The notes below the pieces were generated by a model. That model was not told the DNA's origin. It saw nothing but the letters and a program-made list of their open reading frames with translations, and made no database searches. The position numbers and the translations under genes were made by a program. Positions 1 to 64,000 of a stretch of 64,000 nucleotides of DNA are shown piece by piece. This DNA comes from Acinetobacter larvae (lineage in GTDB: Bacteria; Pseudomonadota; Gammaproteobacteria; Pseudomonadales; Moraxellaceae), in NCBI RefSeq assembly GCF_001704115.1, contig NZ_CP016895.1, positions 744,001 to 808,000 of the forward strand. The letters are read 5' to 3'. Position 1 is the stretch's first letter. Each line of letters opens with the position of its first letter.

Positions 1-1
1 C

Positions 2-424
2 AATGCCAAATTTTATGGTTTAGAAGGGCAGGTCAATTATCAAATCACACCAATGTATAATATTGGGTTATTTGGTGATTATGTTCGCGGCAAAATAGAT
101 GCTGAAAATGCACCTCGCGTGCCTGCTGGTCGACTCGGCACCAAGATTAAGGCTAACTTTGATGATCATTGGAGTGGAAGTGCTGAGTTCTACCGAGTCT
201 TTAAGCAAGATAAAATTAGCGCTTATGAGCACGAAACTGCTGGCTATAATATGCTTAATTTAGGCGTGGCTTATACTGGTCAGTATAAAGCGCTTGATCA
301 GTACCGTGTATTCTTGAATGCCAATAACCTATTAGATAGCGATGTCTATCAACATGCTTCTTTCTTGTCTCAAATTCCGCAGATGGGGCGTAATTTCATG
401 ATGGGGGTAGATTTTAAATTCTAG
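2..424 (+). CDS. TonB-dependent outer-membrane receptor, C-terminal part (cut by window edge)
   Basis: The frame is open from base 2, so only the last 140 residues are present and the true start lies to the left. What remains looks like the final beta-strands of a TonB-dependent receptor: alternating aromatic and polar strands (YNMLNLGVAYTG, YRVFLNANNLLD) and a terminal phenylalanine in GVDFKF, the usual BAM signal. The ending with IPQMGRNF before the last strand resembles ZnuD-type zinc or heme receptors, but the plug and ligand loops are missing, so the substrate cannot be assigned. A good intrinsic terminator follows about 50 bases after the stop, so this gene ends its own transcription unit. 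Confidence 0.8.
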   Translation, partial: NAKFYGLEGQVNYQITPMYNIGLFGDYVRGKIDAENAPRVPAGRLGTKIKANFDDHWSGSAEFYRVFKQDKISAYEHETAGYNMLNLGVAYTGQYKALDQYRVFLNANNLLDSDVYQHASFLSQIPQMGRNFMMGVDFKF

Positions 425-474
425 TGATCACGTGTTTTGTCACCAATTGTCCCTTGAAAAATAGATAGATAACA

Positions 475-508
475 CCTAGTCTGAGTAGATTGGACTAGGT
501 TTTATTTT
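475..508 (+). terminator. Intrinsic terminator after the TonB-dependent receptor
   Basis: The 7-bp stem CCTAGTC (475-481) pairs with GACTAGG (493-499), followed by a T-rich tail TTTATTTTA. The next gene starts at 509, directly on the tail, so it needs its own promoter or read-through. Confidence 0.75.
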
Positions 509-1972
509 ATGCGTATTTTTCGAAAGGTTCATCAAAAGCTCAATTGGTCAAAAAAACGTTATGTTGGGCTTATTGTGACTTTATTTGGCGTGGCTTATGT
601 GGCTTCAGCCATTTATCAAACCGTTAAACCTTTAGCTGAAGGGTTAAACTATGCGAGCCCTTTGCAGCGTGCTGAGTTAACTTTTTTGGCCGATCAGACC
701 TATCTCGATCGTCATGGTCAGCAACAATCTAACCAACAAATTTTCGATCAAATTTTAACATTAGTGAAGCAAGCGAAAACAACCATTGTATTGGATATGT
801 TTTTATTCAATCAGCAAGTGGGTGGCTCTACCCTTCAACATCGAGCTTTGTCACAGCAATTGACCGATGCCTTGATGCAAAAACGTATCCAACAACCTAA
901 TGTACAAATCGTTTTTATTACTGACCCTATTAATACCGTATATGGCGGAGTCGCTTCTGAGCAATTCCGGCAACTGCGGCAGGCGGGTGTGGATGTGATT
1001 GAGACGGATTTAAGACCTTTACGTGCATCGAACCCAATGTGGTCTGGCTTATGGTACTTATGTTGTAAGGATTTAGGTAATAATCAACAAGCTGGCTGGC
1101 TAAAAAACCCCTTTGGCACTGAAAAAATAACCATTAGAAGTTATCTCAATTTACTTAATTTTAAAGCCAATCATCGTAAAGTCATTGCTGTCGATACTGA
1201 CGAAGGCTGGCAAGCCGTGGTGACTTCAATGAATCCACATGATGGTAGTTCGAGACATAGTAATGTGGGTGTGTTGATCAAAGGCAAAGTTGCAGTGGAT
1301 GTGTTGAACACAGAACAAGCTGTAGCGGCATTATCTGCTGGGTCAAGTCCATTGCTGGTCACGGGTGCCGACAGTTTCGCTGACCATCTTCCCAAGGCGC
1401 AGGTATTGACAGAGGGTGCAATCTATCAGGCTGTACTCCATTTACTCGATAGTGCCAAAGCCGGTGAGCGCATAGATTTAATGATGTTCTATTTGTCGGA
1501 ACGAAAAATTATTGAAAAACTTATGGCCGCTCAAGCACGCGGGGTAAAAGTACGTATTATTTTAGATCCGAACAAAGATGCCTTTGGACGACAAAAAAAT
1601 GGTATACCGAATCGTCAGGTTGCTGCAGAGCTCGACAATGCAGGAATTGATATTCGGTGGTGTGATACCCATGGTGAACAGTGTCATAGCAAAATGATTA
1701 TGAAATACAATAATAAAGAAACAGAGTTAATTTTAGGCTCCGCCAATTTTACCGCGCGTAATTTAAAAAATTATAATTTGGAAACCAATATTCGTGCGCT
1801 TGGTGCCAGTGAAAATCAGGTTTTTCGGGATGCCCGCGAATACTTTAAACGGGCTTGGTTTAACCAAGATGGTGAGCAATATACCGTAGATTATACGGTC
1901 TATCAGGATGATTCGAGCTTTAAATATGCTCTCTATCGTCTGATGGAATGGTCTGGGATTTCAACATTTTAG
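509..1972 (+). CDS. Phospholipase D-like / cardiolipin synthase-like membrane-anchored protein
   Basis: A 487-residue protein with one N-terminal membrane segment (about residues 18-36) and two PLD-type catalytic halves. The first half has a complete HKD motif (H222-x-K224-x4-D229 in NHRKVIAVD). The second has H393-x-K395 but Tyr400 where the Asp is usual, followed by the expected GSANFT. PLD-family enzymes use both histidines for phosphodiester transfer, so the chemistry may survive. The anchor points to phospholipid turnover at the inner membrane, for example a cardiolipin synthase-like or phosphatidyl-transfer reaction, but substrate is inference. The start is the ATG right after the preceding terminator. 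It stands alone, with a hairpin terminator after it. Confidence 0.85.
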   Translation: MRIFRKVHQKLNWSKKRYVGLIVTLFGVAYVASAIYQTVKPLAEGLNYASPLQRAELTFLADQTYLDRHGQQQSNQQIFDQILTLVKQAKTTIVLDMFLFNQQVGGSTLQHRALSQQLTDALMQKRIQQPNVQIVFITDPINTVYGGVASEQFRQLRQAGVDVIETDLRPLRASNPMWSGLWYLCCKDLGNNQQAGWLKNPFGTEKITIRSYLNLLNFKANHRKVIAVDTDEGWQAVVTSMNPHDGSSRHSNVGVLIKGKVAVDVLNTEQAVAALSAGSSPLLVTGADSFADHLPKAQVLTEGAIYQAVLHLLDSAKAGERIDLMMFYLSERKIIEKLMAAQARGVKVRIILDPNKDAFGRQKNGIPNRQVAAELDNAGIDIRWCDTHGEQCHSKMIMKYNNKETELILGSANFTARNLKNYNLETNIRALGASENQVFRDAREYFKRAWFNQDGEQYTVDYTVYQDDSSFKYALYRLMEWSGISTF

Positions 1973-2038
1973 TCCATTGTGGCATCGGCAGTCATAGCGG
2001 CTCATACCTGAGTATAGCTGGAAAGTCATAACACCATA

Positions 2039-2080
2039 CAACATTAAGGCATCTCGAAGAGATACCCTAATGTTGTTTAC
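2039..2080. terminator. Bidirectional hairpin terminator between convergent genes
   Basis: CAACATTA (2039-2046) pairs exactly with TAATGTTG (2068-2075), and an inner stem ATCTC/GAGAT continues the helix. It lies between convergent genes, the PLD-like gene on + and the 157-aa gene on -. Confidence 0.65.
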
Positions 2081-2088
2081 TTATTACT

Positions 2089-2562
2089 TTAATGACTTAT
2101 TTTACGACACGGACCTTTAGCGATTGGGGCTATGATTTGATCAAGTTCTTTGTCGCTTAATTGATCGAGCTCACTCAGATCTGTTTTGATATGCCATTTC
2201 TCCTGATCATCCACAGGATTGGGTAAGCGCGCACTCAGCCAGTCACAAATAATATCTGGGCTAAAATCGGCATGATCACATTGAATGACCCAGGCCAAGA
2301 ATTCTTTGGCGGGACCATTCATATAAGGGGGAGGCGATACTGGAAAGAATAATGTCGGTAAACGCTCATTGGTCGATAGATAATTGAGCACATGACCGAG
2401 TTCTTGAACGGTTTGCCAAGCAAGTGGGTGATCAATATCAATTTGAAATTTAAACCACCATGCATGTTTGCCATTGCTACCATAGGCTTCAATGCCTTGT
2501 TGTTGTACGCTGGGTATTTTTGCAAAGAACTGTTGCAAGCGTTCAAAACTTAAATCAGACAT
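2089..2562 (-). CDS. Conserved hypothetical protein, 157 aa
   Basis: I do not recognise a named domain. The protein is soluble and acidic, with aromatic-rich stretches (KHAWWFKFQID near residue 35, LPTLFFPVSPPPYM near 70-80) and no signal peptide or membrane segment. The C-terminal third has a helical acidic stretch (DLSELDQLSDKELDQI). The start is the ATG of MSDLSFERLQ, the first in the frame. It is transcribed away from psiE with about 140 bp between them, so the two may be co-transcribed. Composition matches its neighbours and the length is typical of a single small domain. No function is proposed. Confidence 0.7.
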   Translation of the reverse strand: MSDLSFERLQQFFAKIPSVQQQGIEAYGSNGKHAWWFKFQIDIDHPLAWQTVQELGHVLNYLSTNERLPTLFFPVSPPPYMNGPAKEFLAWVIQCDHADFSPDIICDWLSARLPNPVDDQEKWHIKTDLSELDQLSDKELDQIIAPIAKGPCRKISH

Positions 2563-2702
2563 GCGCTGTACTCAAATATTCAATCATGAGGTGAAATATA
2601 ACAGATTCACATCGTTGGCACATGGCTTTGCAGTGGCAAAGTGTTTATATCGTTACCCTGTATGATGCAGGCGCTCGACGCTTAGTACGGTGACAATGGT
2701 GT

Positions 2703-3200
2703 TTAAGCCAGCTCATCATCTTGTGGTTGCGGTTTTTGCCCGCGTTTTAAGCTACGCTCACTATGCTTGTCGCGAATTACAGAAGGATAGTGCCAAGAGG
2801 CATAACGCACCACCAAAATGGATAAAGCCAAAATCAGAATAGAACCGGTAATAATGAGCTGATCTATACTGGCTTGATGATCGTGCTGAATAACTGAAAT
2901 TAATAATCGGGTTAAAGCCGTAATGGCAACATAAATCAGAAAGCGTACTGGCATATGATTGGTTTTAAAATAAATCCCAACCATTGCACCGAGCTCTAAA
3001 TAAATAAACAGCAAGAGAATGTCATCGATGCTGGCATATTGTTTTACTGTTAAAATTTCAACCACCGTATGTAGCGCAGACCACGCAATCATACAGCCAA
3101 TAATAAATAGCGCGAGGTAATGAAAAGCCTCAACAGCGATATTGCCTAAGCGATCTAAAAATTGTTCTAATTTTTCTGAACTACGATTTGATTCGGTCAT
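2703..3200 (-). CDS. psiE: PsiE family phosphate-starvation-inducible membrane protein
   Basis: A 165-residue protein with four predicted membrane helices (about residues 27-48, 60-80, 85-105, 113-133) and charged ends, matching the length and layout of PsiE. Recognisable signature stretches are FIYLELGAMVGIYF in helix 2 and MPVRFLIYVAITALTRLL in helix 3. In E. coli psiE responds to phosphate limitation, but its biochemical role is unknown. The basic-acidic tail after residue 140 is cytoplasmic by the positive-inside rule. No clear Pho box is visible upstream. The fadE-like gene's terminator lies between it and the next gene to the right, so psiE is transcribed separately. Confidence 0.85.
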   Translation of the reverse strand: MTESNRSSEKLEQFLDRLGNIAVEAFHYLALFIIGCMIAWSALHTVVEILTVKQYASIDDILLLFIYLELGAMVGIYFKTNHMPVRFLIYVAITALTRLLISVIQHDHQASIDQLIITGSILILALSILVVRYASWHYPSVIRDKHSERSLKRGQKPQPQDDELA

Positions 3201-3256
3201 GATGTGCGCTCAGCAGAGGTATGCCACTGATTATAACCAATCATCATGAAAGATTA

Positions 3257-3288
3257 AAAAAACCGCACGTAGATTTGCGTGCGGTTTT
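3257..3288 (-). terminator. Intrinsic terminator of the downstream acyl-CoA dehydrogenase gene
   Basis: CCGCACG (3263-3269) pairs with CGTGCGG (3278-3284), extended by A/T pairs. On the minus strand the stem is followed by a run of seven T, just after the stop of the 596-aa dehydrogenase. Confidence 0.85.
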
Positions 3289-3340
3289 GCATTGATTTTT
3301 GCAAAGTTGATTGTGATTAATCAGTACATGTCAAATAGGC

Positions 3341-5131
3341 TTAAGACTGTGCAGTGAAGTATTGTTCACTAAAGCCAGAGATAATCTCTGAACCTGCTTT
3401 GATTTTGCTAATCCGTGCATTGATATCGGGTAATACACGTTGGATGAAATAATGGGTGAGGGCTAATTTATTTTGATAGAACTCACCGGGTTTGGCAAAT
3501 GCCGCTTTGGCAATACGCGCATACATATAGGTAAAGCTGAGTAGTCCTACAGCATGTAAATAATCAACCGCAGCCGAGTTGGCGAACTCTGGATTTTCTT
3601 GTGCACGTTCTAAAATGAACTGGGTAATCATTTCTACTTCAGTTGCCACGTCTAAGGTGACATCTTTGATGAAGTTTAATTCTGGATCTAAACCATTGGC
3701 AAAGTCGCGAATATCTTCGAGGTATTCGGCTAAATAACGGCCTTCACATTTAATGGTTTTACGTCCGATTAAATCTTGTGCTTGAACACCATTGGTTCCT
3801 TCATAGATTTGTGCAATACGTAGATCACGTACACATTGTTCCATGCCCCATTCACGAATATAACCATGACCACCAAAACACATTTGAGCATCTAAACAAG
3901 CTTGGAATGCTGTGTCGGTGAGGAATGCTTTGGCAATCGGTGTTAATAATGCAACCCGGTTATTGGCTTTGGCAACGGCTTCTGGATCAGTTGAGAATTT
4001 AGTGATGTCCAGTTGTTGACCAACGTATACGGCAAAAGCACGAGATGCTTCGTTATTAGCACGCGCATTGAGCAGCATCCGACGCACATCACCATGTACC
4101 AAGATGCTATCAGCTGGTTTTTCTGGTGATTGTGCACCGGTAACAGCACGACCTTGTAAACGGTCGGTGGCGTATTGTGCAGCATTCTGGTAGGCAAACT
4201 CAGATGCACCTAAGCCTTGAATCCCCATCGATAAACGTTCGTAGTTCATCATGACAAACATGGCAGCTAAGCCTTCATTTTCTTTGCCAACCAAGAAACC
4301 TTTGGCACCATCGAAGTTCATGACACAGGTCGCTGAGGCTTTAATCCCCATTTTGTGCTCGATGGAGCCCGCGCTGACGGCATTGCGTTCACCCAAGCTA
4401 CCGTCGGCATTAACCAGATATTTCGGCACAATAAACAGTGAAATACCACGAGAACCCGCAGGCGCATTTGGCGTTTTGGCGAGCACTAGGTGAATGATGT
4501 TGTCCGCAAGATCATGATCACCACCAGTAATAAAGATTTTGGTGCCAGTGATGTTAAAGGAACCATCAGCATTGGGCTCGGCTTTGGTTTTGATAATCCC
4601 AAGGTCTGTGCCGGCATGTGGTTCTGTCAAGCACATGGTACCTGACCATTCGCCGCTATAAATTTTAGGTAAATAAGTTTCTTTTTGTTCTTGTGAAGCA
4701 TAGCTGCTGAGCGCCATACCTGCGCCTACAGACAATAATGGATACAGCATGAAAGATGGGTTGGTTGCAAAAAGCATTTCATCTGCTAGAACGGTGAGCA
4801 TTTTTGGCATGCCTTGGCCGCCCCATTCCTCATCTGCGCCTAAGCCAATCCAACCACCTGATGCATATTGTTTAAATGCTTCTTTAAAACCTGCTGGGGT
4901 AGTGACTTTGCCATCTTGAAAATGGGCACCTTCTTCATCACCACTACGGTTGATTTCTAAAGTTACATTTTGCGCAAATTTAGCCATTTCTTCTAAAATC
5001 GCTTCAGCTGTTGCAGCATCTAAATGTGCGAGTTTTTCGTTGGCACTCCAAAATTGCTCAGCTTGAAAAACATCATTTAAAATGAAACGCATATCTGCAA
5101 GAGGTGCATGATAAATTGGCATATTGTCCAC
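3341..5131 (-). CDS. Acyl-CoA dehydrogenase (long form with C-terminal extension)
   Basis: A 596-residue FAD enzyme that introduces the trans-2 double bond into acyl-CoA, the first step of beta-oxidation. Domain order is helical N-terminus (1-160), middle beta-domain with flavin-contact motif CLTEPHAGTDLG (167-178), C-terminal helical domain with CFGGHGY (about 418) and the catalytic glutamate E444 in QIYEGTNGVQ. About 130 residues beyond the classical 390-aa fold form the C-terminal extension seen in long-chain and aromatic acyl-CoA dehydrogenases, and the N-terminus is also long. The substrate chain length cannot be read from sequence. It is a paralogue of the adjacent gene at 5319-7121, same strand, 187 bp apart. 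Confidence 0.93.
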   Translation of the reverse strand: MDNMPIYHAPLADMRFILNDVFQAEQFWSANEKLAHLDAATAEAILEEMAKFAQNVTLEINRSGDEEGAHFQDGKVTTPAGFKEAFKQYASGGWIGLGADEEWGGQGMPKMLTVLADEMLFATNPSFMLYPLLSVGAGMALSSYASQEQKETYLPKIYSGEWSGTMCLTEPHAGTDLGIIKTKAEPNADGSFNITGTKIFITGGDHDLADNIIHLVLAKTPNAPAGSRGISLFIVPKYLVNADGSLGERNAVSAGSIEHKMGIKASATCVMNFDGAKGFLVGKENEGLAAMFVMMNYERLSMGIQGLGASEFAYQNAAQYATDRLQGRAVTGAQSPEKPADSILVHGDVRRMLLNARANNEASRAFAVYVGQQLDITKFSTDPEAVAKANNRVALLTPIAKAFLTDTAFQACLDAQMCFGGHGYIREWGMEQCVRDLRIAQIYEGTNGVQAQDLIGRKTIKCEGRYLAEYLEDIRDFANGLDPELNFIKDVTLDVATEVEMITQFILERAQENPEFANSAAVDYLHAVGLLSFTYMYARIAKAAFAKPGEFYQNKLALTHYFIQRVLPDINARISKIKAGSEIISGFSEQYFTAQS

Positions 5132-5255
5132 CTATTATTGTTGAAGTTTGTCGAATTGAGAAACGAAAATCCATTGTACGGTTCGACATCTAAAATTGCA
5201 TGAGGCAAATTTATTTCGCAAGGATGCTAAGGGAGATATCGAGCAATTTCATAAA

Positions 5256-5291
5256 GAAAAAGGACTGCCAATCGCGTGACTGTCCTTTTTC
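5256..5291 (-). terminator. Intrinsic terminator after the upstream acyl-CoA dehydrogenase gene
   Basis: GAAAAAGGAC (5256-5265) pairs with GTCCTTTTTC (5282-5291), and the arm itself supplies the T-run on the minus strand. It separates the two tandem dehydrogenase genes, so each is probably a separate unit. Confidence 0.75.
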
Positions 5292-5318
5292 TAATTTACA
5301 TACAGGCTTTAGCCCACA

Positions 5319-7121
5319 TTAGAATGCAAAGTGTTCTGCATCTAATTCCATCAATGGCTCTAAGCCACCGGCAATCACATCTACATGAGAACGTACACGT
5401 GGCAAGATTTTCTTGAAGTAGAAGTTTGCAGTGCTAATTTTGGCTTTATAGAACTCAGTTTCAGCAGTACCTTCAGCCAATTTTTGCTGTGCAACCAATG
5501 CCATGCGTGCCCAGAGATAAGCAAGTGTCACATAACCAGCAAAGTAGAGGTAGTCAACTGCCGCAGCACCCACTTCATCTGGGTTTTGCATTGCACGCAT
5601 ACCAATTTGCATGGTGAGATCGCCCCATTCTTTATTGAGCGCAGCAAGTGGCTCGATAAAGGCTTTCATGTCGGCATTGTCTTTGTTGGCTTCAACAAAT
5701 TTATGAATAATTTTGGTGAAGTCACGTAGCATCGCACCTTGAGTTTGCAATACTTTACGACCAAGCAAATCAAGCGCTTGAATCTCTGTTGTCCCTTCGT
5801 ACAAGCAAGAGATACGGGTATCACGAACAATTTGTTCCATACCATGCTCAGAGATAAAGCCATGTCCACCAAATACTTGAACACCATGTTTGGCAGCTTC
5901 AGAACCGGTTTCAGTTAAGAATGCTTTGGCAATCGGGGTCAGTAATGACAGGATGTTGTCGGCAAACTTACGTTCTTCTTCAGTACTGCCATATTCAACG
6001 ATATCGGCATATTGAGAAAGTAGGTAAACCAGTGCGCGACCACCTTCTGCAAATGCTTTTTGGGTTAATAGCATGTTGCGTACAGCGGGATGTACGATAA
6101 TTGGGTCAGCTGCTTTTTCTGGGAATTTAGGACCAGACAATGAACGCATTGCCAAGCGATCTTTAGCATAGGCCAAAGCACCTTGGAATGAACTCTCAGA
6201 AGCTGATAAACCTTGTACTGCAGTACCAATACGTGCGGTATTCATAAAGGTAAACATGCAGTGTAGACCACGGTTTTCAGGTCCAATCAAATAACCTTTG
6301 GCATTGTCAAAGTTGATCACGCAGGTTGCGTTACCATGAATCCCCATTTTGTGTTCAATCGAACCACAACGTACGCCATTACGGTCAAGTAAAGTGCCAT
6401 CAGCAGCGACATTGAATTTTGGTACGATAAACAGCGAGATACCTTTGGTGCCTTTGGGTGCGCCAGGTAAACGTGCAAGAACAATATGGATGATGTTCTC
6501 TGCCATATCGTGTTCACCAGCGGAAATAAAGATTTTTTCGCCTGTGATCGAATAACTGCCATCATCATTTGGTTCTGCTTTGGTACGAATAATCCCCAGA
6601 TCTGAACCTGCATGCGATTCAGTCAAGCACATGGTACCAGTCCATTCACCCGTAACGAGTTTTGGCAAGTAAATGGCTTTTTGTTCATCAGAACCATGAT
6701 GCTCGATGGTACGAACAGCACCATGAGATAAACCAGGGTACATGCCCCATGCCCAGTTGGCAGCACCGACCATTTCAGAGATCGTGGTTGCTAATGAACT
6801 TGGTAAGCCTTGACCACCATGTTGTTCTGGCACAGCAAGTGATGGGAAACCAAGCTCGATGTATTTTTGATAGGCTTCTTTAAAGCCTGTTGGTGTGGTG
6901 ACTTCACCATCATTCCATTGACAGCCTTCGCGGTCGCCCACTTGATTCAGTGGAGATAATTCATTTTCACAAAAATCTGCTGCCGCGTCTAAGTATTGAT
7001 CAACTAGCTCACGACTTACGTTGTCTTTGAATGCGGGTAAATTAGCATAGTGTTGTTCAGCATTTAATAATTCATGCAATACGAATTGCATGTCACGTAA
7101 GGGGGCTTTGTATTGTGGCAT
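5319..7121 (-). CDS. Acyl-CoA dehydrogenase, paralogue of the adjacent gene
   Basis: A 600-residue protein with the same architecture as the next gene downstream: CLTESHAGSDLG at about 165-176, VFGGHGFISEHGM in the helical C-terminal domain, and the catalytic glutamate in CLYEGTTEIQ. The start MPQYKAPLRDMQFVLHELL parallels that of the neighbour. The family oxidises acyl-CoA and passes electrons to electron-transfer flavoprotein. The two copies differ most in the N- and C-terminal parts, consistent with different chain-length or branched/aromatic preferences; that is inference. A terminator separates the two, and a 476-bp spacer with possible operator sequences lies upstream. Confidence 0.93.
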   Translation of the reverse strand: MPQYKAPLRDMQFVLHELLNAEQHYANLPAFKDNVSRELVDQYLDAAADFCENELSPLNQVGDREGCQWNDGEVTTPTGFKEAYQKYIELGFPSLAVPEQHGGQGLPSSLATTISEMVGAANWAWGMYPGLSHGAVRTIEHHGSDEQKAIYLPKLVTGEWTGTMCLTESHAGSDLGIIRTKAEPNDDGSYSITGEKIFISAGEHDMAENIIHIVLARLPGAPKGTKGISLFIVPKFNVAADGTLLDRNGVRCGSIEHKMGIHGNATCVINFDNAKGYLIGPENRGLHCMFTFMNTARIGTAVQGLSASESSFQGALAYAKDRLAMRSLSGPKFPEKAADPIIVHPAVRNMLLTQKAFAEGGRALVYLLSQYADIVEYGSTEEERKFADNILSLLTPIAKAFLTETGSEAAKHGVQVFGGHGFISEHGMEQIVRDTRISCLYEGTTEIQALDLLGRKVLQTQGAMLRDFTKIIHKFVEANKDNADMKAFIEPLAALNKEWGDLTMQIGMRAMQNPDEVGAAAVDYLYFAGYVTLAYLWARMALVAQQKLAEGTAETEFYKAKISTANFYFKKILPRVRSHVDVIAGGLEPLMELDAEHFAF

Positions 7122-7597
7122 AGATGATTCCTCAATACTGGATAAACCAGATTCAAATTATAAAAATGTTAATGTCGTGCCAGTGACACAGAATAGTTCT
7201 GCTACATCCTGCTACATCTGTTGCCGCGGTACAAGCGTGCTTTCGCATTTTCTATGTGACTGTAAAGTCAAAAAAACATATAAGAATATTCTAAAAAATT
7301 TTAAATTAGATTATTGCACAACTGTGTTGCAAAACAAATACACCTGTATCGAATAGGCTTGTTTTAAGCGAATATTCAACTGCTTTGAACAATAAAGCGT
7401 AGCCATGGCTACGCTTTATTGTTGATCCTACAGACATTTTGTCTTAGCAATCGCGCTGAGTGGTTTCTAAAGATATAATATTGATTTTAGAAAGAATATT
7501 GTGTTAAATTCAGTCGGGTTATTCGCAGGGAAAAAGGTGTTGTTAGCACTTTGGCGATGTTCTTAGCGCTTTTAAAAAATCATCGCTGGAGCATAAT
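7122..7597. other. 476-bp spacer upstream of the acyl-CoA dehydrogenase
   Basis: This A+T-rich stretch contains a perfect tandem 10-bp repeat (CTGCTACATC at 7199-7208 and 7209-7218) in the promoter-proximal part and a perfect 36-bp palindrome (7388-7423). A weak minus-strand promoter candidate has TTGACT at 7269-7264. I see no coding region in it. Confidence 0.5.
7388..7423. repeat. Perfect 36-bp palindrome, probable terminator
   Basis: The sequence is its own reverse complement over 18+18 bases, centred on CCATGG. On the minus strand it follows the lipoprotein gene by about 175 bases and ends in CTTTATTGTT, a weak T-rich tail, so a factor-independent terminator is the likeliest role. A regulator site is possible. 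Confidence 0.55.
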
Positions 7598-8158
7598 TTA
7601 AGCATTGGGTGCGGTACGTTTAAAGCGTAATTGGCAACGACCATTGATGCTTTGTTCATTGAATTGGACCGTGGTTTTCTGATCGGCAGATTTGCCAATA
7701 CAAGCTTGCTGAAAAGCTTGGCGGTCTAGATCGCTCCAAGCCCCACGACGGTTGCTACCAGCATGCTGCTGAGGCCTGACACTTTGATGATTTACTCGGC
7801 TTTGCATGCTGTTGCGGTCGGGTTGAAAGACGAGATGACATTGTCCTGATAGGGTTTTATCATCGATTTTTACATTGACCGTTGCCCCATTGTTTTTATT
7901 CAAACATGCTTGTTGCATTTGTTCGCGCCATGCTTGAGCACCTGGCTGGCGTTGATGATGACGTGCTGACATGCCAGCACGATCATTCGGTTTCATGCCT
8001 TGATGATGTGGTCCACCATGATACCCACGCTTATGCGTTTGTGGATTGCTGCTATTGGTTTGACAGGCGGCTAATCCCAATGCGCTGCAAGCGAGTAGTA
8101 GCATGCTGGTATTTTTAAGGGTTATTTTTTTTAAAATCGTTGCGGAAAACTGCTTCAT
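7598..8158 (-). CDS. Small basic lipoprotein with an internal duplicated domain
   Basis: The start is set at the ATG at 8158 because AAGG lies 9 bases upstream; an upstream in-frame ATG at 8194 lacks this. The 186-aa product has a lipoprotein signal peptide with lipobox LAAC (Cys32). The mature part starts with a His/Gly/Gln-rich linker (about 33-80) and then holds two copies of a ~40-residue module, each with an aliphatic-charged stretch and a conserved pattern QQAC...G.C.L.F (about 83-125 and 143-180). Each copy has two cysteines that could form a disulfide. Function unknown. It diverges from baeS, the envelope-stress sensor, so an envelope role is plausible but unproven. Confidence 0.75.
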   Translation of the reverse strand: MKQFSATILKKITLKNTSMLLLACSALGLAACQTNSSNPQTHKRGYHGGPHHQGMKPNDRAGMSARHHQRQPGAQAWREQMQQACLNKNNGATVNVKIDDKTLSGQCHLVFQPDRNSMQSRVNHQSVRPQQHAGSNRRGAWSDLDRQAFQQACIGKSADQKTTVQFNEQSINGRCQLRFKRTAPNA

Positions 8159-8331
8159 TCTATTGAGCCTTTTAAAATAAAAAAATGATGACACAAGACA
8201 TTGCCTTGAACAGTCATTTAGGCAATGAGATTATTTTTAAAATTAATTAATAAACATGTAGAAACAATGGAGGGTAATTTGGCGCAATGTCGTTTAGAAT
8301 GCCGAAATAGAATAAAAATGTGAGATGAGTT

Positions 8332-10032
8332 TTGAGTACACGACGCATTCCGATTGCATTACGTTTGTTTTCTACAGTGTTATTGACCACCTTGCTGATT
8401 ATCACCTTGGGATTAGGGGTATTGCATTGGACGATGCAGCGTAATTTTAGTCAGTATGTTGCTGATGTCGAAATGCAAAAACTTGATCCATTAATTGATA
8501 ATCTCGCTGGTGTTTATGGTGTTTACCAAGATTGGGGCAATGCCATTCAAGCGCAAATTTTGCAAATAGAAGGTGATGCTGCACCAGATGATTATGATAA
8601 ATTGTCGCATTGGTGGTTACGACGCCAATATGATATTTCCCTACAGCAGCGTTATTTTAGCGAACACGCCATGATGCAAGGTGTGGCGCCCAGTGACGAT
8701 GACAAAGACAATGTTTGGTTAGATCAGCAGGACTTAAAAGTTTTACAAGATAATCTGCCTTCAGAATATCGACCTTTTGAAGGCATACGTTTTCCATTAA
8801 GTGCCAACCAGAGTTTTTATTTAACCAAAAATAAAGACAATGATAAACGTCATAAAGCTGATGAAAAAGAGCATAAAGTAGATGAGCAGTTGCTGACGAG
8901 TGGTGTTACTGCACAACCGACCAAGCGTATTATCGCCATGCCTGATCGCTTAGGATTAAGCTCACGTTTATCATTATATGATGCGCAGAAAAATTTTATC
9001 GTGGGTGAACCGAGTAATCAGCAATTGTCTTTTCGCCCGATTATGGTCAATCAAGAAATAGTGGGTTATTTAGGTTTGAGACCCGTATTAGATCAAGAAG
9101 ATGCATTGAGTATTAACTTCTTTAGTAATCAAAAACGTTATTTACTCTTTGTTTACTTGACGACTTTCTTGGCGAGTTTAATCGCAGCGTTATTATTGGC
9201 AACTTATATTAAACAACCGATTCAACGCTTATTACAAGCAACCCGTGAATTGACCAATGGTAATTATCGTCATCAAGTAAAGATTAACCGCAATGATGAA
9301 TTGGGCGATTTATCCAATGAGTTAAACCAATTGGCTGAAATCTTAGATCAACATGAGCGTTCACGGCAGCAGTGGGTCGGCGATACCTCACATGAATTAA
9401 AAACGCCATTGGCGGTTCTGCAAGCACAAATTGAAGCCATGCAAGATGGTATCCGTAAAGCGACCCCAGAGCATTTGGCTGCGATGATGAGTCAAGTCAA
9501 TAGTTTGAAAAAACTCACCCAAGACCTTGCCGATTTAGCACAGGCAGATGCATTGCAACTACAGTGCTATCTGGCCGCTGTTGATCCTTGGCATGTGGTT
9601 TTACAAGAGGTTGAATATTTTAAACCTAAAATTGAGCAAGCGGGTCTACAGATCATGATCAGTGGGCAAGGCGCTGAACTGAGTTTAGACGTTGATCGTT
9701 TCAAACAAATCGTGGTCAACCTACTCAGCAATAGTGTGCGCTATACCGAACAAGGCGGTCAGATTTCAATCCATACTCAGCAGGATGATGATAGTTGGTC
9801 TTTGTTGGTCGATGATAGTCCGCTGGGTCTTAGTGATGAACAATTACAGCGTTTAGGTGAACGTTTCTATCGGGTAGATGACTCGCGCACGCGTAGTACC
9901 GGCGGAACGGGTTTAGGCTTGGCGCTCTCTGCCAAAATTGCACAAGCCATGGGAGGGAACTTGAGTTTTGATCATTCCCCATTGGGTGGATTGCGCTGTA
10001 AGCTCAGCTTTAAAAAGTTAACTAAGCTTTAA
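8332..10032 (+). CDS. baeS: Envelope-stress sensor histidine kinase BaeS
   Basis: A 566-aa inner-membrane sensor kinase. It has TM1 (about 10-32), a periplasmic sensor region to about 268 with a long charged insert around 167-188, TM2 (about 270-292), HAMP (to about 345), HisKA with phospho-accepting H354 in GDTSHELKTPL, and HATPase with N-box NLLSNSVRYT and GGTGLGLALS. The G1 box reads DDSPLGL rather than DxGxG, a deviation also typical of BaeS. The start is TTG at 8332, because the in-frame stop at 8326 leaves no other codon ahead of TM1. It phosphorylates BaeR, encoded next, and the pair controls efflux pumps in Acinetobacter. The final codons lie in a tandem repeat. Confidence 0.88.
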   Translation: MSTRRIPIALRLFSTVLLTTLLIITLGLGVLHWTMQRNFSQYVADVEMQKLDPLIDNLAGVYGVYQDWGNAIQAQILQIEGDAAPDDYDKLSHWWLRRQYDISLQQRYFSEHAMMQGVAPSDDDKDNVWLDQQDLKVLQDNLPSEYRPFEGIRFPLSANQSFYLTKNKDNDKRHKADEKEHKVDEQLLTSGVTAQPTKRIIAMPDRLGLSSRLSLYDAQKNFIVGEPSNQQLSFRPIMVNQEIVGYLGLRPVLDQEDALSINFFSNQKRYLLFVYLTTFLASLIAALLLATYIKQPIQRLLQATRELTNGNYRHQVKINRNDELGDLSNELNQLAEILDQHERSRQQWVGDTSHELKTPLAVLQAQIEAMQDGIRKATPEHLAAMMSQVNSLKKLTQDLADLAQADALQLQCYLAAVDPWHVVLQEVEYFKPKIEQAGLQIMISGQGAELSLDVDRFKQIVVNLLSNSVRYTEQGGQISIHTQQDDDSWSLLVDDSPLGLSDEQLQRLGERFYRVDDSRTRSTGGTGLGLALSAKIAQAMGGNLSFDHSPLGGLRCKLSFKKLTKL

Positions 10033-10111
10033 AAATTTAACTTAGCTTTAAAAAGCTAGCTGAGTTTTAGAAAGGTAGCTTAGTTTTAGAAAGCTAACTG
10101 AGTTTTAACAG
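9998..10111 (+). repeat. Six tandem 19-bp repeats spanning the end of baeS and the baeS-baeR spacer
   Basis: Units at 9998-10016, 10017-10035, 10036-10054, 10055-10073, 10074-10092 and 10093-10111 follow a pattern close to GNTAACTTAGCTTTAAAAA, the later ones reading AGTTTTAGAAA. The first unit and the baeS stop (10030-10032) lie inside it, so copies extend from coding into spacer. The copies are imperfect, so the array is not recent. Confidence 0.85.
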
Positions 10112-10199
10112 GTTTAAATAGTATTGGCTGTGTTCGACAACGCGATGCTCGATATAAAATTGTTATTAATAACTTTATGAATCAAAAGGAAATAATCTT

Positions 10200-10886
10200 A
10201 TGCGATATATCATGCTGGTTGAAGATGAAACCGAGCTTGCCAATTTGGTCCGTGATTATCTTGAAGCTGCAGGCTATGAAGTGGGTGTATTTTATGATGG
10301 TTTAGAGGCTTACCAAAGCTATCAACAACGTAAGCCTAGCTTAATGATTTTAGACCTGATGGTGCCGCGTATGGATGGTTTGACCATATGTCGTAAAGTC
10401 CGCGAGCAAACTGATTTACCGATTATTATGGTCACTGCACGCACTGAAGAAATTGACCGTGTCTTAGGGCTCAATATGGGCGCTGATGATTATGTTTGTA
10501 AACCCTTTAGCCCCAAAGAATTGGTGGCTCGGGTACAGGCTGTATTACGTCGTTTAGAGCGTAAGAGTCAACCCGAAGAAAATACTTTATTCCGTATCGA
10601 CAAAGCTCAGCAACGGATCTGGTATCAACAAAAAGTATTGAATTTGACCCCTACAGAGTTTCGTTTGCTTGAGTTGTTTATTGAGCATGTTGGGCAAGTT
10701 TATTCGCGTGCTCAGTTACTCGATCACATCAACCCTGATAGTTTTGATGTTGCTGACCGTGTTATTGATAGCCATATCAAAAACTTACGCCGTAAAATTG
10801 CAGATGTTGCCGATACCGGTAACCGCCATGAATGGGTACAAGCCGTGTATGGTGTGGGCTATCGTTTTGAATATCCCAATGAATAA
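10200..10886 (+). CDS. baeR: Response regulator BaeR (OmpR/PhoB family)
   Basis: A 228-aa two-domain regulator. The receiver (1-122) has acidic residues E8/D9, phospho-acceptor D52 in LMILDLMVPRMDGL and the conserved lysine in KPFSPKE (near 101). The winged-helix DNA-binding domain (about 130-228) has LTPTEFRLLELF and GVGYRFE. The IDRVLGLNMGADDYVCKPFSP stretch resembles E. coli BaeR closely. AAGGAA lies eight bases before the ATG. It sits 167 bp after baeS, with the tandem array between them, so transcript stability or read-through in that spacer could set the kinase/regulator ratio. Members act on mdtABC-like or adeABC-like efflux genes in other bacteria; no target is visible here. Confidence 0.9.
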   Translation: MRYIMLVEDETELANLVRDYLEAAGYEVGVFYDGLEAYQSYQQRKPSLMILDLMVPRMDGLTICRKVREQTDLPIIMVTARTEEIDRVLGLNMGADDYVCKPFSPKELVARVQAVLRRLERKSQPEENTLFRIDKAQQRIWYQQKVLNLTPTEFRLLELFIEHVGQVYSRAQLLDHINPDSFDVADRVIDSHIKNLRRKIADVADTGNRHEWVQAVYGVGYRFEYPNE

Positions 10887-11439
10887 GATTTAAGTCTGTT
10901 GAATTGCCATCGTCATGCGATGATGGCAAAAGCAGCCTCTGTTCAGCTTTGCGCTGGAGAATAATTTCCGTGGCTTGAAAAATTGTGGCTCGCAAAAATT
11001 GCTGATTTAAAATTAGTCTTGCTGCACATTATCAAAGCATTTTGTTCGACAGCACGGCTGTATACCACATGCAGCGTTTTCAACAATTGTCCCTGTCTAG
11101 GCTTTGTACAACCAAGCTGTATAGCAAATGTTCTCAAAATAAGCACGTGCAGATGTCTGTCTGTACGGCAATGCGTTGGTTGTATTTATAATAAGTCACT
11201 GATAGATAATAAATAAGAAATAAAGCCTATGCGGTGTAGCACGTTGCAGGTATCTATTGCTGTATTATGTCATGGTTGATTTTTCGGCAGACTTTTGTGG
11301 GCTTTCTAGGCTGTGTTAAATCATGCAGAATTGTGGATAAACACAAGTTTATCCACAGAAAATGTGCATAACTTTGATGAAATATTAACAGCTTAAAGAT
11401 GACGTAGATGAAAGCAGAACGCCTTTAGCTAGAATCAGT
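10887..11439. other. 553-bp spacer between baeR and selO, with three DnaA-box-like sites
   Basis: Contains a hairpin at 10904-10929 (TTGCCATC/GATGGCAA) without a T-run, probably processing- or termination-related, and the DnaA-box cluster at 11332-11371 described separately. I see no coding region. Confidence 0.55.
11332..11371. promoter_or_regulatory. Cluster of three DnaA-box-like 9-mers
   Basis: TGTGGATAA (11332-11340) is the complement of a perfect DnaA box TTATCCACA; TTATCCACA itself is at 11349-11357; TGTGCATAA (11363-11371) is the complement of TTATGCACA, a TTATNCACA match. The first two form an 11-bp perfect inverted repeat with a 4-base loop. The cluster lies between convergent genes and upstream of nothing, about 70 bases beyond the selO stop. 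DnaA binding is inferred from the motif only. Confidence 0.5.
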
Positions 11440-12882
11440 TTAAGAAGAACAACTCACCGATACTGCAGCTTGATCTGCAGGGAGTGGTGCAAGATCCTCA
11501 GGTCGTTCAAGCGAGCTTTGTCGGCTATACGGTTGAGCCAATAACTGGAATAAGCGATCCACTTCACTGAAGTCATTTTGCTCTGCTTTTTCAATAGCCG
11601 TTTGCGCCATATGGTTGCGTAAAATATAAATAGGATTATTTTGCTGCATCAAGCGGGTTAAGGCATCATGGTCTTGATATTCACGGATCTGGTGGTATTG
11701 CTGTAAAAACTCATCAAATTCGCGTAGATCAAGGCAGTCATCACGTAAAGCCGTGTAGTGTTGGTGCTGTAAGCGTTGGAAGCTTTGCGTGTAGTCCAGT
11801 TGTTCTGCTTGTAGAATTCTTAAAAAACGTAGTGCGCAATCAAAGCTATCTTTATGAAAATCGGGTAAGCCCATCTTGGCACAGAGCCCTTGCTGATAGT
11901 GGGTGAGAAAAGCTGTTTCATAGCCTTCTAGACAGTCGACAAGTTGTGTCTTGAATTGCTCTTTTGCTGCGGCAGGCGCAAGTGGCATGAGGTTATTCAG
12001 CCAGATCCATAGATTCCAGTGACCGATACTGGGTTGTTGTTGATAGGTATAACGACCTTGTTGGTCAGAATGGTTATTGATCCAGTTGGGTCTGAAACGC
12101 TCCATAAAACCATAAGGTCCAAAATCTAAAGTAGAACCGGTAATATTGAGGTTATCTGTATTCATCACGCCATGGGCAAAACCACAGAGTTGCCATTGGG
12201 CAATCATTTTGGCGGTCGCTTGAATGACCTCATGCGCAAATGCCAATATGGGAGACGGTGCGGCTAAACAATGTGGATAGTGCCATGCAATGCAGTGCTC
12301 AGTAAAATCTTTAAGTAGTTCAGGCGCATATTGATTAATCCACTCAAAATGCCCTAAGCGAATATGGCTATCTGCGCTGCGTAATAACATGGCTGCAGGT
12401 TCTAAGTGTTCGCGCTGTATCATTTGCGTGGAGCTGCTAAAACCCACGGCATTACTTGAGGCAACGCCTAAGGCATTGAGGGCATGACCTGCAAGGTATT
12501 CACGAATCACAGAGCGCAGTACAGCACGACCATCTCCCATACGAGAATAAGGCGTTTTACCTGCACCTTTTAGGTGTAGGTCAATCACTTGAGCATTTTT
12601 ATCTTGGACTTGGGCGATGAGAAGACCACGACCATCGCCAAGTTGCCCCGCCCATTGTCCAAATTGGTGCCCTGCATAAACCATGGCCAAGGGGCGGAAT
12701 TCATCAAAGCAGCGTTGACCACTACAGATGTCGAGCCATTGTGCTTGCTCTTGTTCAGTCCATTGTAATTGTTCTGCCAAGGCTTGGTTAAAATGCCCGG
12801 CAATGGTTTGTGTTAAGGGCTGAGGAGCTTGGTGGTGGTAGAGCTGGGAATCCAGCGTAGGATAGCGTTGGATAAATTGCAT
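11440..12882 (-). CDS. selO: Protein adenylyltransferase SelO (YdiU family)
   Basis: A 480-aa pseudokinase-fold enzyme that transfers AMP from ATP to Ser/Thr/Tyr of proteins, in other species involved in redox homeostasis. Visible features are FRPLAMVYAGHQFGQWAGQL (about 63-82), GDGRGLLIAQV (82-92), LHLKGAGKTPYSRMGDGRA (about 102-120) and the catalytic-region HGVMNTDNLNITG (about 239-251). The last four residues, SCSS, place a cysteine where eukaryotic SelO has selenocysteine. The start MQFIQRYPTLDSQLY is in a good position and the length fits the family. It is transcribed convergently with baeR; the next gene upstream on the same strand is the desaturase, ended by a long hairpin. Confidence 0.92.
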   Translation of the reverse strand: MQFIQRYPTLDSQLYHHQAPQPLTQTIAGHFNQALAEQLQWTEQEQAQWLDICSGQRCFDEFRPLAMVYAGHQFGQWAGQLGDGRGLLIAQVQDKNAQVIDLHLKGAGKTPYSRMGDGRAVLRSVIREYLAGHALNALGVASSNAVGFSSSTQMIQREHLEPAAMLLRSADSHIRLGHFEWINQYAPELLKDFTEHCIAWHYPHCLAAPSPILAFAHEVIQATAKMIAQWQLCGFAHGVMNTDNLNITGSTLDFGPYGFMERFRPNWINNHSDQQGRYTYQQQPSIGHWNLWIWLNNLMPLAPAAAKEQFKTQLVDCLEGYETAFLTHYQQGLCAKMGLPDFHKDSFDCALRFLRILQAEQLDYTQSFQRLQHQHYTALRDDCLDLREFDEFLQQYHQIREYQDHDALTRLMQQNNPIYILRNHMAQTAIEKAEQNDFSEVDRLFQLLAQPYSRQSSLERPEDLAPLPADQAAVSVSCSS

Positions 12883-12943
12883 AGTTGATCATCTGCACAG
12901 AGCACGTGGAGACACTAACTATAGCATTGATCGAATGGCAACA

Positions 12944-13004
12944 AAAACGCACCCATGAGGGCTTGATTGAACTTTGTTTTGCAGCAATCAAGCGTGGGTG
13001 CGTT
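12944..13004 (-). terminator. Long hairpin terminator after the desaturase gene
   Basis: Outer arms AACGCACCCA (12946-12955) and TGGGTGCGTT (12995-13004) pair perfectly; inner arms GCTTGATTG (12961-12969) and CAATCAAGC (12985-12993) continue the helix. On the minus strand GTGCG is followed by TTTTTGTTG, fitting an intrinsic terminator. Confidence 0.8.
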
Positions 13005-13025
13005 GGGGTGCAACGGAACAGTTGA

Positions 13026-14192
13026 CTATTCAGCAGCAGTATTTTTTTTGATATTGCGCATCAAGGTTTCTAGGCGCTCACGATGATAAGTCAGTTTTTG
13101 TTCTGCCAATTGAAAATCAACTTTGAGCTTGATATCCATTTGATGGATTTTCTCTGCAACAGCCGCTTTTTTCGCTTGTAACTCTTGCTCTTTGAGTTTA
13201 GTCCAGTCATTGAGGGTATGGGTAAAAGCCTCATATTCTTGTGCGACTTTTTGTTTCAGTGCCGATAAATCAGCACTCATATCATGCCCATAGACCGCCA
13301 AATCTTGCTCTGCATATTTAAAGCGCATAGCCAGTTCTGCTTTTTTAATATTAAAGCTCGGGATACGACGTAGATTGGTCGCCATACCGAGTTTTGAGAA
13401 GCTCCAAATTAACCATTTGGTTGGGTCATATTGCCACCATTTTACGCCATTACGGTAATCGTATTGGAAGATATGATGATAGTTATGATAACCCTCGCCC
13501 CATGTAGCAATGGCAAGCCAGAAGTTGTCACGTGCTGTGTTTTCATCGGTATATGGGCGTTTACCCCACATATGACAGAGTGAGTTAATAAAGAAAGTCA
13601 CATGGTGGCTAATGATCAGGCGTAATAAACCACCCAATAACACCACACCCCAGAGGTCACCCACAGCCCAGCCAATGCTACCAAGAATGGCAATGTGCAC
13701 AAGAATGGTAAGGGGAACATAGTAGCGATGTTGGAACATGACTAATTTGTTTTTTTGTAGATCGGGGGCATTTTTAAAATTGGGTTCTGCTGCTGGATAA
13801 TCTCGCAACATCCAACCCAAGTGTGCATACCAAAAACCGTTTTTAATTGAATAAGGATCACGTTCGATATCATCGACATGACGATGGTGGGTTCGATGTC
13901 CAGAAGCCCAATATAAAATACTATTTTGAACCGCAAAAGTGCCAGCAATCATCAAAATGATTTGCAATGCTAAATTGGCATCATAGGCTTTATGTGCCCA
14001 TAAACGGTGATAGCCTGCAGTAATACCGAGACTACTCACGCCAAGTAATACAAATAAACTGATCCAAGCCGCTACGCTAAAATCGTGATGATAGGCATAT
14101 AGCGGAATTGCAATGACAGCAACAATGGGTAAAACAACCAATGCAAAAATAGCGGTCCAGTTTAATGGGGCTTGAGGTAGGGGAGGATTCAT
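13026..14192 (-). CDS. Acyl-CoA/fatty-acid desaturase with C-terminal coiled-coil tail
   Basis: The start is the ATG of MNPPLPQAPLNW, preceded by AGGAG 11 bases upstream; an ATG 57 bases further up has no such site. The 388-aa protein has the three desaturase histidine clusters: HRLWAH (62-67), HRTHH (99-103) and HNYHH (near 245), binding a di-iron centre that oxidises acyl chains at C9-C10. Four membrane helices surround these. Unusually, the last ~100 residues (from about 285) are soluble, charged and heptad-like (KLKEQELQAKKAAVAEKIH), far more than a plain desaturase needs. No ferredoxin domain is present. The gene is monocistronic, with the hairpin terminator after it and a short spacer upstream. 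Confidence 0.88.
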   Translation of the reverse strand: MNPPLPQAPLNWTAIFALVVLPIVAVIAIPLYAYHHDFSVAAWISLFVLLGVSSLGITAGYHRLWAHKAYDANLALQIILMIAGTFAVQNSILYWASGHRTHHRHVDDIERDPYSIKNGFWYAHLGWMLRDYPAAEPNFKNAPDLQKNKLVMFQHRYYVPLTILVHIAILGSIGWAVGDLWGVVLLGGLLRLIISHHVTFFINSLCHMWGKRPYTDENTARDNFWLAIATWGEGYHNYHHIFQYDYRNGVKWWQYDPTKWLIWSFSKLGMATNLRRIPSFNIKKAELAMRFKYAEQDLAVYGHDMSADLSALKQKVAQEYEAFTHTLNDWTKLKEQELQAKKAAVAEKIHQMDIKLKVDFQLAEQKLTYHRERLETLMRNIKKNTAAE

Positions 14193-14495
14193 CTCCAACA
14201 GCACTCCTAAAAACCTAAAATACAAGGTGGATTTTAGAATAATAAGCAAAGATATAGCCTATTTTTAAGACATAGTAGCATGCACGTAGGCGCGATCACT
14301 AGCAATATTTTACAGCTGTATAGTATTCAAAAGTAACATATTCTATCCTATGGCGACTGTTGCGCTATATCTGCGGTTATTCTAACGCTAAATACTTGTT
14401 TGCGCTGTAACTATTTCTAAGTGTCCGATGATGTTTTACGGTGCTGCGGCATTGTGTGAGATTTGCAAAAGTGCTTTATCTACAGGATAAATCTT
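14193..14495. other. 303-bp spacer upstream of the desaturase
   Basis: A+T-rich spacer on the minus-strand promoter side of the desaturase. A loosely palindromic AGCT-centred sequence is present near 14310-14330, but I identify no convincing operator. No coding region is supported. Confidence 0.4.
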
Positions 14496-15215
14496 TTATG
14501 TAGTGGATAAATACTGTTGCATGCGCTTTGGGTAATCGGTAATTAAACCTTGCACGCCGTGGTCTGCTAGTAATTTAGCCCGTTCCACGTCATTGACCGT
14601 CCAAACACTGCAATTCAGCTGAGCTTGCTGCATGGCATTCAATATGCTGCTATTGACCAATTGATCTTGCCAGCCAATCTGGCAACATCCTAATTGCAAT
14701 GCAAAATCAATTGCTTGTGTTGCTATATCCATCTCGACCAGCAAACCTCGTCGTAGTGTGCTGCGTTGCAGCTGCAAGGCAATCAAAATCTTGGGATCAA
14801 AGCTTGTCACCACAACTTGTTGTGTGAAAGCATCTAGCATAGGCGAGAGTTGTTCAATCAGCTGTTCCGCTGCGGCGCTACTTTCTACGCTTTTAATTTC
14901 GACTTCAATATGCTCAAAGTCAGCCAGTATGGGCAGTACATCGCTCAATAAAGGCGTAGCTTGCTGTGCATGATCGGACCACAGCGCGGCTTGATTTATA
15001 TGTTGTATGTCTTGGTAAGCTAAGCCAGTTAGTTTGAGCGCTTGTTGTGCAGTCCGTTGAAAATGATCATCGTGTATGACCACCAGTTGTTGATCACTGA
15101 GTTGGCGCACATCAAATTCCACTGCACGTATTCCTAAGTCTTTCAGGTAGTGAAATCCTGCAAGGGTGTTTTCTGGTGCTTCGCCACGCGCACCACGATG
15201 ACCAATAATTCTCAT
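14496..15215 (-). CDS. Glycerophosphodiester phosphodiesterase (GDPD/UgpQ family)
   Basis: A 239-aa enzyme that hydrolyses glycerophosphodiesters to glycerol-3-phosphate and an alcohol. The start is the ATG at 15215 of MRIIGHRGARGEAPENTLAGF, which opens directly with the GDPD catalytic motif (His6, Glu of the APENT segment). EFDVRQLSDQQLVVIHDD follows (metal-binding Asp and catalytic His), then a conserved EIEVEIK-type strand. No signal peptide, so the enzyme is cytoplasmic like UgpQ. The ATG overlaps the TGA stop of the upstream adenosyltransferase gene by four bases (ATGA), showing translational coupling. An in-frame upstream extension to 15329 is antisense-free but lies in the neighbour, so I exclude it. 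Confidence 0.88.
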   Translation of the reverse strand: MRIIGHRGARGEAPENTLAGFHYLKDLGIRAVEFDVRQLSDQQLVVIHDDHFQRTAQQALKLTGLAYQDIQHINQAALWSDHAQQATPLLSDVLPILADFEHIEVEIKSVESSAAAEQLIEQLSPMLDAFTQQVVVTSFDPKILIALQLQRSTLRRGLLVEMDIATQAIDFALQLGCCQIGWQDQLVNSSILNAMQQAQLNCSVWTVNDVERAKLLADHGVQGLITDYPKRMQQYLSTT

Positions 15216-15820
15216 GAAGCTGACTCCTGTGTATTGCTGGCTAAAACTGGTGCTGTGATATTTTTCTGCCAAAGTACTTCGTGACCGGCTTGCTGCCGTT
15301 GTAAACAGCGCGCTGCAACAAAGAGCCAATCCGATAACCGATTTAAAAATTGTAAGGCATTCTGCTGAATATTCTGATCACGTTGTTGTACAGCACATAA
15401 CTGACGTTCTGCTCGACGGCATACGGCACGGGCTTGATGCGCATAACTACAGCTCAGACTGCCTGCTGGTAAAATAAAGTCTTTGAGCATCGGCAGCTGC
15501 TGATTCATTTGGTCGATATCGGCTTCTAAAAAAGTAATGCTCTCAGCATTCAGCACATGATGGTTCGGGATACACACTTCACCGCCTAAATCAAATAAAG
15601 CATGTTGCATATAACGCAAACGCTCAGCCCAATAGCCTTGCTGATCGGAGTTGTCCTGTTGAATATGGGCTGCCAAGAGCCCAATAAGCGCATTTAACTC
15701 GTCAATATCCCCTAAGGCATGTATGCGTAAATCATCTTTGCTCAGTCGTGAACCATCACCAAGTCCTGTCTCACCTTGATCACCAGTACGCGTATAGATT
15801 TTACTTAAACGATGTCCCAT
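15212..15820 (-). CDS. PduO-type cob(I)alamin adenosyltransferase
   Basis: A 202-aa enzyme that transfers the 5'-deoxyadenosyl group of ATP to cob(I)alamin, making coenzyme B12. The family signature KIYTRTGDQGETGLGDGSR (about 6-24) holds the ATP-binding segment; RRAERQL and FLNRLSDWLFVAAR near the end complete the trimeric helical-bundle fold. The start is taken at MGHRLSKIYTRTGD; MSFQQ five residues earlier is an alternative, and neither has a strong ribosome-binding site. The stop overlaps the start of the glycerophosphodiesterase by four bases. With btuB and its riboswitch 1.6 kb away, it belongs to the local cobalamin block. Confidence 0.9.
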   Translation of the reverse strand: MGHRLSKIYTRTGDQGETGLGDGSRLSKDDLRIHALGDIDELNALIGLLAAHIQQDNSDQQGYWAERLRYMQHALFDLGGEVCIPNHHVLNAESITFLEADIDQMNQQLPMLKDFILPAGSLSCSYAHQARAVCRRAERQLCAVQQRDQNIQQNALQFLNRLSDWLFVAARCLQRQQAGHEVLWQKNITAPVLASNTQESAS

Positions 15821-16086
15821 CTGCTGAAAACTCATGCTGTGCAACAGTTGTATCATGCTATAGAAATTGTAGTATTGCACTGAAATATTTTGTAGTTTGT
15901 ATGATCTAGATGGACACTGCACGTTATTTCATATTCAACATGCTTTTGCTGCCGTAATCCCTCACCCCCCACAGCCAATGTACGCAAGGTATAGATGTGA
16001 ACTATGCTGTGCATGTCTCATTCAGTTAAACATCACAGGTGCAATCGCTGCGAGGGGAGATCAGATCAGGGTGCTATATGCCGCGG

Positions 16087-16935
16087 TCAGATATTGAGAT
16101 CTAAGTCATCAAAATCTTTTAGCCCTTCACCTTGTGCTAATAATTGGTTGTAGTAATCGACGCGTAATTCATCAATCACTGAGCTACTTACACCAGCCTT
16201 CCAATAGCCCATGACATGAACGTGTGATTTATCCAACTGGTGTTGCTGTAGAAAAATCTCACGAATACGTCGCGCTTCGCTACGTTCACAGGCTGCCCAA
16301 ACATAGAGATCCCCCAGATCAGCTGTCGGGCGAATCTGGGCAGCAGCTTGTGATAAATACTGACCTTGACCGGCTGCGAGTTTTTGATCATGTTGAATAA
16401 AATGGAAATTAACCCGTTGGGGACGTGGCAGTTCTTGTAACTGTTCAGGTTGCAAGCTATCTATATAAATGTCGCCAGACACATGGTCGGGCCATTGCTG
16501 CAACATCGAATAGACCGCTGGAATAGCCGTATCATCTGCAAAAATCACATTATGGCGTTGCGCTTGAAAATCAGGGCTAAAGTGTGGACGTGGACCAGTG
16601 AGTAGAATTTCAGTGCCGACTTGCGCTTGTTGTAACCAACGCATTGCTGGGCTGGCATCGGCATGGATCACAAAGTCGATTTCAATTTCATTTCGTGCAA
16701 TATCGTAATGACGCACGGTATAAATGCGAGAGCTTGGACGTTGCTGGTCATGTTGTTCTACATCCAAGCGAATGGCAACATTGGGAAGTTGCCACAGTTG
16801 GGGATGGGACGGATCAATTTTACCGCGTATTCGGCAGATTGAAGCATAAGGTCGGGTCATCTCTACCACCGTCATGCTTAGTTGTTGCATGCCATTCATG
16901 TGGTCATCTTGCTCGAGCACTTTTGCTTTATCCAT
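16087..16935 (-). CDS. Siderophore-interacting FAD-binding protein (SIP/ViuB family)
   Basis: A 282-aa flavoprotein of the SIP family, which use FAD and NAD(P)H to reduce ferric siderophores in the cytoplasm. RIYTVRHYD (FAD-binding, near 74) and the central IDFVIHADASPAMRWL segment mark the FAD domain; GDIYIDSL and YVWAACERSEARRIREIF mark the C-terminal NAD(P)H part; the MGYWKAG near the end is a family hallmark. The start at 16935 is chosen for the AAGG eight bases upstream; ATGs at 16956 and 17001 are weaker. It diverges from the btuB riboswitch, and a Fur-box-like sequence lies 100 bp upstream, so iron regulation is plausible. A cobalamin-reducing role is a further possibility (inference). 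Confidence 0.88.
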   Translation of the reverse strand: MDKAKVLEQDDHMNGMQQLSMTVVEMTRPYASICRIRGKIDPSHPQLWQLPNVAIRLDVEQHDQQRPSSRIYTVRHYDIARNEIEIDFVIHADASPAMRWLQQAQVGTEILLTGPRPHFSPDFQAQRHNVIFADDTAIPAVYSMLQQWPDHVSGDIYIDSLQPEQLQELPRPQRVNFHFIQHDQKLAAGQGQYLSQAAAQIRPTADLGDLYVWAACERSEARRIREIFLQQHQLDKSHVHVMGYWKAGVSSSVIDELRVDYYNQLLAQGEGLKDFDDLDLNI

Positions 16936-17036
16936 AGTGATTACCTTTTCAATCATTTTAGTCAGTGTCAGATCAAGCTTATTGCCGTTGCAATGAAGCA
17001 ATAAGTTTAGTACCTGTATACTAATTTAGCATAAAT

Positions 17037-17055
17037 GAAAATGATTGCTATTTAT
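17037..17055 (-). promoter_or_regulatory. Fur-box-like site upstream of the siderophore-interacting protein gene
   Basis: GAAAATGATTGCTATTTAT resembles the Fur consensus GATAATGATAATCATTATC, with the first half better than the second. It lies 102 bases upstream of the SIP start and 100 bases before the riboswitch. Assignment rests on motif and gene function only. Confidence 0.4.
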
Positions 17056-17156
17056 TTATGTTGCTCATTGCTAATAAAGCAAAACCTTTTAAATGTACCG
17101 ACTGCAAAGCGATCTTATTGCTTGACTTCAATTCGGCTGGAAATTAATCTGCCTTT

Positions 17157-17320
17157 GCTTCAGGTGCTTGATCAAAAAAGTGAAACTGGGAAGTTAGTCT
17201 GTCTGAGTATTTATAGGATTTATCGTGTAAATCTTATGCAAAAGCTAACACTGCCCCCGCAACGGTGAATAGTTATTTTAGCGATAACTTAAGTCCGGAG
17301 ACCGGCCTGTTGTAGTCCTA
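17157..17320 (+). promoter_or_regulatory. Cobalamin riboswitch upstream of btuB
   Basis: The conserved blocks occur in order: TCAGGTGC (17160-17167) with GGGAAG (17188-17193), the ACTGCCCCCGCAACGGTGAA core (17250-17269), and the B12 box AAGTCCGGAGACCGGCCTG (17291-17309). The first block is shorter than in E. coli btuB, and no P6-like insert is visible, as in compact cobalamin riboswitches. Downstream, a GC hairpin (CGCAC/GTGCG, 17445-17459) sits just before the btuB ribosome-binding site, which suggests control of translation rather than termination. Confidence 0.9.
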
Positions 17321-17346
17321 TAACCTGATCTCTATGACCTTATTTT

Positions 17347-17375
17347 TATCGTTATAGCATTTCTATCGTTATAGC
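17347..17375 (+). repeat. Direct repeat in the riboswitch expression platform
   Basis: TATCGTTATAGC occurs at 17347-17358 and 17364-17375, a spacing of 17 bases. It may be part of the riboswitch's alternative folding or only a small tandem duplication. Confidence 0.5.
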
Positions 17376-17472
17376 GAAAAAATTGTTATTCAGGGCTGAG
17401 CCAAATGCGCGACAGTTTTTAAGAACGCGTTACTCAGCGATCAACGCACGGGTGGTGCGATAGAGGAATTTC

Positions 17473-19305
17473 ATGTCTTATAAATCCAATACGTTATATC
17501 AAGCACTACTATTATTGACACCATTTTCGGCAGCGTGGGCCGTAGAGCAATTACCCACCATTCATATGACCGCAAATAATATGACCGCAAACCGTACAGT
17601 ACTGAATGATCAAAACACCATGGCAGGGCTGACGGTGATTGATCGTGAGCAGATTGAACGACAGCAATTTCAAACGCTAGAGGAGTTGCTCAAGACTGTA
17701 CCGAGTTTGTCATTTCGAAATAGTGGCGGGATGGGGAAAACCACGGGAATTTCTTTGCGTGGCACCAGCTCACAAAGTGTTTTGGTGTTGGTTGACGGAC
17801 AAAAAATTGCTTCTGCGACCACGGGCACAGTGGCATTTGAGCATTTACCGATAGACCAAATTGAACGGGTTGAAATTATACGTGGTCCGCGGTCAAGTCT
17901 TTATGGGGCTGAAGCAATTGCTGGGGTGATTCAGATTTTTACCCGTCAAGCTGGTCATGCTGATGGTATGAAGCCTTATGCCTCAGTAAGCTATGGCTCA
18001 CATGAAAGCTATAAAGGTAATATCGGTGTCAATCTGCGCCAAGGTGCAAGTTGGGCAAATTTAAATGCCACAGCTATAAAAACCCAAGGTATCAATGCCA
18101 CACGGCCAACGGCATGGGGGCATGATCCAGATCGTGATGGTTATGAGAGCAGTGCTTTCGCCCTAAAAGCGGGGCACCAGTTTAGTGATCAATTTGAGAT
18201 CAGCAGCAATCTTCTCAGCGTCGACGCGAAGAATGAATATGATAATGGTCCAGATGCACATGGCAATATTAAACAAAATGTTTATGGTCTTGCTGCCAAA
18301 TATAAACCCGTGGATCGTTGGCAGAGCGAACTGAAAGTTGGGCGTACTGAGGATAAACTTGAAAGTGTTGAATATGGTACGAAATCCAAAATCGATACCT
18401 TGCGCGATAATATCTCATGGCTGAACAGCTTGACCTTACAACCCAATCAGTTGCTGATGCTTGGTATTGATTATCAACATGATAAAGTCAATAGCAGCAC
18501 AAACTATACCCAGAATAAACGCGATAATACCGGCTACTTTGTACAGTATCTCGCGGGTTTTGGCGCAGTGAATGTGCAGGCAGCGTTTCGTTTTGATGAT
18601 AATCAACAGTATGGGCAGCATAGCACTGGAAATGCCACGCTTGGTTATCATTTAAATGATCATTATCATGCTTATGCTACTTGGGGCAAAGCCTTTAGAA
18701 TGCCGACCTTTAATGAGCTATATTGGCCAGCCGATCCTGTTTTTGGCGGTGGGGGTAATCCAGATTTAAAACCAGAGCAAGCGGAAAACCTTGAAATCGG
18801 TTTGAAAGGCAGTCAGTATTTGGATTGGCAGTTAAATGCTTTTATGAACAATATCGACCATATGATTGTCGGTTGGCCAGCACAAAACGTCGATAAAGCT
18901 CGGGTAAAAGGGATAGAGCTGGTATTGGGACAAAATTTGCATCAGTGGGTTTGGAATCTCAACTATACTTATCAAGACCCTAAAAATCGTAGTGGAGCAT
19001 ATAAAAACAAGCAGGTCGTCTATACCGCTAAACAATTATTAAATTTCTCTGCCGATTATAAAATAGATAAATGGCTGATCGGTGGTGCAGTACATTATGA
19101 AGACAAACGTTTTGTCAATGCTGCCAATACCCAGCAATTAAGTGATTTCACCACGGCAGATGTTCGTGTGACCTATCAGCTGACACCGACCATGAGTGTG
19201 CAAGCCAAGTTGGCCAATATGTTTGATAAGACCTATCAAAGCACCGCCGATTATAATCAAGATGGGCGTACGGCTTGGCTAACATTGCGCTATGCCATGC
19301 AATAA
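17473..19305 (+). CDS. btuB: TonB-dependent cobalamin receptor BtuB
   Basis: A 610-aa outer-membrane receptor for vitamin B12. It has a signal peptide (cut after AWA, residue 23), a TonB-box-like segment (LPTIHM), and a plug domain (about 45-150) with LEELLKTVPSLSF, SLRGTSSQSVLVLVDGQK and VEIIRGPRSSLYGAEAIAGVIQIF. The rest is the 22-strand barrel, ending in the aromatic LRYAMQ. GAGGAA before the ATG is a good ribosome-binding site, masked in part by the hairpin just upstream. The riboswitch in front represses it when cobalamin is plentiful. It is followed by the 15-bp tandem array and trpF, which is not functionally linked. Confidence 0.93.
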   Translation: MSYKSNTLYQALLLLTPFSAAWAVEQLPTIHMTANNMTANRTVLNDQNTMAGLTVIDREQIERQQFQTLEELLKTVPSLSFRNSGGMGKTTGISLRGTSSQSVLVLVDGQKIASATTGTVAFEHLPIDQIERVEIIRGPRSSLYGAEAIAGVIQIFTRQAGHADGMKPYASVSYGSHESYKGNIGVNLRQGASWANLNATAIKTQGINATRPTAWGHDPDRDGYESSAFALKAGHQFSDQFEISSNLLSVDAKNEYDNGPDAHGNIKQNVYGLAAKYKPVDRWQSELKVGRTEDKLESVEYGTKSKIDTLRDNISWLNSLTLQPNQLLMLGIDYQHDKVNSSTNYTQNKRDNTGYFVQYLAGFGAVNVQAAFRFDDNQQYGQHSTGNATLGYHLNDHYHAYATWGKAFRMPTFNELYWPADPVFGGGGNPDLKPEQAENLEIGLKGSQYLDWQLNAFMNNIDHMIVGWPAQNVDKARVKGIELVLGQNLHQWVWNLNYTYQDPKNRSGAYKNKQVVYTAKQLLNFSADYKIDKWLIGGAVHYEDKRFVNAANTQQLSDFTTADVRVTYQLTPTMSVQAKLANMFDKTYQSTADYNQDGRTAWLTLRYAMQ

Positions 19306-19334
19306 TAGCGTTAGACAGAACGACTTTTGGGGTT

Positions 19335-19394
19335 GAGTCTTAGAAGACCTAGTTTTAGTAGAGCGAGTTTTAGCAGAGCGAGTTATAGAAGGCT
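19335..19394 (+). repeat. Four tandem 15-bp repeats after btuB
   Basis: Units at 19335-19349, 19350-19364, 19365-19379 and 19380-19394, consensus GAGTTTTAGAAGAGC. Copies 2 and 3 differ at only two positions. It starts 29 bases beyond the btuB stop. Confidence 0.85.
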
Positions 19395-19478
19395 GATTTT
19401 CATCTGCTATGGAAATCGACCTAGGTCATATAATATGATTCTTTCCGTTACTCTATTTTAGATTGAGCATCCAAGATC

Positions 19479-20120
19479 ATGCGTACCCGAGTCAAAATTT
19501 GCGGTATTACCCGTGTGCAAGACATTCAAGCTGCTGTTGCTGCTGGTGTGGATGCCATTGGTTTGGTGTTTTATCCACCCAGCCCACGCCATGTGACGCT
19601 TGAACAAGCGCAACAATTGCTACAGCATATTCCTGCCTATGTCTCTGTGGTTGGATTATTTGTCAATGCGACTGCGGCAGAGATTAGCACGGTGTTAAAA
19701 AGCGTGGCATTGGATGTGCTACAGTTGCACGGTGATGAAAGCCCAGCACATTGTCAGGCAATTGCCCAAGCGACAGGGCGCCGTTGGTATAAAGCATTAC
19801 AAGTGCAAGCTGATACCGATGTGTTAGCCGAAGTACAGGCTTATCAGGCTGTGGGTGCCAGTGCGGTACTGCTCGATGCATGGCATCCCGAGTTAAAAGG
19901 CGGCACAGGTCTACAATTTGACTGGAGCCAATTCCCCAAGCTCGATAGCGCATTGATTTTGGCGGGTGGGTTGCAACCAGAAAACATTCAACAGGCCATC
20001 GCCATAACTCAGCCTTATGCAGTCGACGTCAGTGGTGGGGTTGAGGCAGCAAAGGGCATTAAAGACCCATTACGTATCCAACAATTCATGCAAGGAGTCC
20101 AACGTGGATCAGCAAAATAA
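19479..20120 (+). CDS. trpF: Phosphoribosylanthranilate isomerase
   Basis: A 213-aa (beta/alpha)8 enzyme that isomerises phosphoribosylanthranilate in tryptophan synthesis. Visible motifs are KICGITR (catalytic Cys at residue 8), [25 protein letters not shown] (catalytic Asp near 127) and phosphate-binding ILAGGL and VDVSGGVE. The start is the ATG at 19479, and length fits the family. It overlaps trpB by 17 bases, so the pair is coupled. A fork in the operon is notable: trpA does not follow trpB here. Confidence 0.95.
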
Positions 20121-21333
20121 AGTGATTGACTATAGCCAATTTCCAGATGCACAAGGGCATTTCGGTATTCATGGTGGGCGTTTTGTTTCTGAAACCCTCA
20201 TGGCAGCATTGGATGATCTAGAAAAACTTTATAACCGCATGAAAACGGATGAACAGTTTCTGGCCGCCTTTGATCATGATCTGGCGCATTATGTAGGGCG
20301 CCCGAGCCCACTATATTTTGCTGAACGTTGGTCAGAGGCTTTAGGTGGTGCGCAAATTTACTTAAAACGTGAAGACCTCAACCACACTGGAGCACACAAG
20401 GTCAATAACACCATTGGTCAGGCTTTATTGGCCAAGCTTTCGGGTAAAAAACGGATTATTGCAGAAACCGGTGCAGGACAACATGGTGTGGCAACCGCTA
20501 CGATTGCTGCGCGTTTAGGAATGGAATGTGTGGTTTATATGGGCGCTGATGATGTCAAGCGTCAAGCCATGAACGTCTATCGTATGCGCCTATTAGGAGC
20601 AACGGTTGTGCCCGTGACCAGTGGCTCACGCACCTTAAAAGACGCACTGAATGAAGCAATGCGTGATTGGGTTTCCAATGTTGATGATACCTATTATGTG
20701 ATTGGCACCGTAGCTGGACCACATCCTTATCCATTGTTAGTCCGTGATTTTCAGTCGATTATTGGTCGTGAGGCACGTCGGCAGATCCTAGAGCAAGCAG
20801 GGCGATTACCCGATGCATTGGTTGCCTGTGTTGGCGGTGGATCAAATGCCATCGGTTTGTTTTATCCTTTCCTCAATGATGCAGATGTTAAAATTTATGG
20901 CGTAGAGGCAGCCGGTTTGGGGATTCATACAGGCAAGCATTCTGCGCCTTTAACGGCTGGACATGTTGGGGTATTACACGGTAATCGCACTTATTTAATG
21001 TCAGATCAGCAAGGTCAAATCATTGAGACACATAGCGTGTCGGCAGGTTTAGATTATCCTGGTGTAGGTCCCGAACATAGCTTCTTAAAAGACATGCACC
21101 GGGTAGCGTATGTGCCGATTACCGATGCAGAAGCGTTGCAAGGTTTCCGTGATTTAACCCGTATTGAAGGGATTATTCCTGCCTTAGAAAGTTCGCATGC
21201 CATGGCTTATGTCAGCAAGTTGGCACCTACCATGTCTAAAGATCAAATCATTATTGCCAATGTGTCTGGTCGCGGTGATAAAGATCTGATGACCATGGCA
21301 CGTATTGATGGGGTAGAGATGATTGATATGTAG
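20104..21333 (+). CDS. trpB: Tryptophan synthase beta subunit
   Basis: A 409-aa PLP enzyme that condenses indole and serine. The start is GTG at 20104, preceded by AAGGAG six bases upstream; the frame stays open to 20017 but lacks a site. The PLP-lysine is K99 in [11 protein letters not shown], the phosphate loop is [10 protein letters not shown] (about 235), and GRGDKDL ends the fold. It starts within the last codons of trpF. No trpA follows; instead a DUF1543 gene lies 200 bp away, so the alpha subunit must be elsewhere in the genome. Confidence 0.95.
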
Positions 21334-21432
21334 GCGCTAGAGCTTACATGTTTTTATTTTTTCAGCGCTATGTTTCGGTCTAATACAGTTTTGCTGGAGC
21401 ATACGACTTTGCCTGATTGCCTTGCCTTAGTG

Positions 21433-21474
21433 GTTGGGCGAAAGTGGCTTGGAGAAAGTAGTTGGGCGAAACAA
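21433..21474 (+). repeat. Three tandem 14-bp repeats between trpB and the DUF1543 gene
   Basis: Units GTTGGGCGAAAGTG (21433-21446), GCTTGGAGAAAGTA (21447-21460) and GTTGGGCGAAACAA (21461-21474). Outer copies match at 11 of 14 bases or more. Confidence 0.8.
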
Positions 21475-21533
21475 AAGCCGAGCTAAGCCTAAGTAGAATG
21501 ATCTATGCAAAGCGAGAGGAGCTGGGTAAAGCC

Positions 21534-22043
21534 ATGCCGAGTTTATTTATTGTGATGTTAGGCGGGCGACATGCGCGCGCCAATATCGAAGTTCATGATG
21601 TGGTCTTTGCTGTAGGCGATGATTTACCCAGCACCTATTCACAACTCAAAAATGCTTGGTTTGGTGAGCCACAAGGTCTACACATCGATGCATGGATTCA
21701 ATGTGATGGCTTGGATTTCGAGGGGAAAAGTTATCAAATACAGTTCTCTCATGCTGCGCCCGCAGAGCAGCAGCAGAAACTTTATCTCATCAATTTAGGC
21801 GGCTATGATCCACGGGAGTTTGGTGAGTTACATCGCTATGTGCTGGTGATTGCCAGCAATCCTGTAGCTGCCAAAGCCAAAGGCAAGGCTTATTTTGCGA
21901 CACATTGGCAGAAACAACATACCGATCGCGTGCTGGAGGTAGATGATTGCTTGGCAATAGACTTAGTCGGCGGGCATTTTGTGCATCTGCAACCCGGTGA
22001 GTTTAGTCCACAACGTTGGGAAAATAGCTATATCACGCTATAG
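21534..22043 (+). CDS. DUF1543 domain protein
   Basis: A 169-aa protein with the DUF1543 pattern: opening SLFIVMLGGRHARANIEVHD, a central GLHIDAWIQCDG and KLYLINLGGYDP, and in the second half a repeat-like motif VGGHFVHLQPG. The internal resemblance between LINLGGYDPREFGE and the N-terminal LGGRHARANIE suggests two related halves. The start is the ATG at 21534, since family members begin with LFxVMLGG; in-frame ATG at 21498 and TTG at 21462 are alternatives. The function is unknown. It lies between trpB and cysI without shared operon signals. Confidence 0.75.
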   Translation: MPSLFIVMLGGRHARANIEVHDVVFAVGDDLPSTYSQLKNAWFGEPQGLHIDAWIQCDGLDFEGKSYQIQFSHAAPAEQQQKLYLINLGGYDPREFGELHRYVLVIASNPVAAKAKGKAYFATHWQKQHTDRVLEVDDCLAIDLVGGHFVHLQPGEFSPQRWENSYITL

Positions 22044-22380
22044 ATAAAGATTACGCTGTAGATAGTTGTAGATAACTGTAGATAAAGTATGCAGCGATCG
22101 CTGTGTGTATCTTTAAATCACTATTTTTATGCAGCGTAGAGAGGAGCTGTACGCGGCGAGAATGAGCATGGAGCTGAGATATAGAAAAATATGATATGTA
22201 TTTGAAAATAAAGTAAAACTAAAGCTTAATCATTGAATTTATTGGTAATAGGGCAGTTATTTATAGCTTTTAGCTGCCTTATCAATAAAACCATTATTAA
22301 ATATGTAAAAAATACATTTTGTTGATAGATCAATAGTGGTTATGCTGTCAGCCTTTGCATTATATTACTAGCTGCACGCC
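22044..22380. other. 337-bp spacer upstream of cysI, with a 10-bp tandem array and hairpin
   Basis: Three 10-bp units at 22057-22066, 22067-22076 and 22077-22086 share TGTAGATA. Further on, GGGCAG and CTGCC around 22253-22278 can form a hairpin in the cysI leader. CysB-type control is expected for the family but I cannot point to an operator. No coding region. Confidence 0.5.
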
Positions 22381-24024
22381 ATGTATTTATATACTGATTT
22401 TGATCAGCAGATGATCGATGAACGGGTTGCTCAATTTCGCGACCAAACACAACGCTATTTAGCGGGGAAACTCAGTGAAGATGAGTATCGTCCATTACGC
22501 TTACAAAATGGTTTGTATGTACAACGCTATGCGCCGATGTTGCGTATCGCAGTGCCTTATGGACTGATGCATGCTAGACAGTTGCGTAAAATTGCTGAAT
22601 TAGCTCAGCAATATGACCGTGGTTATGCGCATGTCTCTACACGTCAAAATATCCAATTTAACTGGCCAGCATTGGAAGATGTACCAGAAATGTTGGCGCA
22701 GTTGGCCACAGTACAAATGCATGCCATTCAAACCTCTGGTAACTGTATTCGTAATACGACGACAGACCAATATGCGGGTGTGGTGGCCGGAGAAGTTGCC
22801 GATCCACGTCCTACTTGTGAGTTAATTCGTCAGTGGAGTACCTTTCACCCAGAGTTTGCTTTCTTACCGCGTAAATTTAAAATTGCTGTTTCGGCTTTAG
22901 CTGAAGTCGATCGTGCAGCGGTATCTTTTCATGATATCGGTGTTTATATCGTTCGCAATGACGCTGGTGAAATGGGGTATCGTATCAAAGTGGGTGGCGG
23001 TTTAGGGCGTACCCCAATTATTGGTTCGATCATCCGTGAATGGTTACCGCGAGAAGACCTGATTGCTTATTTAGAAGCGGTATTGCGCGTTTATAATTTA
23101 CATGGTCGCCGTGACAACAAGTACAAAGCACGTATTAAGATTTTAGTCAAAGCTTTGACGCCCGCCGTGTTTGCAGAGAAAGTAGAAGCTGAATTTTTAC
23201 ATACGCAAAAAACACTGCAAATTGCACCAGAAATCTTAGCAAAAATGGATGCTGAGTTTTCGCCATTTCCCTATCAAGATTTAGCTGATCAAGACTTTAG
23301 TGAGCTATTTGCACAATATCCGAAGTTTAAACACTGGTTTAACATCAATACCCATGCGCATAAAGTTGCAGGTTATCGCATTGTGACCATTTCTTTGAAA
23401 CGTGCTGGTATCGCGCCTGGTGATATGAGTACTGAAGAAATGAATCTCATTGCAGATTTGGCTGATCAGTATACTTTTGGTGAGCTCCGTACCACGCATG
23501 AACAAAATATTGCTTTGGTTGACGTACCACAAAAAGACTTATTTGCTGTGTGGCAAATTCTGGACCAACATAACTTGGCGCGAGCGCATATTGGTTTCTT
23601 GACAGATATTATTTGCTGCCCAGGTGGTGATTTCTGTTCATTGGCCAATGCTAAATCGATACCCATTTCAGAAGCAATTAGCCGCCGTTTTGAAGACCTC
23701 GATACCATTTATAATTTGGGGCATCTAGATCTCAATATCTCGGGGTGTATGAATGCTTGTGGTCATCACCATGTGGGAAATATTGGTATTTTAGGCGTCG
23801 ATAAAAAGGGTGCCGAATTCTATCAAATCACTTTGGGCGGCAATGCCGACCATGATGCGTCATTAGGTGATATTCTTGGACCTTCTTTTGCAGCAGATGC
23901 AGTGCCTGATATTATCGATGAGATTTTAAATACTTATTTAGATCTGCGTGAAGAGGGTGAGGAGTTTATCGACACTTATCGTCGTGTTGGTATTAAACCG
24001 TTTAAGGAGCGTGCATATGCTTAA
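22381..24024 (+). CDS. cysI: Sulfite reductase hemoprotein (CysI/NirA family)
   Basis: A 547-aa siroheme and [4Fe-4S] enzyme that reduces sulfite to sulfide in sulfur assimilation. Cluster cysteines lie in CCPGGDFCSLANAKS and SGCMNACGHHHVG (about 415-465). Earlier are the ferrodoxin-like halves with STRQNIQFNW (about 86) and CIRNTTTD (siroheme-contact, about 122). No flavodoxin part is present, so electrons come from a separate donor. The start MYLYTDFDQ has no clear Shine-Dalgarno. The stop overlaps the DUF934 gene by 8 bases, marking a two-gene unit as in many Acinetobacter. Nitrite as substrate is an alternative. Confidence 0.9.
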   Translation: MYLYTDFDQQMIDERVAQFRDQTQRYLAGKLSEDEYRPLRLQNGLYVQRYAPMLRIAVPYGLMHARQLRKIAELAQQYDRGYAHVSTRQNIQFNWPALEDVPEMLAQLATVQMHAIQTSGNCIRNTTTDQYAGVVAGEVADPRPTCELIRQWSTFHPEFAFLPRKFKIAVSALAEVDRAAVSFHDIGVYIVRNDAGEMGYRIKVGGGLGRTPIIGSIIREWLPREDLIAYLEAVLRVYNLHGRRDNKYKARIKILVKALTPAVFAEKVEAEFLHTQKTLQIAPEILAKMDAEFSPFPYQDLADQDFSELFAQYPKFKHWFNINTHAHKVAGYRIVTISLKRAGIAPGDMSTEEMNLIADLADQYTFGELRTTHEQNIALVDVPQKDLFAVWQILDQHNLARAHIGFLTDIICCPGGDFCSLANAKSIPISEAISRRFEDLDTIYNLGHLDLNISGCMNACGHHHVGNIGILGVDKKGAEFYQITLGGNADHDASLGDILGPSFAADAVPDIIDEILNTYLDLREEGEEFIDTYRRVGIKPFKERAYA

Positions 24025-24502
24025 TTTAGATTTAGCGGTACTCGGCAAAGATGGCTCAATCTCAGCAAATAGTTATCAGTTGATTGCAGAAGATGGGCAG
24101 CTACCTGCTGGGGATGTATTGCTTAGCACAGCTCAGCTCGATTTACTGCCAAGCATAGCGACTAAAAAAGCTTTATTGATTACCGTAGAAGATTCACCTG
24201 AAGTCAATCATTTCCCTTTGGCTGAATTAGATTGTATTTTTATTGAATTTGCTGGTTTTAATGATGGTCGTGGTTATTCTTTTGCCGCACTATTACGTCG
24301 TCAGGGCTTTCAGGGAGAGTTGCGCGCAGTCGGGGATATTTTTAAAGATGTCTTGAACTATTTAAAACGTTCTGGCTTCGATAGCTTTGTGATTAAAGAA
24401 GGCAAAGATGTCGCAGAAGAGGCGGCTGGGTTGAATGACTTTAGCCAAGCTTATCAAGCCTCAACTGCCATTGCACAAGCCAACTATCAGACGGGCGCTT
24501 AA
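24017..24502 (+). CDS. DUF934 protein, sulfite-reductase associated
   Basis: A 161-aa protein typical of the DUF934 family, almost always found next to cysI. Key segments are FAGFNDGRGYSFAALLRR near the middle and GELRAVGDIFKDVLNYLKR after it. The start at 24017 has AAGGAGC seven bases upstream, inside the last codons of cysI. No catalytic motif is established; a helper role for sulfite reduction is inferred from constant proximity. A strong terminator shared with the convergent thiolase follows. Confidence 0.88.
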   Translation: MLNLDLAVLGKDGSISANSYQLIAEDGQLPAGDVLLSTAQLDLLPSIATKKALLITVEDSPEVNHFPLAELDCIFIEFAGFNDGRGYSFAALLRRQGFQGELRAVGDIFKDVLNYLKRSGFDSFVIKEGKDVAEEAAGLNDFSQAYQASTAIAQANYQTGA

Positions 24503-24517
24503 AAGTTTGATTACCAT

Positions 24518-24553
24518 AAAAAATCCCCGCCAATTCACTGACGGGGATTTTTT
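24518..24553. terminator. Bidirectional terminator between cysI-DUF934 and the thiolase
   Basis: AAAAAATCCCCG (24518-24529) pairs perfectly with CGGGGATTTTTT (24542-24553). Both orientations end in T-runs, serving the convergent units. Confidence 0.92.
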
Positions 24554-24571
24554 ATTCATGCTGATAACGAA

Positions 24572-25747
24572 TTATAGCAATTCGATGGCAACTGCAGTTG
24601 CTTCACCACCACCGATACATAGGGTTGCAATGCCTTTTTGACCGCCAATGCGTTTTAAGGCGTGGATCAAGGTTAAGATAATCCGTGAACCAGTTGATCC
24701 TACAGGATGTCCAAGTGCACATGCGCCACCATGAATATTGACTTTGGCTGGGTCTAATTTGAAATCGTCAATTGGGCACATGGTCACCATGGCAAAGGCT
24801 TCATTAATTTCCCATAGATCAACATCTTGTGCATTCCAGCCGGTTTGTTTTAAAACCTTTTCAATCGCACCCACTGGAGCAATGGTAAATTCTGATGGAT
24901 GTTGTGAATTAGAAGCATAAGCCACGATTTTGGCTAAGGGTTGTAGACCTTTTTCTGCTGCATAGTGTTCTGATGTGAGCAACAGCGCAGATGCACCATC
25001 TGAAATGGAGCTGGCATTGGCAGCGGTAATGGTACCGTCTTTGGCAAAGGCAGGTTTTAGTTGTGGAATTTTTTCAATATTTGCTTTAAAGGGTTGCTCA
25101 TCCTGATCAACCACCACATCGCCTTTACGCGTGCTGATCGTGACAGGAATGATCTCATCTTTGAAATAACCTTCACGTATCGCTGTTTGAGCACGTTCAA
25201 GTGAGCGAATTGCAAAGTTATCCATTTGTTCGCGGCTATATTCACGGCTATTGGCCATGTCTTGGGCAAAAGATCCCATTAAACGCCCTGTTTCTGCATC
25301 TTCTAAACCATCTAGAAACATATGATCTTTCACTTCACCATGTCCCATACGGTATCCACCACGTGCCTTAGGCAGTAGGTAAGGGGCATTGCTCATGGAT
25401 TCCATGCCACCAGCAACCACGACCTCGGCTGAGCCAGCTTTGATCATATCGCTGGCTTGCATGACCGCTTTCATCCCTGAACCACACAATTTGTTAATGG
25501 TTACAGCGCCTGTCTGATCTGGAAGCCCAGCAAGACGCATTGCTTGGCGGGCGGGTCCTTGTTTTAAACCTGCGGGAAGAACACAACCCATAATCACTTC
25601 TTGTACATCTGTAGGCTGTAGTCCAGCACGCTGTACCGCAGCTTGAATAACGGCTGCACCCAGTTGTGGGGCAGTCGCGGCGGATAAACTTCCCTGAAAC
25701 CCGCCCATCGCAGTACGTGCACCATTTACAATCACAATGCCAGTCAT
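24572..25747 (-). CDS. Acetyl-CoA C-acyltransferase (thiolase)
   Basis: A 391-aa thiolase, catalysing acetoacetyl-CoA formation or cleavage. The acylated cysteine is in NKLCGSGMKAV (near 88), HNxx-type NEAFA (about 315), GGACALGHPVGSTG with the active-site His, and the final catalytic Cys in ATLCIGGGEA. Length is typical of biosynthetic/degradative AtoB-PhaA thiolases. It stands alone, converging with cysI-DUF934, without adjacent reductase or polymerase genes, so PHA synthesis is not indicated. A role in fatty-acid degradation or ketone-body metabolism is inferred. Confidence 0.92.
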   Translation of the reverse strand: MTGIVIVNGARTAMGGFQGSLSAATAPQLGAAVIQAAVQRAGLQPTDVQEVIMGCVLPAGLKQGPARQAMRLAGLPDQTGAVTINKLCGSGMKAVMQASDMIKAGSAEVVVAGGMESMSNAPYLLPKARGGYRMGHGEVKDHMFLDGLEDAETGRLMGSFAQDMANSREYSREQMDNFAIRSLERAQTAIREGYFKDEIIPVTISTRKGDVVVDQDEQPFKANIEKIPQLKPAFAKDGTITAANASSISDGASALLLTSEHYAAEKGLQPLAKIVAYASNSQHPSEFTIAPVGAIEKVLKQTGWNAQDVDLWEINEAFAMVTMCPIDDFKLDPAKVNIHGGACALGHPVGSTGSRIILTLIHALKRIGGQKGIATLCIGGGEATAVAIELL

Positions 25748-26024
25748 TGTTATATTCTCCGGTTTTATAAGATGATAAAGCTAAATTTAGCGACAATATG
25801 GACTAAAATTTTGTTCAACTTATGCAGTATATGCAAAATATTCTGAGAAAAAAGCCTAATCGTTGTTTAGATTTAAACGCAGCAGTAACGCTTCAATCTT
25901 GCATTTAATATAGATCAGCACTTGCGAACAGGCTTTATTGCGGTCTGATACGTGTGATGAGCGGCATGATGAGATGGGGGCTGTCCAAGTAAGAGAATTT
26001 CAAGGCTGACGAGCACTGTTGGGC

Positions 26025-26588
26025 TTAAGACGATGAGCAGTTTGGTCTAAGAATAGGTCTTTGATGTCCCATTGCACTCAGGATGAGATCATGACTTAAA
26101 CTGTTATATTGGCTATTACAGTAGCGAAAACGTCCCATTGAACCACGGGGTAAGGCATTATCTCCTTGAAATACGATGCTATTGATGTGGCTGGCATTAC
26201 CGAGCCATTGTAGTGAACCGTGCCGGAGTTGTTGTTTGTTGTGTTGTAAAATAGGTTCATCTGTATCGCGTTGTTGGTTGTGGTTATAGTCTACAAAAAG
26301 CAAAAGTCCATTGTGCCATGCTTGAGCTTGGCAGTTCTGTAGGTCGGTAGAAGCACAGAGTACAATATTTTGCTGACGACTCAAGGCTTCGAGTTTTGCC
26401 AGTTGCAATAGCTTAGAGAGTGTTTGTTGAACTTGATCGGATTCTCGTCGTTGTAGTTGGTAAGATACGCTAGGTACCGCAATACTTGCGATGATGACCA
26501 AGAGGGTGATGCTCAGTAACACTTCTAATAATGTTAAACCTTGATCTGGATAATGTTTTGATGAGGGGGATGTGGCGGGCATATCCAT
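26025..26588 (-). CDS. Type IV/II pseudopilin, GspH/FimT-FimU type
   Basis: A 187-aa minor pilin with a prepilin N-terminus: a 16-residue basic leader ends at DQG|LTLLEVLLSITLL, with cleavage after Gly17 and the conserved glutamate at +5 of the mature protein. The hydrophobic helix 18-40 is followed by a globular part with one Cys pair (CASTDLQNC near 103-112) and a second pair toward the C-terminus (FRYCNSQYN and RPNCSS). This pattern fits FimT/FimU or GspH, minor pilins that prime pilus assembly and, for FimT, can bind DNA. It is alone; no other pilin genes are present. Confidence 0.85.
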   Translation of the reverse strand: MDMPATSPSSKHYPDQGLTLLEVLLSITLLVIIASIAVPSVSYQLQRRESDQVQQTLSKLLQLAKLEALSRQQNIVLCASTDLQNCQAQAWHNGLLLFVDYNHNQQRDTDEPILQHNKQQLRHGSLQWLGNASHINSIVFQGDNALPRGSMGRFRYCNSQYNSLSHDLILSAMGHQRPILRPNCSSS

Positions 26589-27368
26589 GGTTCTCGTCTG
26601 GTTATTATGTTTTTTTTTGAACTGTATAGTACGACAAAAAATATGTATATACCTTTTGGGCGTATTTAGAGTGAATTTTATGTGATATTCAAATATGTCA
26701 ATTTAAATTTTGTAAGTATAGAAAATTGCCAGAAATACGGTTTATTTAGTGAATTAAAATATCGAAATTTAATGTTAAAGTCGCTTGGTCATCACGGCGG
26801 TCAAGTGACTTTGTGATCAAATGGTATTTATTTTTATTATTAAATTCAGTGTCTTATGGTTTTTGTTTTTTCTTTAAAATTAATTTATTCATTACAAAAG
26901 CTTAAATATAAATGGTTGATAAGTTGATCATGATCAGCGATACTACAAGGGTTTTAACGCGGTGCGATGGTGCTCGAAAATGAAAAACGCATTCATCTGG
27001 TGCTGCTCTAGTAAATAGTAAAGTAATTCCTAAAATAGTTTAGAAAGAGAGATATTTCTCAAATTATTTGCTCTTTGTATTACGCTAATTGTCGAAAGCT
27101 GTTAAAATAAACCCTGATTAAGTATGAGGATAAGTCGTTTACGTAATTCACATCGAGTAAATTTACTCAATTACAACGGAAATTGTAAGTAATTTTGTCA
27201 ATAATTTACTTGATTAAATTTATCAAGCACTTGGAAAAACTAAAAAGTGTTTGTATGATTCACGTGAGTGGCTTAAAAAAAATACTGGGTATATAGCAAG
27301 CTTATCTCAGGTAGCTAACGTATTTTAGGCTGAGCTTGAACAACATTTGTTATCTCTGGAGGAAATCC
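26589..27368. other. 780-bp A+T-rich region upstream of ompA
   Basis: Very A+T-rich, with the ompA promoter at its end (27231-27259) and three small inverted repeats in the leader side: GAGTAAATTTACTC (27155-27168), TTACAA/TTGTAA (27171-27188) and CTTGAT/ATCAAG (27209-27227). No coding region is supported. Confidence 0.5.
27231..27259 (+). promoter_or_regulatory. Probable sigma-70 promoter of ompA
   Basis: TTGGAA (27231-27236), 17-base spacer, TATGAT (27254-27259). Start would be about 27266, giving a ~100-base leader before the ATG. Fits a strongly expressed porin gene. Confidence 0.7.
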
Positions 27369-28430
27369 ATGAAATTGAGTCGTATTGCACTTGCTATGCT
27401 TGTTGCTGCGCCATTAGCTGCGGCTAATGCTGGTGTGACTGTAACTCCGTTGTTACTTGGTTACACGTTCCAAGACACTAAACACAATAACAGCCGAGAT
27501 CACCTCACAAACAATGGTGAGCTACAAGATGATTTATTTGTTGGTGCTGCGCTTGGTGTTGAATTAACTCCATGGTTAGGTTTTGAAGCTGAATATAACC
27601 AAGTTAAAGGTGATGTAGACGCTGCAAATCTTAACGGTGCAGAATACAAGCAAAGACAAATCAATGGTAACTTCTATGTTACTTCTGATTTAATCACTAA
27701 AAACTACGACAGCAAAATTAAGCCGTATGTACTTTTAGGTGGTGGTCACTATAAATATACATTCAGTGGTGCTAGTGATTCTGCTTTAGGTCGCGTAAAC
27801 CGTGGCTTGAAAGAAGAAGGTACCCTTGGTAATGCTGGTATCGGTGCATTCTGGCGCTTGAACGATGTATTGTCTCTACGTACTGAAGCACGTGCGACTT
27901 ATAACATCGATGAAGACTTCTGGAACTACACAGCACTTGCTGGTTTGAACGTTGTTCTTGGTGGTCACTTGAAACCTGCTGCTCCTGTAGCTGTGGTTGA
28001 GCCTGTTGCTCCTGTTGTTCCAGCTCCTGTAGTTGAACAGCCGAAAGAATTGACTGAAACATTGAACATGGAACTTCGCGTGTTCTTTGACATCAACAAG
28101 TCAAACATCAAAGACCAATACAAACCTGAAATCGCTAAAGTTGCTGAAAAACTTAACGAATATCCAAATGCAACTGCATCAATCGAAGGTCACACAGACA
28201 ATACTGGTCCACGTCAGTTGAACGAACGTCTATCTCTTGCACGTGCTAACTCTGTTAAATCTGCACTTGTAGGCGAGTACAACATCGACCCAGCTCGTTT
28301 GTCTACTCAAGGTTTTGCATGGGATAACCCAATTGCAGACAACAAAACTAAAGAAGGTCGTGCTATGAACCGTCGTGTATTCGCGACAATCGTAGGTAGC
28401 CGTACTGTTCTTGCGCAACCAGGTCAATAA
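27369..28430 (+). CDS. ompA: Outer-membrane protein OmpA
   Basis: A 353-aa abundant porin. Signal peptide cleaves after AANA (about residue 21); the eight-stranded barrel (22-195) begins [15 protein letters not shown] and ends near VLGG. A proline-rich linker ([15 protein letters not shown], about 200-225) leads to the OmpA/MotB-like peptidoglycan-binding domain (about 235-340), with [17 protein letters not shown] containing the diaminopimelate-binding Asp and [11 protein letters not shown] containing the Arg. The start is chosen for GGAGGAAATCC, immediately before; an ATG 33 bases upstream is not preferred. The family mediates envelope integrity, adherence and vesicle formation in Acinetobacter. 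A strong UUCG-loop terminator follows. Confidence 0.97.
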
Positions 28431-28457
28431 GCCTAGCTTATTACCCTAGGATGATAT

Positions 28458-28485
28458 AAAACGGTTCTTCGGAACCGTTTTTTTA
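28458..28485 (+). terminator. Intrinsic terminator of ompA
   Basis: AAAACGGTTC (28458-28467), loop TTCG, GAACCGTTTT (28472-28481), then four T. The UUCG tetraloop makes it very stable. Confidence 0.95.
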
Positions 28486-28599
28486 TTGATGAAAAAAGTA
28501 CTAGAGCAAAAAGTCTAAAAGAAAGAAAAAACGATTGATCAACCAGAAATACTCAGTCACATGGCGTGACTGAGTTGGGTGATGATGGAAAGTGTTTAT

Positions 28600-29805
28600 T
28601 TAGCCTTTAACACATAGAACTTGCTTAAGCGTATGTACGACTTCAATTAAGTCTTGCTGATTCGCCATGACGTGTTGAATATCTTTGTACGCTGCTGGAA
28701 TCTCATCTACAACAGACTTGTCTTTACGACATTCTATGCCATTGGTCTGTGCAATAAGATCTTGTTGACTAAAGACTTGTTTGGCTTTGGAGCGGCTCAT
28801 TTTACGACCAGCACCGTGTGAACAAGAACAAAAAGACTCAGGATTGCCTTTGCCGCGAACAATAAAGGATTGTGCACCCATAGAACCTGGAATAATGCCA
28901 TATTCGCCTAAACCTGCCCGTATGGCACCTTTACGTGTTACATAGACTTCTTCACCAAAGTGCGTTTCTTTTTGCACATAATTATGATGACAGTTAATGG
29001 CTTCTTTGGTCATTTGAAAACTAGGTAGCAATGGACGAATTGCCTCTAGCACCAAACGCATCATTTCACGTCTATTTTCATAGGCATAGTGTTGAGCCCA
29101 TGCCACTGCTTCAACATAGTCGTCAAAGCTAGTCGAACCTTCAGCAAAATAAGATAAGTCTTTATCTGGCACATGTCCAAAACGATGTTGCGCTTCTTTC
29201 TTGGCACGTTCAATAAAATAAGTACCAATTACATTGCCTAAACCACGACTACCTGAATGTAGCATAATCCAAACATCTTGATTCTCATCGACACACAGTT
29301 CTATAAAGTGATTGCCTCCACCGAGTGTGCCTAACTGTTTCTGCCAAGTACTGTTAAAGTGTCTTAGCATACGCGTTAACGCAGGATGCTTACGTGTAAT
29401 CACTTGTAGTTGTTTGTCGAGTGGGCTGAGAGTAGAGGCTTTGGCTTTAATTTGTTTATGCATTTCAAAACCCACAGGAACTTTACGCTCAATTGCATTA
29501 CGCAACGCGCTTAAGTTGTCAGGAAGTTGAGCCGCTTTTAAACTCAAACGTAATGCATTCATACCACAACCAATATCAACCCCAACAGTCGCTGGAATAA
29601 TGGCATTTTTGGTCGGAACTACGCTGCCTACAGTCGCACCTTTACCAACATGTACATCAGGCATCACCGCAATATGTGAATGTACAAATTGCAGTTGTGC
29701 CATTTTTCGTAATTGAATCAGACTTTCTTCATCAACATCTTGGGTATAAATTTTTACGGGAACGCCATATACCGCTTTGGCGTTTAATATCATTTGTATG
29801 CCCAT
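28600..29805 (-). CDS. rtcB: RNA-splicing ligase RtcB
   Basis: A 401-aa GTP- and Mn-dependent ligase that joins 2',3'-cyclic phosphate and 5'-OH RNA ends, in tRNA or rRNA repair. Metal-binding residues lie in VMPDVHVGKGATVG, VGVDIGCGMNA (Cys), GTLGGGNHFIEL and HSGSRGLG; the GMP-accepting His is in CSHGAGRKMSR (about residue 335). The N-terminus is shorter than in archaeal forms, and the family length 380-410 fits. The ribosome-binding site at the start is weak; the region upstream carries a promoter, small ORF and terminator described below. The cyclase gene rtcA and the regulator rtcR are not adjacent, and sigma-54 sites are not seen. Confidence 0.95.
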   Translation of the reverse strand: MGIQMILNAKAVYGVPVKIYTQDVDEESLIQLRKMAQLQFVHSHIAVMPDVHVGKGATVGSVVPTKNAIIPATVGVDIGCGMNALRLSLKAAQLPDNLSALRNAIERKVPVGFEMHKQIKAKASTLSPLDKQLQVITRKHPALTRMLRHFNSTWQKQLGTLGGGNHFIELCVDENQDVWIMLHSGSRGLGNVIGTYFIERAKKEAQHRFGHVPDKDLSYFAEGSTSFDDYVEAVAWAQHYAYENRREMMRLVLEAIRPLLPSFQMTKEAINCHHNYVQKETHFGEEVYVTRKGAIRAGLGEYGIIPGSMGAQSFIVRGKGNPESFCSCSHGAGRKMSRSKAKQVFSQQDLIAQTNGIECRKDKSVVDEIPAAYKDIQHVMANQQDLIEVVHTLKQVLCVKG

Positions 29806-29853
29806 TATTTTTACTCGAACATTTTATAGTTGTTGTGCCCGTTTTTTAGTCAT

Positions 29854-29879
29854 AAAAAAACCTAGCCAAATGCTAGGTT
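29854..29879 (-). terminator. Intrinsic terminator between the rtcB leader and rtcB
   Basis: On the minus strand AACCTAGC (29879-29872), loop ATTTG, GCTAGGTT (29866-29859), followed by six to seven T. It sits about 50 bases before the rtcB ATG, so transcription from the leader promoter would often end here. Confidence 0.8.
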
Positions 29880-29943
29880 GTTTGCATTCGGGCACATGCG
29901 ATAATTTAAATGCACGTGTCCGTGAGTTGACGCATGCTATTTA

Positions 29944-29970
29944 TTAAGTGTTTATTTCCAAATTTTGCAT
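29944..29970 (-). CDS. Candidate eight-codon leader peptide upstream of rtcB
   Basis: ATG-CAA-AAT-TTG-GAA-ATA-AAC-ACT-TAA encodes MQNLEINT. The Shine-Dalgarno GAGGAGG ends five bases before the ATG, far stronger than that of rtcB. It could couple ribosome movement to the hairpins that follow. No runs of a single regulatory codon are present, so amino-acid attenuation is not clear. Confidence 0.35.
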   Translation of the reverse strand: MQNLEINT

Positions 29971-30029
29971 GACATCCTCCTCATTTATCTGTTGGCTAAA
30001 TTGTCAGAAATTGCAATTTAGTGCGGGCT

Positions 30030-30057
30030 ATTATAGACATAGATTTTAAGCCGTCAA
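30030..30057 (-). promoter_or_regulatory. Near-consensus sigma-70 promoter driving the rtcB leader
   Basis: On the minus strand TTGACG (30057-30052), a 16-base spacer, and TATAAT (30035-30030). Start about 30023. The -35 hexamer lies within one arm of the nested inverted repeat at 30049-30104. Confidence 0.65.
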
Positions 30058-30104
30058 GTCATCTCGCAAATTGCTTTGCGAAATATTGATCGCGCTTGAC
30101 GGCT
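30049..30104. repeat. Nested inverted repeat overlapping the leader promoter
   Basis: Outer arms AGCCGTCAAG (30049-30058) and CTTGACGGCT (30095-30104) are perfect complements; an inner hairpin TCGCAAA (30064-30070), loop TTGC, TTTGCGA (30075-30081) sits in between. It follows the lysP stop but lacks a T-run, so a plain terminator is unlikely. Possible operator or REP-like element. Confidence 0.6.
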
Positions 30105-30131
30105 GAATCTACTGATATGAATAGAATGGCT

Positions 30132-31607
30132 TTATATTTCGCGATCAGTATTCATTGGTTTAACATCCATGTCTTGGTAAGAAACTAATTTGGTTCTGTA
30201 TTTAAACTTATAACCTAACCAAATGACCAAGAATAATGGAATGGTAATATAGGTTGATAATAAACCGACCCAGTTAATTTTATCGCCGATAATGGCTTCG
30301 TAATTTTGTCCCAACACGATGATCGAACATAAAATAAATGCAAACCACGGTGCAAAAGGGAAGAACTTGGCACGGTAAGCGAGATCCTCAAGTTTATAGC
30401 CCTGAGCAATATAGCCTTTACGAAAGCGATAATGTGAAATGGCAATGCCGAGCCATACGATAAAGCCACACATACCCGACATATTGAGTAACCAAGTAAA
30501 GACTTGTTGTTCACCAATAAAAGTGGTTAAGAAGCACAGTGCTGCAACAGCGGTGGTTGCATATAAGGCATGCATGGGCACACCACGGCGATCAAGTTTG
30601 GCAAACCAGCGTGGCGCTTTACCATTTTGTGCCATGTTGAATAACATACGGGTTGAAGAATACATGCCTGAGTTACCCGCAGATAAAATGGCAGATAAAA
30701 TAACAGCATTCATCATACCTGCTGCAAAAGCAAAGCCAGCACGCTCTAAAATTAAGGTAAAAGGTGAAAGTGTAACGTTACCAACCGTACCTTCGGCGGC
30801 AAGATTAAGGTTTGGATCGGTATAGGCAATCAGCGTACCAATAATAAAAATACAGACAATATAAAATAATAGAATTCGCCAGAAAATCTGTTTGATGGCA
30901 AGTGGAATGGTTTTTTTAGGGTTTTTTGATTCACCTGCCGCGACTCCGACCATTTCAGTGCCTTGGAAGGAGAAACCTGCAACCATGGCAACACCAATCA
31001 TGGCTTGTAAACCACCGACAAAGGGTGCATCACCTGTGGTCCAGTTTTTCGCAATACTTTCTGTTGGTGACAGCATAATATTGGCGATCATATAGATGCC
31101 GACAATAATAAAGAAAATAATGGCAATAACTTTAATCAATGAAAATAAAAATTCACTTTCACCAAATCCACGGACGGTGAGCGCATTAATGCAGAAAATG
31201 ACGCCTAAAAATAAGGCACTCCAATAGAAACCGGGGATATCTGGTAGCCAAAATTTCATAATAAATTGGACGGCAACCAATTCAAAGGCAACTGTAATTG
31301 CCCAGTTATACCAATAGTTCCAGCCTAATGCAAAACCAAAGCCTTCTTCTACATATTTATTACCATAGGTAAAAAAAGCACCGGAAGTGGGGTTATGCGT
31401 GGCAAGTTCACCTAAGCTGGTCATCAAGAAGTAAATCATGATGCCGATTAATGCATAGGCCAGTAAAGCACCGCCAGGGCCTGCTTGACTGATGGTTGTT
31501 CCTGATGCCAAAAATAATCCGGTACCAATTGAACCACCAATCGCAATCATATTTAAGTGACGCGCGCCAAGCTTGCGCTGGAGTTTCCTGAGATCTGTGC
31601 TGCTCAT
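30132..31607 (-). CDS. lysP: Lysine-specific permease (amino-acid/polyamine/organocation family)
   Basis: A 491-aa permease of twelve membrane helices that resembles E. coli LysP along its full length. Matching stretches include LGARHLNMIAIGGSIGTGLF near residue 12-31, SGAFFTYGNKYVEEGFGFA, GWNYWYNWAITVAFELVA, FSFQGTEMVGVAAGES, and AISHYRFRKGY. It imports lysine by proton symport. The start MSSTDLRKLQRKL fits. No cadaverine-pathway genes are adjacent. It is followed by rsmC 18 bp upstream in reverse direction, i.e. the rsmC gene precedes it on the same strand; the two may be co-transcribed. Confidence 0.9.
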   Translation of the reverse strand: MSSTDLRKLQRKLGARHLNMIAIGGSIGTGLFLASGTTISQAGPGGALLAYALIGIMIYFLMTSLGELATHNPTSGAFFTYGNKYVEEGFGFALGWNYWYNWAITVAFELVAVQFIMKFWLPDIPGFYWSALFLGVIFCINALTVRGFGESEFLFSLIKVIAIIFFIIVGIYMIANIMLSPTESIAKNWTTGDAPFVGGLQAMIGVAMVAGFSFQGTEMVGVAAGESKNPKKTIPLAIKQIFWRILLFYIVCIFIIGTLIAYTDPNLNLAAEGTVGNVTLSPFTLILERAGFAFAAGMMNAVILSAILSAGNSGMYSSTRMLFNMAQNGKAPRWFAKLDRRGVPMHALYATTAVAALCFLTTFIGEQQVFTWLLNMSGMCGFIVWLGIAISHYRFRKGYIAQGYKLEDLAYRAKFFPFAPWFAFILCSIIVLGQNYEAIIGDKINWVGLLSTYITIPLFLVIWLGYKFKYRTKLVSYQDMDVKPMNTDREI

Positions 31608-31625
31608 GATAGGTCCTTATTCAAT

Positions 31626-32645
31626 CTATTCGTGCGCAAGGGCATAAATCACCTTAAAACCATTGTTATCCGCTTTAATATTGGTTTCAGTAAAGTGTTG
31701 CCCAATTAAGTTTGCATAATTTAAAAATCGATTGGCCACAATCCATAATTCACCCGGGTTTTTTAAATGTTGTCGGGCATAGTGGCATAAAGCTTCACTG
31801 GTATCATAATCGGTATGTATGCCTTGATGAAAGGGTGGATTGCTAATGATGGCATCCATTTTTTCAGGAATATCTTGGACTCCGGTGACTGCCACTATGT
31901 GTAATTGCTCGCTGTGTATTGCGTTTGCGGCAAAAGTCAGCTCGGTAGACTTAAGTGCGAAGGCATCGACATCTAATGCGTATATAATGTTGTTTAAATT
32001 AAACTTAGCGAGAAAACAAGCAATAATACCGGCACCACAACCAAAATCTGCCAACTGCCCTGATTTCACTTGTTCAAGATAGGGCAATAAAACCGCAGTC
32101 CCTGTATCAAGATGATCTTGGCTAAAGACCCCGGGTAGTGCACAAATCGTTAAGTTGTGCTGTTGATACTGTACCTGATATTTTTTGATCCAGCTGTCTA
32201 GGGGCTGTGCAATCACGGCTTGTGCTAATTGCATGCACCAGAGTTGGCAATGCCGTGCACTATCGAGCTTGATAGATTGACCATAGTGTTTGAGTTGTTT
32301 GGCTGCGCGCTCAATACCACCTTTTTTTTCACCCACTAATAACACGCGCTGTGTTGGCTTTAATAGGCTGAGTGCTTGGTTTAAGACATATTCCAGTAGA
32401 TTCTTTGATTTGGGAACATAAATAACCACTTGATCGTAGTTATTTTGCGGTGGTTGTACCGCAAAATAACTGGTATAGCCTAAGCCAATATGCGCTTGAT
32501 GATCCGCATAATTCCAACACCAGATCTCAGCATCAATTTTTACATCTAATGTACTCAATAATGCATCGGCAGGCGCATTAATAAACAGCACTCGTCCTGT
32601 TAAATAATCTTGCTGGCGAAGGATAACTTCACTACGTGGATCCAT
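31626..32645 (-). CDS. rsmC: 16S rRNA m2G1207 methyltransferase RsmC
   Basis: A 339-aa methyltransferase that modifies G1207 of 16S rRNA with SAM. It has two tandem related domains: an N-terminal pseudo-MTase (1-165) and a catalytic C-terminal MTase with motif [10 protein letters not shown] (about 198-206), the acidic motif [12 protein letters not shown] and the motif [15 protein letters not shown]. Length fits RsmC. It ends 18 bp before lysP on the same strand and begins about 40 bp downstream of the permease gene, giving a likely co-transcribed run of three minus-strand genes. Confidence 0.92.
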
Positions 32646-32687
32646 GATAGATACTCAAAACCTTATCGAATAATTGTGCTATGCATA

Positions 32688-34070
32688 TTATGCATCATCA
32701 TTTTTATGACCAGCAGGTAATAATAAATTGAGTAGCAGTGCTGCAATACCACCGGTCGCCACGCCAGAACTAAAAATATTACGGATGAGCTCGGGTAAGT
32801 GTTCTAAAATTTGTGGTACCTGTGCCACACCAAGACCCAGTGCTAAAGAAATTGCAATAATTAATAGCGCACGACGGTCTAACTGTATGCCAGCAAGGAT
32901 ATTAATACCGGATGCTGCCACTGCACCAAACATGACCATAACTGCGCCGCCCAAGACGGCTTGCGGAACAGCTTGAATAATACCTGCCACAGCAGGGAAT
33001 AGCCCTAAAATAATCAACATAAAAGCAATCCAAATCCCGACATAACGACTTGCTACGCCAGTTAATTGAATCACACCATTATTTTGTGCAAATACTGAGC
33101 TTGGGAAGGTATTAAATAGACCGGCGAGAAATGAATTGGCACCATTCACCAATACACCACCCTTGATGCGTTGCATCCACTGTGGCCCCGTCACGGCTTG
33201 ATTGGATATTTTAGAGGTTGCGGTAATATCACCAATGGCTTCTAAAGAGGTTACCAAATAAATAAATGCCATGGGAATAAATAAGCCCCAATCGAAGCTA
33301 ATACCAAAATGCATTGGCTGTGGAATTTGCAGCACTGGCGCATCTTGTAAACCTGAAAAATCTAGATGCCCCATAACACCCGCGAGCGCATAGCCGATTA
33401 ATAGTGCAATCAGAATAGCGGAACTTTTCACCCAAACAATACGAACGCGGTTTAATAAAATGATGATCGCCAACACTGTACAGGACATCATGAGATTGCT
33501 GCTATTGGCAAAGGTGTTGCTGCTCATCGCGGCATAGCCTCCACCCATGCTAATTAAGCCCTCTTTGATCAGGGTTAATCCAATCAATAACACCACAATT
33601 CCCGTCACCAAGGGAGTAATAAAATTTTTGACCCAAGGTAAAATACGCGAAACACCCATTTCAATAAAAGAACCGGCAATGACGACACCAAATATGGCGG
33701 CCATTACTTGATGAATCGGGGTGCCATGCGCAACCATGGCACTGCCTATACCGATGATTGGTCCAATAAAGTTAAAGCTAGTGCCTTGTACAATCAGTAA
33801 GCCAGCACCAAAAGGACCGACTTTTTTACATTGTAGAAAGGTCGCAATCCCGGAAATGATCAGAGACATGGACAGAATCATGTTGGTATCTTGTTTTGAA
33901 ACACCAAGTGCCAAACAGATCAATAAGCCGGGTGTGACAATGGGCACAATAATGGCCAGCAGATGTTGTAGTGCTGCAAAAAAAGCCACAATGGCACGTG
34001 GTTTGTCATTTAGACCATAGACTAAATCAATTGTTGTATCTGTTTTTTGAGGGGTGTTGGGAGTCGACAT
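32688..34070 (-). CDS. NCS2-family xanthine/uracil-type permease
   Basis: A 460-aa nucleobase:cation symporter-2 member, with about 14 membrane segments. Recognisable are the motif QGTSFNFIGPIIGIG near residue 95, PLVTGIVVLLIGLTL, and the NCS2 signature FAQNNGVIQLTGVASR near residue 325-340. These transport purines or uracil with protons. Xanthine specificity (XanP/XanQ) is suggested by the NNGVIQ segment but not certain. No purine-catabolic enzyme is adjacent. Genes rsmC and lysP follow on the same strand. Confidence 0.88.
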   Translation of the reverse strand: MSTPNTPQKTDTTIDLVYGLNDKPRAIVAFFAALQHLLAIIVPIVTPGLLICLALGVSKQDTNMILSMSLIISGIATFLQCKKVGPFGAGLLIVQGTSFNFIGPIIGIGSAMVAHGTPIHQVMAAIFGVVIAGSFIEMGVSRILPWVKNFITPLVTGIVVLLIGLTLIKEGLISMGGGYAAMSSNTFANSSNLMMSCTVLAIIILLNRVRIVWVKSSAILIALLIGYALAGVMGHLDFSGLQDAPVLQIPQPMHFGISFDWGLFIPMAFIYLVTSLEAIGDITATSKISNQAVTGPQWMQRIKGGVLVNGANSFLAGLFNTFPSSVFAQNNGVIQLTGVASRYVGIWIAFMLIILGLFPAVAGIIQAVPQAVLGGAVMVMFGAVAASGINILAGIQLDRRALLIIAISLALGLGVAQVPQILEHLPELIRNIFSSGVATGGIAALLLNLLLPAGHKNDDA

Positions 34071-34639
34071 GTTGCAGTAGGACCAAAATGATGGCGCTAT
34101 TCTAATCGAGTGTGACTAGGATGAAAACACTTAGACCTTGCTTGCTGCAATATTTTGTTTAAAAACAATTATTTAAAATCTAAAAAACGTCTTTAAGTTT
34201 CTGCGCTATAAGCTGAATGGTCGTTTATAGTTGGTTTTTAAAAGATTTTTACAGCATATTGGCTATTTTTTAAAAAATTAGCGCCTTGTTTTTTGCAATG
34301 CACTGCCCAAACTTGCAAACACGCTGCGATGATATTGCGTAAGCTATTTGGCGATGCGCGACGGCATGACAAGATATCAAAAGAGCCAGAGCGACCGTAT
34401 AAACTTGCCAAGGGGGTGAGAGCTGAATTCAACACATCTGGCAATGCGACCTAAGCCCAATGTTTCTGAAAATATTCAGCCTTTACAGTGCAAAGTGCAG
34501 GATGCGAAAGTATGATGCTTTGGATGGATTATGAAAACATCATATGAATCATATGAATTGTTAAAACATCATCAGACTGGGTAATACGAGACAGATTACC
34601 AAGGCATTCTGCATTCATATATTTACAGGAGTAAATTTG
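34071..34639. other. 569-bp spacer between the permease and the amidase unit
   Basis: A+T-rich. A minus-strand reading frame at 34238-34444 (68 codons) has no ribosome-binding site or recognised domain, and I do not call it. The promoters of the divergent units must lie here. Near its end is AGGAG at 34627-34631, serving the small gene at 34640. Confidence 0.45.
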
Positions 34640-34822
34640 ATGCAATGTAATGCAACAACATTGGTGCAACGCCAAAACATACAGGTCAATCCCAAAACAC
34701 AAGCTGAATTGGAACAACGCTGGTTGGGAATACAGCACTTAAAAAATAAAATACAAAGCACGGTGTCTGCCGATTCAGATATCGCATTGATTCAAGTGGC
34801 AGGAGATCAGCATGCTAGATAA
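34640..34822 (+). CDS. Small AtzG-like protein coupled to the amidase
   Basis: A 60-aa protein whose ATG at 34640 is preceded by AGGAG eight bases upstream, so translation is likely real. The layout is an N-terminal polar segment, a leucine-containing amphipathic helix (ELEQRWLGIQHLKNKI), and an end with a hydrophobic strand (SDIALIQVAG). This fits AtzG/DUF4089 proteins, which cap AtzE-like amidases in other bacteria; similarity is by size, layout and context, not by strong sequence match. Its last 11 bases overlap the amidase ATG (34812), so the two are translationally coupled. Confidence 0.6.
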   Translation: MQCNATTLVQRQNIQVNPKTQAELEQRWLGIQHLKNKIQSTVSADSDIALIQVAGDQHAR

Positions 34823-36236
34823 AAGCTTATTATTACTGCCCGTGCTTGAATTAGCGAAACGTATACAAAGCCGAGAAGTGAGTAGTGTTGATCTGACACA
34901 GCTCTTGTTACAGCATGCACAAGCCTGTAACCCCACCATTAATGCTTATATTTCTTTCCGTGCCGACAAGGCACTAGCCGAAGCCGCGCAAGCGGATGCT
35001 GAGATTGCACAAGGGCAATACCGTGGCGTATTTCACGGTATTCCAATGGGGATTAAAGATAATATTTATTTGGCGGGTGAAGTCACCACGATGGCATCTA
35101 AAATTCATCAGCATTTTGTTGCCGATAGCGATGCCAGTGTGATTGCTAGACTGAAGCAAGCAGGGGCGATTATTATTGGTAAATTAAATATGCATGAATA
35201 TGCTTGGGGTATTAGCAATAATAGCCCGCATTTTGGTGCATGTCATAATCCTTGGAATCTGGACAAAATCCCCGGTGGGTCGAGTGGTGGTTCGGGTGCA
35301 GCCGTGGCGGCAGCAATGTCGACAATTAGTCTGGGCACCGATACGGCAGGATCGATTCGGATTCCATCGTCAGCATGCGGTTTGGTTGGCTTAAAACCGA
35401 CACATGGCTTAGTGGCTAAATTTGGTTGTTTTCCTTTGGCATGGAGCCTAGATCATATTGGACCCATGGCAAAAACAGTTGCCGATGCTGCCGCAATGTT
35501 GCAAGTCATTGCGGGTTATGACCCCCGTGATCCGACTTCTCAGCAGGTTGACATTGCAAATTACTCAGCACATTTAACCGCCGATATTGCAGGCAAAGTC
35601 ATTGGGATTAATGAAGAATACTTCTTCCATCAAGTCGATCAACGTATTGAAAACTTGGTTCGTGCACAAATTGCACAACTTGAAGCGCAAGGGGCGATCA
35701 TTAAAAAAGTCAGTATTCCGGCGTTGAATCATGCTGAATATACTGAACTGATCACCAGTTTGTCTGAAGCCGCAGCGATTCACCACCAAGATATGCAGCA
35801 ACGTCCAGATGATTTTGGTGATGACATTCGATTGTTATTTGAATTGGGTGAGATACCAACAGCCGTTGAATACTTACATGCGCAGCAATTACGTCAGGAA
35901 TTGAAACAGCAATTTGCCGCGATCTTTGCAGAAGTCGATGTTTTGATTGCGCCTACGCTACCGATTTTACCACCAGATATCGGCAGTGCTACGGTTGATC
36001 TAAACGGTGAAACCGTTGATTTGTTGAACCATATTATACGTTTTACCGGTCCAAGTAATTTGACTGGCTTCCCTGCATTAAGCATGCCCTGCGGTATCAT
36101 CGATGGGCAACCTGTTGGGCTACAGATTATTGGTCCAGCATTCCAAGAAGCGCAAGTTTTTCATATTGCCGCAGCGATTGAGCGACAACAACAATTTGAC
36201 TATCAATATGCTGCGAGAGCTTATGTCGAGGCTTAA
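34812..36236 (+). CDS. Amidase-signature hydrolase (AtzE/biuret-type)
   Basis: A 474-aa amidase-signature enzyme. The Ser-cisSer-Lys triad is visible: K82 in GIPMGIKDN, cis-Ser S157 in PGGSSGG and nucleophile S181 in TDTAGSIRIPSS. It is a cytoplasmic hydrolase of amides, with no signal peptide. Similarity in context and length to AtzE (carboxybiuret or aryl-amidase) and the coupled small protein before it suggests the same class, but the natural substrate is unknown. A strong terminator follows at 36379-36416. Its position next to the Lrp gene is coincidental, since that gene runs convergently. Confidence 0.87.
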   Translation: MLDKSLLLLPVLELAKRIQSREVSSVDLTQLLLQHAQACNPTINAYISFRADKALAEAAQADAEIAQGQYRGVFHGIPMGIKDNIYLAGEVTTMASKIHQHFVADSDASVIARLKQAGAIIIGKLNMHEYAWGISNNSPHFGACHNPWNLDKIPGGSSGGSGAAVAAAMSTISLGTDTAGSIRIPSSACGLVGLKPTHGLVAKFGCFPLAWSLDHIGPMAKTVADAAAMLQVIAGYDPRDPTSQQVDIANYSAHLTADIAGKVIGINEEYFFHQVDQRIENLVRAQIAQLEAQGAIIKKVSIPALNHAEYTELITSLSEAAAIHHQDMQQRPDDFGDDIRLLFELGEIPTAVEYLHAQQLRQELKQQFAAIFAEVDVLIAPTLPILPPDIGSATVDLNGETVDLLNHIIRFTGPSNLTGFPALSMPCGIIDGQPVGLQIIGPAFQEAQVFHIAAAIERQQQFDYQYAARAYVEA

Positions 36237-36378
36237 TACGGCAGCATATGACAGCTGGAAAGCGCTGCGTTATATTGCCATCAAGCCAACATGTTGAGAG
36301 CATATGTTGCACTGGCATATTGCCATAGAATGGCATAGCTAGCCGGAAATCTTTAGTTAGTCATCGTTGATGATATAC

Positions 36379-36416
36379 AGCCCGCCATTGCCGCTGTTCA
36401 ATGGCGGGCTTTTTGT
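36379..36416. terminator. Intrinsic terminator between the amidase and lrp-type genes
   Basis: AGCCCGCCATTG (36379-36390) pairs with CAATGGCGGGCT (36399-36410), 12 bp, with a T-run on the + side (36411-36415). It ends the amidase unit. Confidence 0.9.
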
Positions 36417-36454
36417 TGAGCTAACGATGGGCTTTTTGTGTAACTACTGGTGTT

Positions 36455-36493
36455 ATGTGGTGTTGTCTGGTGGTGTTGTCTGGTGGTGTTAAG
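36455..36493 (+). repeat. Tandem 13-bp repeats at the 3' end of the Lrp-type gene
   Basis: Units 36455-36467, 36468-36480 and 36481-36493 carry TGGTGGTGTTGTC with small changes. The array includes the stop codon of the minus-strand regulator gene (36489-36491). Confidence 0.75.
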
Positions 36494-36923
36494 GGGAGGT
36501 TCTAACCTTATGTGGAGTTAATAAAATATTGGTCTCTGTGTTGTAAATACCTGGAATGGTGCGTATACGATCAAGAATTTGATCGAATTTTTCTAAATTG
36601 GGCGATTTGAGTTCTAATAATAAATCCCACTTGCCATTGGTGCTATGCAGACTTTGTACAGCGGGGTCAAGGCGTAGCATTTTTACCACATCTGTGGCCT
36701 TAGCCCCCTCAACCATAATACTCATCCAAGCACGAATACCGTCAACTTCATAATCGCGTTTTAGGCGAACCGTATAGCCATCAATGATACCGTGCATTTC
36801 CATCCATGAAATACGTTTCTGGATGGTTGCACGTGAAACCTTGACGCGTTGCGATAACTCCGTAATGGAAATGCGCGCGTTTTCTTGTAGTAGTCCAAGA
36901 ATTTGGCTGTCGGTATTATTCAT
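36489..36923 (-). CDS. Lrp/AsnC-family transcriptional regulator
   Basis: A 144-aa regulator with an N-terminal helix-turn-helix (about 5-60; ELSQRVKVSRATIQKRISWM) and a C-terminal RAM ligand-binding domain (about 70-140; the signature LHSTNGKWDLLLEL near 90-103). Family members bind amino acids and control their metabolism. It is divergent from astC across 528 bp, so control of the arginine-degradation operon is plausible, but the ligand is not known. No clear palindromic operator is visible in the spacer. Confidence 0.88.
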   Translation of the reverse strand: MNNTDSQILGLLQENARISITELSQRVKVSRATIQKRISWMEMHGIIDGYTVRLKRDYEVDGIRAWMSIMVEGAKATDVVKMLRLDPAVQSLHSTNGKWDLLLELKSPNLEKFDQILDRIRTIPGIYNTETNILLTPHKVRTSP

Positions 36924-37451
36924 TTTGTCATATTCCCTTTTTCAAAATGCCAAGATTTAGCGCAAATGTAGCAAAAGTATAACTTTTTCAGATCAAATTA
37001 ATTTTGCATACTGGTTTCTGATTTGTAGAGATTGTTCTTGAAATGTTGGGTGACGCAATGTTTTTGGTCAGCCATTTTTGAAACCATTCGTCCACAGCAC
37101 AAGGATAAAGCAAATTATTTTTCCAAAACAACAAGCTTTTACCCAGTTTTAGCGATTCAACAACGTAGCACATTGTGCAGCTGTAGGTTACTAGGATGTA
37201 ACTTGAAACGAACAGGAGCAGATTTATACAGCATGCGGATTAACAGCAGGTCAACTTTATTATTGCTGGGGTGCTGCTGGATTGCAGGGTATAGAAAAAT
37301 TGCTTTGTATGGTTTGTATAGAAAGACAGCAGTAGAGCCTGCTTCGATCTTTTTGAGCAAACTTTTTGATCAAACTAAGTATTCAGTAAAACAAATCATA
37401 AATCAGTTGTGTACATACATAAAACTGAGTTGTACCGGAGTAGAGCAAATT
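36924..37451. other. 528-bp divergent promoter region between the Lrp-type gene and astC
   Basis: A+T-rich, no called gene. The frame of astC stays open to 37032 with no ribosome-binding site and a sequence that does not look coding. Regulation by the Lrp-type protein or ArgR is possible, but I see no clear box. Confidence 0.45.
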
Positions 37452-38678
37452 ATGAATCAGTCATTATCGAGTCCATCACAATTTAATCGGCAAAATTTTG
37501 ATGAATGGTTTATTCCATTATATGCCCCTGCAGATTTTATTCTTGTGCGTGGTGAAGGGAGCCGCGTTTGGGATCAGCAATCCAGAGAGTATGTCGACTT
37601 TGCTGGTGGGATCGCGGTAAATGCTTTAGGGCATAGCCATCCTGTTGCCGTGAATGCATTGATAGATCAAGCACATAAGCTGTGGCATCTAAGCAATGGG
37701 ATTAGCAATGAGCCTGTATTGGCATTGGCACAGTGTTTGATTCAGCATACTTTTGCTGAAAAAGTCTTTTTCTGTAATTCAGGTGCGGAGGCGAATGAAG
37801 CGGCTTTAAAACTGGCGCGTAAAGTCGGTTTAAGCCAAGCCGCAAATAAAAATAAAATTATTGCATTTCATAATGCTTTTCATGGGCGGACGCTATTTAC
37901 CGTCAGTGCTGGAGGGCAACCCAAATATTCACAAGATTTTGCACCGCTACCCCCAAATATTGAGCATATTGCATTCAATGATGTGGCTGCAGCCCTTGCT
38001 GCAATTGATGCGGAGACTTGTGCCGTGATTGTGGAGCCTATTCAGGGGGAGGGCGGGATTATTGCGGCGACCCCTGAGTTTTTGCAGGCTTTACGGGCAC
38101 GTTGTGATGCCACAGGTGCGGTGCTTATTTTTGATGAAGTACAAACGGGGGTAGGGCGTACCGGACATTTATATGCCTATATGTCAACTGGCATCACCCC
38201 CGATATTTTAACCACTGCCAAAGCACTTGGCGGCGGATTCCCAATCGGGGCGATGTTGACCACAGATCAGTTTTCACAACATTTTAAAGTCGGTGATCAC
38301 GGCACAACCTATGGTGGTAACCCTTTAGCCAGTGCAGTTGCTTTGGCTGTATTTAATTATGTCCGTCAACCCAGTGTCTTAGCTGCGGTACAACAGCGCT
38401 CTAGGCTATTGATTGAACAAATTCAGCTTTTAAACCAAAAGTACGCAGTCTTTGCAGAGATTCGTGGACAAGGTTTATTGCTCGGTTGTGTCATGGCAGA
38501 AGCATATGCCGGACAAGCCAAACAATTGCAGCAACTGGCTGGAGAGGAGGCGTTACTGGCATTGATCGCAGGACCGAATGTATTACGTTTTACCCCAGCT
38601 TTGACTATTACCGAGCAGGATATTTTAGAGGGTGTGTTGCGGTTGGAACGGGCGATACAGCGTTTTATTCAACAATAA
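37452..38678 (+). CDS. astC: Succinylornithine transaminase
   Basis: A 408-aa PLP aminotransferase of the ArgD/AstC group, transferring the amino group of N2-succinylornithine to 2-oxoglutarate, the third step of the arginine succinyltransferase pathway. Visible are [42 protein letters not shown] and [13 protein letters not shown] with the PLP lysine. The start is the ATG at 37452 with GGAG 11 bases upstream. It heads the five-gene operon astC-astA-astD-astB-astE, same order as in E. coli. Since it resembles ArgD, biosynthetic use is also possible, but the operon favours AstC. Confidence 0.92.
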
Positions 38679-38745
38679 CTTTTTATTCAGTGGCAGCACG
38701 ACGCATTTTAATGAGAAAAACATATCGTTTAAAGGTGACAAATTT

Positions 38746-39783
38746 ATGATGATCATCCGTCATGCAGTACATCAAGATATTGATGATATTTATATCTTGG
38801 CAGAAAAGTCTGGTGTCGGCTTGACCTCATTACCCAATAATAAAGACATCGTTGCGGCACGGATTGCCCGCACTTGCGATACCTTAAATGGTCAATTGAG
38901 TAAAGCTGAACAGGGATATTTATTTGTATTGGAAGACACCGATACCGGGCGTGTAATCGGTCTCAGTGGTTTAGAAGTTGCCGTGGGATTGCATGAGCCA
39001 TTTTATAGTTTTCATGTGGGTAAACAGGTTCATGCCTCAAAGGCATTGCAGGTCTATAAGACCTTAGACACCTTGTTCTTAAGCAATGACTATACTGGGA
39101 GTTCTGAACTGTGTACCTTATTTTTAGATGAACGCTATCGTAAAAACTATAATGGCAATTTTTTATCCAAAGCACGCTTTATGTTTTTGGCGGCATTCCC
39201 ACATTTATTTCAACCGAAAATTATTGCCGAAATGCGTGGTCATTGTGATGAGAACGGACGCTCTGCCTTTTGGGAGGCCTTGGGGCATCATTTCTTTAAT
39301 ATGGATTTTATTACCGCAGATTATTTAAGTGGAATTGGGCAAAAAGTTTTTATTGCAGAGCTTATGCCACGTTATCCGATTTATATCGATTTATTGCCAC
39401 CAGATGCACAACAGGTGATTGCCAAGGTACATCAGTTAACGATGCCTGCTTATCATGTTTTACAACAAGAAGGGTTTCAGTACCAAAACCATGTCGATAT
39501 TTTTGATGGTGGACCCACCATCGAGTCTGAGATCAGCACATTACGTGCAATGAAACAAAGCCGTTTATTACAGGTCAATTGCACAGCGCATATTCAGCAT
39601 GATGAGGTGGCGTATTTACTGGGAAATGACCATTACCAGCAATTCCGGGTCATTCAAGTCAAGCAAAAAATTGATCTACAGCAACAACAGATTGATATCA
39701 ATGCACAGCAAGCCGCTGCATTACAGGTGCAGCATGGTGATTGGATTCGTGTCTTTGCTTTGCATGCGCTCGAGACCCATTGA
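38746..39783 (+). CDS. astA: Arginine N-succinyltransferase
   Basis: A 345-aa acyltransferase that transfers succinyl from succinyl-CoA to the alpha-amino of arginine, the first step of the AST pathway. The family traits are an early LPNNKDIVAARIARTC segment, central LDERYRKNYNGNFLSKARFMFL and EMRGHCDENGRSAFWEALGHHFF, and the later DIFDGGPTIE. The start at 38746 has AAAGG ten bases upstream; the frame is open upstream to 38632 but overlaps astC. It is followed by astD after about 130 bp. Confidence 0.95.
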   Translation: MMIIRHAVHQDIDDIYILAEKSGVGLTSLPNNKDIVAARIARTCDTLNGQLSKAEQGYLFVLEDTDTGRVIGLSGLEVAVGLHEPFYSFHVGKQVHASKALQVYKTLDTLFLSNDYTGSSELCTLFLDERYRKNYNGNFLSKARFMFLAAFPHLFQPKIIAEMRGHCDENGRSAFWEALGHHFFNMDFITADYLSGIGQKVFIAELMPRYPIYIDLLPPDAQQVIAKVHQLTMPAYHVLQQEGFQYQNHVDIFDGGPTIESEISTLRAMKQSRLLQVNCTAHIQHDEVAYLLGNDHYQQFRVIQVKQKIDLQQQQIDINAQQAAALQVQHGDWIRVFALHALETH

Positions 39784-39892
39784 CTGACTGGCTGTAAAGC
39801 CGATAGCTGGTAAATCATGGTGCAAAAGCTGAAATATCGATGAATGCAAGTTAAATGCAGATACAACGCGCTTTCAATAAAAACGCGCTTAA

Positions 39893-41491
<1,599 letters not shown>

Positions 41492-41553
41492 CACTTTGCA
41501 CTAACTGGGGATCTAGATGCTACTTTGTAGCGATAACAACAAACGAGAATACT

Positions 41554-42897
41554 ATGTCTGGTTATGAAATTAATATCGACGGTTTAGTTGGACCAACGCA
41601 TCATTATGCGGGTTTATCCTTTGGTAATGAAGCCTCTACAGCACATCGTTATCAAGCTGCAAATCCTAAACTTGCAGCACAGCAAGGGCTACTCAAAATG
41701 TGGGCTTTGACGGAAATGGGACTGAGCCAAGCGGTATTTGCACCGCAGCAACGCCCACATCTTCCGACCTTACGGCAGCTTGGCTTTTATGGCACAACAG
41801 CACAAATGCTACAGCAAGCCTATCGTTATTCACCTGATTTACTCTCAAATCTATGTTCGGGTTCCAGCATGTGGACCGCCAATGCGGCAACTGTAGGACC
41901 TTCAGCAGATAGTCGTGATGGTCGTTTACATTTTACTGCTGCCAATCTTAACAATAAATTTCACCGTTCCATTGAACATCATAGCACTAGTCAGATTCTT
42001 GCTGCGATGTTCCGTGATGAAGAATATTTTTGTCACCATCAAGCTCTGCCTGCTGTGGCTTTGTTTGGTGATGAAGGTGCAGCCAATCATAATCGACTGG
42101 GCGGTCGCTATGATCGCCCCAGTGTGCAAGTCTTTGTCTATGGTCAGCAGCATTTAGGCGGCGGTGTTGCACCTACGCGTTATCCGGCACGGCAAAGCCT
42201 TGAAGCCAGTCAGGCGATTGCACGTTTGCATGAGCTTAATCCAGCACAAACCGTCTTTGTCCAGCAAAACCCTGCGGTGATTGATCAAGGGGTTTTTCAT
42301 AATGATGTGATTGCAGTCAGCAATCAGCAAGTCTTGTTTTATCATCAAGAAGCCTTTTTAAATAGTACTGTCGCATTGGCTGAGATAGAACAAAAGATGG
42401 CCGCGCTCGGTGAACAATTGATTGCGATTGAAGTGCCGAGTCATGCAGTCTCGGTGGCAGATGCGGTAGCAAGTTATGTGTTTAACAGTCAATTGATCAG
42501 CCGACCCGATGGGAAAATGAGCATTGTGGTGCCGCAAGAGGCAACAGAAAATATTGCTGTCTGGCAGTATTTAAAGCAGATGGTGGCAGCTGATTACCCG
42601 ATTGATGAGATCAAAGTTTTTGATTTAAGAGAAAGTATGCGTAATGGTGGCGGTCCGGCATGCTTACGTCTAAGAGTTGCTGTCAATGCTGCTGAACGAC
42701 AGGCGATGAATCCGCGTGTTTTTTTAACGGCTGAGCTATTTGAACAATTAAACCAATGGATTGAACGACACTATCGGGATCGTTTATTACAACAAGATTT
42801 AGTAGATCCCCAGCTATTACAAGAAAGTTATCGTGCTTTAGATGAACTGACTCAAATTTTAGATTTAGGCTCGGTCTATGCATTTCAACAGCTTTAG
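41554..42897 (+). CDS. astB: N-succinylarginine dihydrolase
   Basis: A 447-aa guanidine-modifying hydrolase, splitting N-succinylarginine to N-succinylornithine, CO2 and two NH3. Characteristic are the N-terminal [19 protein letters not shown], central [11 protein letters not shown], and the catalytic Cys370 in [13 protein letters not shown]. Start, length and order fit. It sits 62 bp after astD. Confidence 0.96.
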
Positions 42898-42959
42898 ATC
42901 TTATGAGACCTTGCCTAGGTCTTGATTCGGTCTTATCAAGTGTAAGGAGCATAAGCAGC

Positions 42960-43958
42960 ATGCAAATGGATTATTTAGCATTTTTATTTACCGGAAAATT
43001 ACCCAGCGCGGTGCGAGAGCGTCAATTGGATTTTCACTGGGAGCATGTAGATGAAGGCGTAATGTTGTTACAAGGCAAGAACACTCAACAGAAGAACACT
43101 CAACAGCAACAGAACCTTATTCTCTCTGCCGGTATTCATGGCAATGAAACAGCCCCGATTGAACTGATGGCAGAATGGTTGCAAGATTTATTTGAAGGGC
43201 GGCTGCAGTTAAAAGTACGTTTATTGCTGATTTTAGGCAACCCAGAAGCGATTCGGCAAGGTCGACGGTATCTGGAAAATGATCTGAATCGCATGTTTAG
43301 TGGTGCACATCAAGGCTTTGCGCTGTGTGATGAAAGCCGCCGTGCCCAAAGACTCGAACAACTTTTAATGACGATGATGACCGCGCAAACACCGTCACAG
43401 TCTTGTTGGCACTATGATTTACATACGGCCATTCGAGCCTCTTTGCTGCCGACTTTTGCCTTAATTCCTGCGCCAGCGCAACAGGCTACTGATGCGCATT
43501 TTAGACAAAGTTTAGATGCCGCTGAGCTTGATGCAGTGGTCTACCATCGTGAAAAAGCCGCCACTTTTAGTCAGTTTACGCAGGATTATTGTGGCGCACA
43601 GAGTGTGACGCTTGAATTGGGTAAAGCCAAAGCATTAGGTGACAATGATTTAACGGATTTTGCTGCGATTGACCGTGTCATTCGCGCAGCAATTAGCGCA
43701 CAGCAATTCGCGCGACGGCAAAAAAGCAGCATTCGGCGCTTTGAAGTGTTACAATCTATCCTCAAAAGCCAAGATGATTTCCAACTTCATCTTCACGATC
43801 AGGCACCGAACTTTAGTTGTTTGCAGCATGGACAGGTTATCGCATCTGAAACAGGTCGACGTTATCAAGTCGAGCCAAAACAGGTGTGGATTTTATTTCC
43901 GAACGCGCAGGTCAAAAAAGGTTTACGTGCTGGATTAATTTTAGGCGAATTAGTTTAA
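42960..43958 (+). CDS. astE: Succinylglutamate desuccinylase
   Basis: A 332-aa zinc hydrolase, splitting N-succinylglutamate to glutamate and succinate, the last step. Zinc ligands are H60 and E63 in AGIHGNETAP and the later His in DLHTAIR; the general base Glu is in TLELGKAKALG. AAGGAG ten bases before the ATG at 42960 sets the start; M22 of the longer frame is another option. A perfect 15-bp duplication (43077-43106) encodes KNTQQKNTQQ in a surface loop near the N-terminus. A hairpin terminator overlaps the stop. Confidence 0.93.
   Translation: MQMDYLAFLFTGKLPSAVRERQLDFHWEHVDEGVMLLQGKNTQQKNTQQQQNLILSAGIHGNETAPIELMAEWLQDLFEGRLQLKVRLLLILGNPEAIRQGRRYLENDLNRMFSGAHQGFALCDESRRAQRLEQLLMTMMTAQTPSQSCWHYDLHTAIRASLLPTFALIPAPAQQATDAHFRQSLDAAELDAVVYHREKAATFSQFTQDYCGAQSVTLELGKAKALGDNDLTDFAAIDRVIRAAISAQQFARRQKSSIRRFEVLQSILKSQDDFQLHLHDQAPNFSCLQHGQVIASETGRRYQVEPKQVWILFPNAQVKKGLRAGLILGELV
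43077..43106 (+). repeat. In-frame 15-bp tandem duplication in astE
   Basis: AAGAACACTCAACAG repeated perfectly at 43077-43091 and 43092-43106, encoding KNTQQ twice. It is next to the conserved LSAGIHGNE segment but before it. Confidence 0.9.
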
Positions 43959-43977
43959 AAACAACACGTTGTTTTTG
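43957..43977 (+). terminator. Terminator of the ast operon
   Basis: AAAAACAA and TTGTTTTT arms around CACG (43957-43976), A/T-rich but with a T-run. It overlaps the astE stop codon. Confidence 0.65.
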
Positions 43978-44093
43978 TGGATCGTTTATCACTTGGCCTA
44001 TTCAGACTGAAAAGTCAGCCAGATAAGGAGATAGTATTTTCATTATCTTGCAACAACTTTGTAAAAAAAGTTTATTGAATTTTCTCTAGTCTG

Positions 44094-44099
44094 TATAAT
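44094..44099 (+). promoter_or_regulatory. Probable -10 element of the typA promoter
   Basis: TATAAT 91 bases before the typA ATG. The -35 position reads TTTATT at 17-base spacing, which is poor, so the promoter call rests on the -10. Confidence 0.4.
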
Positions 44100-44190
44100 T
44101 CGCGCCAATATCATTGTATACGCTATCCCACAATTGCCCTTGGATGTTCAATTGTAGACATGCCGTTGTACATTTCTTGCTGAGAGTCTT

Positions 44191-46047
44191 ATGTCAAATT
44201 CAAATTCTATTAACAATATCAAAAACTTGCGCAATATTGCGATTATTGCGCACGTTGACCATGGTAAAACGACTCTGGTCGATAAACTACTGCAACAATC
44301 TGGTGCGCTCGGTGAGCGTGCTGGTGAAATTGAACGTGTCATGGACTCAGGCGCAATTGAAAGTGAACGTGGTATTACCATTTTGGCGAAAAATACTGCG
44401 ATTACTTGGTTAGACAAACGTACCAATACTGAATACCGCATTAACATCGTCGACACCCCAGGGCACGCCGACTTTGGTGGTGAAGTAGAACGTGTAATGT
44501 CCATGGTTGACTGCGTACTGTTGTTGGTTGACTCTCAAGAAGGTCCAATGCCACAAACACGTTTTGTGACGCAAAAAGCTTTTGCACGCGGTCTGAAACC
44601 TATTGTCATCATTAACAAAGTCGATAAACCTAGTGCACGTCCAGACTGGGTAATCGATCAAGTATTTGATTTGTTTGACAATCTAGGTGCGTCAGACGAA
44701 CAACTCGATTTCCCAATCGTTTATGCTTCAGGTTTACGCGGTATTGCAGGTCCTGCGCCCGATGAACTTGCTGAAGACATGACACCATTATTTGAAACCA
44801 TTGTTGATATTGTTGAACCGCCTGCAGTTGATGTCGATGGTCCATTCCAAATGCAAATCTCATCGCTAGACTATAACAGCTTTGTGGGTGTGATCGGGGT
44901 AGGTCGTATTCAGCGCGGTTCGATTAAAACCAATACACCGGTAACCTTGATTGATAAAGAAGGTAAAACACGTAACGGTCGTATCTTAAAAATCATGGGC
45001 TATCATGGTCTAGACCGTGTGGATGTTGAATCTGCTGCTGCTGGTGACATCGTTTGTATTACTGGTTTTGATGCACTCAATATCTCTGATACCTTGTGTG
45101 ATCCTAAAAATGTAGAAGCTTTACCACCATTGTCTGTGGATGAACCTACCGTATCGATGACTTTCCAAGTCAACAACTCACCATTTGCGGGTCGTGAAGG
45201 TAAATTTGTGACTTCACGTAATATTCGTGAACGTTTAGACCGTGAGTTAATCCACAACGTGGCTTTACGTGTTGAAGATACAGACAGTCCAGACCGTTTT
45301 AAAGTATCAGGTCGTGGTGAGTTACATCTTTCTGTTTTGATTGAAAATATGCGTCGTGAAGGCTTTGAGATGGGGGTATCTCGTCCACAAGTCATCATGA
45401 AAGAAATCGACGGTATCATGCAAGAACCGTATGAAAACGTAACCTTCGACATCGAAGAACAGCACCAAGGTCCAATCATGGAGCAAATGGGCAACCGTAA
45501 AGGTGAGTTGACCAATATGGAAGTGGACGGCAAAGGTCGTATCCGTATTGAAGCGACTGTACCATCACGTGGTTTGATCGGTTTCCGTTCTGAGTTCTTG
45601 ACCATTACCTCTGGTACAGGGATCATGACATCTAGTTTCTCTCACTATGGTCCTGCCAAACCAGGTACTGTGGCGAAACGTCAAAATGGTGTGTTAATCT
45701 CAATGGTGAACGGGACTTGCTTGGCCTTTGCTTTATTCACTTTACAAGATCGTGGTCGTCTATTTGCTGAGCCACAACTTGAAGTTTATGAAGGCATGAT
45801 CGTGGGGATGAACTCACGTTCTGACGACATGGTCGTGAACCCAACGAAGGCTAAACAGTTAACCAACATGCGTGCATCTGGTACCGATGAAGCCTTGACG
45901 TTAACCCCTGCGATCAAGTTTACACTTGAACAAGCACTTGAATTCATTGAAGATGATGAATTAGTTGAAGTAACACCAAAATCAGTTCGTATTCGTAAAA
46001 AATACCTCACTGAAAACGAACGTAAACGTGCTGCACGTGGTCAATAA
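44191..46047 (+). CDS. typA: Ribosome-associated GTPase TypA/BipA
   Basis: A 618-aa translational GTPase that binds the 70S ribosome and supports 50S assembly in cold or stress. G1 AHVDHGKTTLVDKLL, G3 DTPGHADFGGEV and G4 NKVDKPSARP are all present; domain II and EF-G-like domains III and V follow, then the BipA-specific C-terminal domain ending NERKRAARGQ. Length and motif order fit well. It is monocistronic, with a strong terminator 20 bases on. Confidence 0.97.
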   Translation: MSNSNSINNIKNLRNIAIIAHVDHGKTTLVDKLLQQSGALGERAGEIERVMDSGAIESERGITILAKNTAITWLDKRTNTEYRINIVDTPGHADFGGEVERVMSMVDCVLLLVDSQEGPMPQTRFVTQKAFARGLKPIVIINKVDKPSARPDWVIDQVFDLFDNLGASDEQLDFPIVYASGLRGIAGPAPDELAEDMTPLFETIVDIVEPPAVDVDGPFQMQISSLDYNSFVGVIGVGRIQRGSIKTNTPVTLIDKEGKTRNGRILKIMGYHGLDRVDVESAAAGDIVCITGFDALNISDTLCDPKNVEALPPLSVDEPTVSMTFQVNNSPFAGREGKFVTSRNIRERLDRELIHNVALRVEDTDSPDRFKVSGRGELHLSVLIENMRREGFEMGVSRPQVIMKEIDGIMQEPYENVTFDIEEQHQGPIMEQMGNRKGELTNMEVDGKGRIRIEATVPSRGLIGFRSEFLTITSGTGIMTSSFSHYGPAKPGTVAKRQNGVLISMVNGTCLAFALFTLQDRGRLFAEPQLEVYEGMIVGMNSRSDDMVVNPTKAKQLTNMRASGTDEALTLTPAIKFTLEQALEFIEDDELVEVTPKSVRIRKKYLTENERKRAARGQ

Positions 46048-46362
46048 GCCCTAAGTCAGCCGTAGCAAAAAAACCGTTAACCGCGCTGTTAGCGGTTTTT
46101 TTGTATAGAAAATTCAACCAATGATTGGCAAAGTTGAAAAAAGCAGTAGATTAGTTGAAATATATATTAAATATGCGAGATATATTCGCCATATGAATGA
46201 TGAATGTCGAGACAGCATTGAAACAGTATTGATGTCGATATAACGCATGTTTTGATCGTGCAGACAGGCAAAATCAGTGCTTAAACAAAGTGTGATAAAC
46301 ACATGAACAGTCGATAGACTTTATAAACCCTATAAGTAACTTGATAAATATTGGAGAATTTT
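46048..46362. other. 315-bp spacer between typA and mscL
   Basis: Holds the typA terminator (46067-46102) and a strongly A+T-rich remainder. No coding region is seen. Confidence 0.5.
46067..46102 (+). terminator. Intrinsic terminator of typA
   Basis: Fifteen-base arms 46067-46081 and 46088-46102 (A7 CCGTTAAC / GTTAGCGG T7, one G-T pair), ending in seven T. Confidence 0.92.
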
Positions 46363-46803
46363 ATGAGTATTATGCAAGAGTTCCGCGAGTTCGCCGTCAA
46401 AGGCAATATGATTGATCTTGCAGTCGGGGTAATTATTGGTGGTGCTTTTGGCAAGATTGTTGATTCTTTGGTGAAAGACCTTATCATGCCCTTGATCACC
46501 CTGATTACGGGGGGCGGAGTTGATTTTAGCCAGAAATTTATTGTCTTGGGTGATAACCCCAATCAACTCCAATCTCTTGATGAACTGACCAAAGCCGGGA
46601 TCAATGTATTGACCTATGGTAATTTTATTACCATTTTAATTAATTTCTTGATCTTGGCTTGGGTGGTCTTTTTGATGGTGAAACTGCTTAACCGTATGCG
46701 CCGTACGCAAGAAGCACAACCTGCTGAACCTGCAGCAACCCCAGAAGATATCGCATTATTACGTGAAATACGTGATGAATTGAAAAAACGTCCTGAACAC
46801 TAA
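46363..46803 (+). CDS. mscL: Large-conductance mechanosensitive channel
   Basis: A 146-aa pentameric tension-gated channel, opening to release solutes on hypo-osmotic shock. It starts [30 protein letters not shown] (pore helix TM1), TM2 is [24 protein letters not shown], and the C-terminal amphipathic helix follows the [21 protein letters not shown] segment. TTGGAGAATTTT precedes the ATG at 46363. A hairpin terminator shared with the convergent ppiC follows. Confidence 0.96.
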
Positions 46804-46812
46804 GCCACAACA

Positions 46813-46846
46813 TATTCTCCCATCGACTAGACTGTATGGGAGAATA
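46813..46846. terminator. Terminator between convergent mscL and ppiC
   Basis: TATTCTCCCAT (46813-46823) and ATGGGAGAATA (46836-46846) are perfect complements; the + side continues ACCTTTTG. Confidence 0.75.
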
Positions 46847-46920
46847 ACCTTTTGCCCACCTTAAAACGCTATCTTGGGGTGGGGTAAAACTTGCTTTAGC
46901 TCTCTAGGTCTTGCGCTGGA

Positions 46921-47205
46921 TCAAAACTCCATCCGAAATTTAATTTCCAGCAAATGGAAACCAAATTTACTTTTGATGGGACCATGCAGTACCCGCTCTT
47001 CGGCACTAAATACCAGTTTATCAATCACAGCAACCAATTGCCCTTTTTTGACCTCACCCAATTCTCCACCACGTTGTGCTGAAGGGCAGATAGAATGTTG
47101 TTGCGCGGTTTTATGAAAGTCGGCACCAGCCAACAGCTTTTGTTTGAGCTGCTCGGCTAGCGTGTGCTCCTTGACGAGAATATGCCGCACTATGGCTGTT
47201 TTCAT
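46921..47205 (-). CDS. ppiC: Parvulin-type peptidyl-prolyl isomerase
   Basis: A 94-aa single-domain parvulin. Typical residues are VRHILVKEH (start), KLLAGADFHKTAQQHSICPSAQRGGELGEVKKGQLV, and VFSAEERVLHGPIKSKFGFHLLEI. It lacks a signal peptide, so it is cytoplasmic, as E. coli PpiC. The start at 47205 has AGGAAA upstream. It lies 28 bp after mutM, same strand, and probably shares its transcript. Confidence 0.93.
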   Translation of the reverse strand: MKTAIVRHILVKEHTLAEQLKQKLLAGADFHKTAQQHSICPSAQRGGELGEVKKGQLVAVIDKLVFSAEERVLHGPIKSKFGFHLLEIKFRMEF

Positions 47206-47233
47206 GATTGGATTTCCTAAATTTTGCTTGGTT

Positions 47234-48097
47234 TTACTTTGAGTTTGCTGTGCTGTTAGCTTTGCTTGTTGTAGGGCGTACAGGCACTTTTTTAAGTGCT
47301 TGGCATGCTGGACAGTAAACACTGGCACGTTGCCCCAGTTTGATGTTTTCTAATGTCGTTTCACATTGCACACACATTTCACCAGCGCGCCCATAGGCCA
47401 ATAGGGTTTGTTGGAAATAGCCATTTTCTCCCATCGCATTACTATAATCACGCAATGTCGTGCCACCTAATTGGATGGCATGTTGTAAGATGCGTTTGAT
47501 TTCAATCACCAATGCTTCGACTTGGGTGCGGGTTAAACTATGGGCAGCCTGAGCCGGATGTATGCCAGTGAGAAAGAGGCTTTCTGTGGCATAGATATTG
47601 CCGACACCGACCACAATATGATTGTCCATCAGTGCAACTTTAATCGCCACTGCTTTTTTTTGTAGTTTTTGGTATAAATAATCTGTATTAAAATCATCAG
47701 ATAAAGGCTCTGGTCCTAAGGGATCTAACAGCTTTTGTTGGGTGTCTTGATTCAGCCATAAGATGCAGCCAAAGCGCCGTGGATCATGGTAACGTAACTG
47801 TACATGATCAAAATCTATCATTAAATGATCATGTTTGCGCAGCTCGTCCTGAGGCTGTGCCAAACGAAAGCTACCAGACATGCCCAAATGCCAGATCATT
47901 TGGTCACGTTCGAATTGTGCCAAGATATATTTTGAACGTCGGCGCAAAGAGAGCAGACGTTGCCCTTGGAGTTGCTGAATATCGTCAGGAATAGACCAAC
48001 GTAGCTTGGACTGTCTGACTTTTACAGCAATGACCTGTTGTTGTAATAAAGGTTCCAAACTGGTTTTGGTGGTTTCGACTTCAGGTAATTCAGGCAT
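47234..48097 (-). CDS. mutM: Formamidopyrimidine-DNA glycosylase (Fpg)
   Basis: A 287-aa bifunctional glycosylase/AP-lyase that removes 8-oxoguanine and FaPy lesions. It starts MPELPEVETTKTSLEP, with catalytic Pro2 and Glu3; WHLGMSGSFR and DPRRFG supply lesion recognition; GVGNIYATESLF is a family signature; the zinc finger is CVQCETTLENIKLGQRASVYCPAC near the end. The last ~18 residues (PTTSKANSTANSK) are an extra low-complexity tail. It diverges from the ene-reductase gene over 95 bp. Confidence 0.96.
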   Translation of the reverse strand: MPELPEVETTKTSLEPLLQQQVIAVKVRQSKLRWSIPDDIQQLQGQRLLSLRRRSKYILAQFERDQMIWHLGMSGSFRLAQPQDELRKHDHLMIDFDHVQLRYHDPRRFGCILWLNQDTQQKLLDPLGPEPLSDDFNTDYLYQKLQKKAVAIKVALMDNHIVVGVGNIYATESLFLTGIHPAQAAHSLTRTQVEALVIEIKRILQHAIQLGGTTLRDYSNAMGENGYFQQTLLAYGRAGEMCVQCETTLENIKLGQRASVYCPACQALKKVPVRPTTSKANSTANSK

Positions 48098-48192
48098 AAA
48101 CGTTTGAGTACTTGCAAAATAGCTGCCTTATTTTAGGCAATATTGCTAGGAAATACTAATCAAATGATTGAACAGCATTATAAGGAGTCATC

Positions 48193-49314
48193 GTGGCACT
48201 ATTATTTGAACCGATTCAATTTGATCAATTACAACTGAGTAATCGTATTATCATTGCGCCGATGTGTCAGTACTCTGCGACGGAACAGGGGGAGATTGAT
48301 TATTGGCATGAACAGCAGTGGGGGAGTTATGCCTTGTCTGGTGCAGGGCTATGTATTGTAGAAGCAACCGCTGTACAGCCTGAGGGGCGTATTAGCTATG
48401 CCGATTTAGGACTATGGAATGATCAACAACGTGACAAAATGGCCGCGTTACTGCGTAAAATTCAGAAAATTTCACCGATGCCATTTGCCATTCAGTTAGC
48501 CCATGCAGGGCGTAAAGCATCACAAGATAAACCCTGGCTGAGTGCAGAGCAGCTCGCTTCAAATGATCCGCGAGCATGGCAAACGCTATCGGCCAGTGCT
48601 TTAAAATTTGCTGAACAAGACCATTGCCCACATGCCTTAAATGAAGCCGAAATTGCCGGTGTGGTGAAGGATTTTGCCGATGCCGCACAACGGGCTGTGG
48701 AGGCTGGCTTTAAGTTGATAGAAATCCACGCAGCACATGGTTATCTGATTCACCAATTTCTTTCTCCATTGAGCAATATCCGTGAAGACCGTTATGGTGG
48801 CAGCTTAGAAAATCGTATGCGTTTATGTTTGCAGGTTTTTGCGGCAGTACGTCAGCGTGTACCGCAGCATATTGCAGTTGGCATACGCATTTCTGCGCAA
48901 GATTGGGTGGCGGGTGGTTGGTCTGTCGATGAGTCAATTGTGCTGAGTAAACATTTGGCAGCTTTGGGGGCGGCGTATATCCATGTCTCTTCGGCGGGCT
49001 TATCGGCACAACAACAGATTGATGTTGGACCGAATTATCAAGTACCTTTTGCTGCCGCGATTAAAAAACAAGTCGCGATCCCAGTGATTGCAGTGGGCTT
49101 GATTGATGATCCACAGCAAGCCGAGCAAATCTTGACCCAGCAACAAGCCGATGCAATTGCGATTGCCCGAGGCATCTTATATGACCCGCGCTGGCCTTGG
49201 CATGCCGCTGCGGCATTGCGCCATGAAATTGCGATTGCACCGCAGTATTTGCGTTCACAACCACGTCATTACAAAGCGTTATTTCAAGCTTTTGCAACAA
49301 AGTCACAGACCTAA
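48193..49314 (+). CDS. Old-yellow-enzyme-family NADPH:ene-reductase (XenA/NamA-like)
   Basis: A 373-aa FMN enzyme that reduces activated C=C bonds and nitro compounds. PMCQYSA with Cys25 marks the thermophilic-like/XenA subgroup. QLAHAGRKAS, AHGYLIHQFLSPLSNIREDRYGGSLENR and ADAIAIARGILYDPRWPWH supply the FMN and substrate residues. The start is GTG at 48193 with AAGGAG five bases upstream. It is monocistronic. The in vivo substrate is unknown; detoxification of electrophiles is common in the family. Confidence 0.92.
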   Translation: MALLFEPIQFDQLQLSNRIIIAPMCQYSATEQGEIDYWHEQQWGSYALSGAGLCIVEATAVQPEGRISYADLGLWNDQQRDKMAALLRKIQKISPMPFAIQLAHAGRKASQDKPWLSAEQLASNDPRAWQTLSASALKFAEQDHCPHALNEAEIAGVVKDFADAAQRAVEAGFKLIEIHAAHGYLIHQFLSPLSNIREDRYGGSLENRMRLCLQVFAAVRQRVPQHIAVGIRISAQDWVAGGWSVDESIVLSKHLAALGAAYIHVSSAGLSAQQQIDVGPNYQVPFAAAIKKQVAIPVIAVGLIDDPQQAEQILTQQQADAIAIARGILYDPRWPWHAAAALRHEIAIAPQYLRSQPRHYKALFQAFATKSQT

Positions 49315-49389
49315 GCTATTGCTATGGTAAAAGTTATATCGCCAAAATGAAGGTTGCGTACTGCGCTTTTACGTTTGGCATTGTGCTAC

Positions 49390-49416
49390 AGCGATGCCGA
49401 TGAGGTCGGCATCGCT
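49390..49416. repeat. 11-bp-stem hairpin between the ene-reductase and Sel1 genes
   Basis: AGCGATGCCGA (49390-49400) and TCGGCATCGCT (49406-49416) are complementary, 5-base loop. No T-run on either side, so it may be an RNA-processing or Rho-linked element between convergent genes. Confidence 0.5.
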
Positions 49417-49434
49417 ATACAGCAAGTACAACAC

Positions 49435-50214
49435 CTATTTTGCAGCAATTTGCTGTTTAACTTCCTGTAAGCGTTGTTTAGCCTGCGGTACATTGTCCTG
49501 ACTGAGTAAGCTATAGATTTTCTCAGCTTCAGCTAAATCTTGTTCGACAATATCACCTTTGGCAAAAATATCGGCCATCATCATGAGGGCAGGAATATAG
49601 CCTTTTTCAGCTAAGAGTTTGATTTGATCTAAACCTTGCGAAGTCAGTGCTGGATTGGTGTTTTTTAAGCCTTGATTGATATTGTAAAGCGCTTGAATAT
49701 GAATCGCTTGAGGGTCTTTTTGCTGAATCAATGGCGCCAATAATTGCGATGCTTTTTGCGCGCTTGCCGGCGTATCTTCTGCAAATAGCAAAAAGGCCAA
49801 TTCAATGCTGGCTTCGGGGGAGCCTTGCTGTACGGCTTGCTCAAGATGTTGCTTGGCTTTTGCAGGGTCAGCATTGAGACCTAAACGACCTGCGCTATAG
49901 TGTTGTGCTAAGGCATAATGCGCTTTGGCATACCCTGCTGCCGCAGCTTTTTGGTACAGTGCCAGCGCTTGTTTCGGATTGCTGGCGACGCCTTTACCAG
50001 TCTCATTTAAATAGGCCAGATTATAGGTGGCTTGGGCATTGCCTTGCTCAGATAAACCTTCTAACTCTTGATAAGCAGCATGGTAGTCTTGTGCTTTGAT
50101 CAGCTGCTGTGCTTTTGCCAGTGCAGGATCTATGTGCTGAGGCTGGGTATTGGACGCAGCATAAATACTATGGGATGCAAACAGAAGAATAGCCAAAAGA
50201 AGTGATTTTTTCAT
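49435..50214 (-). CDS. Secreted Sel1-repeat protein, copy 1
   Basis: A 259-aa protein with a signal peptide (cut after YAA, about residue 20) and a stack of Sel1/TPR-type helical repeats (about 28-240): YQELEGLSEQGNAQATYNLAYLNETGKGV, YQKAAAAGYAKAHYALAQHYSAG, and further helical pairs to the C-terminus. These scaffolds bind proteins, in the periplasm or outer membrane here. It resembles the neighbour at 50467 over the whole length (start, repeat pattern, ILVE-like end), so the two are tandem duplicates. Function is not known. Confidence 0.85.
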   Translation of the reverse strand: MKKSLLLAILLFASHSIYAASNTQPQHIDPALAKAQQLIKAQDYHAAYQELEGLSEQGNAQATYNLAYLNETGKGVASNPKQALALYQKAAAAGYAKAHYALAQHYSAGRLGLNADPAKAKQHLEQAVQQGSPEASIELAFLLFAEDTPASAQKASQLLAPLIQQKDPQAIHIQALYNINQGLKNTNPALTSQGLDQIKLLAEKGYIPALMMMADIFAKGDIVEQDLAEAEKIYSLLSQDNVPQAKQRLQEVKQQIAAK

Positions 50215-50397
50215 AGTATTGAAGATCCTCTGAAAATAATGTGCATTGCAGTGCTTGGCTAAAGTTTATCTCTAAGCAGCTATTTTGCATACATTATTTA
50301 GCAAATGGCAGTAAACGTGTTGAGATCATGATGGAGTCTAACAAGATGTGAACGTGGATTCAAAGGGGGTATTGGTTTTTACACGGTGTACCTCATA

Positions 50398-50426
50398 AAA
50401 AATACCGCCTTAGACAAGACGGTATA
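50398..50426 (-). terminator. Terminator after the second Sel1-repeat gene
   Basis: On the minus strand ATACCGTCTT, loop GTCT, AAGGCGGTAT (one G.U pair), then six T. It separates the two Sel1 genes. Confidence 0.8.
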
Positions 50427-50466
50427 AGAGTATGATCAGTACGCCGATTTGATCAGCGTAGTTACA

Positions 50467-51288
50467 TTATTTCTTTGCAGCAGCTGGTTTTTTCTCAGCA
50501 ATGAGTTTGTTTACCATGTCGAGGCTTTCTTTGGCATTTGGTACATTATCATTTGCCAAAACTTCAAAGATTTTTTTAGCTTCATCTAGGTTTTGTTCAA
50601 CAATTTCGCCTTTTACAAAGATATTCGCCGCTGCAAACATTGCAGGGATATAGCCTTTTTTGGCTAAATCTTGGATAGAGGCTAAACCCGTTTGAGTGGT
50701 TTGTTGATTTTTATTTTTGATGCCCTGACCAAGGTCATACAGTGCTTTGACATATTGTGCTTGTGGATGACCTTTTTGAATCAAAGGATTCAGTTTTTGT
50801 AGCGCTTGTTGATCGCTTTGCGGTTTATCTTCACTAAACAGCATAACAGCAAGATCAATGGTGGCATCGTCTAAACCTTGTGTAGAGGCTTTTTCGAGAT
50901 ATTGTTTGGCTTTATTGGGATCAGCTTTTACCCCCAATTCACCGCCAGCATAGATTTGCGCCAAGCTATAGCTGGCCATGGCAAAGCCACCATTTGAAGA
51001 TTTTTCAAATAGTTGAATTGCTTTTTTATTGTCGGCTTTGGTACCTTGGCCCGCTTGGGTGAGGAAGGCTAAGTTGTAGGTGGCTTGAGTATTTCCAGCT
51101 TTAGAAAGACGTTCTAATTCTTTATAGGCTTCAGGAAATTTTTCAGCTTCAACCAATTGTTGAACTTTCACAAATTCAGGTTTAACTTGTTCTGCCGCTG
51201 CTGGCGCAGCGCTGCTTTGTGGTGCCTCAGCTGCATATAAAGTGTGGGAAGCCAGCAATAGACTGCTTACAAGTAGTAATTTTTTCAT
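50467..51288 (-). CDS. Secreted Sel1-repeat protein, copy 2
   Basis: A 273-aa paralogue of the previous gene: signal peptide MKKLLLVSSLLLASHTLYA, then alanine-rich spacer, then the same repeat sequence (YNLAFLTQAGQGTKADNKKAIQLFEKSSNGGFAMASYSLAQIYAGGELG). The start is the ATG at 51288, with AAGGAA before it; a start 12 codons earlier would have a poor site and disrupt the signal peptide. The C-terminus is lysine/alanine-rich (AEKKPAAAKK). Upstream is a 526-bp spacer with tandem repeats. Confidence 0.85.
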   Translation of the reverse strand: MKKLLLVSSLLLASHTLYAAEAPQSSAAPAAAEQVKPEFVKVQQLVEAEKFPEAYKELERLSKAGNTQATYNLAFLTQAGQGTKADNKKAIQLFEKSSNGGFAMASYSLAQIYAGGELGVKADPNKAKQYLEKASTQGLDDATIDLAVMLFSEDKPQSDQQALQKLNPLIQKGHPQAQYVKALYDLGQGIKNKNQQTTQTGLASIQDLAKKGYIPAMFAAANIFVKGEIVEQNLDEAKKIFEVLANDNVPNAKESLDMVNKLIAEKKPAAAKK

Positions 51289-51814
51289 CGTAATTTCATT
51301 CCTTTTCGGGGAAGTATTATGCATTAAGGTGTTGAAAATTCAACATAGTTTATTGAATAACTATTTTGTATACACCATCATGAGATATGACGCAATTTGT
51401 GAAGTCAGTTTACAACCAATTGATTACAAATAAAAATAAAAAACCCTTTTATTGTTCATTAATCTGCTAAAACATTAGATTCAAAAGAGAATTTTGAAGA
51501 TGTCAAAGACATGTTTGCAGCAAATATCACGACTCATCCATGGTCAAATATTTAACCAAGCATTCAACCAAGCATTTCAATATCTCAATATCAGTTAACT
51601 CATCAGGTCGCTCACTAATCAGTAACTTATCAGGTCGCTAAATAGCCACTTCGATGCTTCTAGCGCGCTATTTAAATCGCCACAGGTTAAATCCCCACAG
51701 GCTGTCGTCTGATCTGCGCCATCAACCAAGCCCAATTATCATAATAGATGATATGTCGATCTTTATGGTCTTGCACATGCAGTACGGCAGCTTTGAGGGG
51801 CTCATTGGATATTC
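51289..51814. other. 526-bp spacer with two tandem arrays
   Basis: It carries 12-bp copies AACCAAGCATTC/T (51554-51565, 51566-51577) and a 28-bp imperfect pair (51592-51619, 51620-51647) sharing ATCAGGTCGCT. Some + frames (e.g. 51654-51857) overlap dsbC and lack a site; not called. Confidence 0.5.
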
Positions 51815-52537
51815 TTATGACTTGGGTTTTGCCGCGACTTGCTTCAGTAATTGCTGAATGTCTTCGGCACTGCGTACACCACCAAAACGACTGCCATCTG
51901 CTAAGAAAAATGTTGGCGTGCCACTAATCTTATGCTGTTGAGCGAAATCAATATTTTGTTGGATCGGGTGTTTACAATCTGTTTTTGCTGTTGGTGCTTG
52001 TTGTTTGAGCATATAGTTGCTCCACGCCTGATAAGGTTTTTTATCACACCAAATTTGCGCGGAGATATTGAAGGCATTGGGATGTAGTTGGGTAATCGGC
52101 ATCATGAAGGTGTAGATGGTGGTGTTATCAACTTTTTCTAATTCACTTTCTAGCTTTTTACAATATGGGCAGTCCGGGTCGGTAAAGACATATAAGATAT
52201 GTTGACCATTGCCTTTGACCTGCTTAATAGCTTGTTTTATTGGAAATTGTTTGGGATCAATCCGATTTAAATAAGCCTGTCTCTCATCGGTAATATTGTG
52301 CTGTGCAGCGAGATCAATGAGATTACCGACTAAAAAATACTTCGCTTTGTCATCTGTATAGACAATACGATCACCGGTATAGACCTCATAAATACCATCA
52401 AATGCAGTCGGGGTGACAGATTCAACTGGGATTTCAGGAAAATTATTTTTTAAATTATTTTGTAGGGTGTTGATATCTGCATGTGCTGTAGTGCTTGCCC
52501 ATAGTGCCGCACAGATTAGCCCTGACCATATTTTCAT
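51815..52537 (-). CDS. dsbC: Periplasmic thiol-disulfide isomerase DsbC
   Basis: A 240-aa protein with a signal peptide (cut after AHA, residue 20), an N-terminal dimerisation domain (about 21-85) and a thioredoxin-fold domain with the redox pair C123-P-Y-C126. The cis-Pro segment SGTPTFFLADG follows (about 205), and a second cysteine pair (IWC...DC) is present in the helical region. DsbC shuffles wrong disulfides in the periplasm. The upstream region near 52561 is divergent only from non-genic sequence. Expected partner DsbD is not in view. Confidence 0.93.
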   Translation of the reverse strand: MKIWSGLICAALWASTTAHADINTLQNNLKNNFPEIPVESVTPTAFDGIYEVYTGDRIVYTDDKAKYFLVGNLIDLAAQHNITDERQAYLNRIDPKQFPIKQAIKQVKGNGQHILYVFTDPDCPYCKKLESELEKVDNTTIYTFMMPITQLHPNAFNISAQIWCDKKPYQAWSNYMLKQQAPTAKTDCKHPIQQNIDFAQQHKISGTPTFFLADGSRFGGVRSAEDIQQLLKQVAAKPKS

Positions 52538-52700
52538 CTGTAGTCTCTATTTAAAATAAATGCTTAGAGAGTGCCAAATTTACAAAAAAAGTAAAGTATT
52601 TCTCTACAGGATGAAACAATTCTACACGATGTTGATAAAGCTGCAGCCCCAAGCTGACGCCAACCCAAACATGTTCCCCATAAGATATTTATGGACCTAA

Positions 52701-52736
52701 GCACCGTAGACGTATTTGCGATAAGGTCTACGGCGC
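52701..52736 (-). terminator. Hairpin after ygfZ
   Basis: GCACCGTAGAC (52701-52711) and GTCTACGGCGC (52726-52736) pair over 11 bp with one wobble. No clear T-run, so terminator function is tentative. Confidence 0.4.
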
Positions 52737-52791
52737 GGTAGGGTGTAGGGGATTTCAGCTGAGATTGCTGATTTTCTGGCAGGTCTTAGTC

Positions 52792-53538
52792 TTAATGTTG
52801 TGGTCTGGCGACATCCCCATTGAGGGCTTCGGGTAGATCAATCACCGTAACATTGAGCTCGCGAAGTGACTCTGGTTTAGCCACCACCAAGGCTCGATAT
52901 CCATCACCAATCGCTATGCTATTGACCACTTGCACGGTCTTTAAAAGTTGCTCACCAAACTGTGGTGCAGCACCTTGTCCCTCAATCAAATGTAACCACT
53001 GTTTCGGTTTTGCCTTAAACCACAAACGGGCAATAATTTCTTGCCCCAAATAACAACCCTTATCGAAATGTACGCCATCACGTTGATGTAAACGTAATTC
53101 TTGGGGTTGAAATAATTCACTATTGATTTGATTAATCCAAGCTTGTCCTGAATCGATGGCTTGCAGTTGCCATGCAGTGATATCCGTAGCCTGTTCTTGG
53201 AACTCGGTTTGAATGCCTTGGCAAACAGGATAGCGTGTGCCCAAAGCTTCCAAGCGCATTTTTGAAAATGCGCCATATTTTTTTAGGTGCGCGCTGAGGG
53301 TCTCGGCTTGATCTTGGGTACAGACCAGCTCGAAGTGTTGATCGGCTATTTTTTTTATCCATAGACCCAATTGGATACGACCTTTGAGATTACAGATCGC
53401 GCTATAACGCGTCGAATGTTCAGCAAGTTTTGCGACATTAAGGGTGACTTGCCCTTGTAGGAATTTTTCTGCATCGACACCGATTAAGCTAAAGGCAGAG
53501 AAGGCTAGGCTAGACATAGAGACTCGCTGTTTTTCCAT
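52792..53538 (-). CDS. ygfZ: Folate-binding Fe-S cluster assembly/repair protein YgfZ
   Basis: A 248-aa protein of the YgfZ/GcvT-like family, which uses tetrahydrofolate to support Fe-S cluster synthesis and repair. The family signature DKGCYLGQEIIARLWF (about residue 165-180, with the conserved Cys) is present; FLQGQVTLNVAKL near residue 25-37 is typical. The start MEKQRVSMSSLAF gives two possible ATGs (53538, 53517), neither with a strong site. It stands alone. Confidence 0.9.
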   Translation of the reverse strand: MEKQRVSMSSLAFSAFSLIGVDAEKFLQGQVTLNVAKLAEHSTRYSAICNLKGRIQLGLWIKKIADQHFELVCTQDQAETLSAHLKKYGAFSKMRLEALGTRYPVCQGIQTEFQEQATDITAWQLQAIDSGQAWINQINSELFQPQELRLHQRDGVHFDKGCYLGQEIIARLWFKAKPKQWLHLIEGQGAAPQFGEQLLKTVQVVNSIAIGDGYRALVVAKPESLRELNVTVIDLPEALNGDVARPQH

Positions 53539-53773
53539 CAGGTTAGATCATAATGCTATTCATTTTCCACTATTTTCTCTAAAAAAGTAGATATTGCACG
53601 GATAAATTAACAATTGTGTAACTAATTATTGCTAAAACTGGGGTTTTGTGGGTTAAGTATTTGAAATATATAAGATTTGGGAAATGGGTTTTCCACAGCG
53701 TACAATGCCAACTAATTCATGCTAAGTCACTTGGCAATGAAAGGGATGAAAAAAACACGAAAGGGGCAAGTTC

Positions 53774-56374
53774 ATGATGAATAACAAGTACCGCAAAGCA
53801 CTGCATGATACCCAGTTGCAATATTTCGATGTCTGCCAAGCCGTTGAAGATATACAGCCAGGCGCTTATGCAAAATTACCCTATACCGCCAAAGTACTTG
53901 CTGAGCAATTGGTGCGTCGTTGCGATCCGACCTTATTGCAACAGTCCTTAAGACAAATTATCGAAGTCAAACAGGAATATGATTTTCCTTGGTATCCGGC
54001 ACGGGTGGTCTGTCACGATATCTTAGGTCAAACTGCTTTGGTCGATTTGGCAGGGCTACGCGATGCCATTGCAGCACAAGGCGGTGATCCAGCCAAAGTC
54101 AATCCAGTTGTGCCGACCCAGTTGATTGTCGATCATTCATTAGCAGTCGAATATGGCGGCTCTGATCCAGAGGCTTTCCAAAAAAACCGTGCCATTGAAG
54201 ATCGTCGCAATGAAGACCGTTTCCATTTTATTGAATGGACCAAGACGGCTTTTGAAAATGTAGATGTGATTCCAGCGGGTAATGGAATTATGCATCAGAT
54301 TAATCTGGAAAAAATGTCGCCAGTAGTACAAGTACGTGATGGCATAGCCTTTCCAGATACCTGTGTGGGAACGGACTCGCATACGCCACATACCGATGCT
54401 TTAGGGGTTATTTCCATCGGCGTTGGCGGCTTAGAAGCCGAAAACGTCATGCTCGGTCGTGCATCTTGGATGCGTTTACCCGATATCATTGGGGTAGAGC
54501 TGGTTGGGCAGCGCCAAGCTGGCATTACCGCGACCGATATCGTATTAGAACTGACTGCTTTTTTACGTAAAGAACGTGTTGTTGGTGCTTATCTAGAATT
54601 CTTTGGTGAAGGTGTAGATAGCATGTCGGTGGGAGATCGTGCCACGATTTCCAATATGACACCAGAATATGGTGCCACTGCCGCCATGTTTTATATCGAT
54701 CAAAACACCATTGATTATTTAAATCTGACCGGTCGTGAGGCCAAACAGGTTGCTTTGGTGGAACAATACGCCAAAAGTGTTGGTTTATGGGCGGATGCAA
54801 TGCGTCAGGCACAGTACCCGCGGGTATTACGTTTTGATTTATCCAAGGTTGGTCGAAATATTGCAGGTCCTTCCAATCCCCATGCTCGGGTGGCGACCTC
54901 TGAACTCAAAGCCAAGGGCATTGCCGGAGTGGTTGAACAACCTGAGGATGGACGCATGCCTGATGGCGCGATTATTATTGCAGCCATTACCTCATGTACC
55001 AATACATCCAATCCACGCAATACCGTCGCTGCAGGCTTGTTGGCACGAAAAGCCAATCAGTTGGGCTTGCGACCGAAACCATGGGTAAAAACTTCTTTTG
55101 CACCAGGTTCTAAAGCCGCAGCGTTGTATTTAAAAGAAGCGGGTGTCTTGACCGACTTAGAACAGCTTGGCTTTGGTATCGTGGCTTATGCTTGTACTAC
55201 CTGTAATGGCATGTCTGGTGCATTAGACCCTAAAATTCAGCAAGAAATTATTGACCGTGATGTGTATGCGACCGCGGTATTGTCAGGCAACCGTAATTTT
55301 GATGGGCGTATACACCCTTATGCCAAACAAGCTTTTCTGGCTTCACCACCGCTAGTGGTTGCCTATGCGCTAGCAGGTACTATTCGCGTCGACATTGAAC
55401 ATGATCCTTTGGCGACAGATACAAATGGACAACCTGTATATCTAAAAGATATTTGGCCGTCCGATGCAGAAATAGATGCTTTGGTCAAAATAGCAGTCAA
55501 ACCAGAGCAATTTAGACAAGTTTATATTCCAATGTTTGATTTGGGTGAGGTGGCAAAGTCTGAGAGCCCACTGTATGACTGGCGTCCGCAAAGTACTTAT
55601 ATTCGCCGTCCACCTTATTGGGAAGGGGCTTTGGCAGCACCGCGCAGTATGACCGATATGCATGCCTTAGCGATTTTACCCGATAATATCACGACCGATC
55701 ATTTGTCTCCTTCGAATGCGATTTTGCTGGATTCTGCTGCAGGTGAATATCTGCATAAAATGGGCGTACCGGAAGAAGACTTCAACTCCTATGCGACTCA
55801 TCGCGGTGATCATTTGACGGCTCAACGTGCAACCTTTGCCAACCCAAAACTATTTAATGAAATGGTCCGCAATGCTGATGGCACGGTGCGTCAAGGCTCT
55901 TGGGCGCGTGTCGAGCCTGAAGGGCAGGTGATGCGAATGTGGGAAGCGATTGAAACTTATATGAATCGTAAGCAGCCTTTGATTATTGTGGCAGGGGCAG
56001 ATTATGGTCAGGGCTCTAGTCGTGACTGGGCGGCCAAGGGTGTACGCCTAGCCGGCGTGGAAGTGATTGTGGCTGAAGGCTTTGAGCGTATTCACCGGAC
56101 CAATTTGGTTGGTATGGGGGTACTTCCTTTAGAGTTTAAGGCTGGCACCAACCGTAAGACATTGGCTCTTGATGGTACAGAGCTTTATAGTGTGGTTGGG
56201 CATCTTGCACCACGGACCACTTTAACGTTACAGATTGAACGACAAGATGGCAGTTTGCTTGAAGTCCCTGTAACCTGTCGTTTAGATACCGAAGAAGAAG
56301 TACATGTATATGGTGCGGGTGGTGTGTTACAGCGTTTTGCACAAGACTTTTTGGAAAGTAGTGCCATGGCTTAA
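53774..56374 (+). CDS. acnD: Fe/S-dependent 2-methylisocitrate dehydratase
   Basis: An 866-aa aconitase-family enzyme that dehydrates 2-methylcitrate in propionate degradation. Length and the stretch DRRNEDRFHFIEWTKTAFENVD near 145 match AcnD. The [4Fe-4S] cysteines are in TSCTNTSNPRN and YACTTCNGMSG; a swivelling domain with GSSRDWAAKGVRLAGV follows near 755. In many gammaproteobacteria acnD lies in prpBC-acnD-prpF, but here the neighbours are ygfZ and a hypothetical gene, so the cluster is broken or acnD was relocated. It may also act as aconitase. Confidence 0.93.
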   Translation: MMNNKYRKALHDTQLQYFDVCQAVEDIQPGAYAKLPYTAKVLAEQLVRRCDPTLLQQSLRQIIEVKQEYDFPWYPARVVCHDILGQTALVDLAGLRDAIAAQGGDPAKVNPVVPTQLIVDHSLAVEYGGSDPEAFQKNRAIEDRRNEDRFHFIEWTKTAFENVDVIPAGNGIMHQINLEKMSPVVQVRDGIAFPDTCVGTDSHTPHTDALGVISIGVGGLEAENVMLGRASWMRLPDIIGVELVGQRQAGITATDIVLELTAFLRKERVVGAYLEFFGEGVDSMSVGDRATISNMTPEYGATAAMFYIDQNTIDYLNLTGREAKQVALVEQYAKSVGLWADAMRQAQYPRVLRFDLSKVGRNIAGPSNPHARVATSELKAKGIAGVVEQPEDGRMPDGAIIIAAITSCTNTSNPRNTVAAGLLARKANQLGLRPKPWVKTSFAPGSKAAALYLKEAGVLTDLEQLGFGIVAYACTTCNGMSGALDPKIQQEIIDRDVYATAVLSGNRNFDGRIHPYAKQAFLASPPLVVAYALAGTIRVDIEHDPLATDTNGQPVYLKDIWPSDAEIDALVKIAVKPEQFRQVYIPMFDLGEVAKSESPLYDWRPQSTYIRRPPYWEGALAAPRSMTDMHALAILPDNITTDHLSPSNAILLDSAAGEYLHKMGVPEEDFNSYATHRGDHLTAQRATFANPKLFNEMVRNADGTVRQGSWARVEPEGQVMRMWEAIETYMNRKQPLIIVAGADYGQGSSRDWAAKGVRLAGVEVIVAEGFERIHRTNLVGMGVLPLEFKAGTNRKTLALDGTELYSVVGHLAPRTTLTLQIERQDGSLLEVPVTCRLDTEEEVHVYGAGGVLQRFAQDFLESSAMA

Positions 56375-56496
56375 AGCATTGCAATGAATGAATGCTTTTC
56401 ATATTGACCTTAAAGATCAGTGATAGACCAGACCTATCGTGAGAGATATGACCTATGGCTAGGTGAGCTAGCAATAAACACGGTCTATCACTGATT

Positions 56497-56547
56497 GTTT
56501 ATTCTTTGTTTAATTTATACTTTGCTTAAATTTATACTTCGCTTAAA
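56497..56547 (+). repeat. Tandem 17-bp repeats upstream of the 235-aa gene
   Basis: Units 56497-56513, 56514-56530 and 56531-56547, with TTTATACTTTGCTTAAA as unit 2 and one change in unit 3. Twenty-nine bases before the ATG at 56576. Confidence 0.85.
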
Positions 56548-56575
56548 AAGCTTCCATCAACAGAGTGGTTTTATC

Positions 56576-57283
56576 ATGTTCAAAGTTGCGCTACGTCATA
56601 TGCTCTTGAGTGTATTGCTGTGCAGTACCGTGTGGCTTTACGGCCATGCCGAAGAGATTGATGCCAAAAAACCACAATGGCAAATACTGCAACAGGAATT
56701 TAAAAGCTATATCCCGCAACATTACACCTTGTTTGCTGCGGTATCGGGCGATTTAAATGGTGATGGGGTTGACGATATGGTTTTGATCGTCAAAGGAACT
56801 GATCCCAAGCAATGGGTGGATGATCAGTATCGTGGGCGACTTGATCGCAATCGCCGCGGTCTAATTGTTCTATTAAATCAAAATGGTCAATATAGACCAG
56901 TGCTGAAGAACCTGGATTGCTTCTCTTCTGAAAATGAAGAGGGTGGGGTATATTTTCCGCCAGAGTTGTTGGTCGAAATTGATAAAGGCTTACTCAATAT
57001 CCGTTATCTGCATGGTCGTTATGGTCATTGGGGATATAGCTTTCGTTTAAAGGGACAAGATCTAGCTTTGATCGGTTTTGAGGGCTCTAACAATTTTGGA
57101 CCCTATATTCGGCGTCAAACCAGTATTAACTTTATAACGCAACGCGAATTAACCCGAACAAATTTAAATGCAGCACAAGATGAGGTTGAGCCTCCTCGTT
57201 TTGCAGAAAAGTGGTCGAAGGTCAATTATCCAAGTTATTACCTTTCTAAAATCAAAGATTTTGATGATTTCAGTTTTGATTAA
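56576..57283 (+). CDS. Secreted protein with an FG-GAP-like calcium-binding motif, function unknown
   Basis: The start is the ATG of MFKVALRHMLLSVLLCSTVWLYGHAEE, which yields a signal peptide cut near AEE. The 235-aa product has GDLNGDGVDDMVLIVKG (DxNxDGxxD, calcium-loop-like) near residue 55-72, as in FG-GAP/VCBS repeats, and an aromatic C-terminus. No other domain is seen. No adjacent functional partner; it follows acnD after 200 bp. Confidence 0.75.
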   Translation: MFKVALRHMLLSVLLCSTVWLYGHAEEIDAKKPQWQILQQEFKSYIPQHYTLFAAVSGDLNGDGVDDMVLIVKGTDPKQWVDDQYRGRLDRNRRGLIVLLNQNGQYRPVLKNLDCFSSENEEGGVYFPPELLVEIDKGLLNIRYLHGRYGHWGYSFRLKGQDLALIGFEGSNNFGPYIRRQTSINFITQRELTRTNLNAAQDEVEPPRFAEKWSKVNYPSYYLSKIKDFDDFSFD

Positions 57284-57493
57284 AAGGATGGCGGGTGGTC
57301 AGGTCTTTTGTCATGATGTTCATATTAAACAGCGACACATGCTCAATGGCATAGGTCGCTGCGATTTGTAAGTGGGCTTGCATTGGCTTTACATCTATTC
57401 AAGCCCAGCTGCAATATACCGGGTGGATCCAACACGCAGTTTTTAGCACACATTGTGTTTGAGCGCTGATCTGTAGACCCTAAATTCAGGACT

Positions 57494-57535
57494 TAAGTTT
57501 TAGGGTCTAAGTTTTAGAGCTTAAGTTTTAGGGTT
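57494..57535 (+). repeat. Tandem 14-bp repeats at the 3' end of the OPT transporter gene
   Basis: Units 57494-57507, 57508-57521 and 57522-57535 with TAAGTTTTAGGGTC-like sequence. They end at the stop of the minus-strand gene. Confidence 0.85.
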
Positions 57536-59604
57536 TAAGCAGACAAACAGCGTTTGCAGAATAACCACATGGCGAAAATAAATACCATAAAGCCGAGTAT
57601 ATTTGCCATAAGCTCCCAGTTGGGCAATGCAATCGCAAGTGGCGCATCTGAGCCGCCCAGACTGGTTGATGTCACAATGATCATTGCCAAAACAACCCCC
57701 ATCAGGCTTTCACCAACAATCAGTCCTGCCGCAAATAACGTACCGCGATTTTCAACCTGTAGCAGTCGTGCTTCGCCATTGTTTTGACGACGTACATGAC
57801 GTTTGATGAGCCAAAATAATAATGCGCCAAAAAATAATGGAATATTGACACTCGGGGGAAGATAGATGCCCAAACCTACAGCCAAGACGGGCAAGGCTAA
57901 ATGACCATGACTGATACGTTTGAGAATGAAATCGATCAAAATCAGCACAGCACCTAAAACTATGCCAATGAAAATATAATCCCAGAGTAACTGCTGCGAA
58001 AATATGCCTTGTGCAATGGTACTCATGAGTAAGGCTTGTGGTGCTGCGAGGGTTTGGCTGAGATCCATATTGGCGCGTGGTAAAGCACCACTAAAACCAT
58101 AAGCATAGTAGAGTAATTCTAATACTGGTGCGATGATCAATGCACCGACGACACAGCCAATCATCAAGGAAATTTGTTGCTTGGCTGGTGTTGCATGTAA
58201 TAAATAGCCGGTTTTTAAATCTTGTAAATTGTCATTGGCAATCGCGGCAATGGCAACCACCGCCGACGTGGCAAAAATAGCCAATGCAGTAAGAAAGTGA
58301 TTTAGGTTTTGTCCTTGTTGTTCACTAACACTATGGCTGAGCATGAGCAATAAAACTGAAAAAAGTAATATTGCCAATATACCGATGCCTGAAATCGGAC
58401 TAGAAGAAGAGCCCACCAAGCCCGCCATATAACCACAGGCTGCCGCAACCAAGAAACCAATCAACATGGTTAATACTGTAACCAATGCCACCAAAGCCCA
58501 TGCCCAAGTCAGTGCCAAGCCTGAACTTGCGACAAAATAATAAAAAGTCACATAGAGCAGTACCGCGACTAGACTGATCATGAGCAGCATATATTTGGGG
58601 GGTAAATCACGTGAAGCACGAGGAACGCTGTGTTGGTCGGTTTTACTCTGGTAGGCTTGGATGGATAATTTTACCCCTTGCAACATGGGTTTAAAAAGCA
58701 CCAATAAAGTCCAGATTGCCGCAATGCCAATGGTTCCAACCCCAATCATACGAACTTTTTCTTTCCAGATTTGATTGGCATAGGTGGCAATGTCTAATTG
58801 CTCTGGCATAGGGGCTATGGCGCTAAAAAATGGCACCGCCACTCCCCACGTGATGGCAATACCAACCAAAATCGCAATACCTGAGCCAATGCCAATTAAG
58901 GAACCTGCACCCAAGAGGGCCAGTGAATAGCCCAGAGGAATTTGAAATATCGCTGCACTTGCTTTTAACCAGAGACTACTGCTGTCGGTGAGTAGACGTA
59001 GACCGCCTGTCATAAAGCTGATGAGGGCTGCAAAAAGCCCACCATAAACAATTTCTTTGGCATTACTACTTTGATGTGTTGTTGCTGCGCTGCTTGATTC
59101 AGCTTCCTGAATAATCTCTCCTTGCGCATTGGCAATGCGTCCTTTGCTTGCGGTCTTTAAAATTTCAGCAGCTGCGATACCTTCTGGATAAGGCAGTGGG
59201 CTATTGACCACCATGACATGACGCAGAGGAATGGTGAATATAACGCCTAAAATACCACCTGCCATACAGATCAAGGCTGTTTGCCAAAACGGGAAATCTT
59301 GCCAATAACCAATCATCAACAGTCCTGGTAATACAAAGATGACGGAAGATAATGTCCCCGCAGCAGAAGCTTGGGTTTGTACTTGATTATTTTCTAAGAT
59401 GTTTGAATCTTTCGCCCATTTTAGAATAGCCATTGACAGTACTGCCGCAGGAATAGACGATGCAAAGGTTAAACCAACTTTTAGACCGAGATAGATATTT
59501 GACGCTGTGAAAACGATGGTGATGAGTATTCCTAACACGATACCACGCAGTGTGAGTTCGCGATAACCGTCAAAAGGATCACTATAGATCGGTTTATTTT
59601 TCAT
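57535..59604 (-). CDS. OPT-family oligopeptide/metallophore transporter
   Basis: A 689-aa membrane protein with about 16 helices and the OPT signature near the N-terminus: MKNKPIYSDPFDGYRELTLRGIVLGI, NIYLGLKVGLTFASSIPAAVL and VNSPLPYPEGIAAAEIL (about residue 145). OPT transporters bring in small peptides, glutathione or metal-chelate compounds by proton symport. The substrate is not evident. It is monocistronic; its 3' end lies in the tandem array. Confidence 0.9.
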   Translation of the reverse strand: MKNKPIYSDPFDGYRELTLRGIVLGILITIVFTASNIYLGLKVGLTFASSIPAAVLSMAILKWAKDSNILENNQVQTQASAAGTLSSVIFVLPGLLMIGYWQDFPFWQTALICMAGGILGVIFTIPLRHVMVVNSPLPYPEGIAAAEILKTASKGRIANAQGEIIQEAESSSAATTHQSSNAKEIVYGGLFAALISFMTGGLRLLTDSSSLWLKASAAIFQIPLGYSLALLGAGSLIGIGSGIAILVGIAITWGVAVPFFSAIAPMPEQLDIATYANQIWKEKVRMIGVGTIGIAAIWTLLVLFKPMLQGVKLSIQAYQSKTDQHSVPRASRDLPPKYMLLMISLVAVLLYVTFYYFVASSGLALTWAWALVALVTVLTMLIGFLVAAACGYMAGLVGSSSSPISGIGILAILLFSVLLLMLSHSVSEQQGQNLNHFLTALAIFATSAVVAIAAIANDNLQDLKTGYLLHATPAKQQISLMIGCVVGALIIAPVLELLYYAYGFSGALPRANMDLSQTLAAPQALLMSTIAQGIFSQQLLWDYIFIGIVLGAVLILIDFILKRISHGHLALPVLAVGLGIYLPPSVNIPLFFGALLFWLIKRHVRRQNNGEARLLQVENRGTLFAAGLIVGESLMGVVLAMIIVTSTSLGGSDAPLAIALPNWELMANILGFMVFIFAMWLFCKRCLSA

Positions 59605-59920
59605 TTAAAATCCCTATCGATAAAACTACGCCAATCATTGTAATTTTCGGCGTTTTAATTGTTACGCTCAGTCGAGCAATCTGCTGATGTGCTCAAACTG
59701 ATGAACCGCGTATTTAGTGCTTAAGTATAGTATTAGCCTGATATGGATTGACAGTCATTTCGTTGCTTGCCATGTCGTAGCGCACAAACTTAGTGGAAAC
59801 AATGACGATACCCGCATGCCACTCCATAAGGTTTTTTACAGTTAAAAACCGCGGCAAGCGAATAAGCTAAAGAATGAAGCATTATGATGTTTTAGACTTA
59901 GAAAAAATCGGAGAATAAAT
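59605..59920. other. 316-bp spacer with the first copy of a 76-bp repeat
   Basis: Repeat copy 1 is at 59747-59822. Just after it lies GGTTTTT/AAAAACC (59831-59853), a probable hairpin. No gene. Confidence 0.5.
59747..59822 (+). repeat. 76-bp direct repeat, copy 1
   Basis: Matches 60473-60548 at 64 of 76 bases without gaps. It holds TTGACA (59748-59753) but the -10 position reads CATGTC, so the promoter in this copy looks decayed. Confidence 0.88.
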
Positions 59921-60397
59921 ATGAAAAATAGCGATATCAGTCTAAGCGATCTGCTGATCGCAATCGTGCTTAGTGCGATATCATTGAGCTTAGTCATTAA
60001 GTTTGTTGGGTGGAATTATGAATTTTTGTCCAAATGGGGCTTGGTGCATCAAGTTTTAGCGATCAGTGATAATCCTTGGTATATACGTTCGATGCTATTT
60101 GACTTTTTAATTGATGCTTTATCTTTATTATGGCTAATTTATTTAACGTTATTGTACTCAAATCGGGATGTGCGTTTTTTGCGCTATGCAATATATAGTT
60201 TTATTGCTTTACTGCTTAGCGATACACTGAAAATCTTCATTTCTTATCAAAGCTTAGGACAAGCAAAGTTACAAGATGCTTTGTATTTTCATGATGAAAT
60301 TATTTACCATCTGCTGATGACGCTATTGTTGACCCCTTATTTATTATTCTCAAAAGGGCTAAAACGAATTTTTGTAGCGCATACGAAAATATTTTAA
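59921..60397 (+). CDS. Small four-helix membrane protein, function unknown
   Basis: A 158-aa protein with four hydrophobic segments (about 10-28, 63-83, 90-109, 124-143). I do not recognise a family. CGGAGAATAA before the ATG is an adequate site. The gene sits between the two copies of the 76-bp repeat, upstream of the pseudouridine synthase, so it may be a captured insert between duplicated promoter regions. No motif suggests transport. Confidence 0.7.
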   Translation: MKNSDISLSDLLIAIVLSAISLSLVIKFVGWNYEFLSKWGLVHQVLAISDNPWYIRSMLFDFLIDALSLLWLIYLTLLYSNRDVRFLRYAIYSFIALLLSDTLKIFISYQSLGQAKLQDALYFHDEIIYHLLMTLLLTPYLLFSKGLKRIFVAHTKIF

Positions 60398-60472
60398 TGT
60401 TGATCATTTTTACTTTGCTTATACGCTGAAATTGAACAGGACTGTGCTGAATAGAGCGCAGTTAAAAATTCA

Positions 60473-60548
60473 ATTGACAGTCATTTTGCTGCTTGCTATG
60501 TTGCGCCGCACAAATTTAGCAGAAACAATGACGATACCCTCATGGCAC
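60473..60548 (+). repeat. 76-bp direct repeat, copy 2, with the rluA-type gene's promoter
   Basis: Its end includes the first codons of the pseudouridine synthase gene. It contains TTGACA (60474-60479), 17-base spacer, TATGTT (60497-60502), a better promoter than in copy 1. Confidence 0.88.
60474..60502 (+). promoter_or_regulatory. Probable promoter of the RluA-family gene
   Basis: TTGACA-N17-TATGTT. The start would be near 60509, 33 bases before the ATG. The gene has no clear Shine-Dalgarno. Confidence 0.6.
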
Positions 60549-61207
60549 TGAACGATCATTTTATTTATAGCCCGCCACAACAGCCATTAAGTAAAATATA
60601 CGAGGATGAAGACATCATTATTATAGATAAACCTGCCGGTTTATTATCTGTGATGGGGCGTTTGCCTGAGCATCAGGACAGTGCTTATTTACGGATATTG
60701 GCAGAATATCCAGCAGCCAAAGTGACGCATCGTTTAGATATGGCGACCTCTGGATTATTGATGTTTGCCAAGCATCGTACAGCCGAGGTTGCGATCAGTA
60801 AACTTTTTCAAGCGCGTCAAATCGAAAAACAATATATAGCATGGGTACAAGGTCAAATTGCAGCACAGGGTCAAGTCGATGTTCCCTTGCTGACGGATTG
60901 GGATAATCGCCCTAAACAACGGGTAGATTTTGCGCTTGGCAAACACGCGTTAACGCTATTTCGTTTACAACATTATGATGCGGTCGCAGATATCAGTCGT
61001 GTACAACTCACGCCCATGACAGGACGCTCGCATCAATTACGTGTGCATATGCAATATATCGGTCATCCGATTATGGGAGATAAGTTGTATCATCCCAATG
61101 CCAAGGCAGGTCATTTCACACGAATGGCTTTACATGCTTATCAACTGACTTTTTCTCATCCTATAACAGGGCAAGCCTTGCAGGTTGAAGCGCAGACGCC
61201 ATTTTAG
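60542..61207 (+). CDS. RluA-family pseudouridine synthase
   Basis: A 221-aa enzyme isomerising uridine in 23S rRNA (U746) and/or tRNA (U32) if it is RluA. Catalytic Asp66 lies in VTHRLDMATSG; IIDKPAGLLSVMGR and QLTPMTGRSHQLRVHM are typical RluA-type stretches. Start ATG at 60542 lies at the end of the 76-bp repeat with no Shine-Dalgarno. RluA or RluC-like target cannot be separated from sequence alone. Confidence 0.88.
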   Translation: MALNDHFIYSPPQQPLSKIYEDEDIIIIDKPAGLLSVMGRLPEHQDSAYLRILAEYPAAKVTHRLDMATSGLLMFAKHRTAEVAISKLFQARQIEKQYIAWVQGQIAAQGQVDVPLLTDWDNRPKQRVDFALGKHALTLFRLQHYDAVADISRVQLTPMTGRSHQLRVHMQYIGHPIMGDKLYHPNAKAGHFTRMALHAYQLTFSHPITGQALQVEAQTPF

Positions 61208-61412
61208 AGTGTAGTTATTTAAAATGCGCCGTGTGGTATTTTAAGCTTGCCATTTTTAGAATACCTGTGCATTGCTGGCAAAAGGAAACGCCTGTCGCTG
61301 AGTAGGAAAATTGGCATGCTGCTATGGAGATTGGATGTTTGTATAAACTCATCGTGAAAGTGTCATAAAAACATGTTAGTTTGATGAGATAAATTGCCTT
61401 TGGAGCACCAAG

Positions 61413-61814
61413 ATGAATAATAATGTTGAACAAAACCTTGAACGAAATGACTTACAGTTTCCAGCGGATGAAAATGGTGAATTACTTTGGCAAATGTATT
61501 TAGATGGCAATGATTTATCTGAAGTACATCAAATAGAGTTCTCTCTTTTATTTACCGATCAGAAAAAATTAGAACAGTGCGCGTTATTTTTATTACATGA
61601 AGAACAAAAACTCGCATTTTTTGAAGATGATGTTCAACCTGAATTATGGGTTTTGACGGTATTTGTCGATATGGTTCCTGACCATGAAGATATTACTGCA
61701 TTAGAACAGTGGTTCATCGGTATTGCAGCACAACATGGTGCTGAATATGATGGCTGGGGATGTGTTGGTTATATTTATGAGTTTGACCAAGATGAGGATG
61801 AATATAGTAACTAA
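61413..61814 (+). CDS. rraB: Ribonuclease E inhibitor RraB family protein
   Basis: A 133-aa acidic protein with the RraB layout: an early helical region, a central LFTDQKKLEQCALFLL segment, and GAEYDGWGC near residue 112. RraB binds RNase E and changes mRNA turnover. The start has TGGAG seven bases upstream. Its C-terminus is acidic (DQDEDEY). A 15-bp tandem array follows the stop. Confidence 0.85.
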   Translation: MNNNVEQNLERNDLQFPADENGELLWQMYLDGNDLSEVHQIEFSLLFTDQKKLEQCALFLLHEEQKLAFFEDDVQPELWVLTVFVDMVPDHEDITALEQWFIGIAAQHGAEYDGWGCVGYIYEFDQDEDEYSN

Positions 61815-61819
61815 TCAAT

Positions 61820-61879
61820 ATCAAACCAATCAATCCAAAACCAATTAACCCAGAAGCAATAAACCCAGATCTTATAAAT
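61820..61879 (+). repeat. Four tandem 15-bp repeats after rraB
   Basis: Units 61820-61834, 61835-61849, 61850-61864 and 61865-61879, of the type CCAAAACCAATTAAC with several changes. Starts five bases after the stop. Confidence 0.7.
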
Positions 61880-61961
61880 CAGGGTGATAACGCTTATCAC
61901 TGTGGGGGCAACGACGTATAATAGGCCGTATCGTAATACACTAGCTTGAGTGGGATACTGG

Positions 61962-62504
61962 ATGTCGAGCCCCCAATATATTTTAAGTCATTTAACTGCA
62001 ACTGATATTCCCTTAATTTGGCAACATATTAATCGCCGTGAAGTGATTGAACGAATGTATCGTCAAACGCATGGCGAACTACATGCTTATTCTTGTTTTT
62101 ATGATGTTTTAGGCTGGGATGAGCAACACCTCGCTGAAGATCCTCCAACCATTCGCAAAGCCTATCAAGATGGTGCTATCTGTTTAGGTCTATGGGATGC
62201 TGAGCGCTTGATTGCAGTCAGTGTTATCGGTGCGCATCCCGTTACTTTATACCCTCAAGCACGTTTATTAAGTTATTTCTATGTCGATGCAGATTATCGA
62301 GGGCAGGGTATTGGTGCTGATTTAATGCAAGCAACCTTAGCCAGTCTAAAAGATTTAAACGCTACAGCACTGTATATTTCTGCAATACCTACCTGTAATA
62401 CAGTTGATTTCTATATGCGCCAAGGGGCTAAAGTATTATATCAGCCCGACCCAACGTTATTTGCCGCTGAACCAGAGGATATTCATTTATTATGTACAGC
62501 ATAA
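61962..62504 (+). CDS. GNAT-family N-acetyltransferase
   Basis: A 180-aa acetyltransferase. The acetyl-CoA motif A is seen as YVDADYRGQGIGADLMQATL (about residue 107-125, RGQGIG). The end, TCNTVDFYMRQGAKVL, is the usual motif B. The start at 61962 (MSSPQYIL) is preferred to GTG at 61950. Substrate unknown. The next gene overlaps it by 13 bp, so both are one unit. Confidence 0.85.
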   Translation: MSSPQYILSHLTATDIPLIWQHINRREVIERMYRQTHGELHAYSCFYDVLGWDEQHLAEDPPTIRKAYQDGAICLGLWDAERLIAVSVIGAHPVTLYPQARLLSYFYVDADYRGQGIGADLMQATLASLKDLNATALYISAIPTCNTVDFYMRQGAKVLYQPDPTLFAAEPEDIHLLCTA

Positions 62505-62953
62505 AGCATTTAGAGGATTGGACCGAGAAATTACAATGTCGTGCTTTATTGTTGGAGGCAGATCCTGATTGGCATACCGTGAGCCAGTATTTGGCACAGA
62601 GTCGTGTCTTGGGCATGTATGTGCAACAACAACTGATTGCTCAGTTAACCTTGTGTAGTCTAAACCAAACAGAAGCTGAAATAAAAAATATTGCGGTATT
62701 GGAACATTATCGTGGCAAGGGTTTAGCAAAACAATTAATTGCTGAAGCCATTGATTATTGTCAGTCACAACAGTTCGATAAACTCTGGATTAAAACTGGC
62801 AACTCAAGTCTGGCACAAATGGCACTCTATCAAAAAATGGGTTTTCGGATGCAGTATATCGAAAAGAATGTTTTTTTAAATTATCCAGAAGAAATCTGGG
62901 AAAACGGTATACGTTGTTTAGATCAAGTGGTATTGGCTCGCATGCTAAAATAG
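62492..62953 (+). CDS. GNAT-family N-acetyltransferase, second copy
   Basis: A 153-aa acetyltransferase with motif A NIAVLEHYRGKGLAKQLIAEAI (about 68-89) and motif B LAQMALYQKMGFRM. It overlaps the preceding gene by 13 bases, so translational coupling is likely. Substrate unknown; the pair differ in length and sequence. Confidence 0.85.
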   Translation: MYSIKHLEDWTEKLQCRALLLEADPDWHTVSQYLAQSRVLGMYVQQQLIAQLTLCSLNQTEAEIKNIAVLEHYRGKGLAKQLIAEAIDYCQSQQFDKLWIKTGNSSLAQMALYQKMGFRMQYIEKNVFLNYPEEIWENGIRCLDQVVLARMLK

Positions 62954-63056
62954 CCCGTCGATTGACGCTCTGAAACCACGATTTAATCCTAAAGACATTA
63001 ATGAATTGAAAATATCCTAGCATTTGTCATAATGGGCGCTTTTTAGGGAGACGATT

Positions 63057-63398
63057 ATGTCCTTGCCTAACTGTCCGCAATGTCAATCTGAATACACTTA
63101 TGAAGATGGGAGTTTATTCATCTGCCCAGAGTGTGCGCATGAATGGCATGCTGGTGAAGAACTTGTGGAAGAACAACAACAGATTAAAGATGCGCATGGT
63201 GTCGTTTTAACTGATGGTGATAGTGTCACTGTGATTAAAGACCTTAAGATTAAAGGTTCTTCATCTGTTGTTAAAGTGGGTACCAAAGTTAAAAACATTC
63301 GTTTATTAGCAGATGCTACTGATGGGCATGACATTGATTGTAAAATTGATGGCATTGGTTCAATTAAACTGAAATCTGAATTTGTTAAGAAAGCTTAA
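63057..63398 (+). CDS. yjdM: YjdM/PhnA-family zinc-ribbon protein
   Basis: A 113-aa protein. The N-terminal zinc ribbon is CPQC (6-9) and CPEC (23-26), followed by HEWHAGEE; the C-terminal beta-domain has [17 protein letters not shown] and the conserved [21 protein letters not shown]. PhnA/YjdM was once linked to phosphonate use but is not itself a phosphonatase. AGGGAG eight bases before ATG. Confidence 0.93.
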
Positions 63399-63915
63399 TA
63401 AATAACCAGTATATTTAATTATATATTGTAGATAGTTTAACTATAGAAACCTAATATGTGCGATAAACACGGTTTGTGTTGTCATAACAATTAGGTTTCT
63501 TTCTTTTCCAAATAAGAAAATATAATAAAGAATAGTTTTTAGCGATATCTATGCAATATAAACCTAGTAATTTAATCGGTTTTTATACGTGGAAGATTAA
63601 AGTTGAAAATATTAATTTTCACTTGGGATAATATTAGTTTTTTTAGCAAACCATAAAAATTAAATCAATGTATTTAAAACGATTTTTGTTAATTTTTATT
63701 ATTTTATGTGGTTTGTATTGTATTTTGTTTAAATAAAAAAACAGTTTATATGTTGATTAAAATGGCTTGGTGCTAGAATATATTGCCTTAAAAGATTCAG
63801 AAAGCTTTGATTTTGCATTTCATTTTTTTATGCAAAGGCTGGAAGTATTGTGGTTTTTGTATAATTTTAAATCTTAATTTAAAGAGTTAGGGCTTAATGG
63901 TGAAGGTTATTAATT
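63399..63915. other. 517-bp very A+T-rich spacer
   Basis: It contains a hairpin after yjdM (63446-63499) and a long A+T-rich run, with no supported gene. Such composition ahead of a new gene fits an H-NS-bound promoter, but that is inference. Confidence 0.5.
63446..63499 (+). terminator. Probable terminator of yjdM
   Basis: GAAACCTAA (63446-63454) and TTAGGTTTC (63491-63499) are complementary; inside is AACAC/GTGTT. The 3' side continues TTTCTTTT. Confidence 0.6.
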
Positions 63916-64000
63916 ATGATTGATATTAAAGGTAATCAGCATATTGCTGCGGATGTTATTCGGCAAATTGAGTACTTAGATCATGCAGTTGTGAATAAAC
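63916..64000 (+). CDS. First codons of an unidentified gene (cut by window edge)
   Basis: ATG at 63916 with AAGG upstream opens MIDIKGNQHIAADVIRQIEY and remains open to the window end (28 codons). It is not enough to identify the family. The preceding 517 bp of A+T-rich DNA suggests a horizontally acquired or silenced gene. Confidence 0.5.
   Translation, partial: MIDIKGNQHIAADVIRQIEYLDHAVVNK

What the first reader, a model, noticed from the sequence alone, without database searches (positions are those of the whole stretch)
29806..30104. Attenuator-like leader or small RNA upstream of rtcB
The minus strand has a near-consensus promoter (TTGACG-N16-TATAAT), an 8-codon frame with a strong GAGGAGG site, an 11-bp hairpin, and an intrinsic terminator, all within about 170 bp, and then rtcB with a weak ribosome-binding site. 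GUGCCCG before the terminator is complementary to CGGGCAC after it. rtcB regulation by an attenuator would be new; in E. coli rtcBA uses sigma-54 and RtcR. A small RNA substrate for RtcB is another idea.
Basis: partly seen in the sequence, partly recalled or inferred. Interest (0 to 1): 0.7.

Follow-up and report, generated by a model that had tools for sequence, protein, structure and literature searches.

The report
Translation-sensing leader upstream of rtcB
A stretch of RNA in front of a bacterial RNA-repair gene looks like a switch that lets the gene be read when ribosomes are stuck; in Acinetobacter baumannii the same RNA is already known as the small RNA AbsR28, but had not been tied to the repair gene in the papers searched.

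Summary
All 78 Acinetobacter rtcB genes of the window's type found in 175 genomes have the same device upstream (77 by script, 1 by eye): sigma70-type promoter, strong Shine-Dalgarno, 7-10 codon frame, hairpin, terminator. It also precedes rtcB in six genomes of three other genera. The frame is conserved; the peptide is not.

Overlapping helices emerge: P1 (over the Shine-Dalgarno), P2 and terminator, against P_alt, which excludes P1. P1, P_alt and P2 covary. In folding, a ribosome near the leader start removes P1 and allows P_alt; without a ribosome P1 and P2 form, with one at the stop P2 forms. In A. baumannii, rtcB topped the tigecycline response (252-fold; PMC7652931).

The terminated leader matches Rfam RF02606, AbsR28, published as a trans-acting small RNA; its reported seed AGGA is the leader's Shine-Dalgarno.

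Weak points: marginal antiterminator energetics; in 7 of 20 clusters P2 outweighs P_alt; an absR28 deletion reportedly left the downstream gene unchanged; no bench test ties leader to rtcB. Verdict: ribosome-controlled attenuator, new variant of a known kind.

The parts
30030..30057 (-). sigma70-type promoter TTGACG-N16-TATAAT of the leader
   Evidence: in 17 of 20 sequence clusters the best promoter match scores 10 or 11 of 12 (9% of mononucleotide-shuffled trials do), spacing 16 in 18 of 20
29976..29982 (-). Shine-Dalgarno GAGGAGG of the leader frame; also in the 5' strand of P1
   Evidence: AGGAGG in 64 of 77 and GGAG in 77 of 77 leaders; duplex energy with the anti-SD -12.3 here, against -2.5 for rtcB
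29944..29970 (-). leader frame MQNLEINT plus stop (8 codons)
   Evidence: frame conserved in 77 of 77, peptide not
29967..29982 (-). P1, 5' strand (SD and start codon); pairs with 29924-29937
   Evidence: covariation
29924..29937 (-). P1, 3' strand
29933..29943 (-). P_alt, 5' strand (starts right after the stop codon, shares GCAUG with P1)
29907..29916 (-). P_alt, 3' strand (overlaps upper P2)
29912..29922 (-). P2, 5' arm CGGACACGUGC
29889..29899 (-). P2, 3' arm GCAUGUGCCCG
29884..29891 (-). antiterminator strand CCGAAUGC, complementary to 29866-29873 in the terminator
   Evidence: -11.2 kcal/mol; nearly invariant in relatives, so no covariation
29859..29879 (-). intrinsic terminator hairpin, followed by the U tract
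   Evidence: 98.8% of cells paired
29835..29841 (-). X, CGGGCAC after the terminator, complementary to GUGCCCG (29889-29895); role unknown
   Evidence: 77 of 77 leaders at -8 kcal/mol or better
29832..30001 (-). match to Rfam RF02606 AbsR28
   Evidence: 41.9 bits (gathering score 50), E 3.1e-8, full length of the model
28600..29805 (-). rtcB, RNA ligase, the controlled gene
   Evidence: (PF01139, E 2.9e-129); the only RtcB match (E <= 1e-60) in the window's own genome

Best explanation
This is the 5' leader of rtcB, a ribosome-controlled transcription attenuator. RNA polymerase starts at a sigma70-type promoter and by default stops at the terminator, releasing a leader RNA of about 170 nt (AbsR28 in A. 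baumannii). If no ribosome loads, P1 sequesters the SD, P2 forms and the terminator works. If a ribosome runs to the stop codon it covers the strand behind the stop, so P_alt cannot form, P2 forms and termination also follows. If a ribosome sits at the start or first codons (tetracycline-type inhibitors, lack of usable tRNA) it blocks P1 but leaves the P_alt strand free. P_alt then forms before the P2 3' arm is made, P2 is weakened or delayed, its 3' arm pairs with the terminator's 5' half, and polymerase reads into rtcB. Translation arrest would thus call up the RNA ligase that repairs tRNA and rRNA. Shown: conservation, placement, covariation of P1, P_alt and P2, and that P1 and P_alt share a strand. 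Inferred by folding: control by ribosome position. Inferred and weakest: the antitermination step. From papers on other strains: induction of rtcB by tetracyclines.
For: (1) Element upstream of 78 of 78 main-type rtcB genes, in none of the second-paralog upstream regions examined (17 of 50), and upstream of rtcB in six genomes of three other genera. (2) Swap test on 20 clusters: own strands pair better than swapped ones, P1 -15.3 vs -11.8, P_alt -9.65 vs -5.73, P2 -15.3 vs -11.9 kcal/mol, 0 of 5000 permutations as good for each; cells paired and covariation score exceed all 500 shuffles for each. (3) P_alt begins at +25 to +38 from the leader AUG in the 20 clusters, beyond the assumed footprint of a start-site ribosome, and lies at the stop codon. 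(4) Nascent RNA up to the end of the P_alt 3' strand, pairs between the strand regions: ribosome at start P1 0, P_alt 12.7; at the last codon P_alt 1.1; without ribosome P1 10.4, P_alt 3.2. Up to the terminator loop, ribosome at start, P_alt outweighs P2 in 13 of 20 clusters, the window among them (9.1 against 1.7 bp). (5) 67 of 77 leaders have 70 nt or less between U tract and rtcB AUG, leaving hardly any room for a promoter of rtcB's own. (6) The terminator loop is nearly invariant (AUUC or AUUU), while other Acinetobacter terminators of similar stem have other loops. (7) rtcB and the gene directly downstream had the highest induction, 252-fold, under tigecycline (PMC7652931), and rtcB rose 2.6-fold under minocycline (PMC9741440). 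(8) Published AbsR28 ends at about 180 nt in the growth phases tested (PMC3976366), as default termination predicts.
Against: At equilibrium the terminator wins in the full RNA with or without ribosome. Antiterminator stability is 3.65 kcal/mol without a ribosome, 3.71 with one at start, and 5.43 only if P2 is also prevented, against 12.2 for the terminator; for the window sequence it does not rise (3.6, 2.2, 3.5). Up to the terminator loop with a ribosome at start, P2 outweighs P_alt in 7 of 20 clusters, which hold 53 of 77 leaders. In the window and four other clusters P_alt is sizeable at the shorter length even without a ribosome. Against shuffled strands, P_alt beats 95% of shuffles in 12 of 20 clusters only. 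In the pair counts two measures do not exceed shuffles: pairs with double changes (P1 242 of 500 shuffles as high, P_alt 115 of 500) and further pair types (P1 492, P_alt 84, P2 plus terminator 71 of 500); and P_alt slid by one column scores almost as high (0.211 against 0.233). PMC11796373 reports no polar effect of an absR28 deletion on A1S_2839, the gene downstream. Which rtcB the tetracycline papers measured is inferred from the adjacent gene and locus numbering, not checked. Confidence was 0.70 before the recount and is 0.65 now.
Confidence: 0.65

Rival explanations
1. It is a stand-alone trans-acting small RNA gene (AbsR28) that merely sits before rtcB; its terminator is its 3' end and it represses other mRNAs such as tssM by base pairing.
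For: RF02606 match. PMC11796373 (abstract, sections 9-11 read) reports base pairing with tssM with a compensatory mutation, Mn2+ dependence and T6SS derepression in the deletion. The leader survives in four Acinetobacter genomes where rtcB is lost or broken and in G122.
Against: Hardly any room for a separate rtcB promoter in 67 of 77 genomes. Nothing in a trans model predicts a conserved 7-10 codon frame ending at P_alt, or mutually exclusive covarying helices. The reported seed A27-A30 coincides with the leader's Shine-Dalgarno (positions 27-30 of the Rfam consensus, assuming the paper numbers alike). In G063, G082, G136 and G122 the leader now precedes the small gene that elsewhere follows rtcB, so it may still act in cis.
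Confidence: 0.15
2. The leader is an attenuator, but its input is a metal or protein rather than the ribosome: for example Mn2+, which AbsR28 is reported to bind and which RtcB needs as cofactor (the latter recalled).
For: PMC11796373 section 10: KD about 6 micromolar for Mn2+ and altered lead cleavage. The YACGG stretch between P1 and P2 is strongly conserved.
Against: Conservation of SD, start codon and frame speaks for translation. The conserved stretch is largely explained by P1 and P2. Metal binding was measured on AbsR28 alone, not on rtcB expression.
Confidence: 0.08
3. The leader senses loss of initiation (for example ribosomes lacking the 16S anti-SD after toxin cleavage): no initiation means readthrough.
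For: Leader SD very strong, rtcB SD weak (-10.3 against -3.2 kcal/mol mean); RtcB religates truncated 16S rRNA in E. coli (as stated in PMC9741440).
Against: Without a ribosome the leader folds into P1, P2 and terminator, the OFF state.
Confidence: 0.04
4. The leader RNA is a substrate of RtcB, cleaved and re-ligated.
For: CGGACA motifs flank the terminator in many relatives.
Against: The window itself has CGGGCAC at the second site; no cleavage data were found or sought.
Confidence: 0.02

Closest known systems
AbsR28, Rfam RF02606 (A. baumannii small RNA)
   Same: Same locus type (after a lysine-type permease gene) and same RNA: named A. pittii locus L142 scores 167 bits, the best relative 181; the published probe carries the same SD, frame and P1 strand.
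   Different: Published as an independent trans-acting small RNA. No link to rtcB, leader frame or attenuation appears in the passages and sections read. The window's copy is below the gathering score.
Ribosome-mediated transcription attenuators (trp, his; tet(M)-type drug-inducible leaders; recalled)
   Same: Promoter, short leader frame, alternative helices chosen by ribosome position, intrinsic terminator before the gene.
   Different: No run of one regulatory codon; SD and start codon are themselves in the first helix; a chain of five helices; the gene is an RNA ligase.
RtcR/sigma54 control of rtcBA (E. coli, Salmonella)
   Same: Same enzyme, induced by agents that impair translation (PMC5175333 and PMC12606134, passages read).
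   Different: There RtcR and sigma54 do the sensing (damaged tRNAs: PMC7790460, start of abstract in a listing only). In Acinetobacter this type fits the second rtcB paralog: sigma54-type site within 2 mismatches in 15 of 17 examined upstream regions against 1 of 77 for the leader-controlled one; a gene that I recognise as rtcA by recall lies downstream in 3 of 6 second-paralog regions fetched.
Aar small RNA of Acinetobacter
   Same: Acinetobacter small RNA of similar size.
   Different: Different RNA: PMC5320573 (passages) lists aar at another place than absR28.

Membership tests
Ribosome-mediated transcription attenuator | Short leader frame with SD between promoter and terminator | tested here: met
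   77 of 77
Ribosome-mediated transcription attenuator | Intrinsic terminator ahead of the controlled gene, no promoter between | tested here: met
   terminator in 77 of 77 extracted leaders; 70 nt or less to rtcB AUG in 67 of 77; a promoter overlapping the terminator was not searched for
Ribosome-mediated transcription attenuator | Mutually exclusive helices, one of them blocked by a ribosome on the frame | tested here: met
   P1 and P_alt share a strand and both covary; footprint folding
Ribosome-mediated transcription attenuator | Antiterminator able to beat the terminator in the ON state | tested here: inconclusive
   complementarity conserved but not covarying; energetically weak
Ribosome-mediated transcription attenuator | Regulatory codons matching the signal | tested here: inconclusive
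   no single-codon run; Leu in 33 of 60 codons 2-4; fits a general arrest sensor
Ribosome-mediated transcription attenuator | Readthrough rises in vivo when ribosomes stall on the leader | not testable with these tools
   only indirect: rtcB induction by tigecycline and minocycline in print
AbsR28 (RF02606) | Covariance-model score at or above gathering (50 bits) | tested here: not met
   window 41.9 bits, so the window copy is not filed as a formal member. Of the leader-bearing loci scanned, 12 reach 50 bits (55.9-181) and 7 (50.7-87); 2 and 5 more match below it; L265, L270 and L227, L265, L267, L270, L271, L272 do not match at E 0.01
AbsR28 (RF02606) | Same genomic place, after a lysine-type permease gene | tested here: met
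   PRK10836-type permease upstream; PMC3976366 places AbsR28 after a lysine-specific permease gene
sigma54/RtcR-controlled rtcB | -24/-12 promoter | tested here: not met
   1 of 77 with 2 mismatches or fewer (L045; not the window), against 15 of 17 second-paralog regions
Trans-acting small RNA | Conserved single-stranded seed | tested here: inconclusive
   published seed coincides with the SD, paired in P1

The most novel reading that the evidence does not exclude
AbsR28 is not primarily a small RNA gene but the released half of a two-input attenuator: it reads ribosome arrest through its leader frame and Mn2+, the metal RtcB needs, through its folded core, and so makes RNA repair answer to stalled translation with no damage-sensing protein. 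Its reported trans effects would then be by-products of an exposed or sequestered Shine-Dalgarno.
Probability: 0.15. Interest if true: 0.85.

Novelty: new variant of a known kind. Interest (0 to 1): 0.7.

Why it matters
It would give RNA repair a second control route that needs no RtcR and no damaged-RNA ligand: the arrested ribosome itself calls for the ligase. It would explain why rtcB tops the tigecycline response of A. baumannii, which its authors left open between a direct drug response and a toxin-antitoxin effect. And it would recast a published trans-acting small RNA as a cis-acting leader whose reported seed is a ribosome-binding site, changing how deletion and overexpression experiments on it should be read.

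Tried and rejected
A conserved peptide: rejected, sequences differ widely. A single-amino-acid sensor: not supported; Leu is frequent in codons 2-4 but absent from codons 2-5 in one of 20 clusters and from the L272 leader. A pseudoknot of P_alt with lower P2: considered; the loop between the P_alt and P2 3' strands looks too short in several leaders (about 3 nt in L028, by eye), so I treat them as alternatives. Helix X as antiterminator: rejected because its 3' strand is made after the terminator. In the folded readthrough RNA X and P2 compete (means 1.9 and 6.9 bp over 19 of 20 clusters, L004 left out); whether X changes access to the rtcB start was not tested (the script's option for it did nothing). 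Aar: different locus. PMC10653896 (one passage) lists an RtcB family protein at 0.40 in a trmB mutant comparison; not used.

Spread beyond the family: in 244 genomes of the order the two best non-self hits (L275, L276) are not upstream of rtcB and lack the anatomy; the other weak hits were taken as chance and not examined. Of 11 family hits outside the genus at E below 1e-3: 6 lie before rtcB, 1 before the small gene with no rtcB between (L267), 1 degenerate (L274), 3 terminator-like only (L273, L277, L278). Hits above 1e-3 were not examined except L279 and L280 (neither is the leader).

Rows dropped: L040 (locus G175) failed the script's pattern and is in no count of 77; it was read by eye on the longer fetch L227. 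Eight of the 22 non-self hits of the first DNA search are terminators only. L090 was cut by a contig end. Helix statistics use one representative of each of 20 clusters.

Full report
WHAT IS THERE. On the minus strand, between an amino-acid permease gene of the PRK10836 type (30132-31607) and rtcB (28600-29805), lies a leader of about 250 bp. It holds a sigma70-type promoter (11 of 12), GAGGAGG, the frame MQNLEINT, a hairpin (P2), a terminator with a T run, and 48 nt later the start of rtcB with a weak SD. Single-sequence statistics are modest for promoter and terminator and good for folding (z -4.1).

CONSERVATION. RtcB was found at E <= 1e-60 in 80 of 175 genomes of the genus. There are two paralogs: 78 matches at 80-100% identity to the window (main type) and 50 at 57-60%. 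All 78 main-type genes carry the leader (63 fetched upstream regions, 14 earlier loci, the window): 77 by script, one (L040/L227) by eye. None of the 17 second-paralog regions I fetched (of 50; one cut short) has the core; 15 of those 17 have a sigma54-type site within 2 mismatches, against 1 of 77 main-type regions. A gene that I recognise as rtcA by recall is seen downstream of the second paralog in 3 of 6 regions fetched. The exact core pattern occurs once each in 68 of 175 genomes, 0 in the backwards control; 4 of those 68 have no RtcB match, and there the rtcB place holds a remnant or nothing. The genus is Acinetobacter: named records with leader and rtcB start include A. pittii ATCC 19004, A. 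haemolyticus and A. brisouii.

LEADER FRAME. 77 of 77 leaders have GGAG before an ATG and a stop after 7-10 codons; shifted frames do so in 15 and 7 of 77. Peptides vary (MPTLQGKTD, MLTLENTTN, MLLLEINKY, MPKQERNFK). The SD is strong (mean -10.3 kcal/mol over 20 clusters), that of rtcB weak (-3.2).

HELICES. On 20 clusters (85% identity) three helices covary: P1 (SD and start codon with the strand before P2), P_alt (strand from the stop codon on, with the upper 5' side of P2) and P2. In swap tests 0 of 5000 permutations matched the real pairing for each. Pair counts: P1 83% of cells paired with 10 double changes, P_alt 69% with 22, P2 plus terminator 97.8% with 21; cells paired, double-change cells and covariation score exceed all 500 shuffles in each. 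Against this: the number of pairs with a double change (242, 115 and 1 of 500 shuffles as high for P1, P_alt, P2 plus terminator) and of pair types (492, 84, 71 of 500) are not high except the former for P2 plus terminator; P_alt slid by one column scores nearly as high; the shuffles ignore relatedness; P1 and P_alt are misregistered in part of the alignment. RNAalifold on its own finds P2 and terminator only. Against dinucleotide-shuffled strands P_alt stands out in 12 of 20 clusters. A fourth pairing, the P2 3' arm/linker CGAAUGC with GCAUUCG of the terminator, is the only candidate antiterminator I found; it is nearly invariant, so swapping shows nothing (2081 of 5000). Together they form a chain: P1, P2, terminator (OFF) or P_alt, antiterminator (ON).

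RIBOSOME POSITION. I blocked an assumed 30-nt footprint and folded nascent RNA. Up to the terminator loop, means over 20 clusters: no ribosome, P1 13.4 and P_alt 0.2 bp; ribosome at start to codon 4, P1 0-0.3 and P_alt 7.2-7.6 bp; at codon 7 to stop, P_alt 0-0.1 and P2 7.3-7.6 bp. Cluster by cluster, with a ribosome at start P_alt outweighs P2 in 13 of 20 (window: 9.1 against 1.7 bp), but these hold only 24 of 77 leaders; in 7 clusters with 53 leaders P2 outweighs it. Up to the end of the P_alt 3' strand, before P2 can form, pairing between the P_alt regions is strong with a ribosome at start in 20 of 20 clusters (8.9-16.5 bp), but in five clusters, the window among them, it is sizeable (6.4-15.4 bp) without a ribosome too. 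The antiterminator gains less than 2 kcal/mol on average, nothing in the window, and the terminator wins at equilibrium. So the last step would have to be kinetic.

OTHER GENERA. A covariance model run on 149 genomes of the family finds the leader outside Acinetobacter. Six hits in three genera sit before rtcB (L265, L266, L268, L269, L271, L272). Three of them were folded (L265, L266, L272): each has its own P1, P2 and terminator and, with a ribosome at start, a P_alt-type helix and a 7-pair antiterminator; with a ribosome at the last codon P2 returns. No convincing case was found in 244 genomes of the order, of which the two best hits were looked at.

HELIX X. GUGCCCG/CGGGCAC is real: in 77 of 77 Acinetobacter leaders the P2 3' arm can pair with a site after the terminator (mean -12.8 kcal/mol, shuffled -6.7), mostly 15-27 nt before the rtcB AUG. 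It persists where 47-241 nt separate it from the terminator (7 of 77). Swapping weakens it only a little (157 of 5000 permutations as good). I cannot give it a role.

KNOWN RNA. A permissive Rfam search matches the leader to RF02606, AbsR28 (window 41.9 bits, below gathering 50; A. pittii 167; best 181). PMC3976366 (passages read) found AbsR28 in A. baumannii by Northern and RACE, about 180 nt, between a lysine-specific permease gene and A1S_2839 (a hypothetical protein; by synteny it should be the rtcB place, not checked), expressed at all growth phases tested; its table lists AbsR28 at 99% in strain AB0057. PMC5320573 (passages) maps it in AB5075. PMC11796373 (abstract, outline, sections 9-11, passages) treats it as a Mn2+-dependent trans-acting repressor of tssM, seed A27G28G29A30, and reports no polar effect of its deletion. 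Those four bases fall on the SD (Rfam consensus positions 27-30), and the stem said to hide the seed looks like P1. PMC11426457 (passages) reports base substitutions in or near the A. baylyi homolog in five of six LB-evolved MGD6 strains. 'rtcB' occurs 0 times in the main text of PMC11796373, PMC3976366 and PMC11472050.

FUNCTIONAL DATA IN PRINT. PMC7652931 (abstract, section 7, methods, passages): 2.5 ug/ml tigecycline, 30 min, rtcB and the hypothetical gene directly downstream were the most induced, 252-fold. The main rtcB is followed by a 52-aa frame in three genomes whose leaders cluster with that of A. pittii (L228, L229, L290), which fits; the window lacks that frame. PMC9741440 (passages): half-MIC minocycline, 2.6-fold. 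In E. coli rtcBA is induced by tetracycline (PMC5175333, PMC12606134, passages). Searches on Acinetobacter small RNA plus rtcB, rtcB attenuators, rtcB induction, Acinetobacter transcription attenuation, an rtcB RNA motif and AbsR28 listed no paper that, by title, start of abstract and the passages read, describes this link; subscription journals are mostly not held, and supplements were not read.

VERDICT. A conserved attenuator-type leader of rtcB: comparative support strong, ribosome control likely, antitermination step unproven. Tetracycline action, RtcB's need for Mn2+, and the trp/his/tet(M) comparison are recalled knowledge.

Noticed in passing
window 17145-17324 (+): Cobalamin riboswitch, 63.6 bits, the only gathering-level Rfam match in the window.
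   Followed up: no
L228, L229, L230, L231, L272, L289, L290 downstream of rtcB; L223, L224, L226, L267, L270: A 52-62 aa basic protein gene (RN.VALSPLLHKGG..ETEKP.A.HR) follows rtcB in these relatives but not in the window, G107 or G083; where rtcB is lost it follows the leader (directly in L224, L226, L267, L270). No Pfam or NCBIfam match to the one protein scanned.
   Followed up: partly
L233, L234: Distant homologs of that small protein in other gammaproteobacteria (8 of 185 genomes matched; two loci read) lie near rtcB or an rtcB-like C-terminal end, so the link seems older than Acinetobacter.
   Followed up: partly
L087-L103: The second rtcB paralog has a sigma54-type site and, by eye in most copies, a conserved hairpin around CCTGCCTGCAA-CGCTTGGCAGGCAGG before its start.
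   Followed up: no
L223, L225 (and L224, L226): rtcB reduced to a remnant or gone while the leader stays; L225 keeps a pseudogene with in-frame stops and a large internal loss (by eye).
   Followed up: partly
window 30050-30115: Inverted repeat GCCGTCAAG...CTTGACGGC whose right arm contains the -35 box; perhaps the permease's terminator or an operator (by eye).
   Followed up: no
L004, L039: About 240 nt between terminator and helix X site, with similar internal sequence in both, as if one insertion.
   Followed up: no
leader frames of 20 clusters: Leu fills 33 of 60 codons 2-4, which looks more than expected for a neutral frame (no background computed).
   Followed up: no
L059, L070, L080: Two copies of CGGACAG between terminator and rtcB start instead of one (by eye).
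   Followed up: no
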